A DNA stretch of 64,000 bases, taken from Streptomyces sp. NBC_00285. Its GTDB lineage: Bacteria; Actinomycetota; Actinomycetes; Streptomycetales; Streptomycetaceae. The stretch covers positions 8,370,001 to 8,434,000 of the forward strand of contig NZ_CP108055.1 in assembly GCF_036174265.1 (NCBI RefSeq), written 5' to 3'. Numbering within the stretch: position 1 is the first letter of the stretch; each line of letters begins with the position of its first letter. The translations under genes were made by a program, and so were the position numbers. The notes under the pieces were generated by a model, which was not told the origin of the DNA, searched no databases, and worked only from the letters and a program-made list of their open reading frames with translations. This document shows positions 1-64,000 of this stretch, piece after piece.

Positions 1-1258
1 CGAGGTACCAGCTGCAGTCGTAGGTCTGCGTCGTCGCGGAGACCAGCAGCACCTCCGGGTCCGTGGCGGAGACCCGGTAGGGGAACTCCACCGCGGGGAT
101 GGTCTGTCCGGTGTCGTTGCCCGCGACCGCGTGAGCGATGGGGCGGTCGATGTCCAGGTTCACGTCGAAGCCGCGGGGGGTGAGCCCGCCGCCGCAGCCC
201 TGGTCCATGGCGTACGCGGTACCGGGTGCCGGGGAACTGCGGCCGGTGATCCGGACGCGGAGTGCCTCCAGGACGACGGCCGTGGACGACCGCCCCTGTA
301 CGGAGATCTGCACCTTCGTCTCCCGCCCGTGCACCGCGCCCTGCGTCGCCGCCCAGGTCCCGGCGTCCTGCACGAGCGGGGGCGGGGGAACCTGGGAGGG
401 CGGCTTGTCGATGACGTAGTCGTGGCCGCAACCGCCTTCCCAGATCTGGGAGTTCGCGCTCCAGGCCAGCGGAGTGCCGACGGAATTTCCCCGCCCTGCG
501 GCCCCCGGGCTCTCCTTCGAGCTGCCGCGACCGTGGGACGCCGAAGCGGAGGGTCCTGTTCCGGTGGCCTTGGCCGAAGGGGAGGCGGATGTGGCGGAGG
601 GGCTCGGTGACGGCGACCCGGAACGGCCGGGCAGGCCCGCCACGGTCGTCCGGGACGTCGGGTCAGGAGCCTGGGCCACATGGTCCGAGGCGGGACGGCC
701 GGACGGCAGCGCCGACAGACTGCCCAGGGTGGCGAGGGCGACCACCACGACGGCCGCGGTGACGAGGAAACGCCGGCGGCGGAACCAGGGGCGGGGCGGG
801 GGAGCGGACGCCGTCACGCGCACGGTGTCCTGCCCACCCTCACTCTCACCCTTCTGCTCGTCCTCGTCCTTGTTCTCCGAGCCCGGCCCACCGGCTGCCT
901 CCGCGCGCGGCTCTCCCTCTGCCTCGGCCGGCACGACGAGAGCCTCCGACGACTCCGTTGCCTCCGACGGCCCCGTCGGCTCCGCCGTCCGTGGCCGCTG
1001 TCTCGCCGCCACCGCCGCGAGCCACAGCCGGTGCAGCTCCATCCGTTCCTCGGCCGACCCCCCGCACAGCGCGGCGAACCGCTCCACCGGCGCGAAGTCC
1101 AGCGGCACCGCGTCGCCCGCGCAGTACCGGTGCAGGGTCGAGGTGTTCATGTTCAGCCGCCGCGCCAGCGAACCGTAACTGCGGTCCGTGCGCTCCTTCA
1201 GCCGCCGCAGCAGGGCCGCGAACTCCTGGACCTCGTCCTGTGATTCCGGTGCCGACAA
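1..1258 (-). CDS. XRE-type helix-turn-helix protein with a transmembrane segment and extracytoplasmic domain (3' end outside window)
   Basis: The frame is open from a TTG start at 1258 to the left edge, at least 419 codons, so the C-terminus is missing. TTG was chosen because AAGGGGG lies just upstream. Residues 8-70 look like a Streptomyces XRE DNA-binding domain (LLRRLKERTDRSYGSLARRL, then TSTLHRYCAGDAVP). An acidic Glu-rich linker follows, then RRRR and a single hydrophobic segment (FLVTAAVVVVALATLG), a Ser/Pro-rich stretch and an outer domain with scattered cysteines. The family is widespread in Streptomyces as membrane-bound one-component regulators. Its signal and targets are unknown to me. 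Confidence 0.8.
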   Translation of the reverse strand, partial: MSAPESQDEVQEFAALLRRLKERTDRSYGSLARRLNMNTSTLHRYCAGDAVPLDFAPVERFAALCGGSAEERMELHRLWLAAVAARQRPRTAEPTGPSEATESSEALVVPAEAEGEPRAEAAGGPGSENKDEDEQKGESEGGQDTVRVTASAPPPRPWFRRRRFLVTAAVVVVALATLGSLSALPSGRPASDHVAQAPDPTSRTTVAGLPGRSGSPSPSPSATSASPSAKATGTGPSASASHGRGSSKESPGAAGRGNSVGTPLAWSANSQIWEGGCGHDYVIDKPPSQVPPPPLVQDAGTWAATQGAVHGRETKVQISVQGRSSTAVVLEALRVRITGRSSPAPGTAYAMDQGCGGGLTPRGFDVNLDIDRPIAHAVAGNDTGQTIPAVEFPYRVSATDPEVLLVSATTQTYDCSWYL

Positions 1259-1470
1259 CGATTTCCCCCTTGATCCCGCATCCCAGGCACTCCCTATACC
1301 TGCACGTCAGACGGCCTGGGATGGTTCCATGCCGCTGGATCCCGTGTCCCATGTTGCGTCCGCCCGGCGTGACGGCTGATGCTCTTGGTGTCACACCGAC
1401 CGGCCCGGACCGACCATCCGGCGCCGTCGCGGCATCCCACACTCATGCACACATCTCACGGGGGACACCC

Positions 1471-2082
1471 ATGCCCAAGCACATCCGAGCAGGCACGCTC
1501 ACCGTACTCTCTCTCACCAGCGCCGTGCTCGGTGTCACCCTGGCCGTACAGGCGGGTGCCGCCCCGGCCGCCCCCCGTTTTCTCGCCGCCAAGGAACTCC
1601 CCCCGCACCCCTCGTCCACCTGGACTGCGGGCAAGGTGACCGACGGGGTCCCGGAGGAACTGCAGCTCTGCCTGCGGGACGCCCTGCCGGGATACGACTC
1701 CCGGTACCGCGACTTCCGTACCGACCTGGACACCAGCGCCCGGCAGCTGACGATCGAGGTCGGCACCAAGGCCAAGGCCGCGGCCCTCGCCGCCCGGATG
1801 AACAGGGAGATCCGCAGCTGCGCGGACCGCCTCGAACAGTCCGACCCGGAGGTCGAGGCCACGTACAAGGACTACGGCAAGGTCGCGGTCGAGGAGGGCG
1901 CCCATGTACACGGTCTGCACACGGAGACCTCGTACGGCGCCACCGATGTCAGCCTCCTCTCCGTCGGCCGGGACGACCGGACCGTCACCGTCGTGGACTG
2001 GTCGCAGCTGGGCGACTTCACCGGCGTCCCGGTGAAGGCCTTCAAGCACACGACCGTCACCGCGGTGAACAAGCTCCACTGA
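1471..2082 (+). CDS. Small secreted protein of unknown function
   Basis: 203 aa. The N-terminus is a Sec signal peptide (about residues 1-31, KHIR then a hydrophobic core ending AGA), so the protein is exported. The mature part has two cysteines (LQLCLRD and RSCADR), which could form a disulfide, and mixed alpha/beta character. It resembles sensor-like domains of secreted actinobacterial proteins, but I cannot name the family with confidence. The start follows GGGGGACACCC. It is followed by a hairpin and a second small secreted protein on the same strand, and it diverges from the XRE membrane regulator, which may control it. Confidence 0.75.
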   Translation: MPKHIRAGTLTVLSLTSAVLGVTLAVQAGAAPAAPRFLAAKELPPHPSSTWTAGKVTDGVPEELQLCLRDALPGYDSRYRDFRTDLDTSARQLTIEVGTKAKAAALAARMNREIRSCADRLEQSDPEVEATYKDYGKVAVEEGAHVHGLHTETSYGATDVSLLSVGRDDRTVTVVDWSQLGDFTGVPVKAFKHTTVTAVNKLH

Positions 2083-2087
2083 GGACC

Positions 2088-2126
2088 GGGGCCGCCCTCC
2101 CGCACGGGGGTCGGGCGGGCGGCCCC
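2088..2126 (+). terminator. Hairpin after the small secreted protein
   Basis: Arms GGGGCCGCCC (2088-2097) and GGGCGGCCCC (2117-2126) form a 10-bp stem around a 19-nt loop that can itself pair partly. It starts 5 nt after the stop codon, so it is a plausible terminator or 3'-end processing structure. Confidence 0.5.
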
Positions 2127-2222
2127 ACACGGACCGGCTCACCGGCCCAAGCACCAGGACCATCCGCACCACTCAAGAAGTACCTGCGTCCGGGAAGACC
2201 GGAAAGAAAACGGGGAACACTG

Positions 2223-2702
2223 ATGAACACCACCAAGGCGATCCGCCGCACCGCCCTTGCCGCCGGCCTCGCTCTGGCCCTCGGACTCGGCGTCACCGCC
2301 CAGGCCTCCGCCGGCGCACCGCGCAGCGTCAGCGGAAAGCCGTCCGACAACATCACCCGCATCGCCGACTTCTACGGCACCTACATCGACGCGGTGACCG
2401 ACGAGGGCAGCGGCGGACTCCAGGACGCGCTCCGCGCGCAGTACCTCACGCCCGGCTTCCAGAAGGAACTCGACGCCTGGGAGGCCAAGGAGCACGCCGA
2501 CGGCGTCCTGCGTGCCCAGAACGTCCCCCTCGCCTGGAAGGTCACCGACAACGGCACCGCCAAGTACACCGAGGCGGTCGTCACCCTCACCTGGAGCGCC
2601 GGACAGACCAGCACCGTGGTCGTCGACATGACCCGTAGCACCCACAAGATCGTCCACATCGGCACCAAGGGCATCAACACCAAGGCCGTCGCGGGTAAGT
2701 GA
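2223..2702 (+). CDS. Small secreted protein, unknown function
   Basis: 159 aa with a clear Sec signal peptide (residues 1-30, cleavage after ASA). The mature region (RIADFYGTYIDAV, then LRAQYLTPGFQKELDAWE) resembles small secreted NTF2/DUF3828-like proteins, in which a helix is followed by a curved sheet. That assignment is by appearance only. GGAAAGAAAACGGGG lies upstream of the ATG. A strong 13-bp hairpin follows within 26 nt of the stop. It shares size class and orientation with the preceding secreted protein, but the two sequences are not obviously related. Confidence 0.75.
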   Translation: MNTTKAIRRTALAAGLALALGLGVTAQASAGAPRSVSGKPSDNITRIADFYGTYIDAVTDEGSGGLQDALRAQYLTPGFQKELDAWEAKEHADGVLRAQNVPLAWKVTDNGTAKYTEAVVTLTWSAGQTSTVVVDMTRSTHKIVHIGTKGINTKAVAGK

Positions 2703-3452
2703 CGGCGGATTCCGGCCAGTTTGCCGAGCCGCGGGACACCGGATCCGAGGGTGTCCCGCGGCGCCGTACCAACTGCCGCACCTCTTCGCCCCGTACGGCC
2801 GGATCAGCAGGGTGGAGTCGGCAGTACGGCCCATGCCCGCCGGTCAGGGTGTCCCGGACCCGCGCGGGTGCCGAGCTCCGCGGCAGCGCGGGGCCGCCCG
2901 CCGCCTCCGGGCACCGATGAACCGGCTCACCCCCGCCCGGCCGTGGCGGGGGTGTCGGCCGTTGCAGGGTCACCCGAGACGTCGTACGGCAGACCCCGCA
3001 CCCCGGCCCCGGGGACCCGGCGCCCCTGGAGCGGGGCTGACCACCGCATGGGCGCCCCGGTCCCGCCAACTGGCCCCCCTCTCGGGACCACCCCGTCGAC
3101 CAGGGGTTCTCCCGTACCGCCCCGGCCGGTGACGGGCTCGCGTGCGGTGGGCGGCGGGCGGGTCACCGGCACCGGCCCGCCGGGCGCATGCCCCACGGAC
3201 GGGACCCGCGGCGCGAGCAGCGCGTACCGGGCGGCCCGCAGGACCTGCCACGGGGTGCCGTTCCGCCGGAACCGGCGTGGGGGGAACGGCGGTTCGCAGG
3301 GCGCGGTACGGACCCCGAACCACGGCCGCAGGCATGGCCGAACACCTGGTCGTCGACGACTCGACATGACTGCCGCATGAACTACGGGGCATGGATCCCC
3401 GTGAACGTGTTCGAGCAGGAGGGGAACCCACATCGGCACGCGGGCGGGGGTC
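2703..3452. other. 750-bp stretch without a convincing gene
   Basis: Several overlapping frames are open in both directions, as expected at this G+C content, but none has a convincing start, ribosome site and recognisable domain together. The best candidate is a minus-strand frame ending at 2927, whose last ~100 codons have high third-position G+C. Its putative start region has poor codon bias and no ribosome site. The stretch also holds the 2728-2762 hairpin and a second hairpin at 2928-2954 (10-bp stem, CACCCCCGCC against GGCGGGGGTG). It may be a degraded gene or regulatory DNA. Confidence 0.4.
2728..2762 (+). terminator. Strong hairpin after the secreted protein gene
   Basis: GCCGCGGGACACC (2728-2740) and its exact reverse complement (2750-2762) form a perfect 13-bp stem with a 9-nt loop. 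There is no U-tract, which is usual for Streptomyces terminators. Confidence 0.65.
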
Positions 3453-3932
3453 ATGAAGAGGCAGGCACGAGGAGGCGGTCCCACAGCAGGAGGGGCCTTC
3501 TCGGCGGAGACAGTGGAAGTGAGGGCCGACAGCGCCTCGGAGCAGGCGAGGTCGCCTCAGCTCCGGCGCACACTGGAGCGGGCGGACCTGGGGGCCGTAC
3601 CGGAGACACGCAGGGCTCTGCGCGAGTTGCTACGGCAGTGGGGAAGGCCGGGGCGATCGGAGATAGCGGAACTGCTCACCAGCGAACTCGTCACCAACGC
3701 GCTCGTGCACACCGATCACGAGGCGGTCGTCACTGCCACAGTTGGGCCCCGGGCGCTGCGGGTGGAGGTACGTGACTTCGTCGCCCGCCTGCCCCGGATG
3801 CGCGGGCCCAGCGCCGACGACGGACACGGCCGGGGCCTGGTCCTGGTGCAGTCCCTCGCGGACGCCTGGGGTGTCCAGGCGCACGGCGTGGGCAAGGCCG
3901 TCTGGTTCGAACTCGACGCCGGAGCGGCGTGA
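3453..3932 (+). CDS. RsbW/SpoIIAB-like ATP-binding regulatory protein
   Basis: 159 aa. Residues 50-155 form a HATPase_c_2 domain with the N-box (ELVTNALVHT), an Asp-containing G1-like segment (VEVRDFVA) and the glycine-rich lid (GHGRGLVLV). Such single-domain kinases act as anti-sigma factors or switch proteins that bind or phosphorylate STAS antagonists. Streptomyces carries dozens of them, usually as orphans like this one, and no partner STAS or sigma gene is adjacent. The N-terminal ~45 residues are low-complexity, and a GTG start further in is possible. A strong shared terminator follows. Confidence 0.88.
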   Translation: MKRQARGGGPTAGGAFSAETVEVRADSASEQARSPQLRRTLERADLGAVPETRRALRELLRQWGRPGRSEIAELLTSELVTNALVHTDHEAVVTATVGPRALRVEVRDFVARLPRMRGPSADDGHGRGLVLVQSLADAWGVQAHGVGKAVWFELDAGAA

Positions 3933-3981
3933 ACCACGGGAAGGGGGCGTGACCGCGTCGGTCACGCCCCCTTCCCGTGGT
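3933..3981. terminator. Bidirectional terminator between convergent genes
   Basis: Arms 3933-3954 and 3960-3981 are perfect reverse complements (22 bp) with the 5-nt loop GCGTC. It sits directly after the stop of the ATPase gene and 18 nt beyond the stop of the convergent DUF2637 gene, so it can serve both. Confidence 0.85.
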
Positions 3982-3998
3982 GCTCCGGCCTTTCGGCC

Positions 3999-5030
3999 TC
4001 AGCCGAACTGCTGCTCAAGGTCCTTCAGCTTGCGCTCAAGGGAGTCGAGACGCGGCAGCGCCATTGTGTCGTCCTCCGAAGTGAGGTCGACCGAGTGCGA
4101 ATCGGCCCCGTGTCGCACGGGCTGCAGAGAGGGCCGCTGACGTACCGGCAGCGGGTCCGGGGCGGGTATGGAAGGCTCCGTCGAGGCCCGCTCCAGCGCC
4201 GCCTGCGGCTGCTCCAACTGGCGCCCGCCCCGGCCGACGAAACCGCGGTGACCGCGGCTGATGGCCTTGAGCTGCGCCCGCTCCACCCGCTGCTGCTCGC
4301 GACGCCGCAGGCGCGTCGTCTCCTTCTGGCGCTGGTCCTCGCGGACCTCGTCGACCGCCTCGTCGAGGCTGCGGACGTTCTCCAGAAGCATCAGCGACCA
4401 GGCCTTGTACGTCTCACGCGGCGCCCTCAGCCAACGCACCACGCGGATCTGCGGCAGCGGCCGCGGTACCAGACCCTGCTCGCGCAGCGCGGCGCGGCGG
4501 GTCTGCTTCAGCGCGCGGTCGAACAGGACGGCCGCGGACATGGACATGCCGGAGAAGAACTGCGGCGCGCCGTCGTGGCCGAAACCCCTGGGCGCGTGCA
4601 CCCAGTTGAACCAGGCCGCCGCACCCGCGAACGTCCACACCAGTATCCGGGAGCCGAGCGCCGCGTCACCGTGGCTGGCCTCGCGCACCGCGAGCACGGA
4701 GCAGAACATCGCCGCTCCGTCCAGGCCGAACGGCACCAGGTATTCCCAGCCGTTGGTCAGGCCGAGGTTCTGCTGGCCGAAGCCGACCAGTCCGTGGAAG
4801 GAGAGCGCGGCAGCCACCGCCGCACAGCAGAAGAGGAGGACATAGGAGGCGGTGCCGTATATGGCTTCCTTGCGCCTGCGGCGCTCCTCGGTCCGCTCCC
4901 ACGAGTCGTCTTTCGCGTGCTCCCCGCCGGACCGCTTGCTCCGCGCGAGCACCGCCACCGCCGCCAGCATGCCCAGGAGCAGTACGGCGCCCGGAAGCAA
5001 CCAGTTAAGCGATATGTCGGTCAGTCTCAT
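3999..5030 (-). CDS. DUF2637 (SpdB-like) membrane protein
   Basis: 343 aa. The ATG at 5030 (MRLTDISLNW) is preferred over an in-frame start 57 nt upstream because AAGGGA lies 6 nt before it. There is an N-terminal transmembrane segment, a basic charged loop, and then the DUF2637 core with about three more membrane helices (from ASYVLLFCCAAVAAALSFHG through WTFAGAAAWFNWVHAPRGFG). A long cytoplasmic Arg/Glu-rich, probably coiled-coil tail ends in KLKDLEQQFG. DUF2637 proteins include the Spd proteins of actinomycete conjugative elements and chromosomal relatives. No integrase, Tra or replication gene is nearby, so this looks like a chromosomal family member. Confidence 0.85.
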   Translation of the reverse strand: MRLTDISLNWLLPGAVLLLGMLAAVAVLARSKRSGGEHAKDDSWERTEERRRRKEAIYGTASYVLLFCCAAVAAALSFHGLVGFGQQNLGLTNGWEYLVPFGLDGAAMFCSVLAVREASHGDAALGSRILVWTFAGAAAWFNWVHAPRGFGHDGAPQFFSGMSMSAAVLFDRALKQTRRAALREQGLVPRPLPQIRVVRWLRAPRETYKAWSLMLLENVRSLDEAVDEVREDQRQKETTRLRRREQQRVERAQLKAISRGHRGFVGRGGRQLEQPQAALERASTEPSIPAPDPLPVRQRPSLQPVRHGADSHSVDLTSEDDTMALPRLDSLERKLKDLEQQFG

Positions 5031-5345
5031 CTGGGGTCCCTTGCATTGGGATAGGGCGTAACGCCCGCCATAGTGGCCCACTCCCACCGGCCCTCAGGGG
5101 GTTTCGGGGCAAGAGGCCGCCAAGGAAGTGCAAGGGAGTTGCCCAGGGCAGCGTATTGCTCGAACTGCCGCTTGAGGGGCGGGAGTTGAGTTCGAATAAG
5201 ACTACCCGTACGGGTGGTTCAACGGAAAGTTCCTGCGAGAAGTGAGGAAGTTGTGAATTGCCTGTAACCGAACGGGCGTCCCACTCGGCGTTGATCTTAC
5301 GGGACGGGGAACCTGTACCCGCGCGGGGGTCCCTCTGAGGGGGCC

Positions 5346-6212
5346 TCAACTCGCAGCGGCCGCCGTGAGCTTGGCGATCCGGGCCGTGTCGCAGGTGCGC
5401 GGGCAGGTGGTGCAGGCGTCGTCCGGGTCCAGCGTGTAGTACATGCAACAGCTCACCCGGTCCCGGGTGGACAGGGGTGCGCCGTCCGGGCCGCTCAGTG
5501 CGCGGAAGCCGGGTGAGCCGACGTACGGCTTGGTCGTCCCGGGCGTCCCGGGCAGGAGGAGCTCCAGGGCGTGCTCGGCCCGGCGCTTCTCGTGCTCGCC
5601 GAGAAGTCCGGCGACGTACCAGACGCCCTCGACCATCTCGTCGGTCACCATGCCCCACAGTGCCCTGCCGCGGCGGCGCATGCGCGGGCCGAACGCGGCG
5701 AGGAGCGGCTCCATGTGTGCGGCTGCCGCCTCCCTCAGTTCGGCGCGCAGGGCCTCCTCGTCCCGGACCGTGCAAGCGCCGGGAAGGGCCGCCGCCGGGT
5801 CGTCCGGGAGGCAGGCGAACGGGCCCGGGTGGACCGCGAGGGCCATCCGGCCTTGGGTGCGGTCGTACGAGACGTGTGTCACGGGATAGCGGGGGACCCT
5901 GCGGTGCAGGAACCAGGGTGCCGTGAAGAGGAGGCAGGCCGGCCAGGCGTAGCGGTGCAGCCCGAAGCCGGCGGTCACGTCCGGGCGGGCCTTCTTGCCG
6001 TTGTCCCGGATTATCTGCTCGTCGTCCCAGGCGAGGAAGGCGTCCAGGGCCTCGCCGCCCTCGGCGAGAGCCGCGGCGGTGACCCAGCCGTCGGTGCTCG
6101 GCAGGGGAGTGTCCGCCGGCACCTCCGTGACCGTCAGTTCCGGCAGGGCCGCGGTCACGCGCGCGTACGCGTCCGTGACGGCCGAACGGGGGGCGAGCAG
6201 CGGTACGGGCAT
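5346..6212 (-). CDS. FhuF-like siderophore-iron reductase, [2Fe-2S] protein
   Basis: 288 aa cytoplasmic protein of the FhuF family, which reduces ferric siderophores to release iron. The C-terminus carries the family's cluster signature C-C-x10-C-x2-C (Cys255, Cys256, Cys267, Cys270, in CCMYYTLDPDDACTTC). The middle region (ARPDVTAGFGLHRYAWPACL) is also typical of actinobacterial members. The start has only weak ribosome-site support (GGTGG). A palindromic iron box lies 52 nt upstream, so it is probably repressed by a DmdR/IdeR-type regulator when iron is plentiful. No siderophore uptake genes adjoin. Confidence 0.9.
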   Translation of the reverse strand: MPVPLLAPRSAVTDAYARVTAALPELTVTEVPADTPLPSTDGWVTAAALAEGGEALDAFLAWDDEQIIRDNGKKARPDVTAGFGLHRYAWPACLLFTAPWFLHRRVPRYPVTHVSYDRTQGRMALAVHPGPFACLPDDPAAALPGACTVRDEEALRAELREAAAAHMEPLLAAFGPRMRRRGRALWGMVTDEMVEGVWYVAGLLGEHEKRRAEHALELLLPGTPGTTKPYVGSPGFRALSGPDGAPLSTRDRVSCCMYYTLDPDDACTTCPRTCDTARIAKLTAAAAS

Positions 6213-6263
6213 GCGGGGCCACCGTTTCGCAGTCGTCGTCGCGAGCGCGCAGGGGCGCCCTTC

Positions 6264-6282
6264 AGAGGTAAGGCTTACCTTA
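6264..6282 (-). promoter_or_regulatory. Iron box (DmdR/IdeR-type operator) before the FhuF-like gene
   Basis: The core GGTAAGGCTTACC (6267-6279) is a perfect inverted repeat around one central base. The 19-bp window closely resembles the DmdR/IdeR/DtxR consensus built on GGTTAGGCTAACC. It is 52 nt upstream of the start codon, where it would cover the promoter. Confidence 0.75.
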
Positions 6283-6392
6283 CCCGACCTCGTGGGGATT
6301 TGAACTGAGGCCTTCTGCGCCTAAGGTGCTTGACGGGTGAGTAACAACCCGCAGTAATGACCCCAAGTACCGACACGTCCGGAGGAGGACCC

Positions 6393-7145
6393 ATGGATCA
6401 GGCTGTGGGAGCGGCTCGGGTGCCGCCGCAGCTGCGGGCCTCCGACGTGGCCCGGGCCCGGCCCGAGGCGGGATCCGGTGTCCGGGGCGAGCACACGCAC
6501 AGCGAGGTCCCGATTCCGCGGCCCGTCGTGCAGCGTGCCTCCGTGCGGGGGCAGATCGTCGACGCTCTGCGTACGGCCCTGGTGGCGGGGGAGCTGCGGC
6601 CCGGCGAGGTGTACTCGGCGCCCGCGCTGGGTGAGCGCTTCGGGGTCTCGGCCACTCCGGTGCGGGAGGCCATGCAGCAGCTCGCGTTGGAGGGGGCCGT
6701 GGAGGTCGTCCCCAACCGCGGCTTCCGGGTGGTCGAGCGGGGAGCTCGTGAACTGGCCGAGCTGGCGGAGATTCGGGCACTGATCGAAGTGCCGGTGATG
6801 CTGCGGCTGGCGCGGAGCGTGGCCGTCGAACGCTGGGCGGAACTGCGGCCGTTGGCGGACGCCACGGTGCGGGCGGCGTCGTCCGGATGCCCGGCGACGT
6901 ACGCCGAGTCCGATCGGGCGTTCCACCGGGCGCTGCTGCTGCCGTCGGGGAACGAGCAGCTGGTCCGGATCACGGCGGACCTGCACCGACGCTCGCAGTG
7001 GCCGTTGGTCGGCAGCCCCGCGTCGCGGGGCCGGGCGGACCTTGTCGCGGACGCGGCGCAACACGCGGCGCTGCTGGACGCGTTGATCGCGCGGGACCTG
7101 GATGCGGTGCGGGGTCTGGTGGGCGGGCACTTCACCAGCGCGTGA
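6393..7145 (+). CDS. GntR-family (FadR/FCD subfamily) transcriptional regulator
   Basis: 250 aa. The ATG at 6393 is chosen over an in-frame ATG at 6357 because GGAGGAGG lies just upstream. Residues ~48-115 form the winged helix-turn-helix (ASVRGQIVDALRTALVAGEL, then FGVSATPVREAMQQLALEGAV and the wing VPNRGFRVV). The C-terminal ~130 residues are an all-helical FCD ligand-binding domain, often metal-dependent in this subfamily. The ligand is not evident, since no catabolic genes are coupled to it. It is transcribed away from the FhuF-like gene. Confidence 0.9.
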   Translation: MDQAVGAARVPPQLRASDVARARPEAGSGVRGEHTHSEVPIPRPVVQRASVRGQIVDALRTALVAGELRPGEVYSAPALGERFGVSATPVREAMQQLALEGAVEVVPNRGFRVVERGARELAELAEIRALIEVPVMLRLARSVAVERWAELRPLADATVRAASSGCPATYAESDRAFHRALLLPSGNEQLVRITADLHRRSQWPLVGSPASRGRADLVADAAQHAALLDALIARDLDAVRGLVGGHFTSA

Positions 7146-7468
7146 TGCCTGCGGCGGGCCGGCGAGTCGGTCCGGGTTCGGGTTCGGCCGGGGCGGCGCA
7201 CCGCGTGATCGGGCCCTGCTGAGGGATCTCAGCGGCCCCACGACGCCCGGCAGACCCGGTGCGGGACTGCCGGACGGGTGATCGCGTGCCGTTCCCGACG
7301 GCCGGCGCCGGTGCGGCGAGCGTGCCGGTCTGATGTCGCCGACCGGGCGGGACCTCGTAGCGGGTTGACCCGCCGCCCCGCTCACCGCCGCCCGCGCCGG
7401 ACACCGCCGGCCCCACCTCGAAGGCGGACGGCGCTACTTTCGGGGCCGGCCCACAGAGCGCCGTCGGC
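7146..7468. other. Convergent intergenic region with an imperfect hairpin
   Basis: 323 bp between the GntR gene and the convergent TPR-like gene. It contains one imperfect hairpin around 7211-7239 (GGGCC-CT-GCTGAG against CTCAGCGGCCC, 4-nt loop), which could terminate either gene. I see no other gene or motif in it. Confidence 0.4.
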
Positions 7469-8242
7469 TCACGCGCTGGCCGCCGGCGGGGCCAACTGGC
7501 GTGCCAGCCAGGTGGGTACACCCCCGAGCAGCCGGTGCAGCCGCCTCGCCTCCTCGCGCAGCCGGGACGCCTCCGGCTCCACCTCGGCGTCCGCCAGGGA
7601 GGCGAGCGCCGGTGCCGTTCCCACCAGGTATCCCAACTCCTCCCGGATCCTGAGCGATTCGGCGAATCCGTGTCGCGCCTCGGCCAACTCCCCGTCCCGC
7701 AGGGCCAGTCCGGCGAGATGGCGCCAGGTGCAGGAGAGGAGCAGGGGGTCGGAGTTGGCGGTGGCGCCGGCGTGTGCGCGGCGGTAGGCCGCGCGGGCCG
7801 ACTGGGGCGAGTGGGCCAGGTTCTCGGCCAGCAGACCCCGGCGGAAGTCCAGCAGCGCCCTGTCCTCGGCCCCCGGGGGGATCAGCGCCGCCGCGCGGCC
7901 CAGCGCGGCTCTCGCCTCGTCGGCGCGGTCACGGACGCCGTGAAGTGTCGCCGTGTACGCAAGGTGCCCCCGTTCACAAGCGGCGGCCCCCCGCTCCTCG
8001 TCGCTGTGGGCGAGGGCCTCGGCGGTGCGCAGCGCGTCCTCCGCCTCCGGCCAGCCCTGCTCGGTGTACAGACAGCGCTCCACCAGCAGCGCGGTGCGCT
8101 GCAGGGCCGCCGCCGCGGTGACCGGCTGGAGCAGGGCTGCCGCGTCGGCCCAGCAGGCCCGGGACCGCAGCCGCCATACCGCGGTCTGGAGTGGATCGTC
8201 GCCGGCGGTCGTTCCGTTACCAGACATGGCGGAATCCGCCAC
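7469..8242 (-). CDS. TPR-like helical repeat protein
   Basis: 257 aa from a GTG at 8242, which has GGGGAGGG five bases upstream and is better supported than the nearby ATG at 8227. The protein is almost entirely Ala/Leu/Arg-rich helix pairs with a roughly 35-residue periodicity, for example around QRTALLVERCLYTEQGWPEA and WRHLAGLALRDGELAEARHG. This is typical of tetratricopeptide-type repeats that mediate protein contacts. I see no catalytic motif. It is followed, on the same strand and about 130 bp upstream, by pucR, but nothing connects the two functionally. Confidence 0.7.
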   Translation of the reverse strand: MADSAMSGNGTTAGDDPLQTAVWRLRSRACWADAAALLQPVTAAAALQRTALLVERCLYTEQGWPEAEDALRTAEALAHSDEERGAAACERGHLAYTATLHGVRDRADEARAALGRAAALIPPGAEDRALLDFRRGLLAENLAHSPQSARAAYRRAHAGATANSDPLLLSCTWRHLAGLALRDGELAEARHGFAESLRIREELGYLVGTAPALASLADAEVEPEASRLREEARRLHRLLGGVPTWLARQLAPPAASA

Positions 8243-8369
8243 ATTGCCCTCCCCGAGCGCGCCATCGAGCTTTGAGTGGTGGCGGCATCTCAGCACGAAA
8301 CGCGGGGCCCGGCCAAGGGGGTGGGTGAAGGAATTCACAAAGTCGCGGGGATCGGGGGCCCCGCGGTGG

Positions 8370-10043
8370 TCAGCTCATCCTCAGTGCCAGGAAGAAATCC
8401 AGCTTGTCCTCAAGGCGTGAGAGATCACGGCTCGTCAACTGCTCGATGCGGCCGACCCGGTAGCGCAGCGTGTTGACGTGCAGGTGGAGACGGGTGGCGC
8501 AGCGCGTCCAGGAGCCGTCGCAGTCGAGGAAGGCCTCCAGGGTGGGGATCAGCTCGGCCCGGTGACGGCGGTCGTAGTCGCGCAGGGGGTCAAGGAGACG
8601 GGCCGTGAAGGCCCGGCGGACGTCGTCGGGCACGAACGGCAGCAGCAGGACGTGCGACGCCAGTTCCTGGTGGCCTGCCGCGCAGACACCGCCCGGGCGG
8701 GCCGCCGCCACCCTGCGGGCGTGGCGGGCCTCCTCCAGGGCGCCTCTGAGGCCCTCCGCGGAGTGCACCGTCGCGCTGACTCCGAGGGTGACCCTGCCGT
8801 CGCCGTCCAGGCCCGCGGAGAGCGGGTCCCGGACCGACTCCAGGAGGGCCTCGGCCAGGATGCCCGCCTCCGAGCCGTCGTGCTCGGCCGAGACCGCAGG
8901 GAGGGGCACCAGGGCGATCGCCTCGTCCCCGGTGTGGGCCACGGCGATGCGGTCGGAGGGTTCGGGGCCGGCCGCGAGGGGGTCCACCAGGATCTCCTCC
9001 AGGAGCGACTGGGCCACCGGACCGCACTCCAGGCCGCCGTCCTGCCATTCGACCTTCGCCACGACCACCTGCCAGTGCGGGGCCGCCCCGAGGCCGGGCA
9101 GGAGCACCGGGGCCGCCACCCGGAGGCGGGCGGCGATCTCGGCGGGGGCGGCTCCGCTCTGGACCAGCTCCAGGACCTCCTGGGCCAGCCTGCGCCGGAC
9201 CGTGCGGGCCGCGTCCCTGCGGTCGCGCTCCACCGCGATCAGCTGGGTGACGCCCTGGAGGAGGTCCAGACGGCCCTCCGGCCAGTCACCGGCGTCCGCC
9301 TCGACCGCCAGCAGCCAGTCCGAGAGCACGGTTTCGCGCACGTCCCGCGCGGCCCCCGTGGAGCGGCCGGGAGGGCGGACCGGGAAGAGGGAGTACGTCG
9401 ACGGGCCCAGCGTGACCCGGTGGGGGCCGCGCCGGCCGGTGCGGGCGGCTGCCAGGTGTTCCGCCGCGAGCTTCCCGCAGATGTCGGCCGGCAGGCCCGG
9501 ACCCGCCACCTTCGGACCCGCGATCAGGCGCCCGACGGGGGACAGGACCCAGGCGCGCAGGTCCAGGTCCGAGCCCAGGAGGTCAAGGACCACGTCGGGG
9601 CCGCCGCCCGCCGGACCCGACGTCATCATGCGGCGATGCCGGTCCACCACCGCCGCGAGGTCGCCCGCGCGCTCGCCCGAGACCTGCCGTACGACATGCT
9701 CGGTGATCGTCGCGAACGCCACCGACTCGTGCACCGCGAAGAGCGGGAGGTGGTGGCGTTCGCAGGCGGCGACCAGGTCGTCCGGGACGTTGCCCAGTTC
9801 CGCCTCGCCGGCCGCCAGCGCGACCACCCCGGCCTGTACGAGCAGTCGTACGAAAGGCTCCGAGTCGGCGGCGTCGCGGCGCCAGGCGAGGCCCGTCAGG
9901 ACCAGCTCCCCGCCCGCGAGGTAGCGGCTCGGGTCGCGCAGGTCCGTGGTCATCACACCGCGCACGGTGCGGTCCAGCTCGTCCTCGCCGCCGAGCAGCC
10001 GCAGGCCCAGCGCGTCGGTGTCCAGCAGTGCGCGCAGCCGCAT
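8370..10043 (-). CDS. pucR: PucR-family purine catabolism regulator
   Basis: 557 aa. Residues 1-125 match the N-terminal PucR/PurC-type sensory domain (LRALLDTDALGLRLLGGEDE, then RYLAGGELVLTGLAW). A long central GGDEF-like regulatory region follows, and the C-terminus has the PucR helix-turn-helix (LEAFLDCDGSWTRCATRLHL, then HVNTLRYRVGRIEQLTSRDL). It is divergent from the xanthine dehydrogenase operon, so it very probably controls those genes and itself in response to purine breakdown or nitrogen state. The start codon ATG at 10043 fits the family N-terminus (MRLRALLDT). Confidence 0.92.
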   Translation of the reverse strand: MRLRALLDTDALGLRLLGGEDELDRTVRGVMTTDLRDPSRYLAGGELVLTGLAWRRDAADSEPFVRLLVQAGVVALAAGEAELGNVPDDLVAACERHHLPLFAVHESVAFATITEHVVRQVSGERAGDLAAVVDRHRRMMTSGPAGGGPDVVLDLLGSDLDLRAWVLSPVGRLIAGPKVAGPGLPADICGKLAAEHLAAARTGRRGPHRVTLGPSTYSLFPVRPPGRSTGAARDVRETVLSDWLLAVEADAGDWPEGRLDLLQGVTQLIAVERDRRDAARTVRRRLAQEVLELVQSGAAPAEIAARLRVAAPVLLPGLGAAPHWQVVVAKVEWQDGGLECGPVAQSLLEEILVDPLAAGPEPSDRIAVAHTGDEAIALVPLPAVSAEHDGSEAGILAEALLESVRDPLSAGLDGDGRVTLGVSATVHSAEGLRGALEEARHARRVAAARPGGVCAAGHQELASHVLLLPFVPDDVRRAFTARLLDPLRDYDRRHRAELIPTLEAFLDCDGSWTRCATRLHLHVNTLRYRVGRIEQLTSRDLSRLEDKLDFFLALRMS

Positions 10044-10385
10044 TCTCGTCGCCGCCGTTCTCTGTCTCGAAATCTACGATGGGGAGGGGGACCGGTGGGC
10101 TGGGGAGCGGCTTCTGCCGCCTTCCGGCTGTGTCCCAGGTCACGTGGGCCGTGTCGCACGTTTCCTCAGGAAGACGTGGAGGTTACTGAGGACCTCTGTT
10201 CATACGAATCTACAAGATGAGGGCCGCGACCAGCCAACTCCTTCATGGTTTCCGTGACTGACCCGGTCGGAGTACGGCGCTGTGTACTGGCTTCACTCCA
10301 CGTAAACAGCACATGAACGAGCCGGGGGCGCCGCACACGATCTGGCTCGATCCGTACGACCACGAGACGTAGAAGAGAGCCGGTC
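10044..10385. promoter_or_regulatory. Divergent pucR-xanthine dehydrogenase promoter region
   Basis: 342 bp with no gene. Two similar motifs stand out: GAAATCTACGATG (10069-10081, 26 bp before the pucR start) and GAATCTACAAGATG (10206-10219). They are direct repeats and candidate PucR sites. A short inverted pair CCTCAG/CTGAGG (10164-10169 and 10186-10191) lies between them. I cannot place -10/-35 elements confidently. Confidence 0.45.
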
Positions 10386-11276
10386 ATGGACTTCCTTCGC
10401 CCCGCCAGCTGGGAGGAGGCGCTCGCCGCAAAGGCCGAGCACCCCACCGCTGTGCCCATCGCGGGCGGCACCGACGTGATGGTCGAGATCAACTTCGACC
10501 ACCGGCGGCCCGAGTACCTGCTCGACCTGAACCGCGTCACCGACCTCACCGAGTGGGAGGTCGGCGAGGACTCCGTGCGGCTCGGCGCCTCCGTGCCGTA
10601 CACCCACATCATGGAGAACCTGCGCGGTGAGCTGCCGGGCCTGGCCCTCGCCTCGCACACCGTGGCCTCCCCGCAGATCCGCAACCGTGGCGGCGTCGGC
10701 GGCAACCTCGGCACCGCCTCCCCGGCCGGTGACGCCCACCCCGCCCTGCTCGCGGCGGGCGCCGAGGTCGAGGTGGAGTCGGTTCGGGGGTCACGTCTCA
10801 TCCCGATCGACGCGTTCTACACCGGCGTGAAGCGCAACGCGCTGGCCGCCGACGAGCTCATCCGGGCCGTTCACGTGAAGAAGGCCGACGGGCCCCAGCA
10901 GTACTCCAAGGTAGGCACCCGCAACGCGATGGTGATCGCCGTGTGCGCCTTCGGGCTCGCGCTGCACCCCAGGACGCGGACCGTACGGACCGGGATCGGT
11001 TCCGCCGCTCCCACCCCCGTCCGGGCCAAGGCCGCCGAGGAGTTCCTGAACGCCGCTCTGGAAGAGGGCGGGTTCTGGGACAACGGAAGGATCATCACCC
11101 CGTCGGTCGCCAAGCAGTTCGCGGACCTGTGCGCCGCCTCCTGCAACCCGATCGACGACGTCCGGGGCACGGCGAGCTACCGCCGCCACGCGGTCGGCAT
11201 CATGGCCCGCCGCACGCTGACCTGGACCTGGGAGTCGTACCGCGGCACCGCCGCCCGCTCGGAGGGAGTCGCCTGA
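10386..11276 (+). CDS. xdhB: Xanthine dehydrogenase, FAD-binding subunit
   Basis: 296 aa, the usual size for the separate FAD subunit of three-part molybdenum hydroxylases. The FAD-contacting motifs of the CoxM/XdhB fold are present: PIAGGTDVMVEINF (residues ~24-37) and the ASPQIRNRGGVGGNLGTASP segment (~95-114). A C-terminal CO dehydrogenase flavoprotein domain follows. It would pass electrons from the iron-sulfur subunit to NAD+. It is the first gene of an operon: its TGA overlaps the ATG of the 2Fe-2S gene by one base. It catalyses hypoxanthine/xanthine oxidation to urate together with the next two genes. Confidence 0.93.
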   Translation: MDFLRPASWEEALAAKAEHPTAVPIAGGTDVMVEINFDHRRPEYLLDLNRVTDLTEWEVGEDSVRLGASVPYTHIMENLRGELPGLALASHTVASPQIRNRGGVGGNLGTASPAGDAHPALLAAGAEVEVESVRGSRLIPIDAFYTGVKRNALAADELIRAVHVKKADGPQQYSKVGTRNAMVIAVCAFGLALHPRTRTVRTGIGSAAPTPVRAKAAEEFLNAALEEGGFWDNGRIITPSVAKQFADLCAASCNPIDDVRGTASYRRHAVGIMARRTLTWTWESYRGTAARSEGVA

Positions 11277-11812
11277 TGCGCGTCAATTTCACGGTCAACG
11301 GACGTCCGCAGGAAGCGGACGACGTGTGGGAGGGCGAGTCCCTGCTGTACGTGCTGCGGGAGCGGCTCGGGCTGCCGGGCTCGAAGAACGCCTGCGAGCA
11401 GGGCGAGTGCGGCTCGTGCACCGTACGGCTCGACGGGGTCCCGGTGTGTTCGTGCCTCGTCGCCGCCGGCCAGGTCGAGGGGCGCGAGGTGGTCACCGTC
11501 GAGGGGCTCGCGGACCACGCCAAGCAGCGTGCGTGCGGGCACGAGGCGCCCGAGGGGCAGGACTCGCAGACCGGCGAGGGCACCGAGCTCGCTCCGATCC
11601 AGCAGGCGTTCATCGACGCCGGCGCGATCCAGTGCGGCTTCTGCACACCGGGGCTGCTGGTCGCCGCCGACGAGATGCTGGAGCGCACCCCGAACCCGAG
11701 CGACGCGGACATCCGCGAGGCGCTGTCGGGCAACCTGTGCCGCTGCACGGGCTACGAGAAGATCATGGACGCGGTCCGCCTGGCGGCCGCCCGGCAAGCG
11801 CAGGGGGTCTGA
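11276..11812 (+). CDS. Xanthine dehydrogenase, [2Fe-2S] subunit
   Basis: 178 aa electron-transfer subunit with two clusters. The plant-ferredoxin-type cluster uses Cys40, Cys45, Cys48 and Cys60 (NACEQGECGSCTVRLDG). The C-terminal helical domain holds the second cluster with Cys120, Cys123, Cys155 and Cys157 (QCGFCTPG and NLCRCTGY). A ~15-residue insertion (residues 87-105, HEAPEGQDSQTGEGTEL) separates the domains. It carries electrons from the molybdenum site to the FAD subunit. It overlaps the FAD gene by 1 nt and ends 2 nt before the molybdenum subunit. Called xdhC in E. coli, a name avoided here because the maturation factor downstream is the XdhC family. Confidence 0.94.
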   Translation: MRVNFTVNGRPQEADDVWEGESLLYVLRERLGLPGSKNACEQGECGSCTVRLDGVPVCSCLVAAGQVEGREVVTVEGLADHAKQRACGHEAPEGQDSQTGEGTELAPIQQAFIDAGAIQCGFCTPGLLVAADEMLERTPNPSDADIREALSGNLCRCTGYEKIMDAVRLAAARQAQGV

Positions 11813-11814
11813 CC

Positions 11815-14202
11815 ATGGCTGCCAACGGCGCTCCCACCAAGATCACCCAGAGTTCGACGACCAAGGGCGGCATCGGCGAGTCCACGCTCCGCCCGGACGG
11901 CACCCTCAAGGTCACCGGCGAGTTCGCGTACTCGTCCGACATGTGGCACGAGGACATGCTGTGGGGGCAGATCCTCCGCTCGACCGTCGCGCACGCCGAG
12001 ATCGTGTCGATCGACACGAGTGAGGCCCTCGCCCTGCCGGGCGTGTACGCCGTCATGACCTACGACGACCTGCCCACCGAGGTGAAGAACTACGGCCTGG
12101 AGATCCAGGACACCCCGGTCCTCGCCCACGGCAGGGTCCGCCACCACGGTGAGCCGGTCGCCATCGTCGCCGCCGACCACCCGGAGACCGCCCGCCGCGC
12201 GGCCGCCAAGATCAGGGTCGAGTACCGCGAGCTGCCCGTCGTCACCGACGAGGCCTCCGCGACCGCGCCGGACGCCATCCTGATCCACGAGGGCCGCGAC
12301 GACCACCACGTCGGCCACGTCGCGCACCCGAACATCGTGCACCGCCAGCCGATCGTCCGCGGTGACGCCGAAGGAGCCGCCGAACGCGCCGACTTCGTCG
12401 TCAGGGGCGAGTACACCTTCGGCATGCAGGACCAGGCCTTCCTCGGCCCCGAGTCGGGTCTCGCCGTACCGGACGAGGACGGCGGCGTCCACCTCTACAT
12501 CGCCACCCAGTGGCTGCACAGCGACCTCCGCCAGATCGCGCCCGTCCTCGGCCTGCCCGAACGCAAGGTGCGCATGACGCTGTCCGGCGTCGGCGGGGCC
12601 TTCGGCGGCCGCGAGGACCTGTCGATGCAGATCCACGCCTGTCTGCTCGCGCTGCGCACCGGCAAGCCCGTCAAGATCGTCTACAACCGGTTCGAGTCGT
12701 TCTTCGGGCACGTCCACCGGCACCCGGCCAAGCTCACCTACGAGCACGGCGCCACGCGTGAGGGGAAGCTGACCCACGTCAAGTGCCGGATCGTCCTCGA
12801 CGGCGGCGCCTACGCCTCGGCCTCCCCGGCCGTGGTCGGCAACGCCGCCTCGCTGGCGATCGGCCCCTACGTGGTCGACGACGTCGACATCGAGGCCATC
12901 GCCCTCTACACCAACAACCCGCCCTGCGGCGCGATGCGCGGCTTCGGCGCGGTCCAGGCGTGCTTCGCCTACGAGGCGCAGATGGACAAGCTGGCCGACG
13001 CGGTGGGCCTGGACCGGGTCGAGTTCCGGCAGCTGAACGCCATGGAACAGGGCACGATCATGCCGACCGGCCAGCCCGTCGACTCCCCGGCCCCGGTCGC
13101 CGAACTCCTGCGCCGCGTCAAGGCGATGCCGCTTCCTCCGGAGCAGCAGTGGCTCGCGGCCGGCGAGGCGGCCGACGTACGGCAGCTGCCGGGCGGTCTG
13201 TCCAACACCACCCACGGCGAAGGCGTCGTACGCGGTGTCGGCTACGCGGTCGGCATCAAGAACGTCGGCTTCTCCGAGGGGTTCGACGACTACTCCACCG
13301 CGCGCGTCCGTATGGAGGTCATCGCGGGCGAGCCCGTGGCGACCGTGCACACGGCCATGGCGGAGGTCGGACAGGGCGGGGTCACCGTCCACGCGCAGAT
13401 CGCCCGCACCGAACTCGGCGTCACCCAGGTGACCATCCAACCGGCCGACACCCGGGTCGGCTCGGCGGGTTCGACCTCGGCCTCACGTCAGACGTACGTC
13501 ACCGGCGGCGCCGTCAAGAACTCCTGCGAGCTCGTCCGGGAGAAGGTGCTGGAGCTCGGGCGCCGCAAGTTCGGCTCCTACCACCCCGCCTGGGCCACCG
13601 CCGAACTGCTCCTGGAGGGCGGCAAGGTCGTCACCGACGGCGGTGAGGTCCTCGCGGACCTGGTCGACGTGCTGGAGGAGGAGTCCGTGGAGGTCGAGGC
13701 CGAGTGGCGGCACCGGCCGACCGAGGCCTTCGACCTGCGCACCGGGCAGGGCTTCGGACACGTCCAGTACTCCTTCGCAGCCCACCGCGCCGTTGTCGAG
13801 GTCGACACCGAGCTCGGCCTGGTCAAGGTCATCGAGCTGGCCTGTGCGCAGGACGTCGGCAAGGCGCTCAACCCGCTGTCCGTCGTGGGCCAGATCCAGG
13901 GCGGCACTGTCCAGGGGTTGGGGGTGGCGGTGATGGAGGAGATCATCGTCGACCCCGTGACGGCCAAGGTCAGGAACCCGTCCTTCACGGACTACCTGAT
14001 CCCCACCATCCTCGACACGCCGACCATCCCCGTCGACGTGCTCGAACTCGCGGACGACCACGCGCCGTACGGCCTGCGTGGCATCGGCGAGGCACCCACC
14101 CTGTCCTCGACCCCGGCCGTACTCGCGGCGATCCGCAACGCGACGGGGCTGGAGCTCAACAGGACGCCGGTACGCCCGGAACACCTCACCGGCACGGCGT
14201 AG
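11815..14202 (+). CDS. xdhA: Xanthine dehydrogenase, molybdenum-binding subunit
   Basis: 795 aa catalytic subunit of the xanthine oxidase family. Visible signatures are the N-terminal Ald_Xan_dh_C domain (residues ~20-130), GGAFGGRED near residue 263, AMRGFGAVQACFAYE near 370 (molybdopterin contact and substrate Arg), VGQGG near 515 and GLRGIGEAP near 757. The last contains the Glu that acts as general base in the family. It hydroxylates hypoxanthine and xanthine. The ATG at 11815 is 2 nt after the preceding stop. Substrate is inferred from the purine permease, PucR and XdhC next to it; a related purine or aldehyde substrate is possible. Confidence 0.93.
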   Translation: MAANGAPTKITQSSTTKGGIGESTLRPDGTLKVTGEFAYSSDMWHEDMLWGQILRSTVAHAEIVSIDTSEALALPGVYAVMTYDDLPTEVKNYGLEIQDTPVLAHGRVRHHGEPVAIVAADHPETARRAAAKIRVEYRELPVVTDEASATAPDAILIHEGRDDHHVGHVAHPNIVHRQPIVRGDAEGAAERADFVVRGEYTFGMQDQAFLGPESGLAVPDEDGGVHLYIATQWLHSDLRQIAPVLGLPERKVRMTLSGVGGAFGGREDLSMQIHACLLALRTGKPVKIVYNRFESFFGHVHRHPAKLTYEHGATREGKLTHVKCRIVLDGGAYASASPAVVGNAASLAIGPYVVDDVDIEAIALYTNNPPCGAMRGFGAVQACFAYEAQMDKLADAVGLDRVEFRQLNAMEQGTIMPTGQPVDSPAPVAELLRRVKAMPLPPEQQWLAAGEAADVRQLPGGLSNTTHGEGVVRGVGYAVGIKNVGFSEGFDDYSTARVRMEVIAGEPVATVHTAMAEVGQGGVTVHAQIARTELGVTQVTIQPADTRVGSAGSTSASRQTYVTGGAVKNSCELVREKVLELGRRKFGSYHPAWATAELLLEGGKVVTDGGEVLADLVDVLEEESVEVEAEWRHRPTEAFDLRTGQGFGHVQYSFAAHRAVVEVDTELGLVKVIELACAQDVGKALNPLSVVGQIQGGTVQGLGVAVMEEIIVDPVTAKVRNPSFTDYLIPTILDTPTIPVDVLELADDHAPYGLRGIGEAPTLSSTPAVLAAIRNATGLELNRTPVRPEHLTGTA

Positions 14203-14209
14203 CACCGCT

Positions 14210-14255
14210 CTCCGGGCGGCACCGGGAACGTCACACCTCGCCGCGCCGCCCGGAG
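14210..14255 (+). terminator. Intergenic hairpin before the purine permease
   Basis: CTCCGGGCGGC (14210-14220) and GCCGCCCGGAG (14245-14255) form an 11-bp stem with a 24-nt loop, starting 8 nt after the xdhA stop. It probably reduces, rather than fully stops, read-through into the permease gene. Confidence 0.45.
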
Positions 14256-14375
14256 TACCCAGTTCGTTCGTCTCGGGCCGTCCCCCGGGTCGTGCGGCCG
14301 AAGCACCTTCCCAAATCCCGTGGCCGCCGAGTCGGCCGGTACGGGAGTCCCTGTGAACCTTGGGAGTAGGCCCAC

Positions 14376-15833
14376 ATGACCCAGCAGCAACTGGAGCCGA
14401 CGGCGGCCGCCGTCGACGCGGGTGAAGGAACCCGTGTCCCGGCCGGCAGGTCCTGGCTCGACCGCTACTTTCACATATCCCGGCGAGGCTCCACCGTCGC
14501 CCGTGAAGTGCGCGGCGGCGTCACCACTTTCATGGCGATGGCGTACATCCTCCTGCTCAACCCCCTGATCCTGTCCGGCAAGGACGTGGCGGGGGACACG
14601 CTCGGACAGCAGGCCCTCATCACCGCGACCGCGTTCGCGGCGGCCCTCACCACGCTGTTGATGGGCTTCTTCGGCAAGGTGCCGCTGGCGCTCGCCGCCG
14701 GCCTCTCCGTCTCCGGAGTCCTGTCCTCGCAGGTCGTACCCGTGATGACATGGCCGCAGGCCATGGGCATGTGCGTGATGTACGGCGTGGTCATCATGCT
14801 GCTGGTCGTCACCGGCCTGCGCGAGATGATCATGAACGCGATCCCGCTGGCCCTCAAACACGCGATCACCATGGGCATCGGCCTGTTCGTCGCCCTGATC
14901 GGCTTCTACAAGGCCGGCTTCGTCCACCAGGGCAAGGCCACCCCGGTGACCCTCGGTCCGACGGGTGAACTCGCGGGCTGGCCCGTCCTGTTGTTCGCCG
15001 TCACCCTCCTCGCGATCTTCATGCTCCAGGCGCGCGGAGTCCCCGGCGCCATCCTGATCGGCATCCTCGGCGGGACCGTACTCGCCGTGCTGCTCAACGC
15101 GGTCGGGGCCGTCGCTCCGGGGCAGTGGGCGAGCGGTGCCCCCGCACTGCACGGCAGCGCGGTCTCCATGCCGGACTTCTCGATCCTCGGGCATGTCGAG
15201 TTCGGCGGCTGGGGCGAGGTCGGCGCGATGACGGTCGGCATGATCGTGTTCACGCTGGTCCTCGCCGGGTTCTTCGACGCCATGGCCACCATCATCGGCG
15301 TCGGCACCGAGGCGAAGCTCGCCGACGAGCAGGGCCGGATGCCGGGCCTGTCCAAGGCGCTGTTCATCGACGGCGCCGGCGGTGCCATCGGCGGCGTGGC
15401 CGGTGCCTCCGGCCAGACCGTGTTCGTCGAGTCGGCCACGGGCGTGGGCGAGGGAGCCCGTACGGGCCTGTCCTCCGTCGTCACCGGCCTGTTCTTCGCG
15501 GCCTGTCTCTTCTTCACCCCGCTCACGGCGATCGTGCCGGGCGAGGTCGCGGCCGCCGCCCTGGTGGTGATCGGCGCCATGATGATGACGAACGCCCGCC
15601 ACGTCGACTGGGCCGACCGCGCCACCGCGGTCCCGGTCTTCCTCACCGTCGTGATCATGCCGTTCACCTACTCGATCACCGCGGGCGTCGCCGCCGGGGT
15701 GATCTCGTACGTCGCCGTCAAGGTCGCCCAGGGCAAGGCGCGGGAGATCGGGGCGTTCATGTGGGGCCTGACGGTGATCTTCCTCCTCTACTACGCCCTC
15801 AACCCCGTCGAGAGCTGGCTGGGCGTCCACTAG
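14376..15833 (+). CDS. NCS2/AzgA-type purine permease
   Basis: 485 aa inner-membrane transporter with about 12-14 helices. The AzgA-like N-terminal signature is clear (DRYFHISRRGSTVAREVRGG followed by VTTFMAMAYILLLNPLIL), as are FDAMATIIGVGTEAKLADEQG in the middle and VFVESATGVGEGARTGLSSV later. This branch of the NCS2 family imports hypoxanthine, guanine or adenine with protons. Placed between the xanthine dehydrogenase subunits and XdhC, it would supply the enzyme with substrate. Expression probably depends partly on its own leader, since 173 bp and a hairpin separate it from xdhA. Confidence 0.92.
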   Translation: MTQQQLEPTAAAVDAGEGTRVPAGRSWLDRYFHISRRGSTVAREVRGGVTTFMAMAYILLLNPLILSGKDVAGDTLGQQALITATAFAAALTTLLMGFFGKVPLALAAGLSVSGVLSSQVVPVMTWPQAMGMCVMYGVVIMLLVVTGLREMIMNAIPLALKHAITMGIGLFVALIGFYKAGFVHQGKATPVTLGPTGELAGWPVLLFAVTLLAIFMLQARGVPGAILIGILGGTVLAVLLNAVGAVAPGQWASGAPALHGSAVSMPDFSILGHVEFGGWGEVGAMTVGMIVFTLVLAGFFDAMATIIGVGTEAKLADEQGRMPGLSKALFIDGAGGAIGGVAGASGQTVFVESATGVGEGARTGLSSVVTGLFFAACLFFTPLTAIVPGEVAAAALVVIGAMMMTNARHVDWADRATAVPVFLTVVIMPFTYSITAGVAAGVISYVAVKVAQGKAREIGAFMWGLTVIFLLYYALNPVESWLGVH

Positions 15834-15879
15834 CCGACCCGACCGCCCCGTACGCAACCGCTGTCAAGGAGACCGAGAG

Positions 15880-17031
15880 ATGCTGGACATCGCCGAAGAA
15901 CTGCACCGGTGGGTCGAGCAGGGACGTGACTTCGCCGTGGCCACCGTGGTGGCCGTCGGCGGCAGCGCGCCCCGCCGGCCGGGCGCCGCCCTCGCGGTGG
16001 ACGCCGACGGCACGGCGATCGGCTCGGTCTCCGGCGGTTGCGTCGAGGGCGCGGTGTACGAACTGTGCCTGCAGGCACTGCAGGACGGTGAGCCGGTCCT
16101 CGAACGCTTCGGCTACAGCGACGAGGACGCCTTCGCCGTCGGCCTGACCTGCGGCGGTGTCATCGACATCCTCGTCACCCCGGTCCGGGTGGGCGACCCC
16201 GTCCGCACGGTGGTCACGGCAGCGCTTGAAGCCGCCGCACGCGGGCAGGCGGCGGCCCTGGCACGGATCGTCTCCGGCCCGCGGGGCATCGTCGGCCGCG
16301 CCCTCGTCGTACGGCCCGACGGTTCCTACGACGGCGGCTTCGGCGCGCATCCCGAACTGGACCGCACGGTCGCCGCGGAGGCCGGCGCCTTCCTTGACGC
16401 GGGCCGCACCGGCACCCTGGAGATCGGCGAACAGGGCTCACGCTGCGGAGCCCCGCTCACCGTGCTCGTCGAGTCCTCCGTCCCCCCGCCCCGCATGATC
16501 GTCTTCGGCGCGATCGACTTCGCCTCGGCACTGGTACGGATCGGGAAGTTCCTCGGCTACCGGGTGACCCTGTGTGACGCCCGCCCCGTCTTCGCGACGA
16601 CGGCACGCTTTCCCGAGGCCGACGAGATCGTCGTCGAGTGGCCGCACACCTACCTGGAACGCACGCAGACCGACGCCCGGACCGTCCTGTGCGTCCTCAC
16701 CCACGACGCCAAGTTCGACGTACCCCTGCTGCGGCTGGCTCTCCGACTCCCCGTCGCCTACGTCGGCGCCATGGGCTCCCGCCGCACCCACCTCGACCGC
16801 AACGAGCGCCTGCGCGAAGTCGGCGTGACGGAGCTGGAGTTGGCCCGGCTGCGGTCACCCATCGGCCTTGACCTCGGGGCCCGTACGCCCGAGGAGACGG
16901 CCCTGTCCATCGCCGCGGAGATCGTCGCCGCCCGGCGCGGCGGCAGCGGCGTCCCGCTGACCGGGGCGCACACCCCGATCCATCACGATGCGACGTCGGT
17001 ACCGCCCCGGCGGATCGGCTCGGTGGCCTGA
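15880..17031 (+). CDS. xdhC: XdhC-family molybdenum cofactor insertion factor
   Basis: 383 aa. The N-terminal XdhC/CoxI domain (residues ~10-75, ATVVAVGGSAPRRPGAALAV and SVSGGCVEGAVYE) and the C-terminal Rossmann domain (from MIVFGAIDFASALVRIGKFL to about residue 350, with YVGAMGSRRTH) are both present. In this family the protein binds and sulfurates the molybdenum cofactor and loads it into xanthine dehydrogenase, which fits its place at the end of the operon. AAGGAG lies 8 nt before the ATG. The 3' end overlaps the convergent LanC-like gene by 49 bp. Confidence 0.92.
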   Translation: MLDIAEELHRWVEQGRDFAVATVVAVGGSAPRRPGAALAVDADGTAIGSVSGGCVEGAVYELCLQALQDGEPVLERFGYSDEDAFAVGLTCGGVIDILVTPVRVGDPVRTVVTAALEAAARGQAAALARIVSGPRGIVGRALVVRPDGSYDGGFGAHPELDRTVAAEAGAFLDAGRTGTLEIGEQGSRCGAPLTVLVESSVPPPRMIVFGAIDFASALVRIGKFLGYRVTLCDARPVFATTARFPEADEIVVEWPHTYLERTQTDARTVLCVLTHDAKFDVPLLRLALRLPVAYVGAMGSRRTHLDRNERLREVGVTELELARLRSPIGLDLGARTPEETALSIAAEIVAARRGGSGVPLTGAHTPIHHDATSVPPRRIGSVA

Positions 17032-18287
17032 GCGGTCACCGGGGGCTGGTCCGGCCACGTGAACGCGTAGCCCGGGTCACCGCCCCGGCTCAGCCGGACG
17101 AAGCGGAGCAGTTCGCGCACGATGCCCGCGTTGCCCTGCGCCCAGCCGGTGTTCGGTTCCAGGTCGCTGGGGGTGGCCCGGTGCTCGACGTTGGACCAGC
17201 GGGCGCCGCCGCTGTCCCGGACCGCGCGGGCGGCGAGGTCGGCGACGAGGACCCGTGCGAAGTCGTACGCCTCCTGCCCTTCGGCGATCCGGTCGCAGGC
17301 CAGGGCCAGCACACTCGCCGTGCCGCAGCAGCGGCCGTTGTTGTCCCAGAACCCGGGGCGCAGGCGCTGCGGGATCCCGGAGTGCAGGAGCGTGTGCCAG
17401 CAGCGGTCGCCGAGGGCGGCCCAGGCGGGGTCGCCGTGGGTGTCGCGCAGCAGTCGGAAGAGCTGGGCGTCGCCGGCCGGGCCGTGGCACCAGCCGTAGC
17501 TGATCGGCTCGATCAGGTCCGGACGGAACTGCGGGGTCGAGTGCGGGACCAGGAACCCGTCCGGTCCGCCCTCGTCCCGGGCCACCACGTCCGCGACGCC
17601 GGCCAGTGCGAGCTCGACCAGGTCGGCACGGCCGGTGGCGTGGCCGATCCGGGCCAGCGCGTACGCGATACCGAGCACGCCGTGGGACATGTGGTGGAAG
17701 CGGGCCTCGACGCCCGGGCGGTGCGGCCAGGTGACGCCCGTCGCAGTCTTCTCCGCCGTGCGCAGATAGGGCTCCACCGCGAGGACGGCGAACTCGGTGT
17801 CGCCGGCGGCCAGGGCGGCCAGCCCGATCCCGCCGTTGCCGCCCATCAGCTCGAACAGCTCGCCCCAGCGCTCCCCGTCGAAGCGCGCACGGACGAGCGC
17901 CAGCGCACGGTCGGCCGCCGTACGGGGGGCGGGGTCGCCGAGTTCGTCGTCGAGCGCCCGCAGGGTGAAAGCCAGACCGGTGCGGCCGAAGTACAGGGAG
18001 TCGTCCTCGCAGTCGTCGACCGCGGCTGCCACGCTGCGGCCCGCCCGGAGCGCCGTGTCGGCGTATGCGTCGTCGTCGAAGTGCCGCCATGCCTCCAGGA
18101 AAACGGGAATGATCCCCGCCGTGCCGCTGTAGAGGGTCGGGTCGAGTGCGCTGTCCGAGCGGACGGTCGGCCAGGCGAGTCCTTCGCCCGCTGTCTCCCG
18201 CGCGGCGCCCGACAGCCACCGCAGCCCGTCCACCGCGAGCTCCTCGACCTCGTCCACCTGTACCTTCGTACTGTCAACTGCCGTCAT
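16983..18287 (-). CDS. Orphan LanC-like cyclase with three Cys zinc ligands
   Basis: 434 aa of the lanthionine synthetase C-like fold. Repeated Gly-rich helix-hairpin motifs are visible: YSGTAGI (53-59), YFGRTGLAF (99-107), GGNGGIGLAA (149-158), HGVLGIAYA (202-210), WCHGPAGD (266-273), RCCGTASVLAL (319-329) and WAQGNAGIV (382-390). Zinc ligands in LanC are Cys...Cys-His; here they align to Cys267, Cys320 and Cys321, so the usual His is replaced by Cys, as in the CCG group of LanM enzymes. No LanB, LanM, kinase-lyase or precursor peptide gene is adjacent, so the substrate is unknown. Its stop lies inside the 3' end of xdhC on the other strand. Confidence 0.88.
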   Translation of the reverse strand: MTAVDSTKVQVDEVEELAVDGLRWLSGAARETAGEGLAWPTVRSDSALDPTLYSGTAGIIPVFLEAWRHFDDDAYADTALRAGRSVAAAVDDCEDDSLYFGRTGLAFTLRALDDELGDPAPRTAADRALALVRARFDGERWGELFELMGGNGGIGLAALAAGDTEFAVLAVEPYLRTAEKTATGVTWPHRPGVEARFHHMSHGVLGIAYALARIGHATGRADLVELALAGVADVVARDEGGPDGFLVPHSTPQFRPDLIEPISYGWCHGPAGDAQLFRLLRDTHGDPAWAALGDRCWHTLLHSGIPQRLRPGFWDNNGRCCGTASVLALACDRIAEGQEAYDFARVLVADLAARAVRDSGGARWSNVEHRATPSDLEPNTGWAQGNAGIVRELLRFVRLSRGGDPGYAFTWPDQPPVTAQATEPIRRGGTDVAS

Positions 18288-18318
18288 GACGCCTACTGTT
18301 GCATGCCGTTCCGGGCGC

Positions 18319-18759
18319 TCACGCCCCTCGCAGCAGTCGGTTCAGCGCCCGGCCGAACACGGAGCGGGCCGTCGCCCGCAGGACGGGATTGAACAGGCCC
18401 GGGAGGAAACGGATCCGGAGTTGCTCGCGCCAGACCACGCGGGCCCGGCCACCGGGACCCGGGTGCACCTCCAGTTCGGCCCAACCCCGCACCACCCGGC
18501 CCCGCTTCTCCAGCCGGCACAGACCGGAGACGCCCTCCGCCGGAGGACGCCACACGGTGACCTCCATGGGGTCGTCGAAGGTGAGCGGGCCCACCCCGGA
18601 ACGGGCGACGACGAGCGTGCCCTCGGCCGTCGGACCGGGCGGCACGACGGTGACGCGCGTCAGGGGAACGACCTCGCCGTGGCGGGGCCACTCGGTGAGG
18701 CGGCGCCAGGCCTCGTCCTGGGAGAGCGGGGCCGTGCGTTCGAGGAGGAAGGTGACCAC
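18319..18759 (-). CDS. SRPBCC-superfamily protein
   Basis: 146 aa. The pattern fits a START/Bet v1-like lipid- or ligand-binding fold: an N-terminal strand (VTFLLERTAPLSQDEAWRRL), central antiparallel strands (VVARSGVGPLTF, VVRGWAELEVHPG, ARVVWREQLRIRF) and a long C-terminal helix (VLRATARSVFGRALNRLL). Such proteins bind hydrophobic molecules or serve as polyketide-type aromatases/cyclases. It lies 31 bp upstream of the LanC-like gene on the same strand, so the two may be co-transcribed, and it diverges from the P450 gene. Confidence 0.82.
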   Translation of the reverse strand: MVTFLLERTAPLSQDEAWRRLTEWPRHGEVVPLTRVTVVPPGPTAEGTLVVARSGVGPLTFDDPMEVTVWRPPAEGVSGLCRLEKRGRVVRGWAELEVHPGPGGRARVVWREQLRIRFLPGLFNPVLRATARSVFGRALNRLLRGA

Positions 18760-18932
18760 GGGCCGATCTTAGGGAATCCGGCCTGTTCAGCGGGGATTTC
18801 ATAGGTGCCTCACATACATGGCGCAGCGGGGCATGGGCGTGGCGACGTACCCCGATCGACCGCGCTCTCCGCGACGGGACCGGCGGCTCTGCCCTCGCGA
18901 CGTCTTCCGAACCCGCTCACCGGTACGGCACG

Positions 18933-20186
18933 ATGAGCGCCACCGCATCGCCGGCTGCAGGGGGACGTCTCGTGGACAGCGAACCGCACGGCAGACTCGA
19001 CGCGTTGCAGAGCGACCCGTACCCGCACTACGCGCGGGCCCGGGACACCGAAGGCCTGGCACACATCGCCGAACTCGACGCCTGGCTGGTCGCCCGGGAC
19101 GCCGACGTACGCGAAGTGCTGCGTCGCCCCGAGGACTTCTCGTCGGCGAACGCCCTCGTGCCCGACGTGCTGCCGTCACCGGCCGCACTGGCCGTCCTCG
19201 GCGGCGGGTTCGGCGGACGTCCGGTCGTCGTCACCTCCGACGGGGACCTGCACCAGCGGCTGCGCGCGCCGATCGTGCGCGGACTCTCGCCGTCGAGGGT
19301 CACCGCCGTCCTGCCGCACGCCGCCGAGCGTGCCGCCGCCCTCGTCGACGGGTTCGTGAAGGACGGCCGGGTCGAGCTGATGTCGGCGTACGCCCGGAAA
19401 CTGCCCGGTGACGTCATCGGGCGGATCGTCGGCCTCGACCCCGCCGACGTCCCGGCCGTCGTGCACGGCGGGCACCGCGCCGAGGAACTGCTGTTCCGCC
19501 CGCTGGAGGAGGACGAGCAGATCGCCGCCGCCGAGGACGTGGTGGCGATGCAGCACATCCTCGACCGGTACGCGCGCGAGCGGCACGCCGAGCCGCGCGA
19601 GGACCTGTGCACGGAACTCGTCGCCTCCCTCACGACACCGGGCGAACTCACCCTCGATCACCGGCACGAACTCGTCGCCCACCTCCAGAACCTGCTGATC
19701 GCCGGGCACCTGACCACCACCGCGCTCATCGGCACGACCGTCCTGCACCTGCTGCGGCACCCGGACCAGTGGCAGTTGCTGTGCGCCGAGCCCGAGCGGA
19801 TCCCCGCCGCCGTCGAGGAGGCCGCCCGCTACGACAGCGCACTGCAGGGCTTCCGCCGGGTCACCACTCGTCCTGTCACCCTGGCCGGCACCGAACTGCC
19901 CGCCGGGCAGGCGGTGTTCGTGGCCTTCGGGAGCGCCAACCGGGACGGGGCCCGCCATCCGCGCCCCGACGCGTTCGACATCACCCGCCCACCCGGCCGC
20001 CACCTCGCCTTCGGTGTCGGCGCGCACAGCTGCCCCGGCTCGCAACTGGCCCGCGAACAACTCAGGATCACCCTCCAGGAGCTGACCGGCCGGCTGCCGG
20101 GGCTCCGGCTCGCCGACGGACCGCCCGCCGCCATGCGGCCGACGATGATCCACCGCTCGCCCTACCGCCTCGACCTGACCTGGTAG
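18933..20186 (+). CDS. Cytochrome P450
   Basis: 417 aa, standard bacterial class I P450 length. The oxygen-activating I-helix motif is AGHLTT (residues 257-262). The ExxR pair is Glu296/Arg299 (EEAAR). The haem-binding loop is FGVGAHSCPGSQLAR with the thiolate ligand Cys367. No ferredoxin or reductase gene is adjacent, so redox partners come from elsewhere. Substrate is unknown. It is divergent from the SRPBCC/LanC-like pair, and the 173-bp gap may hold a shared promoter region, suggesting but not proving a common pathway. Confidence 0.93.
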   Translation: MSATASPAAGGRLVDSEPHGRLDALQSDPYPHYARARDTEGLAHIAELDAWLVARDADVREVLRRPEDFSSANALVPDVLPSPAALAVLGGGFGGRPVVVTSDGDLHQRLRAPIVRGLSPSRVTAVLPHAAERAAALVDGFVKDGRVELMSAYARKLPGDVIGRIVGLDPADVPAVVHGGHRAEELLFRPLEEDEQIAAAEDVVAMQHILDRYARERHAEPREDLCTELVASLTTPGELTLDHRHELVAHLQNLLIAGHLTTTALIGTTVLHLLRHPDQWQLLCAEPERIPAAVEEAARYDSALQGFRRVTTRPVTLAGTELPAGQAVFVAFGSANRDGARHPRPDAFDITRPPGRHLAFGVGAHSCPGSQLAREQLRITLQELTGRLPGLRLADGPPAAMRPTMIHRSPYRLDLTW

Positions 20187-20219
20187 GACGCGTTCCCGCC
20201 GCATGGGCCGGCCGGTGGT

Positions 20220-20528
20220 TCAGCCTTCCGTCCACCGGCACACCAGCCGGAACGACGCGAACAGGGTCAGCGGCCAGACCGCCGAGAAGGCCCAGATCAC
20301 CGGCGGCCGCGAAGTGACGATCCCGGTCACCAGCAAGGTGATCGACACCGTGAGCAGGAAGCCCACGGTCAGGATGTGCGGCCGGTAGTGCGTGACCCGG
20401 GACAGGTCGGGCCGTCGGCGCAACCGCAGTGTCCGCAGCCGGCGGTCCAGCCGGCGGTCGCGGCGCAGGGCGCGCTCCACCTCGTCGAGAATGCGCTGCT
20501 CGTGATCGGGGAGTCGCCCTGTGGCCAC
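20220..20528 (-). CDS. DUF3040 membrane protein
   Basis: 102 aa from a GTG at 20528, where GAGGAG lies 5 nt upstream; a longer ATG start at 20603 has no ribosome site. The N-terminus has the DUF3040 signature (LPDHEQRILDEVERALRRD), a basic linker (RRLDRRLRTLRLRRRPD) and two transmembrane helices near the C-terminus (residues ~50-90). DUF3040 proteins are small actinobacterial membrane proteins of unknown function. It is convergent with the P450 gene. Confidence 0.82.
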   Translation of the reverse strand: MATGRLPDHEQRILDEVERALRRDRRLDRRLRTLRLRRRPDLSRVTHYRPHILTVGFLLTVSITLLVTGIVTSRPPVIWAFSAVWPLTLFASFRLVCRWTEG

Positions 20529-20730
20529 TGTCGCTCCTCGCGGATCCGGAGAGTCCTTCTCCGGGTGCCCGCGGAGGAGAGCGTCAAGCGTGCGGTGCGT
20601 CACCGCGGATCACTGCGCGTGGACGATCACGCCCTCCTTGTCCGGTCCTGTGCCCGAAGTCCACGCGTACGGCGGGTGGTTGCGGTGCCCGTCCCTGACG
20701 GCACGGGCACCGCGGTGACACGCGGGCCGG

Positions 20731-21309
20731 TCAGTTCTCGCCGAGGAGCTTCTTCATCTCGGTGATCTCGGCGTTCTGCGAGGTGACGATGGAACCGGCC
20801 ATGCCGGTGGCGGGCTTGTAGGCGCCCTTGTCCTGCTCGGCCGTGGCCATCTTCACGGCACCCTCGTGGTGCTCGACCATCATGGTCAGGAACATGGAGT
20901 CGAAGTCGGCACCGGAGGCCTTCCCCAGCTTGTCCATGTCGGCGCCGTCCATCATCCCGGCCATCCCGGAGTGCGAGGAGTGATCCATCCCGGGCATCGC
21001 CGAGGGGACGTCCTCGCCCCAGGTCTTCAGCCAGCCGGTCATGGTCCTGATCTCCGGCCCCTGGGCCTTCTCGACGCGCGCCGCGAGGTCCTTGACCTTG
21101 CCGGACGAGGCCCGGCCGTCGGCGAGTTCGGCCATCTCCACGGCCTGCTGGTGGTGCGGGATCATGCCCTGCGCGAAGGAGACGTCCTGGGCGTTGTGGG
21201 ACTCGGCACTGCCGCCGGCGTCGGTGCTGCTGTCGCTGCTGCCGCCCCCGCAGGCGGCGAGTGCGAACACGGCGGTCACGGAAAGGGCGGCGAATCGGGT
21301 GGTGCGCAT
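20731..21309 (-). CDS. DUF305 lipoprotein, probably metal-binding
   Basis: 192 aa. Start ATG at 21309 has AGGAG upstream; earlier in-frame starts are rejected. It begins with a lipoprotein signal and lipobox ending ALAAC (Cys20), then a Gly/Ser linker and the DUF305 ferritin-like four-helix domain. Paired histidines mark the two halves (GMIPHHQQAVEMAELA and MMVEHHEGAVKMATAE), with a Met/His-rich middle (AMPGMDHSSHSGMAGMMDG) suited to copper. DUF305 proteins are often found with copper-handling genes. It is followed upstream, on the same strand, by the DUF6153 gene, a common pairing. Confidence 0.9.
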   Translation of the reverse strand: MRTTRFAALSVTAVFALAACGGGSSDSSTDAGGSAESHNAQDVSFAQGMIPHHQQAVEMAELADGRASSGKVKDLAARVEKAQGPEIRTMTGWLKTWGEDVPSAMPGMDHSSHSGMAGMMDGADMDKLGKASGADFDSMFLTMMVEHHEGAVKMATAEQDKGAYKPATGMAGSIVTSQNAEITEMKKLLGEN

Positions 21310-21362
21310 ACGGGAACTCCTGTGGTGCGAAACGGATCCGGACGTGGCGAAGCACGCCGTGT

Positions 21363-21761
21363 CTAGATCCGCAGGAGCTGGAGTTCCGCGAGGGAGGGCG
21401 GCGCCCGGGCACCGTCCTGGGACATGACGGCCTCCGGGCACAGGGCGTCGTCCCGTACGGCCGTGGCGGTGGGGTCGGGAACCAGCGCGGGCAGTTCGGG
21501 CCCACCGCTCACCGCGCCCGACGTACAGGTCTGATCGGCGTGGTGGAGGTGTCCGGACCCGCAACCGTCATGGCAGGGCTCGTCGATACCGACGGCGACG
21601 GTCGCCATGTGCGCGGGGCCGCCGCTCTCGTGGCCCTGCAGCCCGCCCCCGGGCGCCAGCCCGTGCATGGCCAGCAGCCCGACGAGCAGCCCGAGCACGA
21701 GCAGCGCCCGCCGGATGGGCGGGCGTGCGCGAAGCTGCTTCAGGCCGGTCATCGAACTCAT
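21363..21761 (-). CDS. DUF6153-like His/Cys-containing membrane or secreted protein
   Basis: 132 aa. One N-terminal hydrophobic segment (IRRALLVLGLLVGLLAMHGL) is followed by GLAPGG, then a His/Cys-rich outer region (HESGGPAHM, EPCHDGCGSGHLHHADQTC). This matches small actinobacterial proteins labelled DUF6153 that usually sit beside DUF305 genes, as here 53 bp upstream of one. The His and Cys clusters suggest metal binding outside the membrane. The ribosome site is weak for both candidate ATGs (21761 and 21752). A strong terminator separates it from the upstream flavoprotein gene. Confidence 0.78.
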   Translation of the reverse strand: MSSMTGLKQLRARPPIRRALLVLGLLVGLLAMHGLAPGGGLQGHESGGPAHMATVAVGIDEPCHDGCGSGHLHHADQTCTSGAVSGGPELPALVPDPTATAVRDDALCPEAVMSQDGARAPPSLAELQLLRI

Positions 21762-21764
21762 CCT

Positions 21765-21809
21765 AGGGGGAGCCCCACAGCCGTTACGTACGGCTGTGGG
21801 GCTCCCCCT
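21765..21809 (-). terminator. Terminator after the Tat-exported flavoprotein gene
   Basis: Arms 21765-21784 and 21790-21809 are perfect 20-bp reverse complements with a 5-nt loop (TACGT). It lies 20 nt beyond the flavoprotein stop and just before the DUF6153 start on the same strand, so it isolates the two units. Confidence 0.85.
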
Positions 21810-21828
21810 GTTCAGAGGCCCCGTCGGC

Positions 21829-23616
21829 TCAGGTCGCCGTCGCCTCAGCCGCCGCCTTCCCCGCCTGGCGCCCGGAGAACAGGCATCCGCCCAGGAACGT
21901 CCCCTCCAGCGACCGGTACCCGTGCATCCCGCCGCCTCCGAACCCGGCGACCTCCCCGGCGGCGTAGAGCCCGGGCACGGGGGACCCGTCGGGCCCCAGC
22001 ACCCGGCCGGAGAGGTCGGTCTGGAGGCCGCCGAGCGTCTTGCGGGTGAGGACGTTGAGACGTACGGCGATCAGCGGACCGGCGGAGGAGTCGAGGATCC
22101 GGTGGATGGGCGCCGTACGGCTGAGGGAGTCGCCGGTGTAGTTGAGGGCGTTGCGGATGCCCATGACCTGGGCGTCCTTGGTGTACGAGTTCGCGATCTC
22201 CCGGTCGCGGGCCTCGATCTGGCGCTTGAGCTCGTCGAGGACGATCAGGTTGTCGCCGGTGAGCTTGTTCATGCCGGCGACGAGCTCGGTGAGGGTGGTG
22301 GCGACGACGAAGTCCGCACCCTTGTTCTTGAACTTCTCGATCGGCTCCGGCGTCTGCCAGATACGGGTGAGCAGCTGCCAGACGTTCTTGTCGGTGAGGT
22401 CCGGGTTCTGCTCGGAGCCGGAGAGCGCGAACTCCTTGGCGATGATCTTCTGGGTGGTGACGAACCAGGAGTAGTCGTGCCCGGATTCGGTGATCGTCTT
22501 CAGGGTGTGCAGGGTGTCGTACCCGGGGATGTCGGGGGCGTTGAACCGCTTGCCCTCCGCGTCGAACCACATCGAGGACGGGCCGGGCAGGATGCGGATG
22601 CCGTGGTTCGGCCAGATCGGGTCGTAGTTCCTGAGGCCCTCGGTGTAGTGCCACATGCGGTCCGGGTTGACGATCCGGCCGCCCGCGTCCTCGGTGATGG
22701 CGAGCATCCGGCCGTCGACGTGCGCGGGGACGCCGGTGACCATGAACTTCGGCGGGGTGCCCATCCGGGCGGGCCAGTTCCGGCGGACGAGGTCGTGGTT
22801 GGCGCCGATGCCGCCGGAGGTGACCACGACGACCGGGGCACGCAGCTCGAAGTCGCCGACGACCGTCCGGGAGCTGGGCTTGCCGCGGGCGGCGTCGCTC
22901 GGCTCCAGGACCGCCCCGCGCACGCCGGTGACGACGCCTCCGGTGGTGACGATCTCGTCCACGCGGTGCCGGAACCTGAAGGTCACCTTCTTGTCGGCGA
23001 CGGCGGCCCGCACCTTCTTCTCGAACGGTTCGACCACGGCCGGGCCGGTGCCCCAGGTGACGTGGAAGCGGGGCACCGAGTTGCCGTGGCCGGTCGCGAG
23101 GCCGCCACCGCGCTCGGCCCAGCCGACGATCGGGAACCACTGCACACCGAGCCCGGCGAGCCAGGACCGCTTCTCGCCGGAGGCGAACTCCACATAGGCC
23201 TGGGCCCACTTGGCGGCCCAGTAGTCCTGTCCGGCGGGGTCGTCGACGCCCCGGTCGAAGCCGGCCGTGCCCTGCCAGTCCTGCCAGGCCAGGTCGTAGG
23301 TGTCCTTGACGCCCATCAGGCGCTGTTCGTCGGAGTTGACGAAGAACAGGCCGCCGAAGGACCAGAAGGCCTGGCCGCCGAGGCTCGCCTCCGGCTCCTG
23401 GTCCAGGAGCAGCACCTTGCGCCCCGCGGCGGCGAGTTCGGCGGTCGCCACCAGTCCGGCGAGCCCGTGGCCCACGACGATGGCGTCCGCGTCCTGGGAC
23501 TCGGCGCCGAAGGCAGGGAAGGCGCTCTGCACGAGGGCGGCGCCGGCCAGCACCCCGCCGGCCACGGTCAGGGTCTGGCGGCGGGTGACGCCGACGGGGG
23601 ACACAGGAGTGGTCAT
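21829..23616 (-). CDS. Tat-exported FAD-binding dehydrogenase (fumarate reductase/ketosteroid dehydrogenase-like)
   Basis: 595 aa. A twin-arginine signal (TRRQTLTVAGGVLAGAALV, residues ~11-29) predicts export of the folded flavoprotein. The dinucleotide-binding motif follows as AIVVGHGLAGLVATAELAAAG (split across residues ~45-65), with His at the position usually held by Ala or Gly. The C-terminal FAD motif is present (GLYAAGEVAGFGGGGMHGYR). The family covers FAD-dependent dehydrogenases of the flavocytochrome c/KstD type, and the exact substrate is not deducible. It is divergent from a PucR-type regulator 186 bp away, which may control it. Confidence 0.88.
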   Translation of the reverse strand: MTTPVSPVGVTRRQTLTVAGGVLAGAALVQSAFPAFGAESQDADAIVVGHGLAGLVATAELAAAGRKVLLLDQEPEASLGGQAFWSFGGLFFVNSDEQRLMGVKDTYDLAWQDWQGTAGFDRGVDDPAGQDYWAAKWAQAYVEFASGEKRSWLAGLGVQWFPIVGWAERGGGLATGHGNSVPRFHVTWGTGPAVVEPFEKKVRAAVADKKVTFRFRHRVDEIVTTGGVVTGVRGAVLEPSDAARGKPSSRTVVGDFELRAPVVVVTSGGIGANHDLVRRNWPARMGTPPKFMVTGVPAHVDGRMLAITEDAGGRIVNPDRMWHYTEGLRNYDPIWPNHGIRILPGPSSMWFDAEGKRFNAPDIPGYDTLHTLKTITESGHDYSWFVTTQKIIAKEFALSGSEQNPDLTDKNVWQLLTRIWQTPEPIEKFKNKGADFVVATTLTELVAGMNKLTGDNLIVLDELKRQIEARDREIANSYTKDAQVMGIRNALNYTGDSLSRTAPIHRILDSSAGPLIAVRLNVLTRKTLGGLQTDLSGRVLGPDGSPVPGLYAAGEVAGFGGGGMHGYRSLEGTFLGGCLFSGRQAGKAAAEATAT

Positions 23617-23802
23617 GGAGCACCTCCGGGGCAGGTGACACGGGAAAGTTCAAGAGGGGGTAAAGACTGTTGTCGCGCCAACTGCGCTGTTACCGTCGGT
23701 ATCCAGAAGGAAATCAGCACGTCACACCGGAGCGGTAGTGGCCGGGAGTCAAAGCGGAGCCCCTCGCGTTGTGGCCCGCCGACAGTCCCGGGAGGGGAGT
23801 CC

Positions 23803-24933
23803 ATGACCGTGGTCCACGGCCCCGAGCCGGTCGTCGGCGTCCTGCTGGACATGGCCTCCGACACCGACGTCTGCGGCGAACTCGTGCGCGCCGCCCGCAC
23901 CCGTTCCCCCGAACTGGCCCGGATCGGCGAGGCCGAGACCCGCTCGCACGTCACCGCGCTGATCCGGGCGGCCGGACCATGGCTCACCGCCCTCGGCCGC
24001 GCCGACGCCGTCGACGAACAGGACTTCGGCGCCGCCCTGTTGCTGGGCGCCGACCGTGCCGTCCAGGGTGTCGCCGTGACCGACGTGCTGCGGGGAGTGC
24101 AGGCGGCGCTCACCCGCGCGGTCGAGATCGCCCTGGACCGCTGCCGCGTCGCCGGGGTGCCCGACGCCGTACTGCTCTCGGTCGTGCTGCGGATGAAGGA
24201 GTACGGCGACGCAGTCGGACGGCATGTCGTCAACGGCTACCGGGCTGCCGAACAGGAGGCACCCCGGGAGGCGGGCGCGGTCCGTGGGCGACTGCTGCGG
24301 CTTCTCCTGGTCGACGGGGTCGCCCCGCCCACAGAGGAGTTGGGGCGGGCGGGGATCCGGTCGAACCCGGACGGACTGCACCACTGCTTCGCCGCCACCG
24401 CGGCCCACCCGCACGCCCTGCCCGTCTCCGCCCTCCTCGGCGGTCATGTGGCCGGAGTCGCCCCGAGCCCGCCGGACCCCGGAGAACTCTCGCCCGGCGC
24501 CCTGGTCGTGGTGGCCCCGGCCGCTCCGGCGGCGGAACTTCGGGCCCTGTACCGGCTGTGCGCCCGGGCCGTCGACCTGGGCCGCGCCCAGGGGCGGACC
24601 GGACTGTACGACCTCACCGAACTCGCCGCCGAACTCGCCCTCGCCGAACAACCCCTCCTGGGCGCGCACTTGAGCCGACACCTGCTGGGCGCCCTGGACC
24701 CGGCCGACGACTTCCACCGCCAACTCGCGCTCACCGCAAGGACGTTCCTGGACCACGGACGCCGACTCGATCAGACGGCGGCGGCCCTGTTCACCCACCC
24801 GAACACCGTCCGCTACCGCCTCGGCCGACTCCAGCAGATCACCGGCGACCAGCTGGGGGAGGGGAGTCCGGGACCGCTGCACACCCTGACGTATTGGTGG
24901 GCCCTCACCACCTGGCTGCACGGGGAGCCCTGA
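23803..24933 (+). CDS. PucR-type helix-turn-helix regulator
   Basis: 376 aa. The ATG at 23803 has GGAGGGGAG upstream. The N-terminal ~160 residues are helical and resemble a RsbRD-like/sensor domain seen in CdaR/PucR regulators. The C-terminus carries the PucR HTH (LTARTFLDHGRRLDQTAAAL, then FTHPNTVRYRLGRLQQITGD). It is divergent from the Tat flavoprotein gene and about 100 bp upstream of the PEP mutase-family gene on its own strand. Either could be its target. Confidence 0.85.
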   Translation: MTVVHGPEPVVGVLLDMASDTDVCGELVRAARTRSPELARIGEAETRSHVTALIRAAGPWLTALGRADAVDEQDFGAALLLGADRAVQGVAVTDVLRGVQAALTRAVEIALDRCRVAGVPDAVLLSVVLRMKEYGDAVGRHVVNGYRAAEQEAPREAGAVRGRLLRLLLVDGVAPPTEELGRAGIRSNPDGLHHCFAATAAHPHALPVSALLGGHVAGVAPSPPDPGELSPGALVVVAPAAPAAELRALYRLCARAVDLGRAQGRTGLYDLTELAAELALAEQPLLGAHLSRHLLGALDPADDFHRQLALTARTFLDHGRRLDQTAAALFTHPNTVRYRLGRLQQITGDQLGEGSPGPLHTLTYWWALTTWLHGEP

Positions 24934-25034
24934 CGGCTCCGTCGCCGCCGGCGTCGAAAACGGTGCACCTCGCGCCGTCGTCGGCGTACGTTCTCCGGGA
25001 GCCCGTCGAGGGGCGACGGGCCGGGAAGGACCGT

Positions 25035-25886
25035 GTGGACACCGACCGCCGAGTCAGGGCGCAGCGTTTCGCCGACCTGCACCGGGAGGGCTGCTTCCTG
25101 CTCCCCAACGCATGGGACGTGGGCAGCGCCCGGATCCTCGAGGCGGCCGGATTCCCGGCCGTGGCGACGACCAGCGCGGGTGTCGCCTTCTCCCTCGGGC
25201 GGCCCGACCACGACTTCTTCGCCGAACAGCCGCCCGAGGACCGCGTCGACCGGGCGACCATGCTGGGCCGGGTCCGTGAGATCGCGGGCGGGATCGCCGT
25301 ACCGCTGAGCGCGGACCTGGAGGACGGATACGGCGAGTCGCCCGAGACGGTGGCCGCCACCATCGCGATGACGCTCGCCGCCGGAGCCGCGGGCGGCAAC
25401 ATCGAGGACTTCACCGGTGACCGCGCCCGGCCGCTGTACGACGAGAAACTCTCCGTCGACCGCATCCGCGCCGCCCGCGAGACCCTGGCGGCCGACGGCG
25501 AGCCCTTCGTCCTCGTGGGCCGCACCGACGTGCTCCTGGTCGGTGGCGCGCTCGACGAGGCCGTACGGCGGGCCAACGCCTACCTGGACGCCGGCGCCGA
25601 CTGCGCGTTCGTCCCCGGCGCCGCCGATGCCGCGACCATCGGCACGCTGGTCCGCGAGATCGACGGCCCGCTCAACGTGGTGATGGGCCTCACCGGCAAC
25701 GCGCTCTCCCTCGACGACCTGCGCGGACTCGGCGTACGACGGGTCACGGTCGGCGGCAGCATCGCCCGCGCGATGTACCGCCATCTGCTCGACGCGGCAC
25801 GGGAGCTGGCCGACCGCGGCACGTTCTCCTACGCCGCCGGCCAGCTCTCCCAGACCGAGCTCAACGACCTGTTCCGGCAGGGCTAG
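25035..25886 (+). CDS. Isocitrate lyase/PEP mutase-superfamily enzyme
   Basis: 283 aa from a GTG at 25035 with AAGGA 5 nt upstream. It has the PEP mutase/ICL TIM barrel: the N-terminal strand (REGCFLLPNAWDVGSARILE), the metal-binding acidic motif (LSADLEDGYG, residues ~93-102), GNIEDFTG and VGRTDVLL. The KKCGH loop of true isocitrate lyase is absent, which places it with the short PEP mutase-like enzymes (2-methylisocitrate lyase-like, oxaloacetate hydrolase or phosphonate enzymes). The exact reaction is open. Its end overlaps the convergent lipoprotein gene by 26 bp. Confidence 0.88.
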   Translation: MDTDRRVRAQRFADLHREGCFLLPNAWDVGSARILEAAGFPAVATTSAGVAFSLGRPDHDFFAEQPPEDRVDRATMLGRVREIAGGIAVPLSADLEDGYGESPETVAATIAMTLAAGAAGGNIEDFTGDRARPLYDEKLSVDRIRAARETLAADGEPFVLVGRTDVLLVGGALDEAVRRANAYLDAGADCAFVPGAADAATIGTLVREIDGPLNVVMGLTGNALSLDDLRGLGVRRVTVGGSIARAMYRHLLDAARELADRGTFSYAAGQLSQTELNDLFRQG

Positions 25887-26475
25887 AGGGCGGCGCCAGA
25901 CAGCTCGGCGCCTCGGGGGCGTCCTCGGCGTGCCGGGTCAGCGCGCAGACCGTCCGCAGGGCGACCTTCCACCCGCCGTCCTGGAGTACGGCCGCCCCCG
26001 GGCCGCCGGTCCTCAGCCGGTGCCCGTCGCGCGTGAGGCCGTAGGCCACGTCGGCGTGCAGGTCCGAGGTGTACGACACGGAGGTCACCTCGGCGCGCAG
26101 CTTGCTGCCGATCGGGTCGCGGAAGAGGTTGTCGACCATCAGGGCGTTCTCGTCGCCGTCCTCGACGACGTCGGTGCGTTCGTCCAGGGAGGACCCGGGG
26201 GCGAAGAGGACCGTCCACGCCTTCCGGATGTCCTGTTCGGCCTGGGCCGGATCCGGGGGCGCGGTGACGGTCGGTGTCGGGGAGACGGAGAGCGACGGGG
26301 AGACCCCGGGCGTGGCCGGGCCAGGGGATCCGGTGGCGGAGGGCCGGGCCGTCCGGGAGGCGGTGTCGTCACCACCGCCTCCACCGGCGTCGCAGGCTCC
26401 GGTCAGGACGAGGGCGGCGACGGCGAGCGTCACCGCCCAGGCCCCTTGCCGTGCAGGGGAGTTCGCACAGGTCAT
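25861..26475 (-). CDS. Putative lipoprotein
   Basis: 204 aa from the ATG at 26475 (GGAG upstream). A lipobox ends LTGAC (Cys28), followed by Gly and Ser/Thr/Pro-rich spacer (residues ~30-75), then a compact domain (AEQDIRKAWTVLFAP, ENALMVDNLFRDP, TSVSYTSDLHADVAYGL) similar to small actinobacterial NTF2-like lipoproteins of the MTB12 kind. Two C-terminal cysteines may pair. Function unknown. It lies about 100 bp downstream of the YcnI gene on the same strand, so the two may form one unit with the gene beyond. Confidence 0.72.
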   Translation of the reverse strand: MTCANSPARQGAWAVTLAVAALVLTGACDAGGGGGDDTASRTARPSATGSPGPATPGVSPSLSVSPTPTVTAPPDPAQAEQDIRKAWTVLFAPGSSLDERTDVVEDGDENALMVDNLFRDPIGSKLRAEVTSVSYTSDLHADVAYGLTRDGHRLRTGGPGAAVLQDGGWKVALRTVCALTRHAEDAPEAPSCLAPPSSPAGTGR

Positions 26476-26579
26476 GGCACTCCAACTCCGGGTTCGCCGT
26501 GTGGCTGGCCTACCCGGAGGCGGGGGAATCATCCGGGGCGGGTGTGTTTTCCCCGCGCGTTCCCCACGCGGGGCGGCGC

Positions 26580-27287
26580 CTACTCCACGGTGCCGCCCCG
26601 GCGCCGGACCGCGAAGACCACGGCCGCCGCCACCACGAGGATCCCCGCACCGATACCGGTCCAGGCGCTCGCGGACAGCCCGCCGTCGTCACCCTTCGCG
26701 GTGTCGGCGGCTTGCGGGGAGGCCGCCGGGCTCGTCTGCGCGGCCGTCGGAGTGGGGCTCTCGGAGAGGCTGGGCGAGGGACTGGGCGAGGCGCTGACCG
26801 GCTTCGCGCCCGGCGCCGCGGCCTCGAGCTTCAGTACGGGTGCCGGGTTCTCGCCGTTCTCGTCCAGTTCGATCCAGCGGTCGACGTGTCCGTCGCCGTA
26901 GGTCTGGAGGGTCTTGAAGGGCACCTCCTTCGCGTCCGGCAACTGCCGTACGACCACGGAGTACACGGCGCTCGCACCGGTCTTCAGCTCCGTGCCCCTG
27001 ACGGTGTAGCCGTCGTCGGTCGCGCTGAACTTCCAGCCCTTGGGGCCCTTGTCGTAGACCACGTCGGCAGGGGCGATGCCCTTGGGCAGGACCACCCGCA
27101 CCTCCTTGATCCCGGAGGAGTCGGACTCGGCCTCGGCGTGGAAGGAGACGGTGACGTTCTCGGCGAGGGCCTGCGCCTTGTCGGCCTCGACCTCCGTGTG
27201 TGCGGCGGCCGGAACGGCGGTGAACAGCACGGCGGTTGCCGCCGTGGCGACGGCGACGGACAGACGGGGCAGGGTGATACGGGACAT
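26580..27287 (-). CDS. ycnI: YcnI/DUF1775 copper-binding exported protein
   Basis: 235 aa. A Sec signal ends VPAAA before a mature N-terminus HTEVEAD, so His30 becomes residue 1, as in the monohistidine brace that binds Cu(II) in YcnI. The DUF1775 domain runs to about residue 160 (PKGIAPADVVYDKGPKGWKF and DRWIELDENGE). A Ser/Pro linker, one transmembrane helix and the basic tail RRRGG follow, anchoring it at the cell surface. YcnI proteins handle copper outside the membrane. The His-rich membrane protein gene immediately upstream is probably a partner. Confidence 0.9.
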   Translation of the reverse strand: MSRITLPRLSVAVATAATAVLFTAVPAAAHTEVEADKAQALAENVTVSFHAEAESDSSGIKEVRVVLPKGIAPADVVYDKGPKGWKFSATDDGYTVRGTELKTGASAVYSVVVRQLPDAKEVPFKTLQTYGDGHVDRWIELDENGENPAPVLKLEAAAPGAKPVSASPSPSPSLSESPTPTAAQTSPAASPQAADTAKGDDGGLSASAWTGIGAGILVVAAAVVFAVRRRGGTVE

Positions 27288-27357
27288 GGATGTCTCCAGG
27301 CAGGGTGGTACGGCGGGCGGGCCGTCCGGCGTGGGCCGGACCGGCGTCCCGGTGAGG

Positions 27358-28014
27358 TCAGTGGGCGGGAGCTGCGCTCGCCGCTGGAGGACCCCGCCGT
27401 ACCACCGCGTGCGCCAGCAACAGCCGCCCGGTGAGCGGTCGTTCGTCGCGGATCGGCACGACGGCGACCGCGGCCGTCGGCGCGGGTGACGCGGGCCGGG
27501 CGAACAGCACCAGGGCGGCGGCCAGTCGGGGCCGTACCGCGTCCAGTGCCGCCGTCACACCGCGGGCCACCGTCCAGCAGGCCGCGTCCGCGCGGTGCAG
27601 CAGGACCGCGACCAGGGCGGCGACCAGCGCGTGGGCGACCGTCATGGCGAGGGATCCGTGCGGGCTCTCGTGCCACGCCGGCCGGGTGCCGTGCAGATGG
27701 CCTCCCGGGTGCCGGGAGGCCGACGCGTGCGCGGTGACCGTCAGCCACAGATGCAGTCCGGACTGGCCCGCGACACTGCAGGCGACGACCGTCGCCAGGC
27801 TGCGGGGCCGCTGCACACCGACAAGGCCCACCGCGAAGAGCACGGCCGCCGCGGCGGCGCCCCGCGTCCAGGGCACGGGACCCTCGGAGAGCAGGTGATG
27901 GGCGCTGACCCCGAGCACCGTGCCGACGACGGCGAACACCGCGGCCCGCAGAACGGGCAGAGGCGCGCGAGTCGTCGTGACGGAACGGTGCATGGCCTGC
28001 TCATCATGGGCCAT
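27358..28014 (-). CDS. His-rich integral membrane protein next to ycnI
   Basis: 218 aa with about five hydrophobic segments (for example LPVLRAAVFAVVGTVLGVSA and AMTVAHALVAALVAVLLHRA). A periplasmic-side loop is rich in His and Trp (TAHASASRHPGGHLHGT, AWHESPHG), suited to metal binding. Members of this type often accompany YcnI in Streptomyces. I know no assigned function and infer a role in copper handling. Two starts are possible (28014 and 27993), both with weak ribosome sites. The gene is 70 bp upstream of ycnI on the same strand. Confidence 0.7.
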   Translation of the reverse strand: MAHDEQAMHRSVTTTRAPLPVLRAAVFAVVGTVLGVSAHHLLSEGPVPWTRGAAAAAVLFAVGLVGVQRPRSLATVVACSVAGQSGLHLWLTVTAHASASRHPGGHLHGTRPAWHESPHGSLAMTVAHALVAALVAVLLHRADAACWTVARGVTAALDAVRPRLAAALVLFARPASPAPTAAVAVVPIRDERPLTGRLLLAHAVVRRGPPAASAAPAH

Positions 28015-28116
28015 CCCGGCCCCGCTCGGCAGGGGGGTCCGGAAAAGACCGCGCTGCCGCTCCGTACGACCCGAGCCGGCGGTAGGTCGCGTGGGCGCGC
28101 GAGCGTCCTGGAACGG

Positions 28117-28326
28117 TCAGCCGGACGCCGTGCCGTTGCCGCCGGGCTCGACGACCTCCCCCTTGATCACCTGGGGGGTCGGCCGGCCCTCCTTCGCCGC
28201 CCGTGCCTCCGCCTTGAGGATGCGCGCCGACTTTCCCGCGGAACGGGTCAGCTCGGGACCCTTCTTGATGGCGAGGACGGCTATGACGACGATCAGGATG
28301 ATCGCGAGTTCGCTCAGTCCGAACAT
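28117..28326 (-). CDS. TatA/TatE-like small membrane protein
   Basis: 69 aa from the ATG at 28326 (GGAGG 7 nt upstream). It has the TatA plan: MFGLSELAIILIVVIAVLAI membrane segment at the very N-terminus, a KKGPELTRSAGKSARILKAE amphipathic helix and a polar tail. TatA multimers form the pore for folded, twin-arginine substrates. It stands alone, without tatB or tatC, so it is probably a paralogue of the main tatAC locus. Usual TatA has FG at the end of the membrane helix (FGPKKLPEL); here that is AIKKGPEL. Confidence 0.8.
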   Translation of the reverse strand: MFGLSELAIILIVVIAVLAIKKGPELTRSAGKSARILKAEARAAKEGRPTPQVIKGEVVEPGGNGTASG

Positions 28327-28479
28327 GTGAAGGCCTCCGTCAGACGTTGACGCCCGGAGTCGGACGCGACGCCCGCCGGACCGGCAGCGTATCCGGTCCC
28401 TCCCCGCCAGGTCACTTTGCTTGTCCTTTACTCTTGTGTGGAACGTCCCCGACCGACGAGAAGGAGCCACAGTTCCGCA

Positions 28480-28548
28480 ATGGGTGAGCCTCCCAGTACC
28501 GACCGTGCCGTCCGCCGCCCGACCAGGGGAGCGGGGGTGGCCCGGTGA
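28480..28548 (+). CDS. Possible 22-codon leader ORF overlapping the first CNNM gene
   Basis: The ATG at 28480 follows GAAGGAG by 13 nt, longer than ideal. The frame runs 22 codons and its TGA (28546-28548) overlaps the GTG start of the CNNM gene as GTGA. The peptide contains PPSTD and RPTR, and so does the equivalent leader before the second CNNM pair (PPTD and RPTR). This repeat of the arrangement is the main reason to list it. Confidence 0.4.
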   Translation: MGEPPSTDRAVRRPTRGAGVAR

Positions 28549-29870
28549 CCGAGATCCTGCTGCTCCTGGCGGCCCTCCTCCTCACCCTGGCCTGCGCCGT
28601 GTTCGTCGCCGCCGAGTTCTCGCTGACCACCGTCGAGCGCGGTGACCTGGAGCGGGCCGCCGAGGCCGGAGAGCGCGGCGCCGAGGGCGCCCTGCAGGCC
28701 GTACGCCGGCTGACCTTCCAGCTCTCCGGCGCCCAGCTCGGCATCACCGTCACCTCGCTGCTGATCGGCATGCTCGCCGAGCCCTCCCTCGCGGCGCTCC
28801 TCAAGGGCCCGCTGCGGGCCGTCGGCCTGGGCGGCGCCGCCGCACCGGTGGCGACCGCACTGGGCGTGGCCCTGTCGACCGTCGTGCTGATGGTGGTCGG
28901 CGAACTCGTGCCGAAGAACTGGGCGATCTCCCGCCCGCTGGCCGTCGCCAAGGTGGTGGCCGGACCGCAGAGCGCCTTCACCGCCGTCTTCGGCCCGTTC
29001 ATCCGGCACCTCAACAACACCGCGAACCGTGTCGTACGCCGCCTCGGCCTGGAGCCCGCCGAGGAGCTGGCCTCCGCCCGCAGCCCCGCGGAACTGGTGG
29101 CGCTGGCCGAGCGTTCCGCCGCCGAGGGCGCCCTGGAGGCCGACTCCGCCGAGCTGTTCGTGCGCACCCTGCACCTGGGCGAGCTGACCGCCGAGAACGT
29201 CATGACACCGCGCGTCGACGTCAAGGCCCTCGAAGCCCACGCGACCGCCGCCGACGCCGCGAACCTCACCCACGCCACCGGCCTGTCCCGCTTCCCGGTC
29301 TACCGCGACAGCCTGGACGAGGTCATCGGCACCGTGCACATCCGTGACGTGCTCGCCCTGGAACCCGGGAAGCGGGCCGTCACCCCGGTCACCGAACTGG
29401 CCACCGCACCCCTGCTGGTGCCGGACAGCCTGACCGCCGACCTGCTCCTGCAGCGGCTGCGGGCCAACCGCACCATGGCCGTCGTCATCGACGAGTACGG
29501 CGGCACGGCGGGCGTGGCGACCGTCGAGGACATCGTCGAGGAGGTCGTGGGCGAGGTCCGCGACGAGCACGACCCCGTCGAGATCCCCGACCTGCGGCCC
29601 GCCGGCGACGGAGCCTGGGAGGCGGAGGGATCCGTCCGCGTCGACCGGCTGGGCGGGATAGGCCTCACGGCGCCCGAGGGGCCGTACGAAACCGTGGCCG
29701 GACTGATCGCCACCCGCCTCGCGCGGATCCCCGCCCGGGGCGACGGCCTCGACCTGGACGGCTGGCGCCTGGAGGTCCTGGACGTGGACCACCACCGCGC
29801 CGACCGCGTCCGCATCACCGCGCCGGAGCCCGCCCGGGCTCCGGCCCAGGCCGGGGAGGACACCCGATGA
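28545..29870 (+). CDS. CNNM/CorC-type (hemolysin family) transporter, long form, first pair
   Basis: 441 aa from GTG. Residues ~1-190 are the DUF21/CNNM membrane domain with three to four helices, carrying SGAQLGITVTSLLIG and the conserved VVGELVPKNWA. Two CBS domains span ~200-335 (ENVMTPRVDVKAL and MAVVIDEYGGTAGVATVEDI). A CorC_HlyC domain closes the protein (~345-430). Bacterial CNNM/CorC proteins export Mg2+ and are gated by ATP-Mg at the CBS pair. The start overlaps a leader ORF, and the end overlaps the short partner (ATGA). Confidence 0.9.
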   Translation: MTEILLLLAALLLTLACAVFVAAEFSLTTVERGDLERAAEAGERGAEGALQAVRRLTFQLSGAQLGITVTSLLIGMLAEPSLAALLKGPLRAVGLGGAAAPVATALGVALSTVVLMVVGELVPKNWAISRPLAVAKVVAGPQSAFTAVFGPFIRHLNNTANRVVRRLGLEPAEELASARSPAELVALAERSAAEGALEADSAELFVRTLHLGELTAENVMTPRVDVKALEAHATAADAANLTHATGLSRFPVYRDSLDEVIGTVHIRDVLALEPGKRAVTPVTELATAPLLVPDSLTADLLLQRLRANRTMAVVIDEYGGTAGVATVEDIVEEVVGEVRDEHDPVEIPDLRPAGDGAWEAEGSVRVDRLGGIGLTAPEGPYETVAGLIATRLARIPARGDGLDLDGWRLEVLDVDHHRADRVRITAPEPARAPAQAGEDTR

Positions 29871-30889
29871 CCACCGTGCAACTGCTCGTCGGCGCCCTGA
29901 CCCTGCTGACCAACGCGTTCTTCGTGGGCGGCGAGTTCGCCCTGATCGCCGTGCGCCGCAGCCAGATCGAGCCCCACGCGCGGGACGGCCACAAGCGGGC
30001 CCGGATGACCCTGTGGGGCCTGGAACACCTCTCCGCGATGATGGCCACCGCCCAGCTCGGCATCACCGTCTCCTCGCTGGTGCTGGGCGCGGTCGCCGAA
30101 CCCGCCATCGCGCACCTGCTGGAGCCGGGGTTCGGGGCGGCCCGCGTCCCGGACGGCCTGGTGCACCCGATCGCGTTCGTGATCGCCCTGTCCCTGGCCA
30201 CCTATCTGCACATGCTGATCGGCGAGATGATCCCGAAGAACATCGCCCTCGCGGCCCCCGTGCCGACCGCGCTGCTCCTCGGCCCGCCCCTGGTCGCTCT
30301 GACGCGCGCGCTCAGGCCGTTCGTGTTCGGCGTCAACGCCTTCGCCAACGCCCTGCTGAAGCTGCTGCGCGTCGAACCGAGGGACGAGGTCGAGTCGGTC
30401 TTCACCGACGACCAGCTCGCCCGCATGGTCGTGGACGCCAGCGAGGCCGGACTCCTCTCACCGGCCGACGGCGAACGACTGCGGGACGCCCTGGAGCTGG
30501 GCACACGTCCCGTGGGCGAGATCCTCGTCCCCGCTCAGAAGATGGTGACCGTGGACGCCTCGGTCACCCCGGCCCGCCTGGAGCGGGTGGCCGCGGACGC
30601 GGGCTACTCCCGCTTCCCCGTCACCGGCCCGGACGGCACCCTGCTGGGCTATCTGCACATCAAGGACACCCTCGGCGTCACCGACCGCGACCAGCCCTTC
30701 CCGCGCGCCGCCCTGCACCCGGTCACCCGGGTCCGCATCGACACCCCGCTGGACGACACCCTCACCGCGCTGCGCGCCGGCGGGAGCCATCTGGCGGCGG
30801 TGACGGGGGAGGCGGGCGCCGTCCTCGGGTTCGTGACCATGGAGGACGTCCTGACCGAGCTGGTGGGACCGGCCCCCGCGACCGCGTGA
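29867..30889 (+). CDS. CNNM-type transporter, short form, first pair
   Basis: 340 aa. The DUF21 membrane domain (MATAQLGITVSSLVLGAVAE, LIGEMIPKNIA) and two CBS domains (GEILVPAQKMVTVDASV and VTGEAGAVLGFVTMEDVLTE) are present, but the C-terminal CorC domain of the long partner is missing. The ATG overlaps the long gene's stop by 4 nt, so equal synthesis and a heterodimer are plausible, since CNNM proteins work as dimers. The SGAQLG serine of the long form is replaced (MATAQLG), so the two subunits may differ in ion coordination. Confidence 0.9.
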   Translation: MTTVQLLVGALTLLTNAFFVGGEFALIAVRRSQIEPHARDGHKRARMTLWGLEHLSAMMATAQLGITVSSLVLGAVAEPAIAHLLEPGFGAARVPDGLVHPIAFVIALSLATYLHMLIGEMIPKNIALAAPVPTALLLGPPLVALTRALRPFVFGVNAFANALLKLLRVEPRDEVESVFTDDQLARMVVDASEAGLLSPADGERLRDALELGTRPVGEILVPAQKMVTVDASVTPARLERVAADAGYSRFPVTGPDGTLLGYLHIKDTLGVTDRDQPFPRAALHPVTRVRIDTPLDDTLTALRAGGSHLAAVTGEAGAVLGFVTMEDVLTELVGPAPATA

Positions 30890-30986
30890 CCGGCGGGCGG
30901 TCCCGCCCTGCGCCTGGTAGATCTGGGAACGCCGTTCCCGTCCCGGCCGTTCACACACTGCACGTCACTACCGAAGGAGCAAGCCC

Positions 30987-31037
30987 GTGTCCGCCCCACC
31001 GACGGACTCCCGCCCGACGCGATCGACCCTGCGTTGA
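30987..31037 (+). CDS. Possible 16-codon leader ORF overlapping the second CNNM pair
   Basis: GTG at 30987 has an excellent ribosome site (GAAGGAG, 7 nt spacing). The 16-codon frame encodes MSAPPTDSRPTRSTLR, and its TGA (31035-31037) overlaps the TTG start of the CNNM gene as TTGA. The CNNM start itself has no ribosome site, so its translation may depend on ribosomes finishing this leader. A frameshifted true N-terminus is less likely, because the CNNM protein is already full length from TTG. Confidence 0.5.
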   Translation: MSAPPTDSRPTRSTLR

Positions 31038-32395
31038 GTACCACCAGCGCCGTCCTCGGTCTGCTCGCCGTGTTCCTGCTGACCGCGGGGACCGGATACT
31101 TCGTCGCCCAGGAGTTCGCCTACGTCTCCGCGGACCGGCTCGCCCTCTCCCGCGAGGCCGAGGCCGGTGACAGGAAGGCCGCCCGCGCCCTCAAGGTCCT
31201 GGGCCGGCTGTCCTTCATGCTCTCCGGCGCCCAGCTGGGCATCACCGTCACGGGCCTGATCGTCGGCTTCATCGCCGAACCGTCGGTCTCCGCGCTGCTG
31301 AAGCCCGCCCTGACCGGGACGGGCATCCCCGAGGGGGCCGTCGGCGGCATCTCCGTCGTGCTGGCCTTCGTCCTTGCCACCGTCGTCCAGATGGTCCTCG
31401 GCGAACTCGCTCCGAAGAACCTCGCGATCGCCGTCCCCGAACGGCTCGCGAAGGCCCTGGCACCCTCCACGCTCGGATACCTCAAGGTCGTCGGCCCGCT
31501 CGTGCACGTCTTCGACGGCGCGGCCAACCGACTGCTCCGCAGGGCCGGCATCGAACCCGTCGAGGAACTCCACCACGGCGCCACCCTGGAGGAGCTCGGC
31601 CACCTCATCGGCGAGTCCCACGAACAGGGCGAGCTGCCCAAGGACACCGCCGAACTCCTCGACCACGCCCTGGAGTTCTCCGAGCGCACCCTCGACGAGG
31701 TGATGGTGCCGCGCGTCGACGCCGTCTTCGTCCGCAGGGACGCCACCGCTGCCGAGGCGATCGACCTGATCGCCGAGCACGGCCACTCCACCTACCCCGT
31801 CCTCGGCGACCACCCCGACGACGTGCCCGGCGTCCTGGGCGTACGGGAGTTGATGCGCCTGCCCGCCCGTGAGCTCGCCCGGGCCACCGCGGGCACCCTC
31901 GCCCGCACCCCGCTGCTGCTCCCCGACACGCTTCCGCTGCCGGATGCCGTCGAGCGGATGCGGGAGCGGGACGACGAGTTCGCCGTCGTCCTCGACGAAC
32001 ACGGCGGCATCGCCGGCATCGTCACCTACGAGGACATCGCCGAGGAACTGGTCGGCGACATCGCCGACGAGACCGACACCGTCACCGAACTCGCCGTACC
32101 CGACGGGGCGGGCTGGCTGGTCGACGCGGGCCGCCGCCTCGACGAGATCGCCGACGCCACCGGCGTCCACCTGCCCGAGGAGGAGGACTACGACACCGTC
32201 GCGGGCCTGGTCGTGGACCGACTCGGCCGTTTCCCCGCCATCGGGGACCGGATCACCGTCGACCTGCCCCTCGGCGGCCGCGCGGTGATCGACGTACGGA
32301 CCCTGGACCGGCATGTGCCGGACCGGGTCCGCATCGAGAGGCTGCCTGAACGCGGGTCCGGGTCCGCGTCCGAGCCCGCGGAGGAGCAGGCATGA
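31034..32395 (+). CDS. CNNM/CorC-type transporter, long form, second pair
   Basis: 453 aa from a TTG with no ribosome site of its own (see the leader ORF). It has the DUF21 domain (TGYFVAQEFAYVSADRLALS, MLSGAQLGITVTGLIVGF, MVLGELAPKNLA), two CBS domains (DEVMVPRVDAVFVRRDATA and FAVVLDEHGGIAGIVTYEDI) and the CorC_HlyC domain at the C-terminus (DYDTVAGLVVDRLGRFPAIG). Its order and size mirror the first long gene, showing duplication of the pair. The last 15 residues are a Ser/Glu tail. It overlaps the next gene by ATGA. Confidence 0.9.
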   Translation: MSTTSAVLGLLAVFLLTAGTGYFVAQEFAYVSADRLALSREAEAGDRKAARALKVLGRLSFMLSGAQLGITVTGLIVGFIAEPSVSALLKPALTGTGIPEGAVGGISVVLAFVLATVVQMVLGELAPKNLAIAVPERLAKALAPSTLGYLKVVGPLVHVFDGAANRLLRRAGIEPVEELHHGATLEELGHLIGESHEQGELPKDTAELLDHALEFSERTLDEVMVPRVDAVFVRRDATAAEAIDLIAEHGHSTYPVLGDHPDDVPGVLGVRELMRLPARELARATAGTLARTPLLLPDTLPLPDAVERMRERDDEFAVVLDEHGGIAGIVTYEDIAEELVGDIADETDTVTELAVPDGAGWLVDAGRRLDEIADATGVHLPEEEDYDTVAGLVVDRLGRFPAIGDRITVDLPLGGRAVIDVRTLDRHVPDRVRIERLPERGSGSASEPAEEQA

Positions 32396-33411
32396 GTTTC
32401 CCCATGGCGCTCTTCGTCACCGTCCTGCTGCTGATCGGCAGCGGGTTCTTCGTCGCCGCCGAGTTCGCGCTGGTCGCCGCCAAGCGGCACCGCATGGAGA
32501 AGGCCGCGGCACAGGGCCGACGCGGCGCGAAGGCGGCCCTGGCCGGGATGCGCGAGCTGTCCCTGATGCTGGCAGGCGCCCAACTCGGCATCACCGTCTG
32601 CACCCTGGGCCTCGGCTCGGTCTCCAAGCCCGCGATCTCCCACGAACTCGAACCACTGCTCCACGAGTTGGGCCTGCCCAGCGGACTCAGCTACGGCGTG
32701 GCCTTCGTGTTCGCCATGTTCGTCGTGGTGTTCCTGCACATGGTGCTCGGTGAGATGGCCCCCAAGTCCTGGGCGATCGCCCACCCCGAGCGTTCCGCGA
32801 TGCTGCTCGCACCGCCCTTCCGAGCTGTCGTCAAGGTCGTCCGGCCGCTGATCTCGGTGCTCAACACCATGAGCAACGCACTGGTACGGCTGTGCCGGGT
32901 CACCCCGCGCGACGAGCTGGCCGCGGTGCACAACAGGGAGCAACTGACCCACCTGGTCGAGGAGTCGGAGCGCCTCGGCCTGATCAGCGAGGCCGACTCC
33001 GACCTGCTCACCCGCTCGCTCACCGAGCCCGAGACCCCGGTCGGCGAGCTCCGGATCCCGACCGCGGAGATCACGTCGGTGGCCGGCACCGCCGACCTCG
33101 ACACCATCCTGCGCACGGCCGCCGACCACGACCGCACCCGCATGCTGGTCCGCGAGGGCGACCTTGTTCTCGGCTCCCTGCACGCCCGTGACGCCCTGGT
33201 GGCCCGCGCCCGGGGCCGCACCGGGACCGCCCGCACCCTGGCCCGCCCGGTCCCGGAACTGACGCAGGACACCAAGGTCGCCGACGCGATCGACCTGCTC
33301 CGCCGCAACCGCGCCTCGCTGGCGGTAGTACGCGACGAGGCGGGCACGCTCACGGGCATGGTGACCCTGGACGACCTGCTGGCGCGCTATCTGCAGCCGC
33401 AGTCGGCCTGA
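32392..33411 (+). CDS. CNNM-type transporter, short form, second pair
   Basis: 339 aa, same plan as the first short form: DUF21 (GSGFFVAAEFALVAAKRHRM, MLAGAQLGITVCTLGLG, MVLGEMAPKSWA) and two CBS domains (VGELRIPTAEITSVAGTADL and LAVVRDEAGTLTGMVTLDDL), no CorC domain. It starts inside the stop of the long gene. With the first pair this makes four CNNM-type genes in 4.9 kb. Regulation is likely shared within each pair, and about 100 bp with its own leader separate the pairs. Confidence 0.9.
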   Translation: MSFPMALFVTVLLLIGSGFFVAAEFALVAAKRHRMEKAAAQGRRGAKAALAGMRELSLMLAGAQLGITVCTLGLGSVSKPAISHELEPLLHELGLPSGLSYGVAFVFAMFVVVFLHMVLGEMAPKSWAIAHPERSAMLLAPPFRAVVKVVRPLISVLNTMSNALVRLCRVTPRDELAAVHNREQLTHLVEESERLGLISEADSDLLTRSLTEPETPVGELRIPTAEITSVAGTADLDTILRTAADHDRTRMLVREGDLVLGSLHARDALVARARGRTGTARTLARPVPELTQDTKVADAIDLLRRNRASLAVVRDEAGTLTGMVTLDDLLARYLQPQSA

Positions 33412-33510
33412 TCCGGATTCCGCGCGGACACGGCCAACCGACGGAGTGCGCATCACGGTTGGACGCAACCTCGACCCACCCCACAACCAAGAAGGTGCTG
33501 GTCGACCGGC

Positions 33511-34083
33511 TCAGCGACGGACGCGGTAGCGGATGTGAGTGGCCTCCGGCGTGTCGATCACCCGGATGATCTCCAACTCGATCTGCGACGGCAGGACGTC
33601 GAACAGGCGACGGCCATCACCGAGCAGCACCGGGATCTGATGGATCTGCACCTCATCCAGCACCCCGGCCTCAAGCGCCCGTTGCGCCGTGTACGCGCCA
33701 CGCACCTGCACGTCCTTGTCCCCGGCGGCGGCCTTGGCCTGTGCCATCGCGCTTTCGATCCCGTCGGTCACGTAGGTCACCAACGGATAGCCCCAACGGG
33801 CGGCGGGGCCGGGCGGGCGGTGACTGGGCACGAAGATCGGGAGACCACCGTGATCACCGCCCCAGTGATCCATGAGCTCGGCAGTGCGTCGTCCCACGAG
33901 CACCGCACCGGCTGTGTTCCATTCGTCCTGGAATTGCGAGACCGGCCCGGACGGCGGGCCGGACTCGTCCTCAGGGCCGGCCCACTTGTGCAGTCGTTCG
34001 CCGTCGTCGCCGCCCAGAAAATCGTTTGGATCGGCGATATATCCGTCGAGTGACATCGACATGTCGAGCACTGATGCGGACAC
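33511..34083 (-). CDS. Dihydrofolate reductase-family (RibD C-terminal-like) protein
   Basis: 190 aa from GTG at 34083, where AGGAGG lies 5 nt upstream; a longer in-frame ATG at 34119 lacks this. It has the family's N-terminal strand and loop (MSMSLDGYIADPNDFLGG), GAVLVGRRTAELMDHWGG as nucleotide-binding segment and the C-terminal barrel (QIHQIPVLLGDGRRLFDVL). Such proteins bind NADPH, are common in actinomycetes and mostly lack an assigned substrate. The neighbouring rifampicin monooxygenase is divergent, and I have no evidence of a functional link. Confidence 0.88.
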   Translation of the reverse strand: MSASVLDMSMSLDGYIADPNDFLGGDDGERLHKWAGPEDESGPPSGPVSQFQDEWNTAGAVLVGRRTAELMDHWGGDHGGLPIFVPSHRPPGPAARWGYPLVTYVTDGIESAMAQAKAAAGDKDVQVRGAYTAQRALEAGVLDEVQIHQIPVLLGDGRRLFDVLPSQIELEIIRVIDTPEATHIRYRVRR

Positions 34084-35878
<1,795 letters not shown>

Positions 35879-35894
35879 GCGCGACGAAACGCAG

Positions 35895-35929
35895 ACCCGC
35901 GAGGCCCGGTTGCCCGGGCGCTCGCGGGT
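35895..35929. terminator. Bidirectional terminator between rox and the NCS1 permease
   Basis: ACCCGCGAG (35895-35903) pairs with CTCGCGGGT (35921-35929), and the inner GCCCGG/CCGGGC extends the stem. It sits 17 nt after the rox stop and 26 nt beyond the stop of the convergent permease gene. Confidence 0.75.
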
Positions 35930-35954
35930 GCGGTCCGACGTGTACCGGGTGGTG

Positions 35955-37601
35955 TCAGACGGTGGCGGGCAGCACGTGATCGCCCGCCTTGTCCGTGCTC
36001 AGGCACAGCGAGCAGACCACCGCGTCGTGGGTGGCGCAGGCGGCCAGGTCGGGGCGCTCGTACGGCTGCCGGCAGACGTGGCAGTCGTAGGTGACCGCGC
36101 TCGGGTTGCCGTCGGCGTCCAGCATCGGCTCGTCGATGCCGTCGTCGGTGCGGCGCAGGTAGTACTTGCCCTTGGTGACGACGGCCATCAGCGGGGTGAG
36201 GACGAAGGCGATCAGGGCGGCGGCGACGGGGGAGTACGGCTGGAGGGTGTCGCCGAGGGCGTGGAAGTACATGGCGATGGACAGGCCGGAGGCGGCGACG
36301 AAGGCGACCACACCGACCGGGTTCACGGCGTAGAGCATGCCGCGGCGGAACTCGGGGGCGTGCGGGGAGAGTTTGAGCAGGTACTTGTTGATGCCGATGT
36401 CGGTGGCGACGGTGACCACCCAGGCGATCGCGCAGTTCGAGTAGAACCCGAGGATGTCGTTGAGGAAGCTGAACATGTCGGCTTCCATCAGGGCGAGCGC
36501 GAAGCCCAGGTTGACCAGGACGAAGACCATGCGGCCGGGGTAGTGCTTGGTGAGGCGGGTGAAGGAGTTGGTCCAGGCGAGCGAGCCGGAGTAGGCGTTC
36601 GTCACGTTGATCTTGATCTGGCTGATCACGACGAGAGCCACGGCCAGCGGGAGCACCAGCCAGGACGGCATCATCGCGTCGAAGGCGCCCTTGAACTGCT
36701 GGATGGGTTCGGGGGCGACGTCCGCGCCGACCTTCGCGAGGATGTACACGGCGAGGAAGACGCCGATGACCTGCTTCAGCGCGCCGAGCACCACCCAGCC
36801 GGGTCCGGCCATGATGACCGCGGTCCACCAACTGCGCTTGTTCGCCTCGGTCTTGGGCGGCATGAAGCGCAGGTAGTCGATCTGCTCACCGATCTGCGCG
36901 ATGAGCGAGAGACACACGCCCGCGCCGAGCAGCACGGAGGCCGTGTTGACGCCGCCGTCGCCGTCGGTGCCCGCGTAGGCGAGGAAACGGTCGACGGTGC
37001 CCGGGTCGGTGGAGACCAGGTAGACCAGCGGGCCACCCATCAGCAGCAGCCAGAACGGGGTCGTCCACACCTGGAGCTTGCTCAGCGCCTTCATGCCGTA
37101 GATGACCAGCGGGATCACCATCAGCGTGGAGACCAGGTAGCCCAGCCACAGCGGGAGTCCGAGGCCGAGCTTGAGGCCCTGGGCCATGATCGAGCCTTCG
37201 AGGGCGAAGAAGATGAAGGTGAAGCTGGCGAAGATGACGCTGGTGAGGACCGAGCCGTAGTAGCCGAAGCCGGAGCCGCGGGTGATCAGGTCGAGGTCGA
37301 TGTTGTAGCGGGCGCCGTAGTAGGCGAGGGGGAACCCGGTGACGAAGATGACGACGGCGGCGACGGCGATCGCCACGAGCGCGTTGCCGGTGCCGTGGGC
37401 CAGGCCGATGCCGGCACCGATGGAGAAGTCGGCCATGTAGGCGATGCCGCCGAGTGCCGTGGTGGCCACGACCATCGGGGTCCAGCGGCGGTAACTGCGG
37501 GGCGCGAAGCGGAGGGTGTAGTCCTCCAGGGTCTCGTTGGCCGCCTGGTCGGCGGACGTCGTCGGGTCTGCCGTTGCCGACCGTGACTCGGTTGTGCTCA
37601 T
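35955..37601 (-). CDS. NCS1-family cytosine/purine permease with Cys-rich cytoplasmic tail
   Basis: 548 aa. About 12 membrane helices run from residue ~45 to ~475, with NCS1 features (MADFSIGAGIGLAHGTGNAL, then QIKINVTNAYSGSLAWTNSF). Members carry cytosine, purines, allantoin or related compounds with a cation. After the last helix there is a ~75-residue tail with Cys507, Cys510, Cys522, His525, Cys530 and Cys533 (CxxC-x11-CxxH-x4-CxxC), which looks like a small zinc-binding domain not normally part of the family. Function of the tail is unknown. Substrate is inferred only at the family level. Confidence 0.88.
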   Translation of the reverse strand: MSTTESRSATADPTTSADQAANETLEDYTLRFAPRSYRRWTPMVVATTALGGIAYMADFSIGAGIGLAHGTGNALVAIAVAAVVIFVTGFPLAYYGARYNIDLDLITRGSGFGYYGSVLTSVIFASFTFIFFALEGSIMAQGLKLGLGLPLWLGYLVSTLMVIPLVIYGMKALSKLQVWTTPFWLLLMGGPLVYLVSTDPGTVDRFLAYAGTDGDGGVNTASVLLGAGVCLSLIAQIGEQIDYLRFMPPKTEANKRSWWTAVIMAGPGWVVLGALKQVIGVFLAVYILAKVGADVAPEPIQQFKGAFDAMMPSWLVLPLAVALVVISQIKINVTNAYSGSLAWTNSFTRLTKHYPGRMVFVLVNLGFALALMEADMFSFLNDILGFYSNCAIAWVVTVATDIGINKYLLKLSPHAPEFRRGMLYAVNPVGVVAFVAASGLSIAMYFHALGDTLQPYSPVAAALIAFVLTPLMAVVTKGKYYLRRTDDGIDEPMLDADGNPSAVTYDCHVCRQPYERPDLAACATHDAVVCSLCLSTDKAGDHVLPATV

Positions 37602-37949
37602 GTCACGCCTCCCGGTGGGGCTCGGAGCGGGTGGTGGGGCACGTGCGGGGACCCCGCGTGACGTCGTCGGCAGGAGGGGGCGGTCGCCGGGCCGTCGTCA
37701 GCTGCCCGGCGGCCTGTATACGACGTGGATCCCACGGCGGGTCACCCTAGGAAGCGGTTGTTACCGAGCGGCCGGGCTGTCATGAACGCGGCGTTTCCGA
37801 AAGCTCACCCGGCATGCGGGTGGGGCGGGCGGGCGTGAGGGGGCGGCCGGTGATCACCTTGGTCCGGCGGGCACTGGAGGCGACGCGCCTCGCCCGGGAC
37901 ATCCGGTATGCAGTGCCGCCCGAGGCGCCGGGTGGTCGCTGCGGTCCGG
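37602..37949. other. Intergenic region upstream of the NCS1 permease
   Basis: 348 bp between the permease start and the winged-helix gene's stop, both on the minus strand. It must hold the permease promoter. I see no hairpin with a stem above 8 bp, no open frame with a supported start, and no repeat. Confidence 0.4.
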
Positions 37950-38294
37950 TCAGGCCCGGGTGCTTGGCCTGTCGTCGGAGGAGACCGTACGGTCCGCCTC
38001 GTCCCGGACGAGCAGGGACAGCAGGGACGCCACCGTCAGACCCGCCTCGGCCGGATGACGCAGGATCTTGCCCGGGGCGATCCGGTAGGTGTTGGTGCGC
38101 CCCTCCTTGATGTGCGAGAGATACCCGTCCTGCTCCAGATCGGAAATGATTTTCTGGACGGCGCGTTCGGTGAGCCGGCAGTGTGCGGCGATGTCGCGGA
38201 TCCGGGCGGTGTGATCGTCGGCGATCACGGCCAGCACGCGTGCGTGGTTGGTGACGAACGTCCATCCGGTGTGTGCCTCGGGAACTCCATCCAT
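37950..38294 (-). CDS. Winged-helix (MarR-like) transcriptional regulator
   Basis: 114 aa from the ATG at 38294 (AGGGGAC upstream). The winged helix spans residues ~12-80: TFVTNHARVLAVIADDHTAR, helix-turn-helix IRDIAAHCRLTERAVQKIIS and wing EQDGYLSHIKEGRTNTYRI. The C-terminal ~30 residues are a short helix and acidic tail. Single-domain proteins like this are common in Streptomyces and bind short repeats. It is divergent from the STAS-ANTAR gene across a region with a 14-bp direct repeat, so it may control both. Confidence 0.85.
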   Translation of the reverse strand: MDGVPEAHTGWTFVTNHARVLAVIADDHTARIRDIAAHCRLTERAVQKIISDLEQDGYLSHIKEGRTNTYRIAPGKILRHPAEAGLTVASLLSLLVRDEADRTVSSDDRPSTRA

Positions 38295-38313
38295 GTCCCC
38301 TACTCTACCGACC

Positions 38314-38355
38314 ATAGATTCGCGCATCAAAAAACCTGAACATAGTTTCGTGTAT
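38314..38355. promoter_or_regulatory. 14-bp direct repeat in the divergent promoter region
   Basis: ATAGATTCGCGCAT (38314-38327) and ATAGTTTCGTGTAT (38342-38355) share 11 of 14 positions and start 28 bp apart, close to three helical turns. They lie in an unusually AT-rich patch between the winged-helix and STAS-ANTAR genes, 20 bp before the former's start codon. Candidate operator for the regulator. Confidence 0.5.
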
Positions 38356-38426
38356 TGGTTGACGTATGTGGGCCGGGAAGGGAGCCTGGGTGGCAGAGGC
38401 AGCCGAGCACACTAGGGAGAAGGGCC

Positions 38427-39218
38427 ATGCCGGAACCTGCGCACTCGGCGCAGCCCCTCATCGCGCGGGACGTGCGTCCGCCATGTCTGGCCACGGTCGA
38501 GTCCGCGGTGGCCGGTGACCGGATGGGCGTCACATGCCGTGGTGAGTTCGACGTGGGCGCCGAGTGGCTTCAGCCCGAGCTCCACGCCGCCCTCGACCGC
38601 TCGGCCACCGGCGTCGACCTGGACCTGAGCGAGGTCGGATTCTGCGACTGCGGGGGCCTCAACGTCCTGCTGGGTCTGCGCCGGGCGGCCCTCGACCAGG
38701 GCAAGACCGTCGCCGTCCGGGTGTGCAGCCCTGCCGTCGGACGGCTGCTCGACCTGACCGGCGCCCGGGAGCTGTTCGTGGCGGAGGAAACGCGGAACGC
38801 GGAGGAACCGGAGTACGCGGACGACCCGGCGCCCCCGGACACCGAGGCCGTACGCGCCCTCCACGACGCGAGCCGGCTCGTGGACGTCGACGACGAGCTC
38901 CGCCTGGAGGTGGCCCAGCTGCGTCGGGCGATGCGGACCCGGCCGGCCATCGACGTGGCCCGCGGCATCGTGATGGCCTCCTTCGGACTGAGCGCCGAGG
39001 ACGCCTGGACGGTGCTCGTCACCGCCTCCCAGAACACCAACACCAAGGTGCACCAGCTCGCCCGGGGCCTGGTGGGTGCCGTCCACGGAGCCGCGGTTCC
39101 GGAGGAGGTACGGCAGCAGATGGCGGTGGCTGTCGCCAAGGTGCGTCAGACCCCGGCCCCGTCCGAGGCCATCGCGGTGGGGGAGCCCGGAACCGAGGTC
39201 CAGGACGCCTCGCCCTGA
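38427..39218 (+). CDS. STAS-ANTAR domain protein
   Basis: 263 aa from the ATG at 38427 (GGGAGAAGGG upstream). Residues ~40-145 form a STAS domain (MGVTCRGEFDVGAEWLQPEL, DLDLSEVGFCDCGGLNVLLG), where Asp-Cys replaces the Asp-Ser pair that is phosphorylated in true antagonists. An ANTAR domain follows at ~175-240 (QLRRAMRTRPAIDVARGIVM, SFGLSAEDAWTVLVTASQNT), an RNA-binding fold that recognises dual hairpins and prevents transcription termination. This pairing is typical of actinobacterial stress regulators. Convergent with the response regulator, with only 4 nt between the stops. Confidence 0.88.
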   Translation: MPEPAHSAQPLIARDVRPPCLATVESAVAGDRMGVTCRGEFDVGAEWLQPELHAALDRSATGVDLDLSEVGFCDCGGLNVLLGLRRAALDQGKTVAVRVCSPAVGRLLDLTGARELFVAEETRNAEEPEYADDPAPPDTEAVRALHDASRLVDVDDELRLEVAQLRRAMRTRPAIDVARGIVMASFGLSAEDAWTVLVTASQNTNTKVHQLARGLVGAVHGAAVPEEVRQQMAVAVAKVRQTPAPSEAIAVGEPGTEVQDASP

Positions 39219-39222
39219 CCGC

Positions 39223-39879
39223 CTAGGTGAGTTCCAGCAGTCCCCGCCGTACCGCCTCGGAGACCGCCGCCGCCCTGTTCTCGACGCCGAGCTTGCGGTA
39301 GACGCGGACCAGGTGGGTCTTGATCGTCGCCTCGCTGAGGTACAGGGAATCGGCGATGGCGCGGTTGCTGTGGCCGTCGGCCATCAGCTGGATGACCTCC
39401 CGTTCCCTGCGGGTCAACTCCGGTGCAGGACTGACCACTTGGCCGACCAGGTCCCCGACGACCTCGGGCGCGAGCCCCATCCCGCCCACCGCTGCGCTGC
39501 GCACGGCCCGGAAGAGGTCCTCGGGCGGTCCGGCCTTGAGCACGTAACCGCGCGCCCCGGCCTCCAGCGCCCGCACCACCTCGGCGCGCCCTGAATAGCT
39601 GGTCAGCATCACCACGGGCAGCCCCGGAGCCCGGGCGGCCAGCACGCGGACCGCCTCGACGCCGTCGGCCACCTCGCTGCCCCGGCGCGTACCCTCGAAC
39701 CGCAGATCCATCAGGACGACGTCGGGCGCGAGATCCACCGCGAGGCTCACGGCCTCGCCGGGATCGGACGCCTCCGCGATCACGTCGAGGTCCGGCTCGC
39801 CCTCCAGCAGGGCGCGCAGCCCGGCCCGTACGACGGTGTGGTCGTCGGCGACGAGCAGGCGCAGCGGGGCCGCCGTCAC
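39223..39879 (-). CDS. NarL/LuxR-family response regulator
   Basis: 218 aa. The receiver domain (residues 5-125) has the acidic pair DD (12-13), the phosphoacceptor Asp58 (VVLMDLRFEG) and Lys115 (GYVLKAGPPED). The C-terminal LuxR HTH (~150-215) is clear: ELTRREREVIQLMADGHSNR, AIADSLYLSEATIKTHLVRV, YRKLGVENRAAAV. It overlaps the histidine kinase gene by 4 nt and forms a two-component pair with it. Targets unknown, and the kinase's ligand gives no hint. Confidence 0.92.
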   Translation of the reverse strand: MTAAPLRLLVADDHTVVRAGLRALLEGEPDLDVIAEASDPGEAVSLAVDLAPDVVLMDLRFEGTRRGSEVADGVEAVRVLAARAPGLPVVMLTSYSGRAEVVRALEAGARGYVLKAGPPEDLFRAVRSAAVGGMGLAPEVVGDLVGQVVSPAPELTRREREVIQLMADGHSNRAIADSLYLSEATIKTHLVRVYRKLGVENRAAAVSEAVRRGLLELT

Positions 39880-41150
39880 CGCAGCGCCGCCGTCGGGCTC
39901 AGCGACAGCGGTGCGCCGGAGCGCGCGCGGGCGGGGACGGTGGCCCGGATCCGGGTGCCCCGGCCCGGTACGGGCTCGACGGCGAGATCACCGCCGTACT
40001 CCCTCAGCCGTGCCCGGGTGGCCGGCAGCCCGAAGCCGCGGCCCGAGGCGGACGTGCCGTCGACGCGGGCGAGGTCGAAGCCGACGCCGTCGTCGCACAG
40101 GTCGAGGGCGACGCGGTCCGTGCCCTGGTGGAGCGTCACGAGCAGGCTGGTCGCGTGCGCGTGCTCCCGCACGTTGGCCAGCATGCCCTGCGCGACCCGG
40201 AAGAGCGTGGTGGCGGCCTGTTCGTCGAGTTCGGGGCGGTGCCCTCCCGTCGAACGGAACCGTACGCGCGCCGCCGTGCCGTCCTGCTGGGCGCGCAGGC
40301 ACAACAGCCGCAGGGAGCCTTCGAGGCCTTCCTCGGCGACCACGGAGGGGGTGAGGTCCCGGATCATCCGCCGGGTCTCGGCGAGGCTCACGTCCAGGCC
40401 GTCGGCGACCGCGCGAACCCGGGTGCGGGCCGTGTCCGGACGTCGTTCCCAGTCGCGCTCGGCGGCCTGCAGCAGCATCAGGCTGCCGGACAGTTCCTGG
40501 GCGAGCGTGTCGTGCAGGTCCCGGGCGATGCGCTCGCGTTCCCCGAGGACACCGGCCCGCCGCTGCTCCCGCGCCAGGACGTCACGGGTGCCGCGCAACT
40601 CGTCCACCAGGCGCTGGCGCTCGACGGCGTCCCGCTGCAGGGCCCGGTACAGCGCGACCGTGCCCCACACGGCGGCCGCCGGGATGAGCACCATCTCCGC
40701 GTCGAACCCGCCCGCGCTCCGGGTCAGCTGACCGACCAGCACGAGCGTGAGGGCGCCCGTCGTGACCGTGGACGCCCGGGGGCCGAGCGTCCGCAGGGCC
40801 ACGCAGGACAGGGGTACGGCACACCAGACGTAGGCGGTGGTCAGAAGGGGCGGGGTGAGCGCGAGGAGCACCGCCCACAGCGCGACCAGGGCCGCCACCC
40901 AGAGGTGCCGGACGAGCGGCCCCAGCCTGTCGGCCAGGGCCAGCCCGGTCGCGTACGTCGTGGCCAGCAGTGCGTTGACGGTCACGATGTCCCAGCACAG
41001 CGGGGTGTTCAGCTCGACGAGCCGCACCACCGCGGAGGCGACGACGACGAAGAACACGAGATGCGGGACGTGCCGCAGGGCGTGGTGGTCGTACACGCCG
41101 GACCCCCTGAACGAAAGATCCATCGGGACAGGGGGTCCGAGTCTAGCCAC
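39876..41150 (-). CDS. Sensor histidine kinase (NarX/DesK-like)
   Basis: About 424 aa from a GTG at 41150, or 415 from the ATG at 41123; neither start has a clear ribosome site. About six N-terminal membrane helices (residues ~25-165) lack a periplasmic domain. A coiled-coil DHp domain (HisKA_3) carries the H-box ERERIARDLHDTLAQELSGS with the phosphorylated His. The HATPase domain has VAQGMLANVREHAHATSLLV (N-box), DDGVGFD and GRGFGLPATRARLREYGG. It is encoded just before its response regulator (ATGA overlap). Confidence 0.9.
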   Translation of the reverse strand: MARLGPPVPMDLSFRGSGVYDHHALRHVPHLVFFVVVASAVVRLVELNTPLCWDIVTVNALLATTYATGLALADRLGPLVRHLWVAALVALWAVLLALTPPLLTTAYVWCAVPLSCVALRTLGPRASTVTTGALTLVLVGQLTRSAGGFDAEMVLIPAAAVWGTVALYRALQRDAVERQRLVDELRGTRDVLAREQRRAGVLGERERIARDLHDTLAQELSGSLMLLQAAERDWERRPDTARTRVRAVADGLDVSLAETRRMIRDLTPSVVAEEGLEGSLRLLCLRAQQDGTAARVRFRSTGGHRPELDEQAATTLFRVAQGMLANVREHAHATSLLVTLHQGTDRVALDLCDDGVGFDLARVDGTSASGRGFGLPATRARLREYGGDLAVEPVPGRGTRIRATVPARARSGAPLSLSPTAALR

Positions 41151-41181
41151 CGCCTGTATGAGCGGTGTGAAGAGCGGGCGG

Positions 41182-42333
41182 TCAGGCGCCGGGGTGCAGT
41201 CCCAGCACGCCGGGCGTGGGGTCGCCCTTCACCTCGCCGAAGTACAGGGCGAAGGTCTGCTTCAGACGCTCCACCTGGGCGCGGTCCTCCATGAACGCGG
41301 GGAAGCCGTCCACGTGGGCGTTCGGGTACTCCCACAGTGGCTTCAGGCCGGCCGGGGGTGTGATGTCGGTGCGCACCGACCAGCCGTTGAAGGAGTTCCT
41401 CTGCACCTCGGCGGACAACTGCCAGTTGAGGTACAGCTTGGCGGCCGTCGGGTTCTTCGCCTGCTTGAGGACGGCCGCGCGCTGGCCCCAGCCCATGAAG
41501 GGGTGCCCGTCGGCGATGACGAACTTCGCGGGGGACGTGGAGGAGGGGATCGCCGAGCCCGCGGTGCCGATGCCGATCGCCTTCGTCCCGCCGAAGACCG
41601 CTTCGCCCGGCGAGTTGCTGCCCCGCGCGAACCGCACGTCCTGCGCGGCGAGTGCGGCCACCCACTCCCAGCCGTACTTCTGGACGTACAGCGAGTAGAG
41701 GTAGAGGACGGCGTCGTCGTCGTGCGGGTACGACGAGGCGATCTGGCCCTTCCACTTCGGGTCGATCAGGTCGCGCGGGCTGCGCGGGGCGTCCGAGCCC
41801 ACGGCGGCCGTGCCGTACAGGAAGCTGAACGCGATCGCGGAGACCGCGACCCAGCCGCCCTGCGGGTCCCTGAACGACGGGTGCAGCTTCGAGAACCCGG
41901 CGGGCTTGTAGCGCAGCAGCCGGCCCTGCCGGTTCCAGCGCACGAAGTCCTGCAGGGTCTGCATCTGTACGACGTCCGGGACGAGGGTGTCCGTCGCGAA
42001 CTGGTTGTCGACGCGGACGTCGTGGTACTTGCTGTAGTCCACGATCAGCGTCAGGTCGATGTCCGGGAAGCGGGCCTTGAAGGCCGCCTTCGTGCCGTCC
42101 TGCTGGGTCGGGGTGTCGCCGCCGGCGTAGATGACGAGCTTCCCGCCCTCCTTGAGGGCGGCCCGGTAGAGCTCGTCGAGGGTACGGGTCTCCTCGCGTG
42201 CGGTGGAGTGCTGTACGGCGGGGGAGGAGGGGGCGGCCGAGGCGGAGGTCGCGGTGGCGCCGATCGCACCGAGACCGAGCGCCGCGCCGGCACCGGTGGT
42301 GAGGACACGTCGTCTGCTGGGGAAGCTGGACAC
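41182..42333 (-). CDS. Tat-exported extracellular solute-binding protein, orphan
   Basis: 383 aa. A twin-arginine signal opens the protein (SRRRVLTTGAGAALGLGAIG, cleavage after ASA near residue 33). The mature part is a type 2 periplasmic-binding fold of the Fe3+/thiamine/polyamine class (GKLVIYAGGDTPTQQDGTKA near 65, GWVAVSAIAFSFLYGTAAVG near 160, FMGWGQRAAVLKQAKNPTAA near 280). No ABC permease or ATPase gene is adjacent, so it either serves a remote transporter or senses the ligand. The upstream mutA operon lies 184 bp away on the same strand. Confidence 0.85.
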   Translation of the reverse strand: MSSFPSRRRVLTTGAGAALGLGAIGATATSASAAPSSPAVQHSTAREETRTLDELYRAALKEGGKLVIYAGGDTPTQQDGTKAAFKARFPDIDLTLIVDYSKYHDVRVDNQFATDTLVPDVVQMQTLQDFVRWNRQGRLLRYKPAGFSKLHPSFRDPQGGWVAVSAIAFSFLYGTAAVGSDAPRSPRDLIDPKWKGQIASSYPHDDDAVLYLYSLYVQKYGWEWVAALAAQDVRFARGSNSPGEAVFGGTKAIGIGTAGSAIPSSTSPAKFVIADGHPFMGWGQRAAVLKQAKNPTAAKLYLNWQLSAEVQRNSFNGWSVRTDITPPAGLKPLWEYPNAHVDGFPAFMEDRAQVERLKQTFALYFGEVKGDPTPGVLGLHPGA

Positions 42334-42517
42334 GCTGCGGGGACCTCTCTGATGGGGGGTGACGTTCAGGGCCCGGCGCCTGGGGCGACTGTCAGTCTGC
42401 AGCGGGTGCGCGCGGCACCGCGTCGTCCGTACGGTTCGAGGAGCCGTCCGACGGTGGAACCCGCGTTCAACCGATCGGTTGAACCGGCGGTCACGACAAG
42501 GTCCGGCCTGGGGGCGG

Positions 42518-43503
42518 CTACCCGCGGTCGGTGTCCTGACCGAAGGCCCTCAGGATTCGCTCGGCGGCCAGCGTGGCCGTCAACTCCCCATCCCTGACCT
42601 GCTGTTCGAGGTCCGGGGCGAGGGCGCGGACGGCCGGGTCGGAGCGGAGGCGGCCGAGCAGGTCGTCGCGGACCATCGTCCAGGTCCAGTCCACCTGCTG
42701 GTCACGTCGTTTGGCGGCGAGACGGCCCGTGGATTCGAGCAGCGTGCGGTGCTGTTCGAGGCGCTCCCACACGGTGTCCAGGCCCGCCGACTCGCGGGCG
42801 CTGCAGCTCAGCACGGGCGGAGTCCAGGCCGCGTCCCTGCCGTGCATCAGACGCAGAGCGCCCGCCAACTCCCGTGCGGCGGCCTGCGCGTCGCGCTGAT
42901 GCGGCCCGTCCGCCTTGTTCACGGCGATCACGTCGGCCAGCTCCAGGACGCCCTTCTTGATGCCCTGGAGCTGGTCGCCGGTACGGGCCAGGGTCAACAG
43001 CAGGAAGGAGTCGACCATGTTGGCGACGGCGGTCTCCGACTGGCCGACACCGACGGTCTCGACGAGCACGACGTCGTAGCCCGCGGCCTCCATCACCACG
43101 ATCGACTCCCGGGTCGCCTTGGCCACCCCGCCGAGCGTGCCCGCCGTGGGGGAGGGCCGGACGAAGGCCGCCGGGTCGACGGCCAGGCGCTCCATGCGGG
43201 TCTTGTCGCCGAGGATCGAGCCGCCGGTACGGCTGGAGGACGGGTCCACCGCGAGCACGGCCACCCGGTGCCCGAGCGAGGTCAGCATCGTGCCGAACGC
43301 GTCGATGAACGTCGACTTGCCCACGCCCGGTACCCCACTGACGCCGATCCGCCGCGCCCGGCCGCTGTGCGGGAGCAGTTCGGTGAGCAACTCCTGTGCG
43401 AGCGGCCGGTGCCGGGGATGGGTGGACTCGACGAGCGTGATGGCACGGGCGACGATCGCCCGCCTGCCGTCGAGTACACCCTTCACATAGGTGTCGAGTT
43501 CGA

Positions 43504-43507
<4 letters not shown>
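42518..43507 (-). CDS. meaB: MeaB, methylmalonyl-CoA mutase-associated GTPase
   Basis: 329 aa G-protein chaperone that guards and reloads B12 on methylmalonyl-CoA mutase. The P-loop is [12 protein letters not shown] (residues 55-66); further family features are [40 protein letters not shown] and the guanine-specificity motif VNKAD. A C-terminal helical dimerisation extension follows, as in other MeaB proteins. Its start overlaps the stop of mutB by 4 nt (ATGA), so it is made with the mutase. Confidence 0.95.
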
Positions 43508-45695
<2,188 letters not shown>

Positions 45696-45696
<1 letters not shown>

Positions 45697-47504
45697 CAGG
45701 ACACTCCCATGCGGTCGAGGGTGGCGGTGAGCACGGCGACGGCGTCGCAGCCCGCGAAGACATAGGAGTCCACACCGGTGTACTGCCCGGGCCGCCCGGC
45801 GAGGAACACGTGCCGCGCGCCCGCCGACCTGAGGGTCCCCGCGACGTCCTCGGCCTGCTCCTCGTACACCGCGTCACTGGAGCACAGGCAGACCTCGGTG
45901 GCGCCGCTCTCCTCGAACGTGCCCTCGGTGACCGGCTCGACACCGCCCGCCTGGAAGAGGTTGGCGGCGAACATCGTGCGCGCGGTGTGTGCGGCGGCGG
46001 GGCCGATCGCGGCCAGGAAGACCCGCGGCCGGGACCCGGTCGCCGCGAGATGGGCGTCGGAGCGGGCACGCAGCGACTCGTACGCCTCGTCGCGCCGGAC
46101 GCGGGGCAGACCGCCGGTCCGGGGCTCGGGTGCGGGGGCGCGCTCCACGGGCTTCTCGCCGAGGTGCGGGAACTCGCTGACGCCGGTGACGGGTTCGCGC
46201 CGGGTGGCGAGCTTCTTGGAGCGCTGGGCCCACGTCGTCGCCAGGTCGGTGCGGAGCCGGCCGGAGCGCAGGACGGCCGCCTGGCCGCCGTCGCGCTCGA
46301 TCGTCCGGAAGAACCGCCAGGCGGCCTCGGCGAGTTCGTCGGTGAGCCGCTCCACGTACCAGGAACCGCCCGCCGGGTCGATCACCCGGGACAGATGCGA
46401 CTCCTCGACCAGGATCGTCGAGGTGTTGCGGGCGATACGGCGCGCGAACGCGTCCGGCAGGCCGAGCGCGTGGTCGAAGGGCAGCACGGTGACGGCGTCG
46501 GCGCCGCCGACCCCGGCGGCCAGGGTGGCGATCGTCGCGCGCAGCATGTTCACCCACGGGTCGCGTCGGGTCATCATCACCGGCGACACCACGGCGTGCT
46601 GCGCCTGAGCGCCGGCACCGGGCGCCCCGCACACCTCGGCGACCCGCGCCCACAACCGTCGCGCCGCCCGCAGCTTGGCGATGGTCAGGAACTGGTCGGC
46701 CGTCGCCGCGTACCGGAACTCCAGCTGCCCGCAGGCCTGTTCGACGCTCAGCCCGGCCTCGGTCAGCCCCCGCAGATAGGCGACACCGGTGGCGATCGAG
46801 GAGCCCAGCTCCTGCGCGGCCGAACCGCCTGCCTCGTGGTACGGCAGCGCGTCCACGGTCAGCGCCCGCAGCCCCGGGTGATCCTCGGTGCACCGCCGCG
46901 CGAGCGGGACGACCGGAGCGAAGTCCAACTCCTCGCCCGTACGCGCCTGATGGCCGAGCGGGTCCGCGCCGAGGTTGCCGCGCGCGGCCTTGTTGTCGAT
47001 GCCACGCTCGGCGTACAGCCGCAGCAACTCCCGTGCGGCGGGCTCGAACTGGCTGCCCGCGTCGAGGACGACGGGTGCGAGGTCGAGGTAGACGCCGTCG
47101 AGGACCGTGCCGAGCGACGTGACCGGAACGCCGTTCTCGCCCGCGACCAGCCACAGCGAGGAGACGCCGTTCTCCAGGTCCGCGAGCACCGCGGCGTTGT
47201 CGGCGACCGCGTGCCGCTGCCGTACGTTCCAGCCGCCGCCGGTGTTCCCCTCGGCGCGGGCGCCGCGCACGAAGGGGGCGAAGCCGGGGAAGCCGGGGTC
47301 GGGTGCGGCGTCGTGCGCGGTGTACAGGGGCCGGGTACGCAACCCGTCCTCGAGCGCGGTGGACAGGGCGTCCTCCGCTGCCGCGCCGGAGACTTCCTTA
47401 CCCGACTTGCGCAGGACACCGGCCACCAGGCCGTGCCACTGTTCAAGGTTCGCGTCAGGGAACTCGGCGGCCAGCGAGAGCCCGTCGTCAGGCAGGACCG
47501 TCAT
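45696..47504 (-). CDS. mutA: Methylmalonyl-CoA mutase, small (non-catalytic) subunit
   Basis: 602 aa, first gene of the mutA-mutB-meaB operon. It has the same barrel plan as MutB ([20 protein letters not shown], then [20 protein letters not shown]), but the C-terminal domain lacks the DxHxxG cobalamin motif: the equivalent region reads [18 protein letters not shown]. The small subunit therefore does not bind B12 and serves structure and stability of the heterodimer, as known from Streptomyces and Propionibacterium. The ribosome site before the ATG at 47504 is weak. Confidence 0.94.
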
Positions 47505-47665
47505 GCTGGGATGCTAGGCCAGACCCGCGAAGGAGAAGCAGAGGGCACGGCTGTGACCTTGCCCGCAACAAGACTGTGACCCCGGTCTCCCGTGCACTCC
47601 ACGCGTCCGTGGGCTCCCTTCGGGACCGACGGCTCCGCGGGGAAAATGAGCCGCTGACCACCACA

Positions 47666-48025
47666 ATGAGGCGTATGGACGCCGCAGCGCAGACCTACAT
47701 CGATGCGATCGCCGCCGAGCACCGCCCGCTCTTCGACCGGATGCACCGGCTGATCCTTCAGACGTATCCCGAGGCCGACGTCGTGCTGTCCTACGGGATG
47801 CCGACCTACCGGGCCGGTGACCGCAGGCTGCACGTGGGGGTGTGGCGCCACGGCGTGTCGGTCTACGGCTGGGACCAGGAGGCGGGCGCGGGCCTCCTCG
47901 CCCGGCACCCGCAGCTCCTCAGCGGAAAGGGAACCCTGCGGCTGTGGTCCCAGGACGCGCACGACGTCACCGACGAGGAGCTGAGTGCTCTCGTGCGTGC
48001 CTCGCTGGGACCCGGGGGCGCTTAG
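47666..48025 (+). CDS. DUF1801-family protein
   Basis: 119 aa from the ATG at 47666, or 116 from the ATG at 47675; neither has a good ribosome site. The fold signature of DUF1801 is clear: PLFDRMHRLILQTYPEADVV, SYGMPTYRAGDRRLHVGVWR, then LLSGKGTLRLW. Family members are small soluble proteins, one relative being the iron chaperone Fra-like YdhG, but the role of most is unknown. Divergent from mutA and convergent with the glutamate decarboxylase gene. Confidence 0.85.
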   Translation: MRRMDAAAQTYIDAIAAEHRPLFDRMHRLILQTYPEADVVLSYGMPTYRAGDRRLHVGVWRHGVSVYGWDQEAGAGLLARHPQLLSGKGTLRLWSQDAHDVTDEELSALVRASLGPGGA

Positions 48026-48089
48026 GGCCGGCCTGTCGTCGCAGTCCCGCCTGCCTTCCGGGCGGCCGACGCGCATGCGATGACAAGCC

Positions 48090-49469
48090 CTAGCCGACCG
48101 GGGACGCCGGCCGGTCGGTGTGCAGCCGCCTGGTGACCTCGGTCAGGTCGGCGACGAACATGCCGGCGAGTTCGGCGGTGAACCCGGTGCGTACGACCAC
48201 ACGCAGGACGGAGACGTCCTGGCAGGGCGCCGGGAAGGTGTACGCGGGCAGGTGCCAGCCGCGGGCACGCATGGACTGGGAGACGTCGAACACCGTGAGG
48301 CCCTGGGTGCCGGGTGCCACGCGGAAGGTGAAGGCGGGGAGTTCGGAGCCGTCCGTGACCAGCTCGTAGGGGGCGATGGAGCGGATCCGGGCGGCCAGCG
48401 CACGCGCCGTCGTACGGCTCTGGGCGGCGAGGTTGCGCAGCCCTTCGAAGCCGTACCGGAGGAAGCTGTAGTACTGCGCTACGACGTGCGCGCCCGGGCG
48501 GGAGAAGTTGAGGGTGAAACTGGGCGAGCTGCCGCCCAGGTAGTCGACCTCGAAGACCAGGTCGTCGGGCAGGGCGCCGGCGTCCCGCCACAGGGCCCAG
48601 CCGAGACCGGGGAAGACGTGCCCGTACTTGTGTCCCGAGGTGTTGATGGAGGCGACGCGTTCGAGCTGGAAGTCCCACATCAGACCCGGGTCGAGGAACG
48701 GGGCCACCATCGCACCGGACGCTCCGTCGACGTGCACGGGGATGTCGGTGCCGGTGGCGGCCTGGTATCCGTCCAGGGCCAGGCAGATGTCCGCGACGGG
48801 TTCGTAGGAGCCGTCGTACGTCGAGCCGAGGACGGTCACCACGCCGATGGTGTTGTCGTCGCAGTAGGCGGTGAGCGTGTCGGGCGTCAGGTGGTAGCGG
48901 CCCGGCTCCATCGGGACGTAACGCGGTTCCACCTCGAAGTAGTTGGCGAACTTCTTCCAGCACACCTGGACGTTCGAGCCCATCACGAGGTTCGGGCGCG
49001 CGGTGTCCTTGCCCTGGGCGCGACGGCGGGCCTGCCAGCGGCGCTTGAGCGCGAGCCCGCCGAGCATCGCGGCCTCGCTGGAACCGGTGGTGGAACAGCC
49101 GCGGACCTGCTCCGGACGCGGCGCGTGCCAGAGCCGGGCGAGCATCCGCACACAGCGTTCCTCCATCGCCGTGATCTGCGGGTACTCCGCGCGGTCCGCG
49201 AGGTTCTTCTCCGCCGTCTCCGCCATCAACTCCCGTGCCTGCGGCTCCATCCACGTGGTCACGAAGGTGGCGAGGTTGAGCCGGGCGTTGCCGTCGAGCA
49301 TCAGCTCGTCACGCACCCGCCGGCAGACCTCCTCGGGCGGTGACATGGCTGCGGGCAACTCGTCGACCGGGAGCAGCAGGGGGTCGGCGGCCGGGTGGCC
49401 GGGGCCGGGTGCGGCGGTCAGGGTGTCGAACTCGAGGGCGGGCATGACGTCGGTGTGCGGAATGGGCAT
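48090..49469 (-). CDS. gadB: Glutamate decarboxylase (PLP-dependent)
   Basis: 459 aa, typical GAD length. The PLP-binding lysine is Lys281 (NTSGHKYGHVFPGLGW), with substrate and cofactor segments CSTTGSSEAAMLGGLALKRR near 125 and PVHVDGASGAMVAPFLDP near 245. It converts glutamate to GABA using a proton. No glutamate/GABA antiporter is adjacent, so it may supply GABA rather than acid resistance. A calmodulin-type tail is absent. The promoter should lie in the ~200 bp before the gene. Confidence 0.95.
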   Translation of the reverse strand: MPIPHTDVMPALEFDTLTAAPGPGHPAADPLLLPVDELPAAMSPPEEVCRRVRDELMLDGNARLNLATFVTTWMEPQARELMAETAEKNLADRAEYPQITAMEERCVRMLARLWHAPRPEQVRGCSTTGSSEAAMLGGLALKRRWQARRRAQGKDTARPNLVMGSNVQVCWKKFANYFEVEPRYVPMEPGRYHLTPDTLTAYCDDNTIGVVTVLGSTYDGSYEPVADICLALDGYQAATGTDIPVHVDGASGAMVAPFLDPGLMWDFQLERVASINTSGHKYGHVFPGLGWALWRDAGALPDDLVFEVDYLGGSSPSFTLNFSRPGAHVVAQYYSFLRYGFEGLRNLAAQSRTTARALAARIRSIAPYELVTDGSELPAFTFRVAPGTQGLTVFDVSQSMRARGWHLPAYTFPAPCQDVSVLRVVVRTGFTAELAGMFVADLTEVTRRLHTDRPASPVG

Positions 49470-49677
49470 GAGTGACTCGATGCCTTTCTGGCTCGTACGG
49501 CCCCGTGCCCTCCGACGCTAGGTCCCCGCGCGGACCGGCATCTGTGCCGATTACACCGATCCAGTGATCCATTTGCGCACTGATGAACCGGATTTTCCCT
49601 TGTACATACTGACGCGGTGTCACATGCCCGACCCCGTGCTCCCGCCCCTGCGCACGGACCACCGCCGCCGGGCCGGT

Positions 49678-50733
49678 TCAGTCGCGAAGGGCTCCGGCCG
49701 GGATCTCGCCGGAGCCGCGCTCGACCAGCCGGGTCGGCACGGTGACGGTCCGGGTGGGGGACTGGTCGCCGTCCAGCCGGTGGAAGAGCATCTCGGCGGC
49801 CTGCTTGCCCAGTTGCTCGACGTCCTGGGCGATGACGGAGACGCCCGGACTGAGGAGGTCGGCCAGCGGGAAGTCATCGAAGCCGACATGGGCGACGGAG
49901 TCCTGCAGGCCGAGGGCGCGCAGCGCGCGAACGGCTCCGATGGTCACCAGGTTCTGGCTGGTGAAGAGCGCCGTCGGCGGATCCGGCAGGGACAGGAACC
50001 GTTCGGTCGCGGCCATGGCGGCCGCTTCGCTGGCCGCCGCGTGCAGGACGATCTCCTCGTCGCACTTGAGCTGCGCGACCTCCAGGGCGTGCCGGTAACC
50101 GTCGAAGCGCAGGGCAGCGGTGGAGATGGACGCCCGGTCGCCGAGATAGGCGATACGACGGTGGCCGGCCTTCAACAGGTGGTTGACGGCGGTGACGGCC
50201 CCCTGGCGGTTGTCGGAGACCACGGCGTCCGCGTCGAGCAGACCGGCCTCACGGTCGATGAAGACCATGCAGGTACCCGAACCCTGCTCGCTGATCAGAT
50301 AGCTCTGGTCGCGCCCCGCCGGGACGATCACCAGCCCGTCGACCCTCCGGTCGATGAGCGCCCGGGCCAGCTCCCGTTCACGGGCCGGGTCCTCGTCGAG
50401 ACTGCCGACCAGGACGAGCACACCGCGCTCCCGCGCCACGTTCTCGACGGTGCGGGTCAGCGCGGCGGAGAACGGGTTCGCCGCGTCCTCGACGAGCATG
50501 CCGATGGTGGCGGTACGGCCGTCTCCGCGCCGCAGGCTGCTGGCGGTCAGGTTGGGCCGGTAACCCAGCTGGTCGGCGGCCTCACGCACCCGGGCGACGA
50601 TCGCCGGATCGACGGTGGGGACGCCGTTGACCACACGCGACACCGTCTTGATCGCCACGCCGGCCAGCGCCGCGACCTCGCGCATCGTGGGGCGACTGCG
50701 GGGGGACCGTGGCGGAGGCACGCCTTGAGTCAT
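49678..50733 (-). CDS. LacI-family regulator of the adjacent sugar ABC operon
   Basis: 351 aa. The HTH is at residues ~17-40 (TMREVAALAGVAIKTVSRVV), with the hinge helix RPNLTASSLRRG, and the remainder is a periplasmic-binding-like sugar domain (TIGMLVEDAANPFSAALTRT to the C-terminus). Start ATG at 50733. It is divergent from the substrate-binding protein gene, so sugar binding presumably releases it from an operator in the shared 149-bp region. A candidate operator with CAACGTTG at its centre is present. Confidence 0.92.
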   Translation of the reverse strand: MTQGVPPPRSPRSRPTMREVAALAGVAIKTVSRVVNGVPTVDPAIVARVREAADQLGYRPNLTASSLRRGDGRTATIGMLVEDAANPFSAALTRTVENVARERGVLVLVGSLDEDPARERELARALIDRRVDGLVIVPAGRDQSYLISEQGSGTCMVFIDREAGLLDADAVVSDNRQGAVTAVNHLLKAGHRRIAYLGDRASISTAALRFDGYRHALEVAQLKCDEEIVLHAAASEAAAMAATERFLSLPDPPTALFTSQNLVTIGAVRALRALGLQDSVAHVGFDDFPLADLLSPGVSVIAQDVEQLGKQAAEMLFHRLDGDQSPTRTVTVPTRLVERGSGEIPAGALRD

Positions 50734-50792
50734 CGTTGTCTCCAGCCGATTGTGCGTTACTCACTCGTTGCCGACGCATGTCTACCAGCCCC

Positions 50793-50844
50793 TTGACGTC
50801 CCCGTCCATATGGGTCCAGCATCCCCGTCAGTCAACGTTGTCTC
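50793..50844 (+). promoter_or_regulatory. Candidate promoter and LacI operator for the sugar ABC operon
   Basis: TTGACG (50793-50798) and CAGCAT (50817-50822), spaced 18 bp, could be -35/-10 elements. Just downstream is GTCAACGTTGTC (50831-50842), a palindrome with one mismatch centred on CG, a common LacI-family operator style. Binding there would block the start of transcription. Confidence 0.5.
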
Positions 50845-50882
50845 AGCGTCGGCCAAGGGACGGCTCCGAAAGGGATCAAGTG

Positions 50883-51998
50883 ATGAACTTCTCCAGCAGC
50901 CAGGCGTCGGGCCGCCGCAGTCTGCGTACGCGTGCGGCAGCGATCGGCGTCACCGTGTGCCTCGGCGCCACGCTGGCGGCCTGCGGCTCCTCCGACGGGG
51001 GCTCCTCCTCGAGCGGAGACAAGGTGGGTGTCTCGCTGATCCTGAAGACGCTCACCAACCCGTACTTCGTGAGCATGCAGAAGGACGCCAAGACCCAGGC
51101 CGCCAAGGACAACGTGAGCCTGACGGTGGCGGCCGGCCAGTCCGACGGCGACACCCAGACCCAGATCACCGCCATCGACAACGCCATCTCACGGGGCGAC
51201 AAGGGCATCCTGATCACCACCAACGGCGACGCCGTGAACGCCGCGCTGACCCGCGCCAAGCAGGCCGGCCTGTTCGTGATCGCCCTCGACACCGCGCTCA
51301 ACCCGGCGAGCACCGCCGACATCACCTACGCCACCGACAACGAGCAGGCGGGCAAGCTGAACGGCCAGTACGCCGCGGCCGCCCTGAACGGCAAGCCCGC
51401 CGTCATCGCCATGCTCGACCTGTTCAACAACCAGGTCGTCTCCGTCGACATCGACCGCGACCACGGCTTCCTCGAGGGCATGGGCATCGACCCGGGCAGC
51501 AAGACCGAGAACGGCAAGGAGGCCAAGAGCGGCAAGTACACCGGCGGCAAGGGCGGCACGTACACCGTCGCCTGTCACCAGCCCACCCAGGGCGCCATCG
51601 ACGGCGGACGCACCGCGATGGAGACCTGCCTGTCGGCCAACCCGGACATCAACGTCGTGTACGCCATCAACGAGCCCGCCGGTGAGGGCGCCTACAACGC
51701 GCTGAAGGCGGCCGGCAAGGAGAAGAGCGCCGCGATCTACGCCATCGACGGCAGCTGCTCCGGCCTGAAGAACGTCACCAGCGGCAAGTTCGCCACCGAC
51801 GCGGTGCAGTACCCGGGCAAGATGGCGGCCCTCGGTGTCAGCTCGATCGCGAAGCTGGCCCGGGGCGGCAGCAAGCCCAGCGTGACCAACGGCAAGTCGT
51901 TCTACGACACCGGAACCGCGCTGGTGGCCGACAAGTCCGTGGGTGGCCTGAGCGTGCAGTCCCCCTCGCAGGCCGCGTCCGCCTGCTGGGGCAGCTGA
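50883..51998 (+). CDS. Sugar-binding lipoprotein of an FrcB/RbsB-like ABC transporter
   Basis: 371 aa from the ATG at 50883. A lipobox (ATLAAC, Cys34) is followed by a Ser/Gly spacer and a type 1 periplasmic-binding domain (VGVSLILKTLTNPYFVSMQK, then FVIALDTALNPASTADITYA and IYAIDGSCSGLKNV). It captures a monosaccharide, fructose- or ribose-type, at the cell surface. Next come permease and ATPase genes in the same direction, with a stem-loop between. A long insertion (NGKEAKSGKYTGGKGGTYTV) occurs mid-protein. Confidence 0.92.
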   Translation: MNFSSSQASGRRSLRTRAAAIGVTVCLGATLAACGSSDGGSSSSGDKVGVSLILKTLTNPYFVSMQKDAKTQAAKDNVSLTVAAGQSDGDTQTQITAIDNAISRGDKGILITTNGDAVNAALTRAKQAGLFVIALDTALNPASTADITYATDNEQAGKLNGQYAAAALNGKPAVIAMLDLFNNQVVSVDIDRDHGFLEGMGIDPGSKTENGKEAKSGKYTGGKGGTYTVACHQPTQGAIDGGRTAMETCLSANPDINVVYAINEPAGEGAYNALKAAGKEKSAAIYAIDGSCSGLKNVTSGKFATDAVQYPGKMAALGVSSIAKLARGGSKPSVTNGKSFYDTGTALVADKSVGGLSVQSPSQAASACWGS

Positions 51999-52010
51999 CG
52001 CCCACGAGCC

Positions 52011-52050
52011 GGTGCGACGCCGGTAGCCGTCAGGGCACCGGCGTCGCACC
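52011..52050 (+). terminator. Intercistronic stem-loop after the binding-protein gene
   Basis: GGTGCGACGCCGGT (52011-52024) pairs perfectly with ACCGGCGTCGCACC (52037-52050) around a 12-nt loop. Such loops after binding-protein genes protect that message from 3' decay and limit read-through to the membrane components. Confidence 0.6.
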
Positions 52051-52102
52051 CTCGCACACGAGTTCATGAGCCGTACCGGGGAAGACAGCGGAAGGACCCC
52101 CT

Positions 52103-53137
52103 GTGACCACTCACGTGGACAGTCAAGCCACACCGGCACCGGCGGAGGAGTTCCTCAACCGGCCCGCCACTTTCAGCCAGCGCATCCACGCGGTGCTGCA
52201 CCGTCAGCCGGCACTCAGCCCGGCCATCGTCCTGGTGCTCGCAGCGATCGTGTTCTCCCTGGTGAACGACCGTTTCTACGCTTTGCAGAACCTCTCGCTG
52301 GTGGCCCAGCAGGTGGCCGTCATCGGGACGCTCGCCGTCGGCCAGACGGTGATCATCCTCACCGCCGGCATCGACCTGTCCATCGGCGCCGTCATGGTGC
52401 TCGCCTCCCTGCTGATGTCGAAGCTCGTCGCCGACAACGGCTGGCCCGGCGTCCTCGCCCTGCTGGCCGGCACGGTCGTCGCGATCGCCGCCCAGGCCGT
52501 CAACGGCTTCCTGGTGACCAAGGTCAGGCTGCCGCCCTTCATCGTCACCCTCGGCACCCTCAGCGTGTTCACGGCGATCACCCTCATCTACGCCAAGGGC
52601 CAGACCATCGCCCTGCAGCCGGGCAACATCCTGGTGTGGAGCGGCCAGACCGTCTCCCTCGGCCAGCTGAACCTGACGTACGGCGTCCTCCTCATGATCG
52701 CCCTGTACGCGGTGGTCGGTTACGCCCTGCGCTACACCGCCTGGGGGCGCCACCTGTACGCCGTGGGCGACGACATCGAGGCCGCCCGCCTCGCCGGCAT
52801 CTCCGTCAACCGGGTCCTGCTCAGCGCCTACATGCTGGCCGGGTTCACCATCGCCGTGGCCGCCTGGGTCCTGGTCGGCCGGGTCGGCGGCGGCGACCCC
52901 AACAGCGGTCTCAACGCCAACCTGCAGTCCATCACCGCCGTGGTCATCGGCGGCACCAGCCTGTTCGGCGGACGCGGCGTGGTCTTCGGCTCGCTGATCG
53001 GCGCCCTCATCGTCCAGGTGTTCGTGAACGGCCTCGCGCTGGCCGGCATCGACCCGAACTACCAAGTCCTCGCAGTCGGTGTCCTCGTGATCGCGGCTGT
53101 CTCCGTCGACCAGTGGATCCGGAGTGTGAAGTCGTGA
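52103..53137 (+). CDS. Sugar ABC transporter permease, FrcC/RbsC-like
   Basis: 344 aa from a GTG at 52103 with AAGGACC upstream. The BPD_transp_2 fold of ribose-type permeases shows about ten helices (VAVIGTLAVGQTVIILTAGI near 70-90, LYAVGDDIEAARLAGISVNR as the ATPase-coupling EAA-like loop, and FGSLIGALIVQVFVNGLALA near the end). It forms the membrane channel for the substrate-binding lipoprotein. The stop overlaps the GTG of the ATPase gene (GTGA). Confidence 0.92.
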   Translation: MTTHVDSQATPAPAEEFLNRPATFSQRIHAVLHRQPALSPAIVLVLAAIVFSLVNDRFYALQNLSLVAQQVAVIGTLAVGQTVIILTAGIDLSIGAVMVLASLLMSKLVADNGWPGVLALLAGTVVAIAAQAVNGFLVTKVRLPPFIVTLGTLSVFTAITLIYAKGQTIALQPGNILVWSGQTVSLGQLNLTYGVLLMIALYAVVGYALRYTAWGRHLYAVGDDIEAARLAGISVNRVLLSAYMLAGFTIAVAAWVLVGRVGGGDPNSGLNANLQSITAVVIGGTSLFGGRGVVFGSLIGALIVQVFVNGLALAGIDPNYQVLAVGVLVIAAVSVDQWIRSVKS

Positions 53138-53925
53138 CGACCGACACCGCCCCCGTTCTCGAGGCCAAGGGCCTGGTCAAGGTCTTCGGCCGGGTCGTCG
53201 GCCTGAACGACGTCGACCTCACCCTCCACCCCGGCGAGGTCCTCGCCGTCATCGGCGACAACGGCGCCGGCAAGTCCACCCTGATCAAGTGCCTGTCCGG
53301 GGCCCTCGTGCCGGACCAGGGCAGCCTCCGCGTCGAAGGCAAGGAGGTCAACTTCAAGCGGCCGCAGGACGCCCGCGACGCCGGCATCGAGACCGTCTAC
53401 CAGACCCTCGCCGTGGCCCCCGCCCTGGACATCGCCAGCAACCTCTTCCTCGGCCGCGAGATCCGCCGCAAGGGCATCCTCGGCTCGGTGCTGCGCATGC
53501 TCGACACCGGCGAGATGAAGAGGCAGGCGGCCGACCACATCAAGCGGCTCGGCATCGGCACGCTCCAGAACATCAACCAGGCGGTGGAGACGCTCTCCGG
53601 AGGCCAGCGCCAGTCCGTGGCCGTCGCCCGCACCGCGGTCTTCGGCGGCCGGGTGGTCATCCTCGACGAACCCACCGCCGCCCTCGGCGTCCGCGAGACC
53701 GGCCAGGTCCTCAAGCTCGTCCGCGACCTGCGCGACCAGGGCCTCGGCATCATCCTCATCAGCCACAACATGCCGAACGTCTTCGAGGTCGCCGACCGTA
53801 TCCACATCCAGCGGCTCGGCGCCTGCGCGGGTGTCATCACCCCCGGGACACACTCGATGGAGGACGCGGTGGCCATCATGACGGGCGCCAGGAAGATGAC
53901 CCCGGAAGTGGGCACGACCCCGTGA
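53134..53925 (+). CDS. Sugar ABC transporter ATPase, single-domain FrcA-like
   Basis: 263 aa from GTG. Walker A GDNGAGKST (near residue 43), Q-loop ETVYQTLAVAP, signature LSGGQRQSVAVART, Walker B VVILDEPTAALG and switch His ISHNMP. The single ABC domain is the FrcA type rather than the double-domain RbsA type, which suggests a fructose/ribose/mannose-like substrate. Overlaps by 4 nt at both ends, with the permease gene and the monooxygenase-like gene. Confidence 0.93.
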   Translation: MTTDTAPVLEAKGLVKVFGRVVGLNDVDLTLHPGEVLAVIGDNGAGKSTLIKCLSGALVPDQGSLRVEGKEVNFKRPQDARDAGIETVYQTLAVAPALDIASNLFLGREIRRKGILGSVLRMLDTGEMKRQAADHIKRLGIGTLQNINQAVETLSGGQRQSVAVARTAVFGGRVVILDEPTAALGVRETGQVLKLVRDLRDQGLGIILISHNMPNVFEVADRIHIQRLGACAGVITPGTHSMEDAVAIMTGARKMTPEVGTTP

Positions 53926-54215
53926 AGAAGACCCTGTTCGCCGAGTTCACCGCCCGCGAGGGAGCGGTCGGCGAAGTCGCCCGGCTGCTGCGCGACTACG
54001 CCCGCGAGGTCCGCGCGGAGGAGGGAAACCTCGCCTTCGACGTCTACACCAAGGAGGCCGACCCGCACGCCTTCTGGATCTTCGAGGTGTACCGGGACGA
54101 GAACGCCTTCAAGGCCCATCTGAACGCCCCGTACGGCCCCCCGTTCAACACGGCTCTCGCCCCGCTCATCGAGGAGGACGCGTCCGTGCTGACGTACCTC
54201 GACGCGCTGGACTGA
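53922..54215 (+). CDS. ABM-domain (antibiotic biosynthesis monooxygenase/LsrG-like) protein
   Basis: 97 aa, the full size of a single ABM domain: LFAEFTAREGAVGEVARLLR, EGNLAFDVYTKEADPHAFWI, FEVYRDENAFKAHLNAPYG. These small ferredoxin-like dimers act without cofactor on quinols or isomerise sugar-like ligands (LsrG for AI-2). Its GTG overlaps the ABC ATPase stop (GTGA), so it belongs to the sugar operon and may act on the imported compound. This is an inference from position. Confidence 0.85.
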   Translation: MKKTLFAEFTAREGAVGEVARLLRDYAREVRAEEGNLAFDVYTKEADPHAFWIFEVYRDENAFKAHLNAPYGPPFNTALAPLIEEDASVLTYLDALD

Positions 54216-54253
54216 CCTCGATGCGCACCGCCGCGCGCCGATAGGGTCGGGGC

Positions 54254-55435
54254 GTGGAGCGCAGCAGCAGACAGCCGGGCGGGACGGTCGGCGCGGACGG
54301 GCACGGTGAGCTGTCGCCCCGGGCGGCCCGGACGCTGTGGTGGGGGTCCGCCGCCATGGTCCTCGGCGTCCTCGGCACCTCGGTGCTCGTCGCCGGTGCC
54401 GAGGACGTCCGGCGGCTGCCCGTGGCCGTGGTCCTGGTCCTCGGGCAGGCCGGCGCCCTGAGATGGCAGACACGCGCCCCGGTCGCCGTACTGGCCGCGA
54501 ACGCGGCGGCCGGCCTCGGGGTGTGGGCACTGCTGCCCGAGGTGACCCTGACGGGGGCGCTGCTCGCGGCCCAGGTCACCCTGTGCGTGCTGTCGGCGAC
54601 CGGGCCGCGCCGGTGGTCGGCGGGCGCCCTCGCGGCGATGTGCCTGCCCGCGCCGCTGGCCTTCGCGGCGGGCGGCGGCCCCGCCGGGATGACCGTCTAT
54701 CTGCTGGCCGTGGTCCTCGCGTGGACCGCCGGGCAGTGGCGCAGGGCGCATCGGGAACGGACCAGGGCGGAGATGAGCCGGGCCGTGGTGGAGGAACGCG
54801 CGCGGATCTCGCGCGAGGTGCACGACGTCGTGGCGCACACCCTGTCGGTGATGGTCATTCAGGCGGGCGCCGCCGAGGACGTGTTCACCGACCGGCCCGA
54901 ACAGGCACGTGAGGCACTGCGGGCCATCGAGACGGGCGCCCGCTCGGCGCTGGGCGAACTGCGCCTGCTGCTACGGGCGTTCGGCCCCGACGCGGAGGAG
55001 TACGGGTCCGTCGAGCCGGGTGTGCGTCGGGAGCCGGGGCCCTCGCTCGCGCGCCTGGACGAGCTGACCGACACCGTGCGCACGAGCGGGATGACCGTGC
55101 ACGTGCACCGCGAGGGCCGCTGCGACGGGCTGCCGGCCGCGGTGGACCTGGCCGCGTACCGGATCATCCAGGAGGCCCTCACCAACACGCTGCGCCACGC
55201 GACGGGCGCCGACGAGGTGCGCGTGCGGGTGAGCGCCGCGGAGGAGTGCGTGCAGGTCACGGTCACCGACAACGGGCGTACGGCACAAGGCGGTTCGGCC
55301 GCGGCGGGCGCGGGACGCGGTCTGGTGGGGATGAACGAGCGCGCCCGGCTCGTCGGCGGGACGCTGCGCGCCGCTCCGCTGCCCGGCGGCGGCTTCGAGG
55401 TGGCGGCCCGGCTGCCGGTGGAGCGCGCGTCATGA
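54254..55435 (+). CDS. Sensor histidine kinase (NarL-type two-component)
   Basis: 393 aa from a GTG at 54254, 38 nt after the sugar operon. About four to six membrane helices (residues ~25-165) precede a HisKA_3 domain with the H-box EERARISREVHDVVAHTLSV. The HATPase domain has YRIIQEALTNTLRHATGADE, VTDNG and GRGLVGMNERARLVGGTL. The stop overlaps the response regulator ATG (ATGA). Stimulus unknown. The short gap to the sugar operon makes co-transcription possible. Confidence 0.9.
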   Translation: MERSSRQPGGTVGADGHGELSPRAARTLWWGSAAMVLGVLGTSVLVAGAEDVRRLPVAVVLVLGQAGALRWQTRAPVAVLAANAAAGLGVWALLPEVTLTGALLAAQVTLCVLSATGPRRWSAGALAAMCLPAPLAFAAGGGPAGMTVYLLAVVLAWTAGQWRRAHRERTRAEMSRAVVEERARISREVHDVVAHTLSVMVIQAGAAEDVFTDRPEQAREALRAIETGARSALGELRLLLRAFGPDAEEYGSVEPGVRREPGPSLARLDELTDTVRTSGMTVHVHREGRCDGLPAAVDLAAYRIIQEALTNTLRHATGADEVRVRVSAAEECVQVTVTDNGRTAQGGSAAAGAGRGLVGMNERARLVGGTLRAAPLPGGGFEVAARLPVERAS

Positions 55436-56091
55436 CGCTGCGCGTGGTGGTGGCCGACGACCAGGTCCTGGTCCGCACCGGATTCCGCATGATCATCGAC
55501 GCCCGGGACGACCTGGAGGTGGTCGGTGAGGCGTCCGATGGCCGGGAGGCGGTGCGGCTGACACGGGACCTTGCGCCCGACGTGGTGCTGATGGACGTAC
55601 GCATGCCCGTCCTGGACGGCATCGAGGCGACCCGGCAGATCGCGGAGTGCGGCAGCCGGGCCCGGGTGCTCGTGCTGACCACCTGGGACGTGGACGCGCA
55701 CGTGGTCGCCGCCCTGCGGGCCGGGGCCAGTGGCTTCCTGCTCAAGGACATCCGCCCCGGCGAACTCGTCGACGCGATCCGTCTCACCGCGCGCGGCGAC
55801 GCGCTGCTGGCGCCGACCGTGCTCGGCCGCGTCCTCGACCGGTTCCTGCGCACCACCCCCGACCCGGCGCCGCCACCCTCCCTGCGGGACCTCTCCCCCC
55901 GTGAGCGGGAGGTGCTCACCCTGATCGGGCAGGCGCTGTCGAACGCGGAGATCGCCGGACGGCTGCGCCTGTCGGAGGCCACCGTCAAGAACCACGTCAC
56001 CGCGGTGCTGCGCAAACTCGGTCTGCGCGACCGCGTCCAGGCCGTCGTCGTCGCCTACGACCACGGACTCGTGCAGCCCCGCGAGCCCTGA
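55432..56091 (+). CDS. NarL/LuxR-family response regulator
   Basis: 219 aa. Receiver domain with acidic Asp9/Asp10, phosphoacceptor Asp55 (VVLMDVRMPV) and the conserved Lys in GFLLKDIRPGE. The C-terminal LuxR HTH is intact (LSPREREVLTLIGQALSNAE, IAGRLRLSEATVKNHVTAVL). Partner of the preceding kinase, with which it overlaps by 4 nt. A terminator hairpin follows 8 nt after the stop. Confidence 0.93.
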   Translation: MTLRVVVADDQVLVRTGFRMIIDARDDLEVVGEASDGREAVRLTRDLAPDVVLMDVRMPVLDGIEATRQIAECGSRARVLVLTTWDVDAHVVAALRAGASGFLLKDIRPGELVDAIRLTARGDALLAPTVLGRVLDRFLRTTPDPAPPPSLRDLSPREREVLTLIGQALSNAEIAGRLRLSEATVKNHVTAVLRKLGLRDRVQAVVVAYDHGLVQPREP

Positions 56092-56098
56092 CGGCACC

Positions 56099-56120
56099 GT
56101 CTCCTCCTCAGGGAGGAGAC
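56099..56120 (+). terminator. Terminator after the two-component pair
   Basis: GTCTCCTCC (56099-56107) and GGAGGAGAC (56112-56120) form a perfect 9-bp stem with loop TCAG. Confidence 0.65.
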
Positions 56121-56205
56121 CGGGCCGCGGTCCTCCTGTGTTCCCAGTGCCGGTCCGTTCGTGCGGCCGATCCGCGGCCGAGGTGAGCGGCCATAACGTC
56201 GGTAT

Positions 56206-56844
56206 GTGACCGACGACCTGCCCTGCCTCATGTATCTGCTGGCCCACGACGACACAGCCGCGGGCCCCTACGACCGTCCCCGCACCGAGCTGCTGGTGCG
56301 TGCCGCCGCCCTCGTCGACCTCGCGTTGCGCGGCCGGCTGGGGGAGGCGGACGGAACGGTCACCGTGTCCGGCACGGAACCGACCGGCGATCCCGTCCTG
56401 GACGGCGTTCTGCGGGACGCCGCCGGCGGGCACAGCTGGAAGCACCTCGTGCGCCGCCACCGCGAGCGGACCCTGACGGAGGTGGAGGACCGGCTCGCCG
56501 CCGCGGGTCTCCTGGCCGTGAAGGAGCCCCGCACCCGCTTCGGCACCCGGCGGCTGACCGTGACGGACCCCGCCGTGCCCGCGGCCCTGCACGCCCGGGT
56601 GTCGGCGGCGCTGCACGGCGACGCCCCGGTGCGGGAGATCCCGGCCACCGACGCCGCACTGCTGGCCCTGGCCGCGGCGGGCGGTATCCGCTCGGTCGTC
56701 TCACGGCAGGACCGCAAGACGTTCCGGACCCGTATCGACGCCTGCACGGCGGTCCTCGCCACGCTCGCGCCCGGTCTGGAGAAAGCCGTACGCGCCCTGC
56801 CGACGACCATGATCGCCGCGCAGGGCGGTATGGGCGGCAGCTGA
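56206..56844 (+). CDS. GPP34 (GOLPH3/Vps74-like) family protein
   Basis: 212 aa from GTG at 56206. The GPP34 fold is visible: LPCLMYLLAHDDTAAGPYDR at the N-terminus, LLVRAAALVDLALRGRLGEA, SWKHLVRRHRERTLTEVEDR and RFGTRRLTVTDP. Eukaryotic GOLPH3 binds phosphoinositides; the many Streptomyces copies are of unknown role, possibly at membranes during development. No partner is apparent nearby. Confidence 0.9.
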   Translation: MTDDLPCLMYLLAHDDTAAGPYDRPRTELLVRAAALVDLALRGRLGEADGTVTVSGTEPTGDPVLDGVLRDAAGGHSWKHLVRRHRERTLTEVEDRLAAAGLLAVKEPRTRFGTRRLTVTDPAVPAALHARVSAALHGDAPVREIPATDAALLALAAAGGIRSVVSRQDRKTFRTRIDACTAVLATLAPGLEKAVRALPTTMIAAQGGMGGS

Positions 56845-56866
56845 ACACAGTTGATCCGAGGGGGAG

Positions 56867-58432
56867 ATGATGAGCATGCACCGCGTCATGACCACACTGG
56901 GCTGCGCCCTGACCGCAATGCTCGCGACGGCCTGGTCCGCGGCACCACCGACCCAGCCCGCCCGGCCCGCCGCCACGACGGTACGCACCCACGACGGCCC
57001 GGTGCGCGGCGCCGCCCACGACGGCTACCGCACCTTCGAGGGCATCCCCTACGCGGCGCCCCCGACCGGCGATCTGCGCTGGGCGCCGCCCCACCGTGCG
57101 GCCCCCTGGTCCGCGGTGCGGGACGCGACCCGGCCCGCGAGCGCCTGCCCCCAGCCGGCCGGTGAGGTACCCGGCGGCAGCACCGACGAGGACTGTCTCC
57201 ACCTGAACGTCACGACGCCCGACAGCGCGGGACCGGGAAACCCCCGGCCGGTGATCGTATGGCTGCACGGCGGCGGCTTCACCAGCGGAGCGGGCAGCTC
57301 GTACGACGCACACCGCATGGCCATCCGTGGTGACGTCGTGGTGGTCACCGTCAACTACCGTCTCGGCGCCCTCGGTTACCTCGCGCACAGCGGACTGCCC
57401 GGCTCCGGCACCTTCGGTCTGGCCGACCAGCAGGCCGCGCTGCGCTGGGTCCGCTCCGAGATCGGTGCCTTTGGCGGCGACGCGCGCAGGGTGACGCTGG
57501 CCGGTGAGTCCGCGGGCGGCTACAGCGTCTGCGCCCAGCTCGCCTCACCCGCCGCCGCGGGGCTCTTCGACCGGGCGATCATCGAGAGCGGCCCGTGCAC
57601 AGGCCGCTCCGACCGGCCGTTCGCCCCGTCCTCCGTTCCGCTGTCCACGGCGCGTACGGCGGGCGCGGACCTGGCGGCGAAGGTCGGCTGCGGCTCTGCC
57701 CGCGACGCCCTCGCCTGTCTGCGGCGCGTGCCCGTGTCCCGGCTGCTCGCGGCCCAGGAAGGCGACCAACAACCGGCGTACGCAACGCCGTTGCTGCCCG
57801 TCGACCCCGCCGCGGCGATCACCGGCGGCCGCTTCCACCACGTCCCCGTGCTCATCGGCGCCAACCACGACGAGGGTAACGGCTGGGCCGCCGGGATCGT
57901 CCAGGCGGGCAACCCCGTCACCCCCGGCACCTGGCCCGACGTCGTCGCCGCCTTCTTCCCCGCGCCGGGACAGGCGAAGGCGATCGTCCACGAGTACCCG
58001 GTGCACCGCACCGACGGGGGCCCGGTGTTCGGCGCAGTCATCGGCGACGCGGACTTCGCCTGCCCGACAGCGGAGAGCGGTGGCCTGATCGCCGCCCAAG
58101 TACCCGTCTGGCGCTACGAGTTCGCCGACGAACACGCCCCGCCGCTCACCTCCGGCACGCCGCCGTTCCCGCTCGGCGCACCGCACGCGAGCGAACTGCC
58201 CTACCTGTTCGACCTGGGCGGCCGCCCCCGCGTCCTGACCGCGGCGCAGCACCGGCTCGCCGCCACCATGATCGGCTACTGGACCCGCTTCGCCCGCACC
58301 GCCGACCCGAACGGTCCGTCGTCGCCGCACTGGTCCCGGCGCACGGTGCTGTCCCTGGCGCCGGACCACGTCGTCCCGACCGTCACGACGTCGGCGCGCC
58401 ACCACTGCGCGTTCTGGAACGCCCTCGGGTGA
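56867..58432 (+). CDS. Secreted type-B carboxylesterase
   Basis: 521 aa from the ATG at 56867. A Sec signal (about residues 1-32, ending SAA) directs export. The alpha/beta-hydrolase fold of the carboxylesterase/para-nitrobenzyl esterase family follows: YRTFEGIPYAAPPTGDLRWA, EDCLHLNV, IVWLHGGGFTSGAG (oxyanion hole) and the nucleophile elbow AGESAGG with Ser215. The acidic residue lies in GANHDEGNG and the His near the end (SARHHCAFW). Cysteine pairs suggest disulfides. It hydrolyses esters outside the cell; substrate unknown. Confidence 0.93.
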   Translation: MMSMHRVMTTLGCALTAMLATAWSAAPPTQPARPAATTVRTHDGPVRGAAHDGYRTFEGIPYAAPPTGDLRWAPPHRAAPWSAVRDATRPASACPQPAGEVPGGSTDEDCLHLNVTTPDSAGPGNPRPVIVWLHGGGFTSGAGSSYDAHRMAIRGDVVVVTVNYRLGALGYLAHSGLPGSGTFGLADQQAALRWVRSEIGAFGGDARRVTLAGESAGGYSVCAQLASPAAAGLFDRAIIESGPCTGRSDRPFAPSSVPLSTARTAGADLAAKVGCGSARDALACLRRVPVSRLLAAQEGDQQPAYATPLLPVDPAAAITGGRFHHVPVLIGANHDEGNGWAAGIVQAGNPVTPGTWPDVVAAFFPAPGQAKAIVHEYPVHRTDGGPVFGAVIGDADFACPTAESGGLIAAQVPVWRYEFADEHAPPLTSGTPPFPLGAPHASELPYLFDLGGRPRVLTAAQHRLAATMIGYWTRFARTADPNGPSSPHWSRRTVLSLAPDHVVPTVTTSARHHCAFWNALG

Positions 58433-58481
58433 CCCGAGCCGACCACTGACACGCCACCACAACGACCTCAGGGGGACAACC

Positions 58482-59147
58482 ATGAACGAAACCACGGCCA
58501 GGCGCCTGACGGGCCTCGCCGGCATCGCCACCGCGATCGCCTTCATCGTCGAAGTACCCCTGTACTTCGTCTACTCCGGCCCGCCACCGGACTCGAACGT
58601 CCTGGCCAGGCTGCTGATCGGGATCATCGCCCTGACGTTCCTGCTCGTGTTCGTGACCGTCTTCCGGGAACTGGTCAAAGGCACCGACCCCGCCTACGAG
58701 TGGGTCGGCACCACGGCCTTCGCCACCGGTCTGGTCTACGTCACGATCACCCTGGTCTCCAGCGGACTGGAAGCCGGCGCGGTCATCGCCGCCGACCACC
58801 CGATCGACCCGACCATCACCGTCAGCGGCACCTACATCCTCTACGGGACGATCGGCCGCCTCGTCCTCGCGTTCTTCCTGACCGCCGTGGGCTACGCGGT
58901 CTCCCGTACGAAACTCCTGCCGCGCTGGACCGGCCGCTCCGCCTACGTCCTCGCGGGAGCCAACCTGCTCTTCGTGCCGTCCCTGTTCTTCGGCAACACC
59001 CCCGAGCACTTCTACGCGGCCAACGGATGGGGCACGACCGCCCTGATGGGCGCCGTCTTCAGCTACTGGATGCTCGCCCTGGGCATCGCCACCTACCGCA
59101 GTGCCACCCGCAGGGTGCCCACAGGATCCCCGGCTTTTCAGCGCTGA
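58482..59147 (+). CDS. DUF4386-like integral membrane protein
   Basis: 221 aa with six predicted membrane helices (for example LTGLAGIATAIAFIVEVPLY, VLARLLIGIIALTFLLVFVT and LVLAFFLTAVGYAVSRTKLL). The layout resembles small DUF4386-type proteins. GGGGGACAACC precedes the ATG at 58482. It lies 49 bp after the esterase and may be cotranscribed. No function can be assigned from sequence. Confidence 0.75.
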   Translation: MNETTARRLTGLAGIATAIAFIVEVPLYFVYSGPPPDSNVLARLLIGIIALTFLLVFVTVFRELVKGTDPAYEWVGTTAFATGLVYVTITLVSSGLEAGAVIAADHPIDPTITVSGTYILYGTIGRLVLAFFLTAVGYAVSRTKLLPRWTGRSAYVLAGANLLFVPSLFFGNTPEHFYAANGWGTTALMGAVFSYWMLALGIATYRSATRRVPTGSPAFQR

Positions 59148-59240
59148 CACCGATTCCCCAAAGTTACCTTCATAAACAAAGCGTTGTGGGTGAATGACGG
59201 AAGAATCGCAGGGCATTCGGCGTGCAGGAGGTTGATAGAA

Positions 59241-59411
59241 ATGGTTCCCCTGCTGATAGTTCTGCTTCTCGCACTGCTCCTCTTCGGAGCCGGCTTCGCC
59301 GTCAAGATCCTGTGGTGGGTCGCCATAGCCGTCCTGGTGCTGTGGCTGCTCGGCTTCGTCATGCGGTCCACCTCGGCGGGTGGCGGCCGAGGCCGCTGGT
59401 ACCGATGGTGA
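59241..59411 (+). CDS. Small hydrophobic membrane protein
   Basis: 56 aa from ATG at 59241, with AGGAGG 9 nt upstream. Almost the whole chain is two hydrophobic stretches (LLIVLLLALLLFGAGFAVKI and LWWVAIAVLVLWLLGFVMRS) followed by a Gly/Arg tail ending RWYRW. It resembles the short hydrophobic proteins common in Streptomyces, several of which are stress-induced. The leader before it is relatively AT-rich. I could not place a SigB-type promoter with proper spacing. A very strong terminator follows. Confidence 0.8.
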   Translation: MVPLLIVLLLALLLFGAGFAVKILWWVAIAVLVLWLLGFVMRSTSAGGGRGRWYRW

Positions 59412-59425
59412 ACTGACCCCTGATC

Positions 59426-59473
59426 GACAGCAGTTCGGCCCGCCGAGTCCACTCGGCGGGCCGAACTGCTGTC
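59426..59473. terminator. Bidirectional terminator between convergent genes
   Basis: Arms 59426-59448 and 59451-59473 are perfect 23-bp reverse complements separated by two bases (CC); the top pairs will open to form the loop. It lies 14 nt after the small membrane protein stop and 11 nt beyond the malic enzyme stop. Confidence 0.85.
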
Positions 59474-59484
59474 AGGCGGCCGGG

Positions 59485-61134
59485 TCAGTCTTCGTACCGC
59501 GGAGTCCACTGGGTGCGGGCGACCGCCGCCCGCAGTTCCTCCTCGGTCGCCTCCGGCGCGACACCGTCCTCCACGGCCGCCACCGCCGCGGCCACGGCGA
59601 TCTCCCGGGCGGCCTCCCGCATGTCCCGCAGCGGCGGCAGCAGCGGCGCGGGCACACCGTCGTCCGGCGCGGACCGTACGGCACACCGGCCCACCGCGCG
59701 GGCGGCGGCGACCATCATCCGGTCGGTGACCCGGCTCGCCCGGGAGGCCGTCACCGCGAGGCCGACGGCCGGGAAGACGTACACGTTGTTCGCCTGGGCC
59801 ACCGGCACCTCACGGCCGTCGATCTTCAGGGGCGGGAACGGCGAACCGGTGGCGACCAGCGCCCGGCCGTCCGTCCAGCGAGCCAGGTCGGCGGGGTCGG
59901 CCTCGGCGTGCGAGGTCGGATTGGAGAGCGGGAAGATCACCGGCCGCTCGCACGTGGACGCCATCTGCCGGACGATCTCCTCGGTGAAGGCGCCCTTCGC
60001 GGTGGACAGTCCGATCAGCACGGTCGGCTCCACCCGGCGGACCACCTCGGCCAGACCGTACGACTCCCGCTCGTCGTCGCGGGCGTAGACGCGCTGCTCC
60101 TCGCTGAGCCCCTCGCGCGAGGACACCAGCAGCCCGTCGACGTCCACGAACCAGAAGCGTGAGCGTGCCTCGTCCTGCGACAGACCCTCGTCCGTCATCG
60201 CCGTACGGATCATGTCGGCCACCCCGACCGCCGCGGAGCCCGCACCGAGGACCACGATCCGGTGGTCGGCCGGCCGGGTGCCCGCGAGCGTCGTGGCCGT
60301 GGTCAAGGCCCCGAGCGCGACCGCGGCCGTGCCCTGGATGTCGTCGTTGAAGGTCAGCAGCCGGTCCTGGTAGCGGGTGAGGATCGGGCGGGCGTGCGCG
60401 GTCGCGAAGTCCTCCCACTGGAGCAGCGTGCCGGGCAGTTCGGCCTCCACCGCCGACACCAGCGACTCCACCAGTTCGTCGTAGGCGGCGCCCGTGACGC
60501 GGCGCTCCCGGCGGCCCAGGTAGTGCGGGTCGGCCAGCAACTCCTCGTTGTCCGTTCCGGCGTCCAGCAGGATCGGCAGGGTGCGGGCCGGGTGGATCCC
60601 GCCGATGGCGGTGTAGAGACTGAGCTTGCCGATCGGGATGCCCATGCCGCCGACGCCCTGGTCACCCAGTCCCAGGATGCGCTGACCGTCGGTGACGACG
60701 ATGACGTCCACGTCCGGATGCGGGCGGTTGCGCAGGATCTCCCGGAAGCGGTGCCGGTCCTCGTACGACAGGAACAGCCCGCGCGGGCGGCGGTAGATCT
60801 CGCTGAAGCGCCGGCAGGCCTCGCCCACGGTCGGCGTGTAGACGACGGGCAGCATCTCCTCCAGATGGCCGGTGACCAGGCGGTGGAAGAGGATCTCGTT
60901 GGTGTCCTGCAGCTGGCGCAGATAGATGTGCCGGTTCAACGGCTTGTCGTAGCCGAGGAACGCCTCGTAGGCGCGCTCGGCCTGTTCGTCCAGGGTCTCC
61001 ACGGCGGGCGGAAGCAGCCCGTCGAGGCGGTACGCGGCCCGCTCCTCGGGGGTGAAGGCGGTGCCCTTGTTGCGCAGGGGGTCCGCGAGCAGTGCCGTGC
61101 CACGGGGGTCACGGGGGGATTCGTTCACTGTCAT
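59485..61134 (-). CDS. NAD-dependent malic enzyme (SfcA/MaeA-like)
   Basis: 549 aa from the ATG at 61134 (GAAGG upstream; an in-frame start 39 nt earlier is rejected). Length and motifs fit the large malic enzyme family: VVYTPTVGEACRRFSEIYRR, VVTDGQRILGLGDQGVGGMG, FNDDIQGTAAVALGAL (metal-binding Asp pair), and the NAD Rossmann motif IVVLGAGSAAVGVADMI. It decarboxylates malate to pyruvate, replenishing pyruvate from the TCA cycle. NAD preference is a family inference. Divergent from rsbQ. Confidence 0.94.
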   Translation of the reverse strand: MTVNESPRDPRGTALLADPLRNKGTAFTPEERAAYRLDGLLPPAVETLDEQAERAYEAFLGYDKPLNRHIYLRQLQDTNEILFHRLVTGHLEEMLPVVYTPTVGEACRRFSEIYRRPRGLFLSYEDRHRFREILRNRPHPDVDVIVVTDGQRILGLGDQGVGGMGIPIGKLSLYTAIGGIHPARTLPILLDAGTDNEELLADPHYLGRRERRVTGAAYDELVESLVSAVEAELPGTLLQWEDFATAHARPILTRYQDRLLTFNDDIQGTAAVALGALTTATTLAGTRPADHRIVVLGAGSAAVGVADMIRTAMTDEGLSQDEARSRFWFVDVDGLLVSSREGLSEEQRVYARDDERESYGLAEVVRRVEPTVLIGLSTAKGAFTEEIVRQMASTCERPVIFPLSNPTSHAEADPADLARWTDGRALVATGSPFPPLKIDGREVPVAQANNVYVFPAVGLAVTASRASRVTDRMMVAAARAVGRCAVRSAPDDGVPAPLLPPLRDMREAAREIAVAAAVAAVEDGVAPEATEEELRAAVARTQWTPRYED

Positions 61135-61310
61135 GTTCGTTCGCCTTCCCGGGATACCCACGCACGGGCACAAAGCCGTGGAAAGGAACGGTCATCACCT
61201 GGTCGAGGACAGGTGAGGTGGTGTGTCCGGGCGGTCGGCGGGATGCGGAGGAACACGGGGCGTGGACGGGGTCGTGACGGAGCGGTCCGGCGGCACGAGA
61301 GACTGGGGCC

Positions 61311-62114
61311 ATGGATGTCGCTCGCAGGAACAACGTCACGGTCACCGGCAACCCCGGGGGCCGGACGGTCGTACTGGCCCACGGCTTCGGATGTGACCAG
61401 AACATGTGGCGGCTGACGTTGCCCGCCCTCGTCGACCACTACCGGGTGGTGCTGTTCGACTACGTGGGTGCGGGCCGCTCGGACCTGTCCGCGTTCTCGG
61501 AGAAGCGTTACTCGTCCCTCGACGGGTACTCCCAGGACGTGGTGGACATCTGTGAGGAACTCGACCTGTGTGACGCGGTCTTCGTCGGGCACTCGGTCAG
61601 CGCGATGGTCGGGGTGCTGGCCGCCGACCGGGCGCCCGAGCGCATCGGAGCGCTGGTCATGATCGCCCCGTCGCCGCGCTACATCGACGACGACGGCTAT
61701 CGGGGCGGGTTCAGTGAACAGGACATCGACGAGCTCCTCACCTCCCTGGAGTCCAACTATCTCGGCTGGTCGGCCGTGATGGCGCCGGTGATCATGGGCA
61801 ACGCCGAGCGGCCGGAACTGGGGGAGGAGCTGACGAACAGCTTCTGCGCCACCGATCCCGACATGGCGCGCGTCTTCGCTCACACCACGTTCCTGTCGGA
61901 TTCGAGGGACGACCTGAAGACCGTGAAGGTGCCGACGCTGGTACTGGAATGCACCCAGGACGCCGTCGCCCCCCGAGAGGTCGGCGCCTACGTCCACCAG
62001 GCGATCCCCGGTTCGGCCCTGGTCACGCTCGACGCGACCGGGCACTGCCCGCACCTGTCGGCGCCCGAAGCCACCAACGAGGCGATCACCGCCTTCCTGG
62101 CCCGACTGAGGTGA
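61311..62114 (+). CDS. rsbQ: RsbQ-like alpha/beta hydrolase
   Basis: 267 aa. It closely follows B. subtilis RsbQ: TVVLAHGFGCDQNMWRLTLP, FDYVGAGRSDLSAF, nucleophile Ser95 in FVGHSVSAMVG, Asp217 in CTQDAVAP and His245 in ATGHCPHLS. The segment MIAPSPRYIDDDGYRGGF also matches RsbQ specifically. RsbQ is needed to activate the PAS-containing phosphatase RsbP in energy stress and is related to strigolactone-type receptors. Its stop overlaps the phosphatase start, matching the rsbQP order in Bacillus. Confidence 0.92.
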   Translation: MDVARRNNVTVTGNPGGRTVVLAHGFGCDQNMWRLTLPALVDHYRVVLFDYVGAGRSDLSAFSEKRYSSLDGYSQDVVDICEELDLCDAVFVGHSVSAMVGVLAADRAPERIGALVMIAPSPRYIDDDGYRGGFSEQDIDELLTSLESNYLGWSAVMAPVIMGNAERPELGEELTNSFCATDPDMARVFAHTTFLSDSRDDLKTVKVPTLVLECTQDAVAPREVGAYVHQAIPGSALVTLDATGHCPHLSAPEATNEAITAFLARLR

Positions 62115-63421
62115 TGTGCCGCATCGGACAGCAACCCGACCCCCAGGACTCTGAGGGCGCCAGATCGTCGGATGCGGCATTCGCCGCGCTGCTGGAGGAC
62201 AGTGCGGAAGAGCTGTACGACAACGCACCGTGCGGATACCTGTCCACGCTGATGGACGGCACCATCGCCAGGATCAACTCGACGCTGCTGGGCTGGCTCG
62301 GCCTGCGGCGCGAGGCGGTGGTGGGCCGGATGCGGTTCACCGACCTGCTCACCGTGGGCGGCAGGCTCTACCACGAGACCCACTTCGCGCCACTGCTGCG
62401 GATGCAGGGCAGTATCAGCGGCATCGCCCTGGAGACCAGACGGGCCGACGGCGGCCGTATCCCGGTCCTCGTCTCCTCCGTGGTCAAGCACGGCAGCACC
62501 GGCGAACCCCAGCTGATCCGCACCACCGTCTTCGACGCCCGGGACCGCCGGGCCTACGAGGAGGAACTCCTGCGCGGCCGGAAAACGGCCGAAGAAGCAC
62601 GCAGACGTTCCGAGGCGGACCGGGCCCGGCTCCAGGAAGCCCTCGCCGTGCTCCAGCAGTCACTGCTGCCCGCCACCCTGCCGGCGGTACCCGGGATGGA
62701 AGCGGCCGCTCACTACCACACCGCCTCTCCCGACCGGCTCGGCGGCGACTTCTACGACGTCTTCCCCATCGACGGCACCCGCTTCGCCTTCTTCCTCGGA
62801 GACGTGTGCGGCAAGGGCCCCCAGGCCGCCGCGGTCACCTCCCTGACCCGCTACACCCTGCGCGCCGCAGCTCTGCACGACCCCGACCCCGTCGCCGCCC
62901 TGTCGACCCTCAACACGGTGCTTCACGAGCGGTACACCGGCAGCGGTGACCCCCGCTACTGCACGACCGTCTTCGGCACCCTCGAACCGGGCCCCGGTAC
63001 CGGGCAGATCACCGTCCGCCTCGCCGCGGGCGGCCACCCGCCCGCCCTCGTCCTGCGTGCCGACGGCACCGCCGGCTACCTGCCCACCCCCGGCGGCTTC
63101 CTCGTCGGTGCCCTGCCCGACGCGACCTTCGTCACCGCCACGACGGTCCTGGCCCCCGGCGACACGCTTCTGCTCTACACGGACGGTCTCACCGAAGCCC
63201 GTACCGGCGAGGCCCGCGGGAGCCGCTACGGGGACGAGGCCCTGCTGGCCTTCGCCACCACTCAGGCGGGTACACCCCCGCAGGTCGTCATCGACGCCCT
63301 GACCGCCCTGCTGGACGGCTTCGGCGACGGCCTCGATGACGACACCGCACTCCTGGCCCTCGGCGTCCCGACCCGCAGACCCGCGACGGAGAGCACGCGA
63401 TCCGCGCGCCGACACCGATGA
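62114..63421 (+). CDS. rsbP: RsbP-like PAS domain PP2C-type phosphatase
   Basis: 435 aa from ATG at 62114, whose A is the last base of the rsbQ TGA; a GTG at 62111 is equally placed. An N-terminal PAS domain (~30-140; ELYDNAPCGYLSTLMDGTIA, then GWLGLRREAVVGRMRFTDLL) is followed by a coiled coil (~155-185) and a SpoIIE/PP2C phosphatase with its metal Asp residues (LGGDFYDVFPI, FFLGDVCGKGPQAAAV, LLYTDGLTEART, DDDTALLALG). It would dephosphorylate a STAS antagonist such as the next gene product. Its last ~17 codons overlap the 29-nt repeat phase described separately. Confidence 0.9.
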   Translation: MCRIGQQPDPQDSEGARSSDAAFAALLEDSAEELYDNAPCGYLSTLMDGTIARINSTLLGWLGLRREAVVGRMRFTDLLTVGGRLYHETHFAPLLRMQGSISGIALETRRADGGRIPVLVSSVVKHGSTGEPQLIRTTVFDARDRRAYEEELLRGRKTAEEARRRSEADRARLQEALAVLQQSLLPATLPAVPGMEAAAHYHTASPDRLGGDFYDVFPIDGTRFAFFLGDVCGKGPQAAAVTSLTRYTLRAAALHDPDPVAALSTLNTVLHERYTGSGDPRYCTTVFGTLEPGPGTGQITVRLAAGGHPPALVLRADGTAGYLPTPGGFLVGALPDATFVTATTVLAPGDTLLLYTDGLTEARTGEARGSRYGDEALLAFATTQAGTPPQVVIDALTALLDGFGDGLDDDTALLALGVPTRRPATESTRSARRHR

Positions 63422-63544
63422 ACGCATGATGAGCCCGCTGAAACGGGAGTGCACGCGGTGAGCGCGCTGACAGCGGAGAGCACACGGTGAACCCCCTGAT
63501 ACGGAAGAGCACGTGATGAACCTGGTGACAGCGGAGAGCACGCG
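63371..63544 (+). repeat. Six 29-bp tandem units carrying four chained mini-ORFs before the STAS gene
   Basis: Units 1-4 start at 63429, 63458, 63487 and 63516. The STAS start at 63545 is the next phase position. Two diverged units (63371-63399 and 63400-63428) lie in the end of rsbP; 15 bases ending at 63401 equal those ending at 63546, five periods away. Each of units 1-4 opens with ATG or GTG and runs 9-10 codons to a TGA overlapping the next start. The peptides are MSPLKRECTR, MSALTAESTR, MNPLIRKST and MNLVTAESTR. Most units hold GGAGAG or a variant before the next start. Confidence 0.92.
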
Positions 63545-63883
63545 ATGAGTCCGCTGGAGATCGCCGTCCGGGAGGCTGCGAGCGGTCCTGTTCTGGAGAT
63601 CACCGGCGAACTCGACTACACGAGCGCCGGCGAACTGCGGACAGCGCTCGCCACCGTCACGGTCCGACCGGGCCTGCGGCTCGTCCTGGACCTCGCCGGC
63701 ATGACGTACTGCGACTCCAGCGGCATCACCGCCCTGCTCGCCGCCCGCAACCACGCCCTCGCCGCCCGGGCGGACATCGCCCTCGCCGCCGTCCCCGCCG
63801 ACACCGTGCGCGTCCTGGGCATGGTCGGCCTCGACCAGGTCTTCCCCCTCCACCCTGACACCGCCACGGCCACCGACCCCTGA
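63545..63883 (+). CDS. STAS-domain anti-sigma factor antagonist
   Basis: 112 aa. Complete STAS fold: LEIAVREAASGPVLEITGEL, DYTSAGELRTALATVTVRPG and LVLDLAGMTYCDSSGITALL, where the serine of the DSSG motif is the expected phosphorylation site. It should bind an RsbW-type kinase/anti-sigma factor when dephosphorylated by the RsbP-like protein upstream. The GGAGAG ribosome site and start ATG are the last copy of the 29-bp repeat phase, and the preceding mini-ORF ends in ATGA overlap with it. Confidence 0.92.
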   Translation: MSPLEIAVREAASGPVLEITGELDYTSAGELRTALATVTVRPGLRLVLDLAGMTYCDSSGITALLAARNHALAARADIALAAVPADTVRVLGMVGLDQVFPLHPDTATATDP

Positions 63884-63886
63884 GCC

Positions 63887-64000
63887 ATGACGACTCGTCC
63901 GCCGAGGCCGGAGCAATCGTGCTTCATCCGGACAAGGTGAGCCCGCTGGTCTCCCGGGCCAACGGCACCGCACAGGATGCCGATTCCCTGCGCATTCCCT
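63887..64000 (+). CDS. Possible short ORF and start of a further gene (cut by window end)
   Basis: Four bases after the STAS stop, an ATG (63887) opens a 17-codon frame ending in TGA at 63938-63940. That TGA overlaps a GTG at 63937 that opens a frame running off the window; it begins MSPLVSRANG, and its first 13 bases nearly match the STAS start region. The continuing frame is too short to identify; an RsbW-type kinase gene would be expected here. Both frames are uncertain. Confidence 0.35.

Follow-up and report, generated by a model that had tools for sequence, protein, structure and literature searches.

Tandem 29-bp repeats string short overlapping reading frames between an rsbP-like gene and a STAS-domain gene in Streptomyces sp. 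NBC_00285

In Streptomyces sp. NBC_00285, an rsbP-like phosphatase gene and the STAS-domain gene behind it are joined by six 29-bp units repeated in tandem and in register (63384-63557, plus strand). Through this array a series of short open reading frames (ORFs) leads without a break from the rsbP stop codon to the STAS start codon. Positions refer to the window, the 64,000-nt stretch analysed here, from a 10.3-Mb genome in two contigs. Comparison with related genomes lends good support to the view that the array arose by lineage-specific, in-place tandem amplification of an ancestral ATGA junction between the two genes. In the reading that we consider fairly probable as a whole, this junction was amplified where it stood, the mini-ORFs act as stepping stones for ribosomes, and the accident was tolerated through the frame logic of the unit.

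The array lies within a set of three genes (Table 1). The RsbQ label of the first is presumptive, by analogy to the rsbQ-rsbP operon of B. subtilis. Its stop codon (TGA, 62112-62114) overlaps the ATG of the rsbP-like gene (TGATG, 62112-62116), so that this boundary also runs stop-to-start and the three genes appear laid out for coupling. The Pfam scores of the rsbP product were taken on a longer frame from 61949, the start at 62114 being inferred; the STAS start is backed by an MSPLKI start that recurs in relatives. A consensus scan of 61000-64000, of a kind that leaves out other promoter types, detected no promoter or terminator.

Table 1. Genes, short ORFs and the decayed repeat unit around the rsbP-STAS junction (window coordinates; ORF spans include the stop codon)
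Feature	Position	Strand	Remarks
RsbQ-like alpha/beta hydrolase gene	61311..62114	+	Pfam Abhydrolase_6 2.5e-23
rsbP-like gene, PAS + SpoIIE/PP2C phosphatase	62114..63421	+	Pfam SpoIIE 1e-46, PAS_9 3e-6
Unit -5, decayed	63384..63412	+	former stop-start site 63400 now ATCC, inside rsbP
3-codon ORF MNA	63418..63429	+	no ribosome site
Mini-ORF 1 MSPLKRECTR	63429..63461	+	ATG start; alternative start ATG 63426; no ribosome site
Mini-ORF 2 VSALTAESTR	63458..63490	+	GTG start; ribosome site GGGAG
Mini-ORF 3 VNPLIRKST	63487..63516	+	GTG start; ribosome site GGAG
Mini-ORF 4 MNLVTAESTR	63516..63548	+	ATG start; alternative start GTG 63513; ribosome site GGAAGAG
STAS-domain gene, anti-sigma factor antagonist type	63545..63883	+	ATG start; STAS 2.8e-15, STAS_2 7.3e-15; GGAG site

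The 29-bp repeat noted in a preliminary description of this DNA is borne out: its two TRF rows (29 bp x 5.9 copies, 63387-63556, score 135; 58 bp x 2.8 copies, 63386-63548, score 161) are the top scores among the 21 rows of the window, the next being 69. The same description counted four units; six are present, one of them decayed inside rsbP and the last including the STAS start codon. Aligned in the RTGA register, units are 0.69-0.79 identical; units -4 to -1 share a mean identity of 0.65 with each other outside RTGA, and the self-identity of the junction at shift 29 is 0.68. One palindrome (63454-63475) overlaps the array.

The mini-ORFs have the starts and overlapping stops originally described (GTGA, GTGA, TGATG or GTGA, ATGA), and their lengths of 10, 10, 9 and 10 codons fall within the range given. 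Each has its own RTG start and a stop in or just before the RTGA of the next copy. Every link of the chain is an overlap of 4 or 1 nt (-4 or -1 spacing), the single TGATG link (-1) turning into GTGA (-4) if the start at 63513 is used. An extra ATGA ties the chain to rsbP: the stop codon (TGA, 63419-63421) overlaps ATG 63418, and the three-codon ORF that begins there ends in a TGA overlapping ATG 63426/63429. The ribosome sites previously ascribed to most units are present before mini-ORFs 2-4 (duplexes of -8.0, -6.6 and -4.6 kcal/mol) and missing before mini-ORF 1 (-1.1 kcal/mol). The STAS site (-6.6 kcal/mol) is stronger than that in 87% of 102 relatives; the relatives' median is -3.15 kcal/mol.

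That the ORFs are chained follows from the repeat length. When a segment of length L is copied across an ATGA, the next TGA falls L+1 bases past the start and is in frame if L is 2 mod 3; with L at 0 mod 3 the downstream gene merely gains a longer start, and with L at 1 mod 3 the chain is broken. The 29-bp unit (2 mod 3) holds a ribosome site, a start, the first STAS codons and the last rsbP codons, so that every copy creates an ORF with a STAS head and an rsbP tail that runs into the next one. On this frame logic the preliminary description was correct.

Relatives of the locus were collected among the matches listed for 392 congeneric genomes and then for 392 including 160 new ones (G416-G575); added to these were named contigs, 61 genomes searched with array plus STAS, and fetched stretches. 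The junction analysis started from 157 loci (L002-L160, minus the duplicates L061 and L071). In 125 of them a STAS match accompanied the phosphatase end motif; the 32 others lacked one of the two and were dropped. Removal of identical junctions left 112 distinct ones including our own, hence 111 relatives, some of them paralogues or members of a more remote STAS subfamily. The rsbP stop shares 4 nt with the STAS start (ATGA/GTGA) in 82 of the 111. Nine have an open gap of 10-68 nt, indicating that tight coupling is dispensable. One of these nine (L132, genome G474) is bridged by a four-codon ORF, ATGAGCGGCACATGA, which overlaps on both sides and looks like an independent one-step relay.

Counted from the phosphatase motif, the STAS start most often lies 65 nt away (38/111; range 53-140). 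In the window this distance is 210 nt, exactly 65 + 5x29, and the modal length places the ancestral stop-start in unit -5. Self-identity at shift 29 does not exceed 0.40 in any of the 111 relatives, so the array is in none of them; a search for the unit before STAS genes of relatives, as proposed earlier, thus yielded no copies (0/111, judged by length and this self-identity), and the suggested tuning of STAS output by copy number finds no support in these relatives. The closest single junction (L072, genome G446) is 86% identical to the array consensus. Outside the RTGA core, the consensus unit has a median identity of 60% to the 82 single junctions, as against 32% to the 376 other RTGA sites of the window. 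The ends of the unit are the host genes' own tail (rsbP) and head (STAS), and the array has one match in its own genome (40 of 54 first-look candidates scored). The best STAS protein besides that of the window is 85% identical (5.8 billion searched; longest contig 7.8 kb). The direct overlap in relatives, the junction length and the 86% match together argue that the junction was amplified in place.

The rsbP tail seems prone to repeats. In L023 (genome G296) it has apparently been expanded by in-frame repeats, QTTDPLTSDPQTTAPQTTDP, giving a junction of 140 nt, and the tail in L072 contains DPDPDP.

Given the 4-nt overlap typical of the relatives, it is sensible to read the locus as initially suggested, with a possible relay that ends at STAS, and a relay by termination-reinitiation is plausible. 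A ribosome finishing rsbP would re-initiate at the overlapping start, make 3-11 codons, and be carried to STAS by repeated stopping and re-initiation along the mini-ORFs. According to a study in E. coli (PMC10666635), a stop codon 38 nt upstream of the next start lowers re-initiation by 80-90% in two gene pairs and abolishes it in a third, shorter gaps have pair-dependent outcomes, and re-initiation needs no more of the upstream gene than its final 15 nt. Judging from these gap experiments, a bare gap of 123 nt would block re-initiation at STAS and uncouple the gene, whereas an overlapping chain of 9-11-codon ORFs should not. With an efficiency below one at each step, serial re-initiation would lower STAS relative to rsbP; in addition, the ribosome sites of units -3 to 0 (-8.0 to -4.6 kcal/mol) probably admit fresh ribosomes. 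STAS output is thus likely to depend less strictly on rsbP than it does in relatives. The starts at 63418 and 63426/63429, lacking ribosome sites, are a point against the relay. We see the amplification itself as a chance event that could be tolerated thanks to the frame logic; an altered ratio of STAS to rsbP would follow as a side effect, and there is no need to assume adaptive tuning.

Chain length was rejected as evidence by itself, chance yielding chains of five: a second chain of five overlap-linked mini-ORFs, taken as chance, starts at 5128 of the window, and chains of at least five mini-ORFs appeared in 15 of 40 Markov-simulated 64-kb sequences. The in-register repeat and its end-to-end fit between two genes are not chance. 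In neutral simulations in which identical units diverged to about the observed extent, with -4 and -1 links allowed, the chain was kept in 16-20% of runs. As a test for selection on the chain, neither this result nor that of a version counting strict links alone (three of four observed) is significant, and survival of the chain is therefore no proof of selection.

These numbers bear on an alternative that we regard as doubtful though of some weight, namely that the array is a neutral leftover. STAS, given its good ribosome site, may start on its own; it would then be served mainly by fresh ribosomes at its GGAG, the mini-ORFs being incidental and coupling to rsbP lost or weak. Such a state would fit the strength of the STAS site among relatives and the survival of the chain that is expected in about 17% of neutral runs. 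Yet units -4 to -1, diverged as they are (0.65), retain the TGA in all four cases and an RTG at each unit start, and the chain is restored where rsbP now stops.

Further evidence on this point comes from similar arrays in other genomes. Out of 392 genomes, 16 have five RTGA motifs at 29-bp steps (29 matches) and two have the reversed pattern (3 matches). At period 26, four sites occurred in 24/126 genomes (reversed control 4/126); at period 32, four sites in 10/126 (3/126); and at period 23, five sites in 9/150 (3/150). The control period of 28 (four sites) gave 19/81 genomes against 0/81 for the reversed pattern, so that RTGA arrays exceed their reversed counterpart at a non-chaining period too, and are at least as frequent there as at period 26. 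Comparison of periods 29, 26, 32 and 23 with 28 revealed no enrichment of RTGA arrays at periods of 2 mod 3. That such arrays are common at the periods searched, chaining or not, fits the neutral leftover as well; taken with the neutral survival of the chain, the period-28 arrays argue neither for selection nor for a bias to chaining periods.

Most other RTGA arrays do not appear to be relays. Using open frame and GC3 to judge anchoring in genes at both ends, we found one anchored array in 15 other genomes at period 29, one in 24 at period 26, none in 9 at period 23, none in 10 at period 32 (without one 8-bp-repeat array of G074) and one in 19 at the control period of 28. In the window's own array the downstream end alone is flagged, since its five RTGA begin 7 nt past the rsbP stop. 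In ten loci (L183, L232, L233, L236, L241, L249, L255, L166, L170 and L198), the first unit holds the end of an apparent upstream gene and the last unit has no clear coding-frame start; these are possibly amplified gene ends. A period-28 array (L266, genome G056) lies between two apparent genes, with unchained units and an uncertain downstream start, indicating that junction arrays also arise outside chain-permitting periods. Our own genome holds a 14-bp repeat array, GTGACCTGCTGGTT, with an RTGA in each unit (L275, G000:C1:5369515-5369630, minus strand), which is not flagged as a gene junction.

The anchored array at period 29 (G075) connects a gene pair different from rsbP-STAS. A BlaI-type repressor gene (PF03965, 5.6e-23) ends in the first ATGA and is followed by four mini-ORFs (MNHAGRGETS, VNHAECGKTS twice, VNHAECGEAP); the last GTG is the start codon of an M48/M56-type peptidase gene (VIYAVWV; PF01435, 5.1e-12; PF05569, 1.3e-4, below the family cut-off), the frame of which also permits a start 15 nt further up. 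Among 199 genomes, the best-matching relative (G166) carries a single ATGA and is 116 nt (4x29) shorter. Of 29 other loci (L202-L230), 18 have a -4 and four a -1 overlap, the peptidase start being extrapolated from tblastn; two lack a peptidase match and five have other values. In the period-26 array (G084), five RTGA separate an ABC permease gene (PF00528, 2.1e-32) from an MFS gene (PF07690, 2.9e-31). In 17 of its 19 related loci both genes align and the MFS match lies beyond the permease stop; all 17 have an RTGA at the permease stop in frame with MFS; the MFS start region of these relatives would be some 10-61 residues longer than in G084.

A single overlap in relatives, with an exact multiple of the unit inserted, is thus found at rsbP-STAS and at blaI-M56, while the ABC-MFS case is less clean owing to the longer MFS start region of the relatives. 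BlaI-M56 and ABC-MFS are two unrelated Streptomyces operons with an anatomy similar to that of rsbP-STAS. In the RTGA register, units are 0.79-1.00 identical in G075 and 0.92-1.00 in G084; having the lowest unit identity, the rsbP-STAS array looks the oldest of the three. We think it unlikely that Streptomyces repeatedly makes ATGA junctions into serial relays by 2 mod 3 duplication, with copy number setting the ratio of the two proteins. Were this so, it would amount to an evolvable translational rheostat built without a foreign element.

The remaining explanations carry little weight. It is very unlikely that the array works as DNA or RNA, in the form of a binding-site array or structured RNA with ORFs present by chance: for all that direct repeats are typical of binding-site arrays and that a palindrome overlaps this one, the RNA fold is unexceptional (z = -0.23), the Rfam match is sub-threshold only (E 0.53, snoRNA family) and the unit is already explained by the ancestral junction. 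RNA structure and an Rfam element were both rejected on these values. Barely credible is the idea, raised in the preliminary description, that the peptides themselves are the product; three of the four mini-ORFs have ribosome sites, but the sequences are STAS head plus rsbP tail, as the duplication dictates, and have drifted, and 0/111 relative junctions have the array. Close to refuted is the insertion of a mobile repeat like the mycobacterial interspersed repetitive units (MIRUs), short dispersed elements that land on start codons. The coupling logic is shared (a unit ORF in -4 overlap with the next gene; PMC12548453), but the array has its one match in the genome, its unit is the host junction, with the genes' tail and head as its ends, and the G075 units match another gene pair.

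In-place amplification of the junction with a tolerated relay, the reading we favour, offers a sequence example of a spacer that grows between coupled genes while the coupling frame stays intact; whenever 3k-1 bp spanning an ATGA are duplicated, bridging ORFs come with the copy. Such arrays are natural series of successive re-initiations and would make re-initiation efficiency and any attenuation of the second gene directly measurable.

Among the matches listed (titles and abstract starts, with few subscription papers), no paper describes tandem copies of a host stop-start junction, a weak negative. Several known systems share parts of the design. Coupling short upstream ORFs or minigenes and bicistronic designs (PMC12548453; axe-txe, PMC8708949) also hand over ribosomes from a short ORF, but as described there they are single or paired and lie in leaders or are designed, whereas the array consists of serial copies of a gene-gene junction. 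The TAACTGA direct repeats of Beggiatoaceae resemble the array in lying in tandem between genes near start codons, some of them over the upstream stop codon (PMC4679880); they are seven-base units with stops in all frames, proposed as regulator-binding sites, and in the accessible text of that report, unlike here, no ORF chain is described. ATGA/TGATG termination-reinitiation pairs have stop-start overlaps identical to those of the array and of 82/111 relatives, but there one overlap joins two genes, and here five mini-ORFs stand in series. Often tandem, MIRUs measure 53 or 77 bp, each of which is 2 mod 3. A 2025 review (PMC12548453) describes them as short, apparently mobile repeats, found in many mycobacteria, that insert at start codons and do little harm there, since their ORF is coupled at -4 spacing. 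Like a MIRU, the array unit has an ORF overlapping the start and stop of its neighbours (-4 spacing, with one link -1 or -4); unlike a MIRU, it is not dispersed over several loci (one match in G000) and is a copy of the host junction, of 29 (or 26) bp, rather than foreign to the flanking genes. The array would best be classed as a variant of the MIRU coupling logic that arose in place, and it suggests a route to MIRU-like repeats without transposition.
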